DNA of 10,603 bases from Methanobacteriota archaeon (GTDB taxonomy: Archaea > Thermoplasmatota > Poseidoniia > Poseidoniales > Poseidoniaceae), in the NCBI GenBank assembly GCA_002725275.1, contig PBOE01000025.1, positions 2,278-12,880 of the forward strand, in the 5' to 3' direction. The position numbers and the translations under genes are program-made. Under the pieces are notes generated by a model. It did not search any database. It worked only from the letters and a program-made list of their open reading frames with translations, and was not told where the DNA came from. Shown here piece by piece: positions 1 to 10,603 of the stretch (position 1 is its first letter; every line of letters begins with the position of its first letter).

Positions 1-18
1 CGTTGAGGTTCAGAGGCG

Positions 19-2067
19 CTATGGCTGCTTTTTCGGCTGAAGTGCATCCAAGGCGTTCCGCACGGCTTCTGCGGTGATCATCACAGCATCGCCCGCTAAA
101 CTACCGCCTTTGGGCAGGGCTCGAGACGCCAGCCATATGAACACGCCAACGAACCATGCGAAGAACGCAAGCGATAACATGTCGTTGAGCGTCGAGATTC
201 CAAAGATCGCAGCAAGGTCAATTTTTGCGACGATAAGCACAGCGATGAACACCCCCATGATGGACTCACCGGCGATGAATCCCGCCCCGATGAGCACGCC
301 ACGACTTTCGACTTCTTTGGCCGCCTTCACCGCTTGTTCAGATGGCTTTTCTCGTAGCACGCCGTCCACGCGCAGGTGAGCACTTCTCAACATGATGTGC
401 GAAATGACACCGCCAACCATGATGGGGACGGACAGGCCGAGCGGGAGATATATCCCAATGGCGACGCTCATGACGGGCATCTGCAATCGTATCAGCGCCA
501 CCGCAATCGCCGCCCCCAAGACCACCATTTGGATGTTCAAATCGCCGCCGAAGGCACCCTGGACGATGGCGCCGATGAGTTCAGCTTGCGGAGCAAAAAG
601 GGCTTTGGAACACGTTGGGTCGGAGGGCAGCGGGTTCAACTGGCAGGCTGTTTGTGAAATTCGAAACGCATCGTGAAGCAGCGAAAGAACAGGGCCGATG
701 ACCACCGCACCTGTCAGCACACCGACGATCTCCGCCACCTGCTGTCGTTTTGGTGTTGCGCCCAGCATGTGGCCGGTTTTGAGGTCCTGCATCACGTCGC
801 CAGCGATGGCTGCGCTCGAAGCCACAATGGCAGCGATGAGCAGGGTCGCAAACATGAGGTCGGGTTTGGCCATGCCCAGCATAAGGTCGCCGATCACGTA
901 CACCAAGCCCACGGTGAACAGCAGCGTGGCAATGGTCATCCCTGAAACGGGTGAGTTGGAGGAACCCACAACACCGGCAATGTAACCAGCGACAGCGGCG
1001 AAAAAGAAGGCAACGAACGCCAAGAACAAGGCGCCAGCCAAGGCGAGAATGGGTGATTCCATTGCCCACCAATAGAAGAAGAACGTTGCGAACACCAAAA
1101 CGCCGCACACGGTGAACACCCTGTTCATTGGAATGTCTTGTTCGGTACGGAGCAACACTTGATTCTGGTCGTCGTTTTTGATGAAGGCCTTGGACAGACC
1201 GGTGATGATGGTCTTTCGCATGGTCCAGAGCGTGTAGATTCCACCGACCACCATGGCGCCGACCCCGACGTAGCGAACTTGGGTCGACCAGATGGTGTAG
1301 AAGCCGTCCACAAGGGAACCGCCCGCGGGCCAGCCGTAGATCAAGCCGTACATGGGCACGAGAAGGCCAAAGCCCAGGACGCCTCCAAAGAAGATAAAGG
1401 ATGCAATTCGGATGCCGACAATGTAGCCCACCGAGAGCAGGGCCACCGACAAATCCATGCCCGCATAGAGGCGAGTGGAAACAAACGATACAGCGCTTTC
1501 AACCGTGTGGTGCGTCACTTCGAAGCCTTTGACCATGAGGCCGTAGAGGCCGCCGATGCCCAAGGCGTACACGATGGCGAGCGCACCGTCGCCGCCCTCT
1601 TCTCCAGCCACCAGCACTTCACGGCACGCAACACCTTCCGGATAGGGCAGGGCCTCTTCGACGATGAACAACCTCCTCAGGGCGATGGTGAACATGGTGC
1701 CAAGCAACCCCCCCAGGGTGGCGATGATGAGCGTCTCCATCCACTGAATGTTGGTCCATATGTTCATGACCAGCAGGGCTGGTACGGTGAAGATCACACC
1801 CGCAGCCAGTGATTCACCGGCCGAGGCCATCGTTTGCACGGCGTTGTTCTCAAGAATGGAGACGTCTTTGAACATGGAACGCAGGATGATCATGGACATC
1901 ACCGCAGCGGGAATGCTGGCTGAGACGGTCATGCCTGCATACAGACCCAAGTAGGCGTTTGCCGCTGTCATGAGCACGCCGAGGACGATGCCGACAATGA
2001 TGACCCGTGCCGTTAATTCCATGGGGCTTTCATGAGCGGGAATGTACGGCTCCTGCGTTCCGCTCAT
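19..2067 (-). CDS. OPT-family oligopeptide transporter
   Basis: A 682-residue polytopic membrane protein of the OPT (oligopeptide transporter/YSL) superfamily, expected to import small peptides or metal-chelate complexes across the cytoplasmic membrane using an ion gradient. Family signatures seen are NAYLGLYAGM (residues 37-46), ENNAVQTMASAGES (73-86), LPYPEGVACREVL (140-152), a mid-protein DVMQDLKTGHMLGATPKRQQ segment, and a late GVLIGAGFIAGES segment. Many hydrophobic stretches alternate with short loops, and the length fits prokaryotic OPT proteins (about 600-700 residues). The ATG start is followed by a short polar tail and the first membrane helix, as in homologues. The stop is TAG. It is transcribed away from the cation ATPase. 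A TATA-like element about 28 nt upstream would suit a leaderless transcript. Family assignment is secure. The actual substrate (peptide or metal chelate) cannot be told from sequence. Confidence 0.93.
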   Translation of the reverse strand: MSGTQEPYIPAHESPMELTARVIIVGIVLGVLMTAANAYLGLYAGMTVSASIPAAVMSMIILRSMFKDVSILENNAVQTMASAGESLAAGVIFTVPALLVMNIWTNIQWMETLIIATLGGLLGTMFTIALRRLFIVEEALPYPEGVACREVLVAGEEGGDGALAIVYALGIGGLYGLMVKGFEVTHHTVESAVSFVSTRLYAGMDLSVALLSVGYIVGIRIASFIFFGGVLGFGLLVPMYGLIYGWPAGGSLVDGFYTIWSTQVRYVGVGAMVVGGIYTLWTMRKTIITGLSKAFIKNDDQNQVLLRTEQDIPMNRVFTVCGVLVFATFFFYWWAMESPILALAGALFLAFVAFFFAAVAGYIAGVVGSSNSPVSGMTIATLLFTVGLVYVIGDLMLGMAKPDLMFATLLIAAIVASSAAIAGDVMQDLKTGHMLGATPKRQQVAEIVGVLTGAVVIGPVLSLLHDAFRISQTACQLNPLPSDPTCSKALFAPQAELIGAIVQGAFGGDLNIQMVVLGAAIAVALIRLQMPVMSVAIGIYLPLGLSVPIMVGGVISHIMLRSAHLRVDGVLREKPSEQAVKAAKEVESRGVLIGAGFIAGESIMGVFIAVLIVAKIDLAAIFGISTLNDMLSLAFFAWFVGVFIWLASRALPKGGSLAGDAVMITAEAVRNALDALQPKKQP

Positions 2068-2180
2068 GGCCTTTCCAATCCGTACCAGTAGGTATAGGCT
2101 ACGATGATTCCGCTTTGTCCCACCGATTCAATGCGCATGGGATAATAGCCGTCATAATAATAGGTGGTAGTGCAGGCCAC
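2064..2180 (-). CDS. possible 38-residue Tyr-rich micro-ORF upstream of the OPT gene
   Basis: A short open frame on the minus strand begins with GTG (2180-2178), just after an in-frame TAG (2186-2184), and ends in TGA (2066-2064). It overlaps the transporter ATG in a 4-base ATGA arrangement typical of translationally coupled genes. The predicted peptide is rich in tyrosine (nine Tyr), with a segment YYYDGYYPMRIES followed by a hydrophobic GIIVAYTYWYG stretch. No Shine-Dalgarno motif precedes the GTG and I recognise no family. It could be a leader peptide, the eroded C-terminal end of a lost gene, or chance. A TATA-like box inside it, correctly placed for a leaderless OPT mRNA, argues against translation. 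Confidence 0.25.
   Translation of the reverse strand: MACTTTYYYDGYYPMRIESVGQSGIIVAYTYWYGLERP
2091..2099 (-). promoter_or_regulatory. candidate TATA box for the OPT gene
   Basis: On the minus strand this reads CCTATACC with an adjacent T/A-containing flank. It is centred about 28 nt upstream of the transporter ATG, the spacing expected if archaeal transcription starts at or next to the start codon. The GGAAAGG stretch next to the ATG (2076-2070) is only 2 nt away, too close to act as a normal ribosome binding site, which agrees with a leaderless message. This rests on spacing and weak base composition only. Confidence 0.35.
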
Positions 2181-2183
2181 TGA

Positions 2184-2196
2184 CTAATCAATACTC
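2184..2196 (+). promoter_or_regulatory. candidate TATA-like box for the cation ATPase gene
   Basis: An A/T-rich stretch (CTAATCAATACTC) lies in otherwise GC-rich surroundings and is centred about 28-29 nt upstream of the TTG start of the ATPase. That spacing suits an archaeal TATA box driving a transcript that begins close to the start codon. The match to a consensus TATA element is poor, so this is an inference from position and composition. Confidence 0.35.
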
Positions 2197-2218
2197 TATT
2201 GAGGGGCCGGTGTGGTGA

Positions 2219-5116
2219 TTGGAAGAGTTCTGGCACAACCTCACCATCGAGGACAGTCTGGTCGCTCAGCAATCAACCGAACACGGTATCAGCGTTGATG
2301 AGGTGGTTGAGCGAAGGAAGCGATACGGGAGCAACAAGCTGAACGAACCCGAGAAAACCTCGGCCTTTCTCCGGTTTCTTTCCCAGTACAACGACCCGCT
2401 GAACTATCTGTTGATCGGTGCCGCTATCGTTGCGTTTGCTATTAATCCAGACCATCCAGGAGATGCGATTTTCATCTTCATTGTCCTGACCGCCAACGCG
2501 TTCTTCGGATACTGGCAGGAAAACCAAGCGGAACAAGCCATGGATTCGCTTAAACAAATGTCGATCTCAAACTGCGTAGTCATCCGGGGCGATTACGAGA
2601 GCGAAGTTCCCACGTCTGAATTGGTTCCGGGTGACGTTGTTCGCTTGGAACAGGGCTTGAACGTCCCGGCAGACGTCAGGATGATTTGGTCGCAGCAGTG
2701 CAAAGTGGACGAATCGGCGCTGACGGGTGAGTCCCTGACCATCCGGAAATCAACCGATGCGCTTCCTGCTGAGACCGTTTTAGCCGACCGAAACAACATG
2801 GCCTTCATGGGCACGACGATTTCCTCGGGACGCGGTTTGGGGCTGGTGGTAGCGACAGGGATGCAGACCGAACTCGGAAAAATTGCGAGCAACATCGCCG
2901 ACGCACAAACCCCGAAAACGCCGCTTGAACTCAAACTGGAGAGCCTTGGAAAATTCCTCGGGTTCATCGCCCTCATCGTGGCCATCCTTCTGGTCTCACT
3001 CAACCTCGTGGTCTCCTACGGAAAACCCGGCGTCGACCTGAAAGAAGTGGTCGTCCAGCAGTTCATTGTCGCCATCGCCATCTTTGTAGCCATCGTGCCT
3101 GAAGGCCTGCCCATCATTTTGGTCATCACCCTTTCCTTGGGGATGCGGAACATGGCGCGCCACAAAGCCATCATTCGCCGCATGAAAGCGGTCGAAACCC
3201 TCGGGTCAACCACGGTGATTTGCTCCGATAAAACCGGGACGCTCACCAAGAACCAAATGACGGTGCGGCAAATTCAAACCCTCGATCGAGCCTTTGACGT
3301 AACCGGTGAAGGATTTGAGCCCAACGGTACACTGGTCCGCAACGGAGTGGAACTTACGGATGACGACCTTCAAAGCCGCCAAGCGGATTTGGGTTTCCGA
3401 TTGCTGGGCGCATGTCTCTCGCTTTGCCACAATTCAAACATCGTGAAATCCGAAGGACACTGGCAGGCCATCGGCGATCCAACGGATTCCGCTTGTGCCG
3501 TTGCAGGCTGGAAAATCAACGGCGATGTCAAGAAATTCTCGCACCGCCATCCACGGTTGAATGAGTTCTTTTTTGATTCCGTGCGGAAAAGGATGAGCGT
3601 CGTTCACGAATACGAAGGTGAACGCTGGATCTTCGCCAAAGGTAGCGCAGGAGGTTTCCGAGACATCGCGACCACCAAAATTGTCGACAACGAATACGTA
3701 CCACTCTCGGACGATGACCGCGCTCAAATTTCAGCCATGAACGACGACATGGGTTCGCAAGCCATGCGCGTCATTGCCCTTCTGGCTCGAAAAGTGAACG
3801 CCAATGAAGACATCGACGACATTGATTCCGTTGAATCAGATTTGGTGTTCTTGGGGCTCATCGGTATCATGGACCCACCTCGTCCTGAGGTCAAGGCTGC
3901 GATTGAGACTTGCCTGCGTGCGGGCATCAAGGTGAAAATGATCACCGGTGATCAGCAGATGACGGCCGCCGCCATCGGTGCTGAATTAAACATCACGTCC
4001 GCTTCGGGCGCATCCTTGGACGGGAAAGAACTCGCATCACTGAGCGATGAAGAACTCATGGAGGCTTCAGGGGAAGTCGCCATTTACTCCCGCGTGACAC
4101 CCGACCAGAAGATGAGAATCGTTTCCTCGCTGCAGGAACAAGGGGAAATCGTCGCCATGACGGGGGACGGTGTCAACGATGCGCCTGCGCTTTCGGGCGC
4201 CAACATTGGCATTGCCATGGGCATCGCTGGCACGGACGTTGCCAAGGATGCCGCTGACATGGTGTTGCAGGACGATAACTTTGCCAACATTGTCCACGCC
4301 GTGGAAGAAGGAAGGAAGATCTACCAAAACATTCGCAACTTTGTCCGCTATCAGGTGTCGACCAACGTCGCAGCGGTTTCCTTGTTGGTGCTCGCAACCT
4401 TGTTTTTCGGGCCCGAGGCTTTGCCGCTCACGGCCACGCAGATTCTGGTCATCAACATTCTGATGGACGGGCCCCCTGCAGTCGCGCTCGGTGTCGAGAA
4501 AAAACACGGGAGCGTCATGGACCGGCCGCCGCGTCCGGTGGACGAAGGTCTCCCCAACGGCCGAGACATTTCCCTGATCTTTTACTTGGGCGCTGTGATG
4601 GTCGTGGGATCGCTGATGGTCTTCTGGCTGGCAGGCGGGAGCTTGGCCGGTGCTGAACCCTGCACGTTGCGCACCACCGAAACCAGTACGACGGCATTCG
4701 ACATGGAGGCGTGTCTCGCTGGCGAACAAGCCGCCATCGATGACTGGCAATCCTACGCCGACGGCCACTTCCAGCACGCCCAAACCATGACGTTCGCTGT
4801 GTTCATCGTGTACCAGTTGTTCAACGTCATGAACTGCAGATCCAACGAGGAGAGCGTGTTTGAATTGGGCTTGTTCTCGAACCCCGCCATCAATTACGCC
4901 TTGCTTATTTCATCGGGTCTCTTGTTGTTCTTTGTTCAACTTGCAGAGGTATCGATTCCGGTGCTGGGCATAGAAATCGGTTCCCTCTTGCGGACCAATC
5001 CGTTGACTCAGAACGACTGGACGGTGGTTGTCCTGATCGCATCGAGCGTGTTTATCATTGAAGAGTTCCGGAAACTCATCGTCAAATCACGCATCTTTGC
5101 TGTTCGGCGGCGTTGA
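2219..5116 (+). CDS. P-type (P2, Ca2+-type) cation-transporting ATPase
   Basis: A 965-residue ATP-driven ion pump of the cytoplasmic membrane. Order of parts: N-terminal cation_ATPase_N segment (WHNLT...YGSNKL); M1-M2; actuator loop TGES (169-172); M3-M4 with PEGLP (294-298); phosphorylation motif DKTGT (Asp337); nucleotide domain with KGSAGG (474-479); DPPRPEV (552-558); MITGDQ (574-579); hinge TGDGVND (648-654); then the C-terminal membrane helices. Compared with SERCA, Asn716 matches N768, Ala719 replaces E771, and Asn746/Met749/Asp750 match N796/T799/D800. With Glu295 this leaves one Ca site, as in plasma-membrane Ca pumps. The family's usual KGAPE reads KGSAGG. The M7-M8 loop carries Cys815 and Cys832. 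The start must be TTG or later because TGA (2216-2218) abuts it in frame, and family alignment at the N terminus supports TTG. mqnE follows after 24 nt. Ca2+ is the favoured ion; Mn2+ or Na+ cannot be excluded. Confidence 0.93.
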   Translation: MEEFWHNLTIEDSLVAQQSTEHGISVDEVVERRKRYGSNKLNEPEKTSAFLRFLSQYNDPLNYLLIGAAIVAFAINPDHPGDAIFIFIVLTANAFFGYWQENQAEQAMDSLKQMSISNCVVIRGDYESEVPTSELVPGDVVRLEQGLNVPADVRMIWSQQCKVDESALTGESLTIRKSTDALPAETVLADRNNMAFMGTTISSGRGLGLVVATGMQTELGKIASNIADAQTPKTPLELKLESLGKFLGFIALIVAILLVSLNLVVSYGKPGVDLKEVVVQQFIVAIAIFVAIVPEGLPIILVITLSLGMRNMARHKAIIRRMKAVETLGSTTVICSDKTGTLTKNQMTVRQIQTLDRAFDVTGEGFEPNGTLVRNGVELTDDDLQSRQADLGFRLLGACLSLCHNSNIVKSEGHWQAIGDPTDSACAVAGWKINGDVKKFSHRHPRLNEFFFDSVRKRMSVVHEYEGERWIFAKGSAGGFRDIATTKIVDNEYVPLSDDDRAQISAMNDDMGSQAMRVIALLARKVNANEDIDDIDSVESDLVFLGLIGIMDPPRPEVKAAIETCLRAGIKVKMITGDQQMTAAAIGAELNITSASGASLDGKELASLSDEELMEASGEVAIYSRVTPDQKMRIVSSLQEQGEIVAMTGDGVNDAPALSGANIGIAMGIAGTDVAKDAADMVLQDDNFANIVHAVEEGRKIYQNIRNFVRYQVSTNVAAVSLLVLATLFFGPEALPLTATQILVINILMDGPPAVALGVEKKHGSVMDRPPRPVDEGLPNGRDISLIFYLGAVMVVGSLMVFWLAGGSLAGAEPCTLRTTETSTTAFDMEACLAGEQAAIDDWQSYADGHFQHAQTMTFAVFIVYQLFNVMNCRSNEESVFELGLFSNPAINYALLISSGLLLFFVQLAEVSIPVLGIEIGSLLRTNPLTQNDWTVVVLIASSVFIIEEFRKLIVKSRIFAVRRR

Positions 5117-5140
5117 CGGCGTTAAGCACATCTTCTTGAG

Positions 5141-6373
5141 GTGAGCAGACGCCGCACCAACATGCAGGCCACCGTATACCCTGCGCCGCTCGCGGGTGAA
5201 CACCACGATTGGCTTGACCGTCTCCACAGCGAGCTTGGTCTTCATGCCTGGTCGCCTGTTATGGCCCCCATCGCAGAAAAGCTCGGGAAGAACATACCGC
5301 TGAGCGTCGAAGACGGGTTGGTCCTGTATCATCACCCCGACCTCCATGAAGTGGGTGCCTTGGCCAACATCGTGAGAAAGGCGAGGTTTGGCCTCAAGAC
5401 GTTTTTCAATTCCAACGTGCACATCAACCAAACCAACATCTGCGTCCTGGCCTGCCGCTTCTGTGCGTTTCGTCGGGGGCCCAAGGCACACGACGCATAC
5501 GCCATGTCCGTGGATGAATACGTCGCTGACTTGAGTCGATACGCCCACGCAGTGGACGAAGTTCACTCCGTGGGTGGACTGCATCCAGACTGGGGCATCG
5601 AGCACTACGAGGCACTGTTTGCTCGAGTCACCAACGAACACCCGCACGTGTCCATCAAAGCCCTGACGGCCGTTGAGATCAAACACCTCTCGCAGCGTTC
5701 ATCCATTCCGACCAAAGAAGTGCTTCGTCGCCTCAAAAACGCCGGCCTGACCTCGCTTCCAGGTGGTGGTGCAGAAATCCTTGATGACGATGTTCGCGCC
5801 GTTATCTGCAACGGCAAGGAAAGTTCTGCTGAATACCTCCAGATTCACCGTGAGGCTCACGAAGTTGGGCTGCCATCGAACTGTACGATGTTGTTTGGAA
5901 CGATTGAATCTCTTGAACAACGCCTTCAGCACATGGTCTTGCTGCGCGAACTCAATGAACAAACCCGCGGCTTTCAGTGCTTTGTCCCGTATCCGTTCCT
6001 TCCTGATTCCACCCGCCTTCCAGAGGCTCAGCTGGCCAGTGGCACCGAGGTCCTCCGGACCGTGGCTGTTTCAAGGCTGATGCTCAACAACATTCCACAC
6101 ATCAAAGCCTATCGAATGAACATCGGTGACCATCTTGCGGAATTGGCCCTGCAGTACGGAGCCGATGACATCGATGGGACCGTCCAAAAAGAATCCATCA
6201 TGCACCTTGCCGGTTCAACAGCACCGCTGGACCACGACCGATCAAAACTGGCTCGTCTCATCACCGACGCAGGGTGCGAGCCCGTTCAGAGAAACACGGT
6301 GTACAGCAACTTTGAACCTTACACGCCTCCTGAGGTCAAGCCAAAACGTCGCCTTCAGATGGCGTCCGAATGA
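5141..6373 (+). CDS. mqnE: aminofutalosine synthase (radical SAM), menaquinone biosynthesis
   Basis: A 410-residue cytoplasmic radical-SAM enzyme. MqnE adds the SAM-derived adenosyl radical to 3-[(1-carboxyvinyl)oxy]benzoate to give 6-amino-6-deoxyfutalosine, the second step of the futalosine route to menaquinone. The 4Fe-4S motif is CX3CX2C (Cys101, Cys105, Cys108), within the segment HINQTNICVLACRFCAF. Other MqnE-type motifs are EVHSVGGLHPD, IKALTAVEI, LPGGGAEI, CTMLFG, RGFQCFVPYPF, HIKAYRMNIG and DDIDGTVQKE. These favour MqnE over its relatives MqnC (cyclase) and CofH, although all three are close. The GTG start lies 24 nt after the ATPase stop, within TTGAGGTGAGC. ATG at 5162 (residue 8) is the alternative, and neither has a well-placed ribosome binding site. 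mqnA follows 9 nt downstream. The N-terminal 40 residues are a little longer than usual. Confidence 0.9.
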   Translation: MSRRRTNMQATVYPAPLAGEHHDWLDRLHSELGLHAWSPVMAPIAEKLGKNIPLSVEDGLVLYHHPDLHEVGALANIVRKARFGLKTFFNSNVHINQTNICVLACRFCAFRRGPKAHDAYAMSVDEYVADLSRYAHAVDEVHSVGGLHPDWGIEHYEALFARVTNEHPHVSIKALTAVEIKHLSQRSSIPTKEVLRRLKNAGLTSLPGGGAEILDDDVRAVICNGKESSAEYLQIHREAHEVGLPSNCTMLFGTIESLEQRLQHMVLLRELNEQTRGFQCFVPYPFLPDSTRLPEAQLASGTEVLRTVAVSRLMLNNIPHIKAYRMNIGDHLAELALQYGADDIDGTVQKESIMHLAGSTAPLDHDRSKLARLITDAGCEPVQRNTVYSNFEPYTPPEVKPKRRLQMASE

Positions 6374-6380
6374 GGAAGGA
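6372..6380 (+). promoter_or_regulatory. Shine-Dalgarno site of mqnA
   Basis: GAGGAAGGA begins inside the TGA stop of mqnE and ends 2 nt before the mqnA ATG, with its core GAGG 7 nt upstream. It fixes ATG 6383 as the mqnA start and suggests that ribosomes finishing mqnE re-initiate on mqnA. Confidence 0.7.
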
Positions 6381-6382
6381 CC

Positions 6383-7195
6383 ATGGAGAGGACGTGGACC
6401 TCGACCTTGGGCAGGGTGGCCTTCATCAATTGCGACCCGCTCTATCACGACATCTCATCCGACTGGAACATTTTGGCAGCGCCTCCATCATGGTTGACCG
6501 GCCACGTGCTACGACGCGACTGCATCCTCGCACCCATTCCTGCGGCCGATTACGCCAAGCATGAATCAGATTTGGTGCTCCTGCCTGACATTGGCATTGG
6601 TAGTCAAGGTGAGGTTGGCAGCGTGTTGTTGTTCGGTGCCGTACCGATTGAATCGATGAAGACGATTGCTCTGCCCAGCGATTCTGCGACGTCCGTCGCT
6701 TTGCTGAAGCATCTCTTGGCGAAGAGGGGCCACGACATGAACTACGTCTCCACGGGCCCCGACTACGACTCCATGATGGCCATGGCAGACGGTGCCCTGC
6801 TCATCGGTGATCGTGCCCTCGATGCGGCAAGGGAATTCCCCGAGATGGTACAGATGGATTTGGGCACGGCTTGGATGGAGGAAGAGGGGCTCCCCATGAT
6901 TTTCGGTGTGTTTGTCGCCCGGCGAGACACGCCCACGGCGTTGGTTCAACGAGCGCATGCAGCCCTGCTGGCGAACCTGGTGCAGTTTGAAACCGACCAA
7001 ACAAAACGGGAGCGCGTCATTGAATGGTCCATGGAAAAGTCAGGCCTCACCCATGAGCGACTCGACCAGTATTACGGAGAAGTGTTCAACCGATTGAACG
7101 CCCACCATCTCAACGGACTCTTTCGCTTTCTTGAACAGGCATGTGGAATGGAGAACGAACCTCAATTTGCGTGGCTGGCAGATGCCGTTGTATAA
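6383..7195 (+). CDS. mqnA: chorismate dehydratase, menaquinone biosynthesis
   Basis: A 270-residue soluble protein of the MqnA family (periplasmic-binding-protein-like fold). It dehydrates chorismate to 3-[(1-carboxyvinyl)oxy]benzoate, the committed step of the futalosine pathway and the substrate for the neighbouring MqnE. Matching segments are an N-terminal strand GRVAFINCDPLY (10-21), PPSWL (34-38), an IPAADYA block (52-58), LLPDIGIGSQGEVGSVLLFG (66-85), the TIALPSDSATSVALL block (94-108), ALLIGDRAL (138-146) and DLGTAWMEEEGLPMIFGVF (159-177). Length is normal for the family. The start is set by a strong GAGGAAGGA site overlapping the mqnE stop. No signal peptide is visible, which fits a cytoplasmic enzyme despite the binding-protein fold. 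mqnD follows after 45 nt. Confidence 0.9.
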   Translation: MERTWTSTLGRVAFINCDPLYHDISSDWNILAAPPSWLTGHVLRRDCILAPIPAADYAKHESDLVLLPDIGIGSQGEVGSVLLFGAVPIESMKTIALPSDSATSVALLKHLLAKRGHDMNYVSTGPDYDSMMAMADGALLIGDRALDAAREFPEMVQMDLGTAWMEEEGLPMIFGVFVARRDTPTALVQRAHAALLANLVQFETDQTKRERVIEWSMEKSGLTHERLDQYYGEVFNRLNAHHLNGLFRFLEQACGMENEPQFAWLADAVV

Positions 7196-7240
7196 GAAAT
7201 TCAACGGATGGTTCATGAAGGGCGTGCAGGTGGCTGAATC

Positions 7241-8119
7241 ATGACTGAACTTCCGGTGGATGAAGACGGAAATAAAATCGTAAGAATCGGTCATAGCCCG
7301 GACCCCGATGATGCGTTCATGTTCCACGCCATGACCACCAACGCCTTCCCAACGCCCGGGTACAATTTTGTTCACGAACTCCAGGACATCGAAACACTCA
7401 ACCATCGAGCCATGAATCAAGACCTCGAAGTTTCGGCGGTCTCCATTCATGCCTACCCCGACATCGCCGAGCATTACGCTTTGATGAATTGCGGTGCGTC
7501 CATGGGCGAAGGCTACGGTCCCATGATCGTTTGCAAAGCCGGTGTCTCGGAAGCCGACGCACGAAGCAACACCATCGCCGTTCCCGGATTGAAAACCAGC
7601 GCTTACCTCGGCTTGCGCCTCGCTTGGGGCGATTGTGATGTGGCTGTGGTCCCGTTTGACGAAATCATACCTCGCATTCTCGACGGCACGTACCTCAGTG
7701 GTCTGATCATCCACGAAGGTCAATTGACCTACGTTGACCATGACCTCGACGTGCTCATCGACCTCGGGAAGTGGTGGAACGCACGGACAAACAACTGGCC
7801 CATGCCCTTGGGCGGAAACGTTGTGCGTCGTGATTTGGGAGAAGACGTCATGCAAGACATCACCAAGTACACCAAGATGAGCATCGAATACGCGCTCGCC
7901 TCTCCCGACGAGGCCCTTGAGTTTGCCAAGGCATGGGGCCGAGGTATTGACGACGAAACCAACCGAGAATTTGTCGGCATGTACGTGAACGACCGGACCA
8001 TCGACTACAAAGAAGAAGGCCGTGCTTCCATTCGACAGTTCATCAAAGAAGGCCAAGCCATCGGCATGATTCGGGACGATTTTGACACGACAACGATGCG
8101 GTTCATTGGAGAACCATGA
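7241..8119 (+). CDS. mqnD: 1,4-dihydroxy-6-naphthoate synthase, menaquinone biosynthesis
   Basis: A 292-residue cytoplasmic enzyme with the two-lobed MqnA/MqnD fold. It converts cyclic dehypoxanthinyl futalosine to 1,4-dihydroxy-6-naphthoate, the naphthoquinone core of menaquinone. Diagnostic stretches are HSPDPDDAFMF (18-28), VSAVSIHAYP (64-73), GEGYGPMIV (89-97), AVPGLKTSAYLGLRL (113-127), VPFDEI (137-142), GLIIHEGQLTY (154-164) with His158 at the place of the proposed catalytic histidine in the Thermus enzyme, and PMPLGGNVVRRDLG (187-200). AGGTGG at 7228-7233, 7 nt upstream, supports the ATG chosen. The first 12 residues are a short acidic extension before the first strand. The next gene starts 9 nt after the stop. 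With mqnE and mqnA it forms a three-gene futalosine block; the hydrolase and MqnC steps are missing from this stretch. Confidence 0.93.
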   Translation: MTELPVDEDGNKIVRIGHSPDPDDAFMFHAMTTNAFPTPGYNFVHELQDIETLNHRAMNQDLEVSAVSIHAYPDIAEHYALMNCGASMGEGYGPMIVCKAGVSEADARSNTIAVPGLKTSAYLGLRLAWGDCDVAVVPFDEIIPRILDGTYLSGLIIHEGQLTYVDHDLDVLIDLGKWWNARTNNWPMPLGGNVVRRDLGEDVMQDITKYTKMSIEYALASPDEALEFAKAWGRGIDDETNREFVGMYVNDRTIDYKEEGRASIRQFIKEGQAIGMIRDDFDTTTMRFIGEP

Positions 8120-8124
8120 GGGAG
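8118..8124 (+). promoter_or_regulatory. Shine-Dalgarno site of the HEAT-repeat gene
   Basis: GAGGGAG overlaps the TGA stop of mqnD and lies 4 nt before ATG 8129. It fixes that ATG as the start, so the half-size reading of the following protein is not a mis-called start. Confidence 0.65.
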
Positions 8125-8128
8125 CGCA

Positions 8129-8617
8129 ATGGAAGCCGAAGGCCGCATACCAAAGGTGAGCCAATACGGCTCGGTCGACCCGGCCCCCCCTGCACAAGAG
8201 GCGTTGGTCGCCGACCTCACCGCTCGCTTGTGCGATGAAGACGAACCCATGTTTCAACGGATGCGGGCCGTGTTCGCTCTGCGCAACCTTCGCACCGATG
8301 AAGCGTGCTTGGCGCTCTGCGAAGGGTTCGCCAGTTCGAGCGCACTCCTTCGCCACGAGATCGCCTACGTTTTGGGACAGATGCAAAACACGGTAGCGCT
8401 GCCAACACTGATTCAACGCCTTGAGGACGATGAAGAGCACGTCATGGTCCGTCACGAAGCCGCTGAAGCCATGGGCGCCATCGGCGACCGGTCCGTGATT
8501 CCATCGCTGGAAAAATTCAGCAAAGATTCTCAACCTGAAGTGGCTGAATCTTGCATTGTCGCATTGGATTTACTGGCTTGGGTCGCCGGAGCCGAATTCC
8601 ATGACACCGAGTGTTGA
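8129..8617 (+). CDS. half-length deoxyhypusine hydroxylase-like HEAT-repeat protein
   Basis: A 162-residue all-helical HEAT-repeat protein. Generic HEAT proteins are common, but this one carries the specific marks of deoxyhypusine hydroxylase (DOHH), the di-iron enzyme that finishes hypusine on eukaryotic eIF5A: YGSVDPAPP (13-21), a RAVFALRNL repeat, LLRHEIAYVLGQMQ with His76-Glu77, MVRHEAAEAMGAIGD with His109-Glu110, and VAESCIVALD near the end. The two HE pairs are 33 residues apart, the spacing I recall within each half of human DOHH (56/89 and 207/240). Eukaryotic DOHH is about 300 residues with four HE pairs; this has one half, most like the C-terminal half plus the interdomain linker. 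Upstream is intact mqnD, so no N-terminal half is hidden there. A homodimer could supply four HE pairs. Hydroxylase activity on archaeal aIF5A is an inference. An unrelated metal or scaffold role remains possible. Confidence 0.8.
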   Translation: MEAEGRIPKVSQYGSVDPAPPAQEALVADLTARLCDEDEPMFQRMRAVFALRNLRTDEACLALCEGFASSSALLRHEIAYVLGQMQNTVALPTLIQRLEDDEEHVMVRHEAAEAMGAIGDRSVIPSLEKFSKDSQPEVAESCIVALDLLAWVAGAEFHDTEC

Positions 8618-8657
8618 GTTACCTCAAGTTCAAAGACTGGACCACCTACCCCACGAC

Positions 8658-8665
8658 AGGAAGGA
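8658..8665 (+). promoter_or_regulatory. Shine-Dalgarno site of the small CxxC protein gene
   Basis: AGGAAGGA lies 5 nt before ATG 8671 and decides between that start and an upstream in-frame GTG at 8611 that overlaps the end of the preceding gene and has no such site. Confidence 0.65.
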
Positions 8666-8670
8666 CGCAC

Positions 8671-8880
8671 ATGCCTCACGACCATATCCAACTTGCCCAA
8701 GCTCCCAACGGTGAACTCGGGCCCCGATGCCACCACTGCGGCATGCGCCTCACGTTCGGCAACGCCATGGTCGTCGACAAGTACTACATGTGTTGGGAGC
8801 ACTACGTTGAAACCACCGGTGCAGACACGGCAACGGAAGTTTCAGACGCCGATGAGCGTTTCTGGATGAAGCAGGACTGA
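8671..8880 (+). CDS. small putative zinc-binding protein (CxxC...CxxH)
   Basis: A 69-residue protein I do not recognise. It has a CX2C-X17-CX2H pattern (Cys20, Cys23, Cys41, His44) within PRCHHCGMRLTFGN and MCWEHYVE, suggesting one zinc site of treble-clef or ribbon type. An acidic, Thr-rich tail (TTGADTATEVSDADE) ends in WMKQD. The N terminus also has two histidines (MPHDH). A longer reading from GTG 8611 would add 20 residues, but the strong ribosome binding site favours ATG 8671. It lies 53 nt after the DOHH-like gene and 51 nt before priS, in the same direction. A nucleic-acid-binding or protein-partner role is possible but unproven. It is too short and low in diagnostic motifs for a firm family call. 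Confidence 0.7.
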   Translation: MPHDHIQLAQAPNGELGPRCHHCGMRLTFGNAMVVDKYYMCWEHYVETTGADTATEVSDADERFWMKQD

Positions 8881-8898
8881 AACGGCTTTCTTCAAGAA

Positions 8899-8925
8899 CC
8901 CTCAACCGCTGGTGTCGATTGAGGG
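8899..8925 (+). promoter_or_regulatory. inverted repeat covering the priS ribosome binding site
   Basis: CCCTCAA (8899-8905) and TTGAGGG (8919-8925) are perfect 7-base inverted arms around a 13-nt loop. The right arm contains GAGGG, the only Shine-Dalgarno-like sequence before the priS ATG (8932, 6 nt away). In RNA the hairpin would hide that site. No T-run follows, so it is not an intrinsic terminator. A 7-bp match can arise by chance. Confidence 0.4.
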
Positions 8926-8931
8926 CGAACC

Positions 8932-10131
8932 ATGGCAACCGGTTGGGCGAGGTTTGCACATCGGTTTGGCCAATACTATCAACACGCTACGCTTTGGTCG
9001 CCTCCACGCATCAAAACACGTGAATGGATGTTTATTCCGTTCGGGGGGGCACCTCCCCTCCGACACAAATCGTTCTCCGGGATCGGTCAAGTGCAATCTT
9101 TTCTTGCCCAGCGAGCCATGCATTCCTGCTTTTACTCAACGGCTTACTGGCGCCGCCCTTACGAATTGAAAATGGCTGATAAGTTGTGGCAGGGAGCAGA
9201 TTTGATCTTTGACCTTGATGGCGACCACCTGCCGGGTGTCACCGACCGAGATTTTCCCGGTATGTTGTCCGTGATTCAAGATCAGGCATGGGCTCTATGG
9301 AACGATTTCCTCGAGCCCGAGTTTGGATTCAATGAAGACCACCTTCAGGTCACCTTTTCCGGGCACCGCGGTTTCCATCTTCACTATCGGGACCCCTCCC
9401 TGTTTCATTTGGATTCCGAAGCCCGGCGCGAACTCGTTTCACACATCCGCGGCGAAGGCGTTGACGTACAGGGCGGTCTTGCAAGGTACCACGACCAACA
9501 CGCCAAAGGTTGGACTCAACGTATCCGCGAGGGCATGGACGCCATGATTCTCACCCTTCGTGATATTCATCGTGGCGTCGAAGGAAGCGCCGGAGAACTC
9601 CGTCGATTGGAAACCGAACTTCAGGCCATGCAAGACCGAGAGGGTGCGACCTCTCAACGTTCGGCAGCGGCCATTCGACGTCTTGCTGAATTGATGGACC
9701 ACGATTCCCGAGTCGCCCGTCTCAAAGAGGGAAAATTCGAACTCCTTGGAAATTACCAGGCGTTGTTTTTGAATTTGCTCAAAGCTGATGCATCGGTGGT
9801 GTTGGGTTCGGCAGGCGAGACGGACGAAGTGGTCACCATAGACACGCGACGCCAGATTCGTTGGCCGACCTCCCTCCACGGCAAATCCGGGATGCGCGTC
9901 AGCGAATTTCCTCTCGCTCGGTTGGATCCTGACGGTTCGAATCCTTACAATCCATTGAACGAAGCCTTTGTGCTCGGGCTTGATGACTCGATCGAGGTCG
10001 AATGGCTGGTTGATGATGCCGTTGCCCAGTTCGGTGACCGTCGGTTGGAAAGCGCCACCGGCAAGCGAATTCAAGTGCACGAGTCCGGCGCGACCTTCTT
10101 GGTCTTGAAGGGCTGGGCGACGATGGTGTGA
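8932..10131 (+). CDS. priS: DNA primase small (catalytic) subunit
   Basis: A 399-residue archaeal/eukaryotic-type primase catalytic subunit that makes RNA/DNA primers for replication, normally with PriL. Motifs in order: REWMFIPFG near the N terminus; YSTAYWRRPYE; the metal-binding triad region ADLIFDLDGD with Asp94 and Asp96; SGHRGFHLHY (143-152), the nucleotide-binding SxRGxH motif; GWTQR; and IDTRRQIRWPTSLHGKSG with the third catalytic Asp304. Between the Asp motif and SGHRGFH, where enzymes such as Pyrococcus PriS have a Cys/His zinc knuckle, this protein has no cysteine. Its only Cys is in the HSC segment ahead of the active site. A long charged helical stretch (about residues 200-270, with RRLETELQAMQ) looks like a coiled-coil insertion. 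The ATG start is supported by GAGGG 6 nt upstream. No priL is in the window, so partner and regulation are unknown. Confidence 0.9.
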   Translation: MATGWARFAHRFGQYYQHATLWSPPRIKTREWMFIPFGGAPPLRHKSFSGIGQVQSFLAQRAMHSCFYSTAYWRRPYELKMADKLWQGADLIFDLDGDHLPGVTDRDFPGMLSVIQDQAWALWNDFLEPEFGFNEDHLQVTFSGHRGFHLHYRDPSLFHLDSEARRELVSHIRGEGVDVQGGLARYHDQHAKGWTQRIREGMDAMILTLRDIHRGVEGSAGELRRLETELQAMQDREGATSQRSAAAIRRLAELMDHDSRVARLKEGKFELLGNYQALFLNLLKADASVVLGSAGETDEVVTIDTRRQIRWPTSLHGKSGMRVSEFPLARLDPDGSNPYNPLNEAFVLGLDDSIEVEWLVDDAVAQFGDRRLESATGKRIQVHESGATFLVLKGWATMV

Positions 10132-10217
10132 GGCAGGATGGACGAACGGACAACCCGTGAATTTCAGGACCAAAGTGCGGTAAGGTTCAAGGGTGGTTTC
10201 CCATCCCTTGGGACGAG

Positions 10218-10603
10218 GTGAGTCCGTTGGGTCTGCGCAGAGGAAAGAAATCCAAGAAGTCGGATGCCTCGCTCCCCATGCCCGATTTGCCACCACCTGG
10301 TGGTCTTCCTGCCCCGTTGCCCTTGCCACCGGGCGGACCAGCGCTTCCACCTCTTCCCGGTGCACCAACCCCCGTTGATGCGCCCGTTCCTGCCCCGCTG
10401 CCAGCTCCTCTCCCCGTCCCTGAGGCCACCCCTGCGGCCAACGTCGCACCTCTGCCCCCTCCCACCAACGATCCCGGCACCACGCTGTCAGGCATCACGG
10501 AAGAGAAAGGGTACAACGAACTCTGGGCGAAGCGCTCCGAAAAACCACTTCAGCAGATTTACGGGCACATTGATCGAATCAGCAACAAAGAAGCCGGCTC
10601 CCT
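10218..10603 (+). CDS. proline-rich protein of unknown function, 5' part only
   Basis: An open frame without stop runs from GTG 10218 to the window edge (128 full codons). No other start codon exists between it and the upstream in-frame TGA at 10158, so GTG is the first possible start; GGGACGAG just before it is a weak ribosome binding site. The protein begins with a basic patch (LRRGKKSKKS), then a low-complexity Pro/Ala/Leu/Gly segment of about 65 residues (DLPPPGGLPAPLPLPPGGP and similar). It then turns into ordinary sequence with ITEEKGYNELWAKR and LQQIYGHIDRISNKEAG, which looks like the start of a helical domain. I recognise no family. The basic start followed by a proline-rich linker suggests a tethered or interaction segment ahead of a folded domain outside the window. 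It follows priS by 86 nt on the same strand. Confidence 0.6.
   Translation, partial: MSPLGLRRGKKSKKSDASLPMPDLPPPGGLPAPLPLPPGGPALPPLPGAPTPVDAPVPAPLPAPLPVPEATPAANVAPLPPPTNDPGTTLSGITEEKGYNELWAKRSEKPLQQIYGHIDRISNKEAGS

Follow-up and report, generated by a model that had tools for sequence, protein, structure and literature searches.

Does a 162-residue protein encoded in an archaeal genome supply the counterpart of deoxyhypusine hydroxylase (DOHH), the iron enzyme that finishes the amino acid hypusine in eukaryotes? The question arises from a stretch of 10,603 nucleotides (the window), whose named near relatives are Poseidonia MAGs (Poseidoniales, Marine Group II), in agreement with the archaeal host assumed in an earlier note on this DNA. 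PMC6461757 describes Poseidoniales as those planktonic archaea that are most abundant in the surface ocean. As the earlier note had claimed, passages in PMC3306375 (2012), PMC5178350 (2016), PMC6105217 (2018) and PMC8153317 (2021) state that archaea have deoxyhypusine synthase (DHS) but no recognised DOHH; hypusine is nonetheless reported there for some archaea. Among the titles and abstracts listed in literature searches, up to 30 for each, from a body outside which preprints and most subscription papers fall, none reported an archaeal DOHH. The gene is a strong candidate for an archaeal step that has no known gene in these papers, and it makes the question of an archaeal DOHH directly testable in Poseidoniales. 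The gene alone would not explain hypusine in Sulfolobus.

The single-unit gene and its likeness to DOHH

The gene and its elements are located in the window as follows.
8129-8617, + strand: half-size DOHH-like gene, 162 residues (predicted all-helical HEAT fold with eight helices; homology; dN/dS)
8165-8191, + strand: YGSVDPAPP segment, equal to the inter-half linker of eukaryotic DOHH
8354-8359, + strand: H76-E77, equivalent to H56-E57 and H207-E208 of human DOHH
8453-8458, + strand: H109-E110, equivalent to H89-E90 and H240-E241 of human DOHH

The reading frame starts with ATG and ends with TGA; the human residue numbers are those given in a passage of PMC9117371. All motifs quoted in the earlier note, namely LLRHEIAYVLGQMQ, MVRHEAAEAMGAIGD, VAESCIVALD and YGSVDPAPP, are present in the protein. 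Its two His-Glu (HE) pairs are exactly 33 residues apart, as in a DOHH arm, and D17 and P18 of the YGSVDPAPP segment are invariant in all 103 aligned sequences. Comparison with five relatives yielded dN values of 0.09-0.29, and dS values of 2.6 and 4.4 for two of them; for the other three, dS was saturated and not computable. Since dN is low while dS is high or saturated, the frame is judged to be a real gene under strong purifying selection. A piece of a longer gene was considered and rejected, because the MqnA-type gene upstream stops 9 bases short of the ATG and because relatives repeat this length. A scan of viral contigs with the 162-residue protein, which reaches close relatives only, gave no match.

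Human DOHH was the best match of the protein, both by sequence and by predicted fold. The best domain match to human DOHH reached 127.4 bits, compared to 41.4 bits for the highest-scoring segment of the protein ranked second; the Foldseek alignment with human DOHH displayed 48% identity. The predicted structure has the fold of one DOHH arm, 21 of the 23 positions common to both eukaryotic arms are kept, and the sequence resembles DOHH more closely than it does other HEAT families. In eight generic HEAT stretches aligned as an outgroup, HE is absent at the corresponding columns. Profile, sequence and fold comparisons thus agree with the earlier note in indicating that the protein is homologous to DOHH and is neither a phycobilin lyase nor a generic HEAT protein. 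Members of the canonical DOHH class have two arms and four HE pairs in one polypeptide of about 300 residues; because it has one unit and two pairs, the protein is a single-unit variant outside this two-arm class.

One unit with two HE pairs is the rule in the phylum, as the earlier note's reading of a single-unit gene would have it. Strong matches (E<=5e-20) were obtained in 104 of 389 genomes, a few of the 104 being fragments or broken genes; at E<=1e-3, 129 genomes match, and the best match below the strong set (4e-8) is a generic HEAT match. In an alignment of 103 sequences of at least 140 residues, every sequence has both HE pairs intact. Their spacing in single units is 33, sometimes 32, and divergent genomes of the phylum as well as many metagenome proteins contain a single DOHH-like unit, often with the 32-residue spacing. 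Among the best 120 of 2551 matches in a protein search, 110 were proteins of 137-193 residues and 10 were two-unit proteins of 241-284 residues. Among the matches listed, 12 of the 110 short proteins are named 'deoxyhypusine monooxygenase' by JGI, so that DOHH homology is already contained in automatic annotation; NCBI, where it gives a name, mostly uses 'HEAT repeat domain-containing protein'. The frames of 320 and 666 residues at loci L115 and L112 were rejected as two-unit genes, each consisting of a single unit preceded by unrelated sequence that is open in the same frame, in GC-rich DNA. L047 (JAOMAZ010000001.1, with 'Deltaproteobacteria' in its title) is poor evidence of a bacterial DOHH; its genome is placed in the MG-II phylum and is probably a misnamed single cell.

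The proposed enzyme and its pathway

With a probability of roughly three in four, the gene encodes a putative homodimeric archaeal DOHH, in which two chains would play the two eukaryotic arms. This reading is based on the homology, the predicted fold, the conservation of the ligand residues, the failure to find a second half, and the occurrence of the DHS family and aIF5A in related genomes. According to a passage of PMC8153317, each arm of eukaryotic DOHH has two HE pairs, and the binuclear iron is surrounded by the arms as a symmetrical dyad. It is plausible to assume that a one-arm protein which keeps the arm-shared positions and for which no partner gene was found should act as a homodimer. 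Two single-unit chains would pair, and twice two HE pairs would give four pairs holding two irons. The resulting di-iron site would activate O2, and the pair would hydroxylate the 4-aminobutyl side chain on the lysine of aIF5A (PGKHGSAK), its presumed substrate. This side chain would first be placed by DHS, perhaps through an agmatine route. The protein is likely a one-unit counterpart of the di-iron enzyme.

The partners expected by the earlier note were sought in related genomes. The DHS family (PF01916) occurs in 20 of 20 related genomes, with a strong paralogue (282-308 bits) in 19; 18 carry a weaker paralogue (115-147 bits). aIF5A was found in 15 of these 20 genomes, in 13 by the family model and in two as contig-edge fragments. 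The modification loop PGKHGSAK is present in all 13 aIF5A sequences from the family-model search, and PGKHG[AS]AK in six of seven divergent genomes; the seventh sequence (L171) is a fragment that does not cover the loop. Spermidine synthase (PF01564) was not found in any of 25 genomes, while 11 of 14 control genomes were positive. The agmatinase family (PF00491) is represented in 23 of the 25, and in all 18 genomes having the weaker DHS paralogue an agmatinase-family gene lies less than 1 kb from it. Because of this proximity and the lack of PF01564, an agmatine-type route, by which the same side chain would be made, would fit better than the spermidine route; a passage of PMC5178350 favours such a route for Haloferax. 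The haem-copper oxidase PF00115 (COX1) was detected in 95 of 104 DOHH-positive and 97 of 285 DOHH-negative genomes, counts that are uncorrected for kinship and MAG completeness. Such a distribution would be expected of an enzyme that uses O2.

Several observations were counted against the DOHH reading. Besides the missing PF01564, these are the five of 20 genomes in which the family model and a fragment search did not find aIF5A, genome G003 with the weaker DHS paralogue only, and the nine of 104 DOHH-positive genomes missing a COX1 match, perhaps through MAG gaps. Also counted were early amino-acid analyses of Euryarchaeota including thermoplasmales, which according to a passage of PMC5178350 revealed deoxyhypusine and little or no hypusine, and the possibility, raised in passages of PMC6105217 and PMC8153317, that a bifunctional synthase might serve some archaea instead of DOHH.

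Genomic neighbourhood and gene loss

The genes surrounding the DOHH-like gene in the window are the following.
5141-6373, + strand: radical SAM protein, closest to aminofutalosine synthase MqnE with 416.2 bits (below the cut-off of 434.55)
6383-7195, + strand: second PF02621 protein (MqnA/MqnD family; Pfam)
7241-8119, + strand: MqnA/MqnD family protein (PF02621; Pfam), menaquinone synthesis by the futalosine route, conserved upstream neighbour
8611-8880, + strand: small ORF with a CHHC pair, no Pfam or NCBIfam match; start GTG at 8611, perhaps ATG at 8671 (MPHDHI)
8932-10131, + strand: DNA primase small subunit PriS (Pfam and NCBIfam)

The product of 8611-8880 is a small conserved protein (CHHCG ... 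YYMCWEH) whose gene lies beside PriS in both block arrangements.

The conserved neighbour is MqnA and not DHS or aIF5A, which also counts against the DOHH reading. At 90 of 100 loci, the DOHH-like gene follows MqnA, even with the flanking primase block on the other side. This is the main reason for considering that the protein might be a DOHH-type di-iron hydroxylase with another substrate, tied to menaquinone biosynthesis. The distribution of PF02621, which occurs in 99 of 104 DOHH-positive and 56 of 285 DOHH-negative genomes, points in the same direction, but the association is broken on both sides. Five DOHH-positive genomes are without PF02621, and the 56 negative ones have it with no strong DOHH match. 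MqnA does not adjoin the gene at ten loci (L057, L112-L117, L119, L121 and L122, with L057 and L122 being the same gene), where the neighbouring ORFs are mostly spurious frames in GC-rich DNA; conversely, 16 loci keep MqnA itself with the DOHH-like gene absent or in remnants. The retention of residues common to both eukaryotic halves also speaks against a role in menaquinone biosynthesis, which we regard as unlikely.

The survey of gene loss comprised 18 loci, 17 of them from the 56 PF02621-positive, DOHH-negative genomes, chosen for their PF02621 match, plus one other. MqnA itself was present at 16 of the 18. At 14 of these 16, a tblastn search of the locus sequence gave no trace of the DOHH-like gene; at two, remnants were detected behind MqnA (L178:2338-2641 and L182:2051-2165). 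Only the first residues remain at L182, in frame with a downstream ORF, and at L172:1327-1634, one of the 14 tblastn-negative loci, gene fragments are visible by eye in three frames. Apparently, the DOHH-like gene was lost on more than one occasion. Of the 16 searched genomes that have a MqnA locus without an intact DOHH-like gene, 15 retain aIF5A, and 13 of the 15 sequences contain the PGKHG[SA]AK loop (L203 and L204 gave no motif match). Because the gene is lost or broken where aIF5A is kept, DOHH appears to be dispensable, and these losses were likewise counted against the DOHH reading. Yeast lia1 mutants are viable according to a passage of PMC8153317.

Evolutionary history and relation to known systems

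The earlier note had proposed either a pre-duplication ancestor or a shortened transfer from eukaryotes, and had taken the full agreement with the C-terminal half, linker included, as bearing on the choice. That match is not specific, since the N-half of human DOHH is matched as well (98.9 bits, compared to 127.4 bits for the C-half), and it does not discriminate between the histories. In the archaeal units the SVDPAPP-like segment stands at the beginning, and in eukaryotic DOHH it links the two halves.

The tree of separate halves suggested by the earlier note was calculated from 18 split two-unit DOHHs and 47 single units in 123 columns. The two-unit set consists of human DOHH, some named animals and fungi, and otherwise metagenome or transcriptome proteins, with several N-halves incomplete; the single units are the window's, 25 from loci and 21 metagenome proteins, most of them without a host assignment. 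The N-halves formed one clade (99/89) and the C-halves another (100/97), with the single units in neither, though these data do not suffice to settle the history. In the best tree, the window's group adjoins the N-halves, and the remaining single units adjoin the C-halves. The proposal of a pre-duplication ancestor fared unevenly: forcing the single units together costs 1.62 log units (AU p 0.4) and is not rejected, but they were held together in 0% of 200 bootstrap trees. A root deduced from the generic HEAT outgroup fell among the N-halves with weak support and long branches, and was set aside.

A transfer of the C-terminal half of eukaryotic DOHH in shortened form would agree with the higher score of the human C-half, the common SVDPAPP segment, the mean identities of the 28 units outside the window's group (44.3% to C-halves, 41.6% to N-halves), and the position of the C-halves among single units in the outgroup-rooted tree. 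However, the C-half clade contains no single unit, and since the archaeal units fall outside both half clades, a late transfer of this kind is unsupported. The 19 units of the window's group are nearly equidistant from N-halves (45.6%) and C-halves (46.3%), whereas N- and C-halves share 40.4%, and the units are widely diverse within the phylum; the transfer is therefore improbable. Such identities could fit an unduplicated lineage, but a slowly evolving one equally well. Because N- and C-halves were not grouped together in the bootstrap trees, the tree tends to speak against the simplest scenario, a single duplication on the eukaryotic stem, with data too few for more. We tentatively suggest, with more doubt than confidence, that a single-unit homodimeric DOHH was ancestral and that eukaryotic DOHH arose by duplication, or by joining two lineages, and fusion, the linker being derived from the SVDPAPP start of the second copy. 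In that case, true hypusine would be made by aerobic Thermoplasmatota. The emergence of DOHH from non-enzymatic HEAT proteins is discussed in a passage of PMC9040561.

Since the arms of eukaryotic DOHH are non-identical, the protein might also form a heterodimer with another unit that has a gene of its own. A two-unit eukaryotic-type DOHH query (P0105) matched the DOHH-like locus in 25 of 25 genomes, in three of them in two pieces (G004, G018, G019), and revealed no separate N-half; apart from one weak generic match in G021, nothing else was hit. The locus is single in 20 of 20 genomes (with two neighbouring pieces in G018). Two strong matches on different contigs, as found in four of 104 genomes (G173, G318, G322, G378), would suit a heterodimer, but could reflect duplicate genes, a mixture of strains or redundancy from binning, and we consider this arrangement very improbable. 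A non-catalytic HEAT scaffold or phycobilin-lyase-like protein, suggested by Pfam matches to HEAT families only and weak NCBIfam matches to NblB, CpcE and CpeY only, is just as improbable, given that NblB (30.1 bits, cut-off 300) and CpcE (24 bits, cut-off 330) remain far under their cut-offs, that DOHH leads in sequence and fold, and that the HE pairs are invariant in the aligned relatives.

The putative homodimeric DOHH can be compared with three known systems. With eukaryotic DOHH (human, PDB 4d4z/4d50; EC 1.14.99.29) it shares the HEAT unit, His-Glu pairs 33 residues apart, GQ after the first pair, VRHExxEAxG and the SVDPAPP segment; the eukaryotic chain, however, has two units and four pairs, whereas the archaeal one has one unit and two. 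The PBS-lyase-type HEAT proteins (NblB, CpcE; PF03130) and the designed alphaRep proteins have the HEAT fold in common with it, but score far below DOHH. For Haloferax volcanii, passages of PMC5178350 describe an aIF5A pathway with DHS and an agmatinase-family protein, two families that also occur in the genomes related to the window. Haloferax aIF5A is, according to the same source, exclusively deoxyhypusinylated and no DOHH is known there, whereas the window contains a DOHH-like gene.
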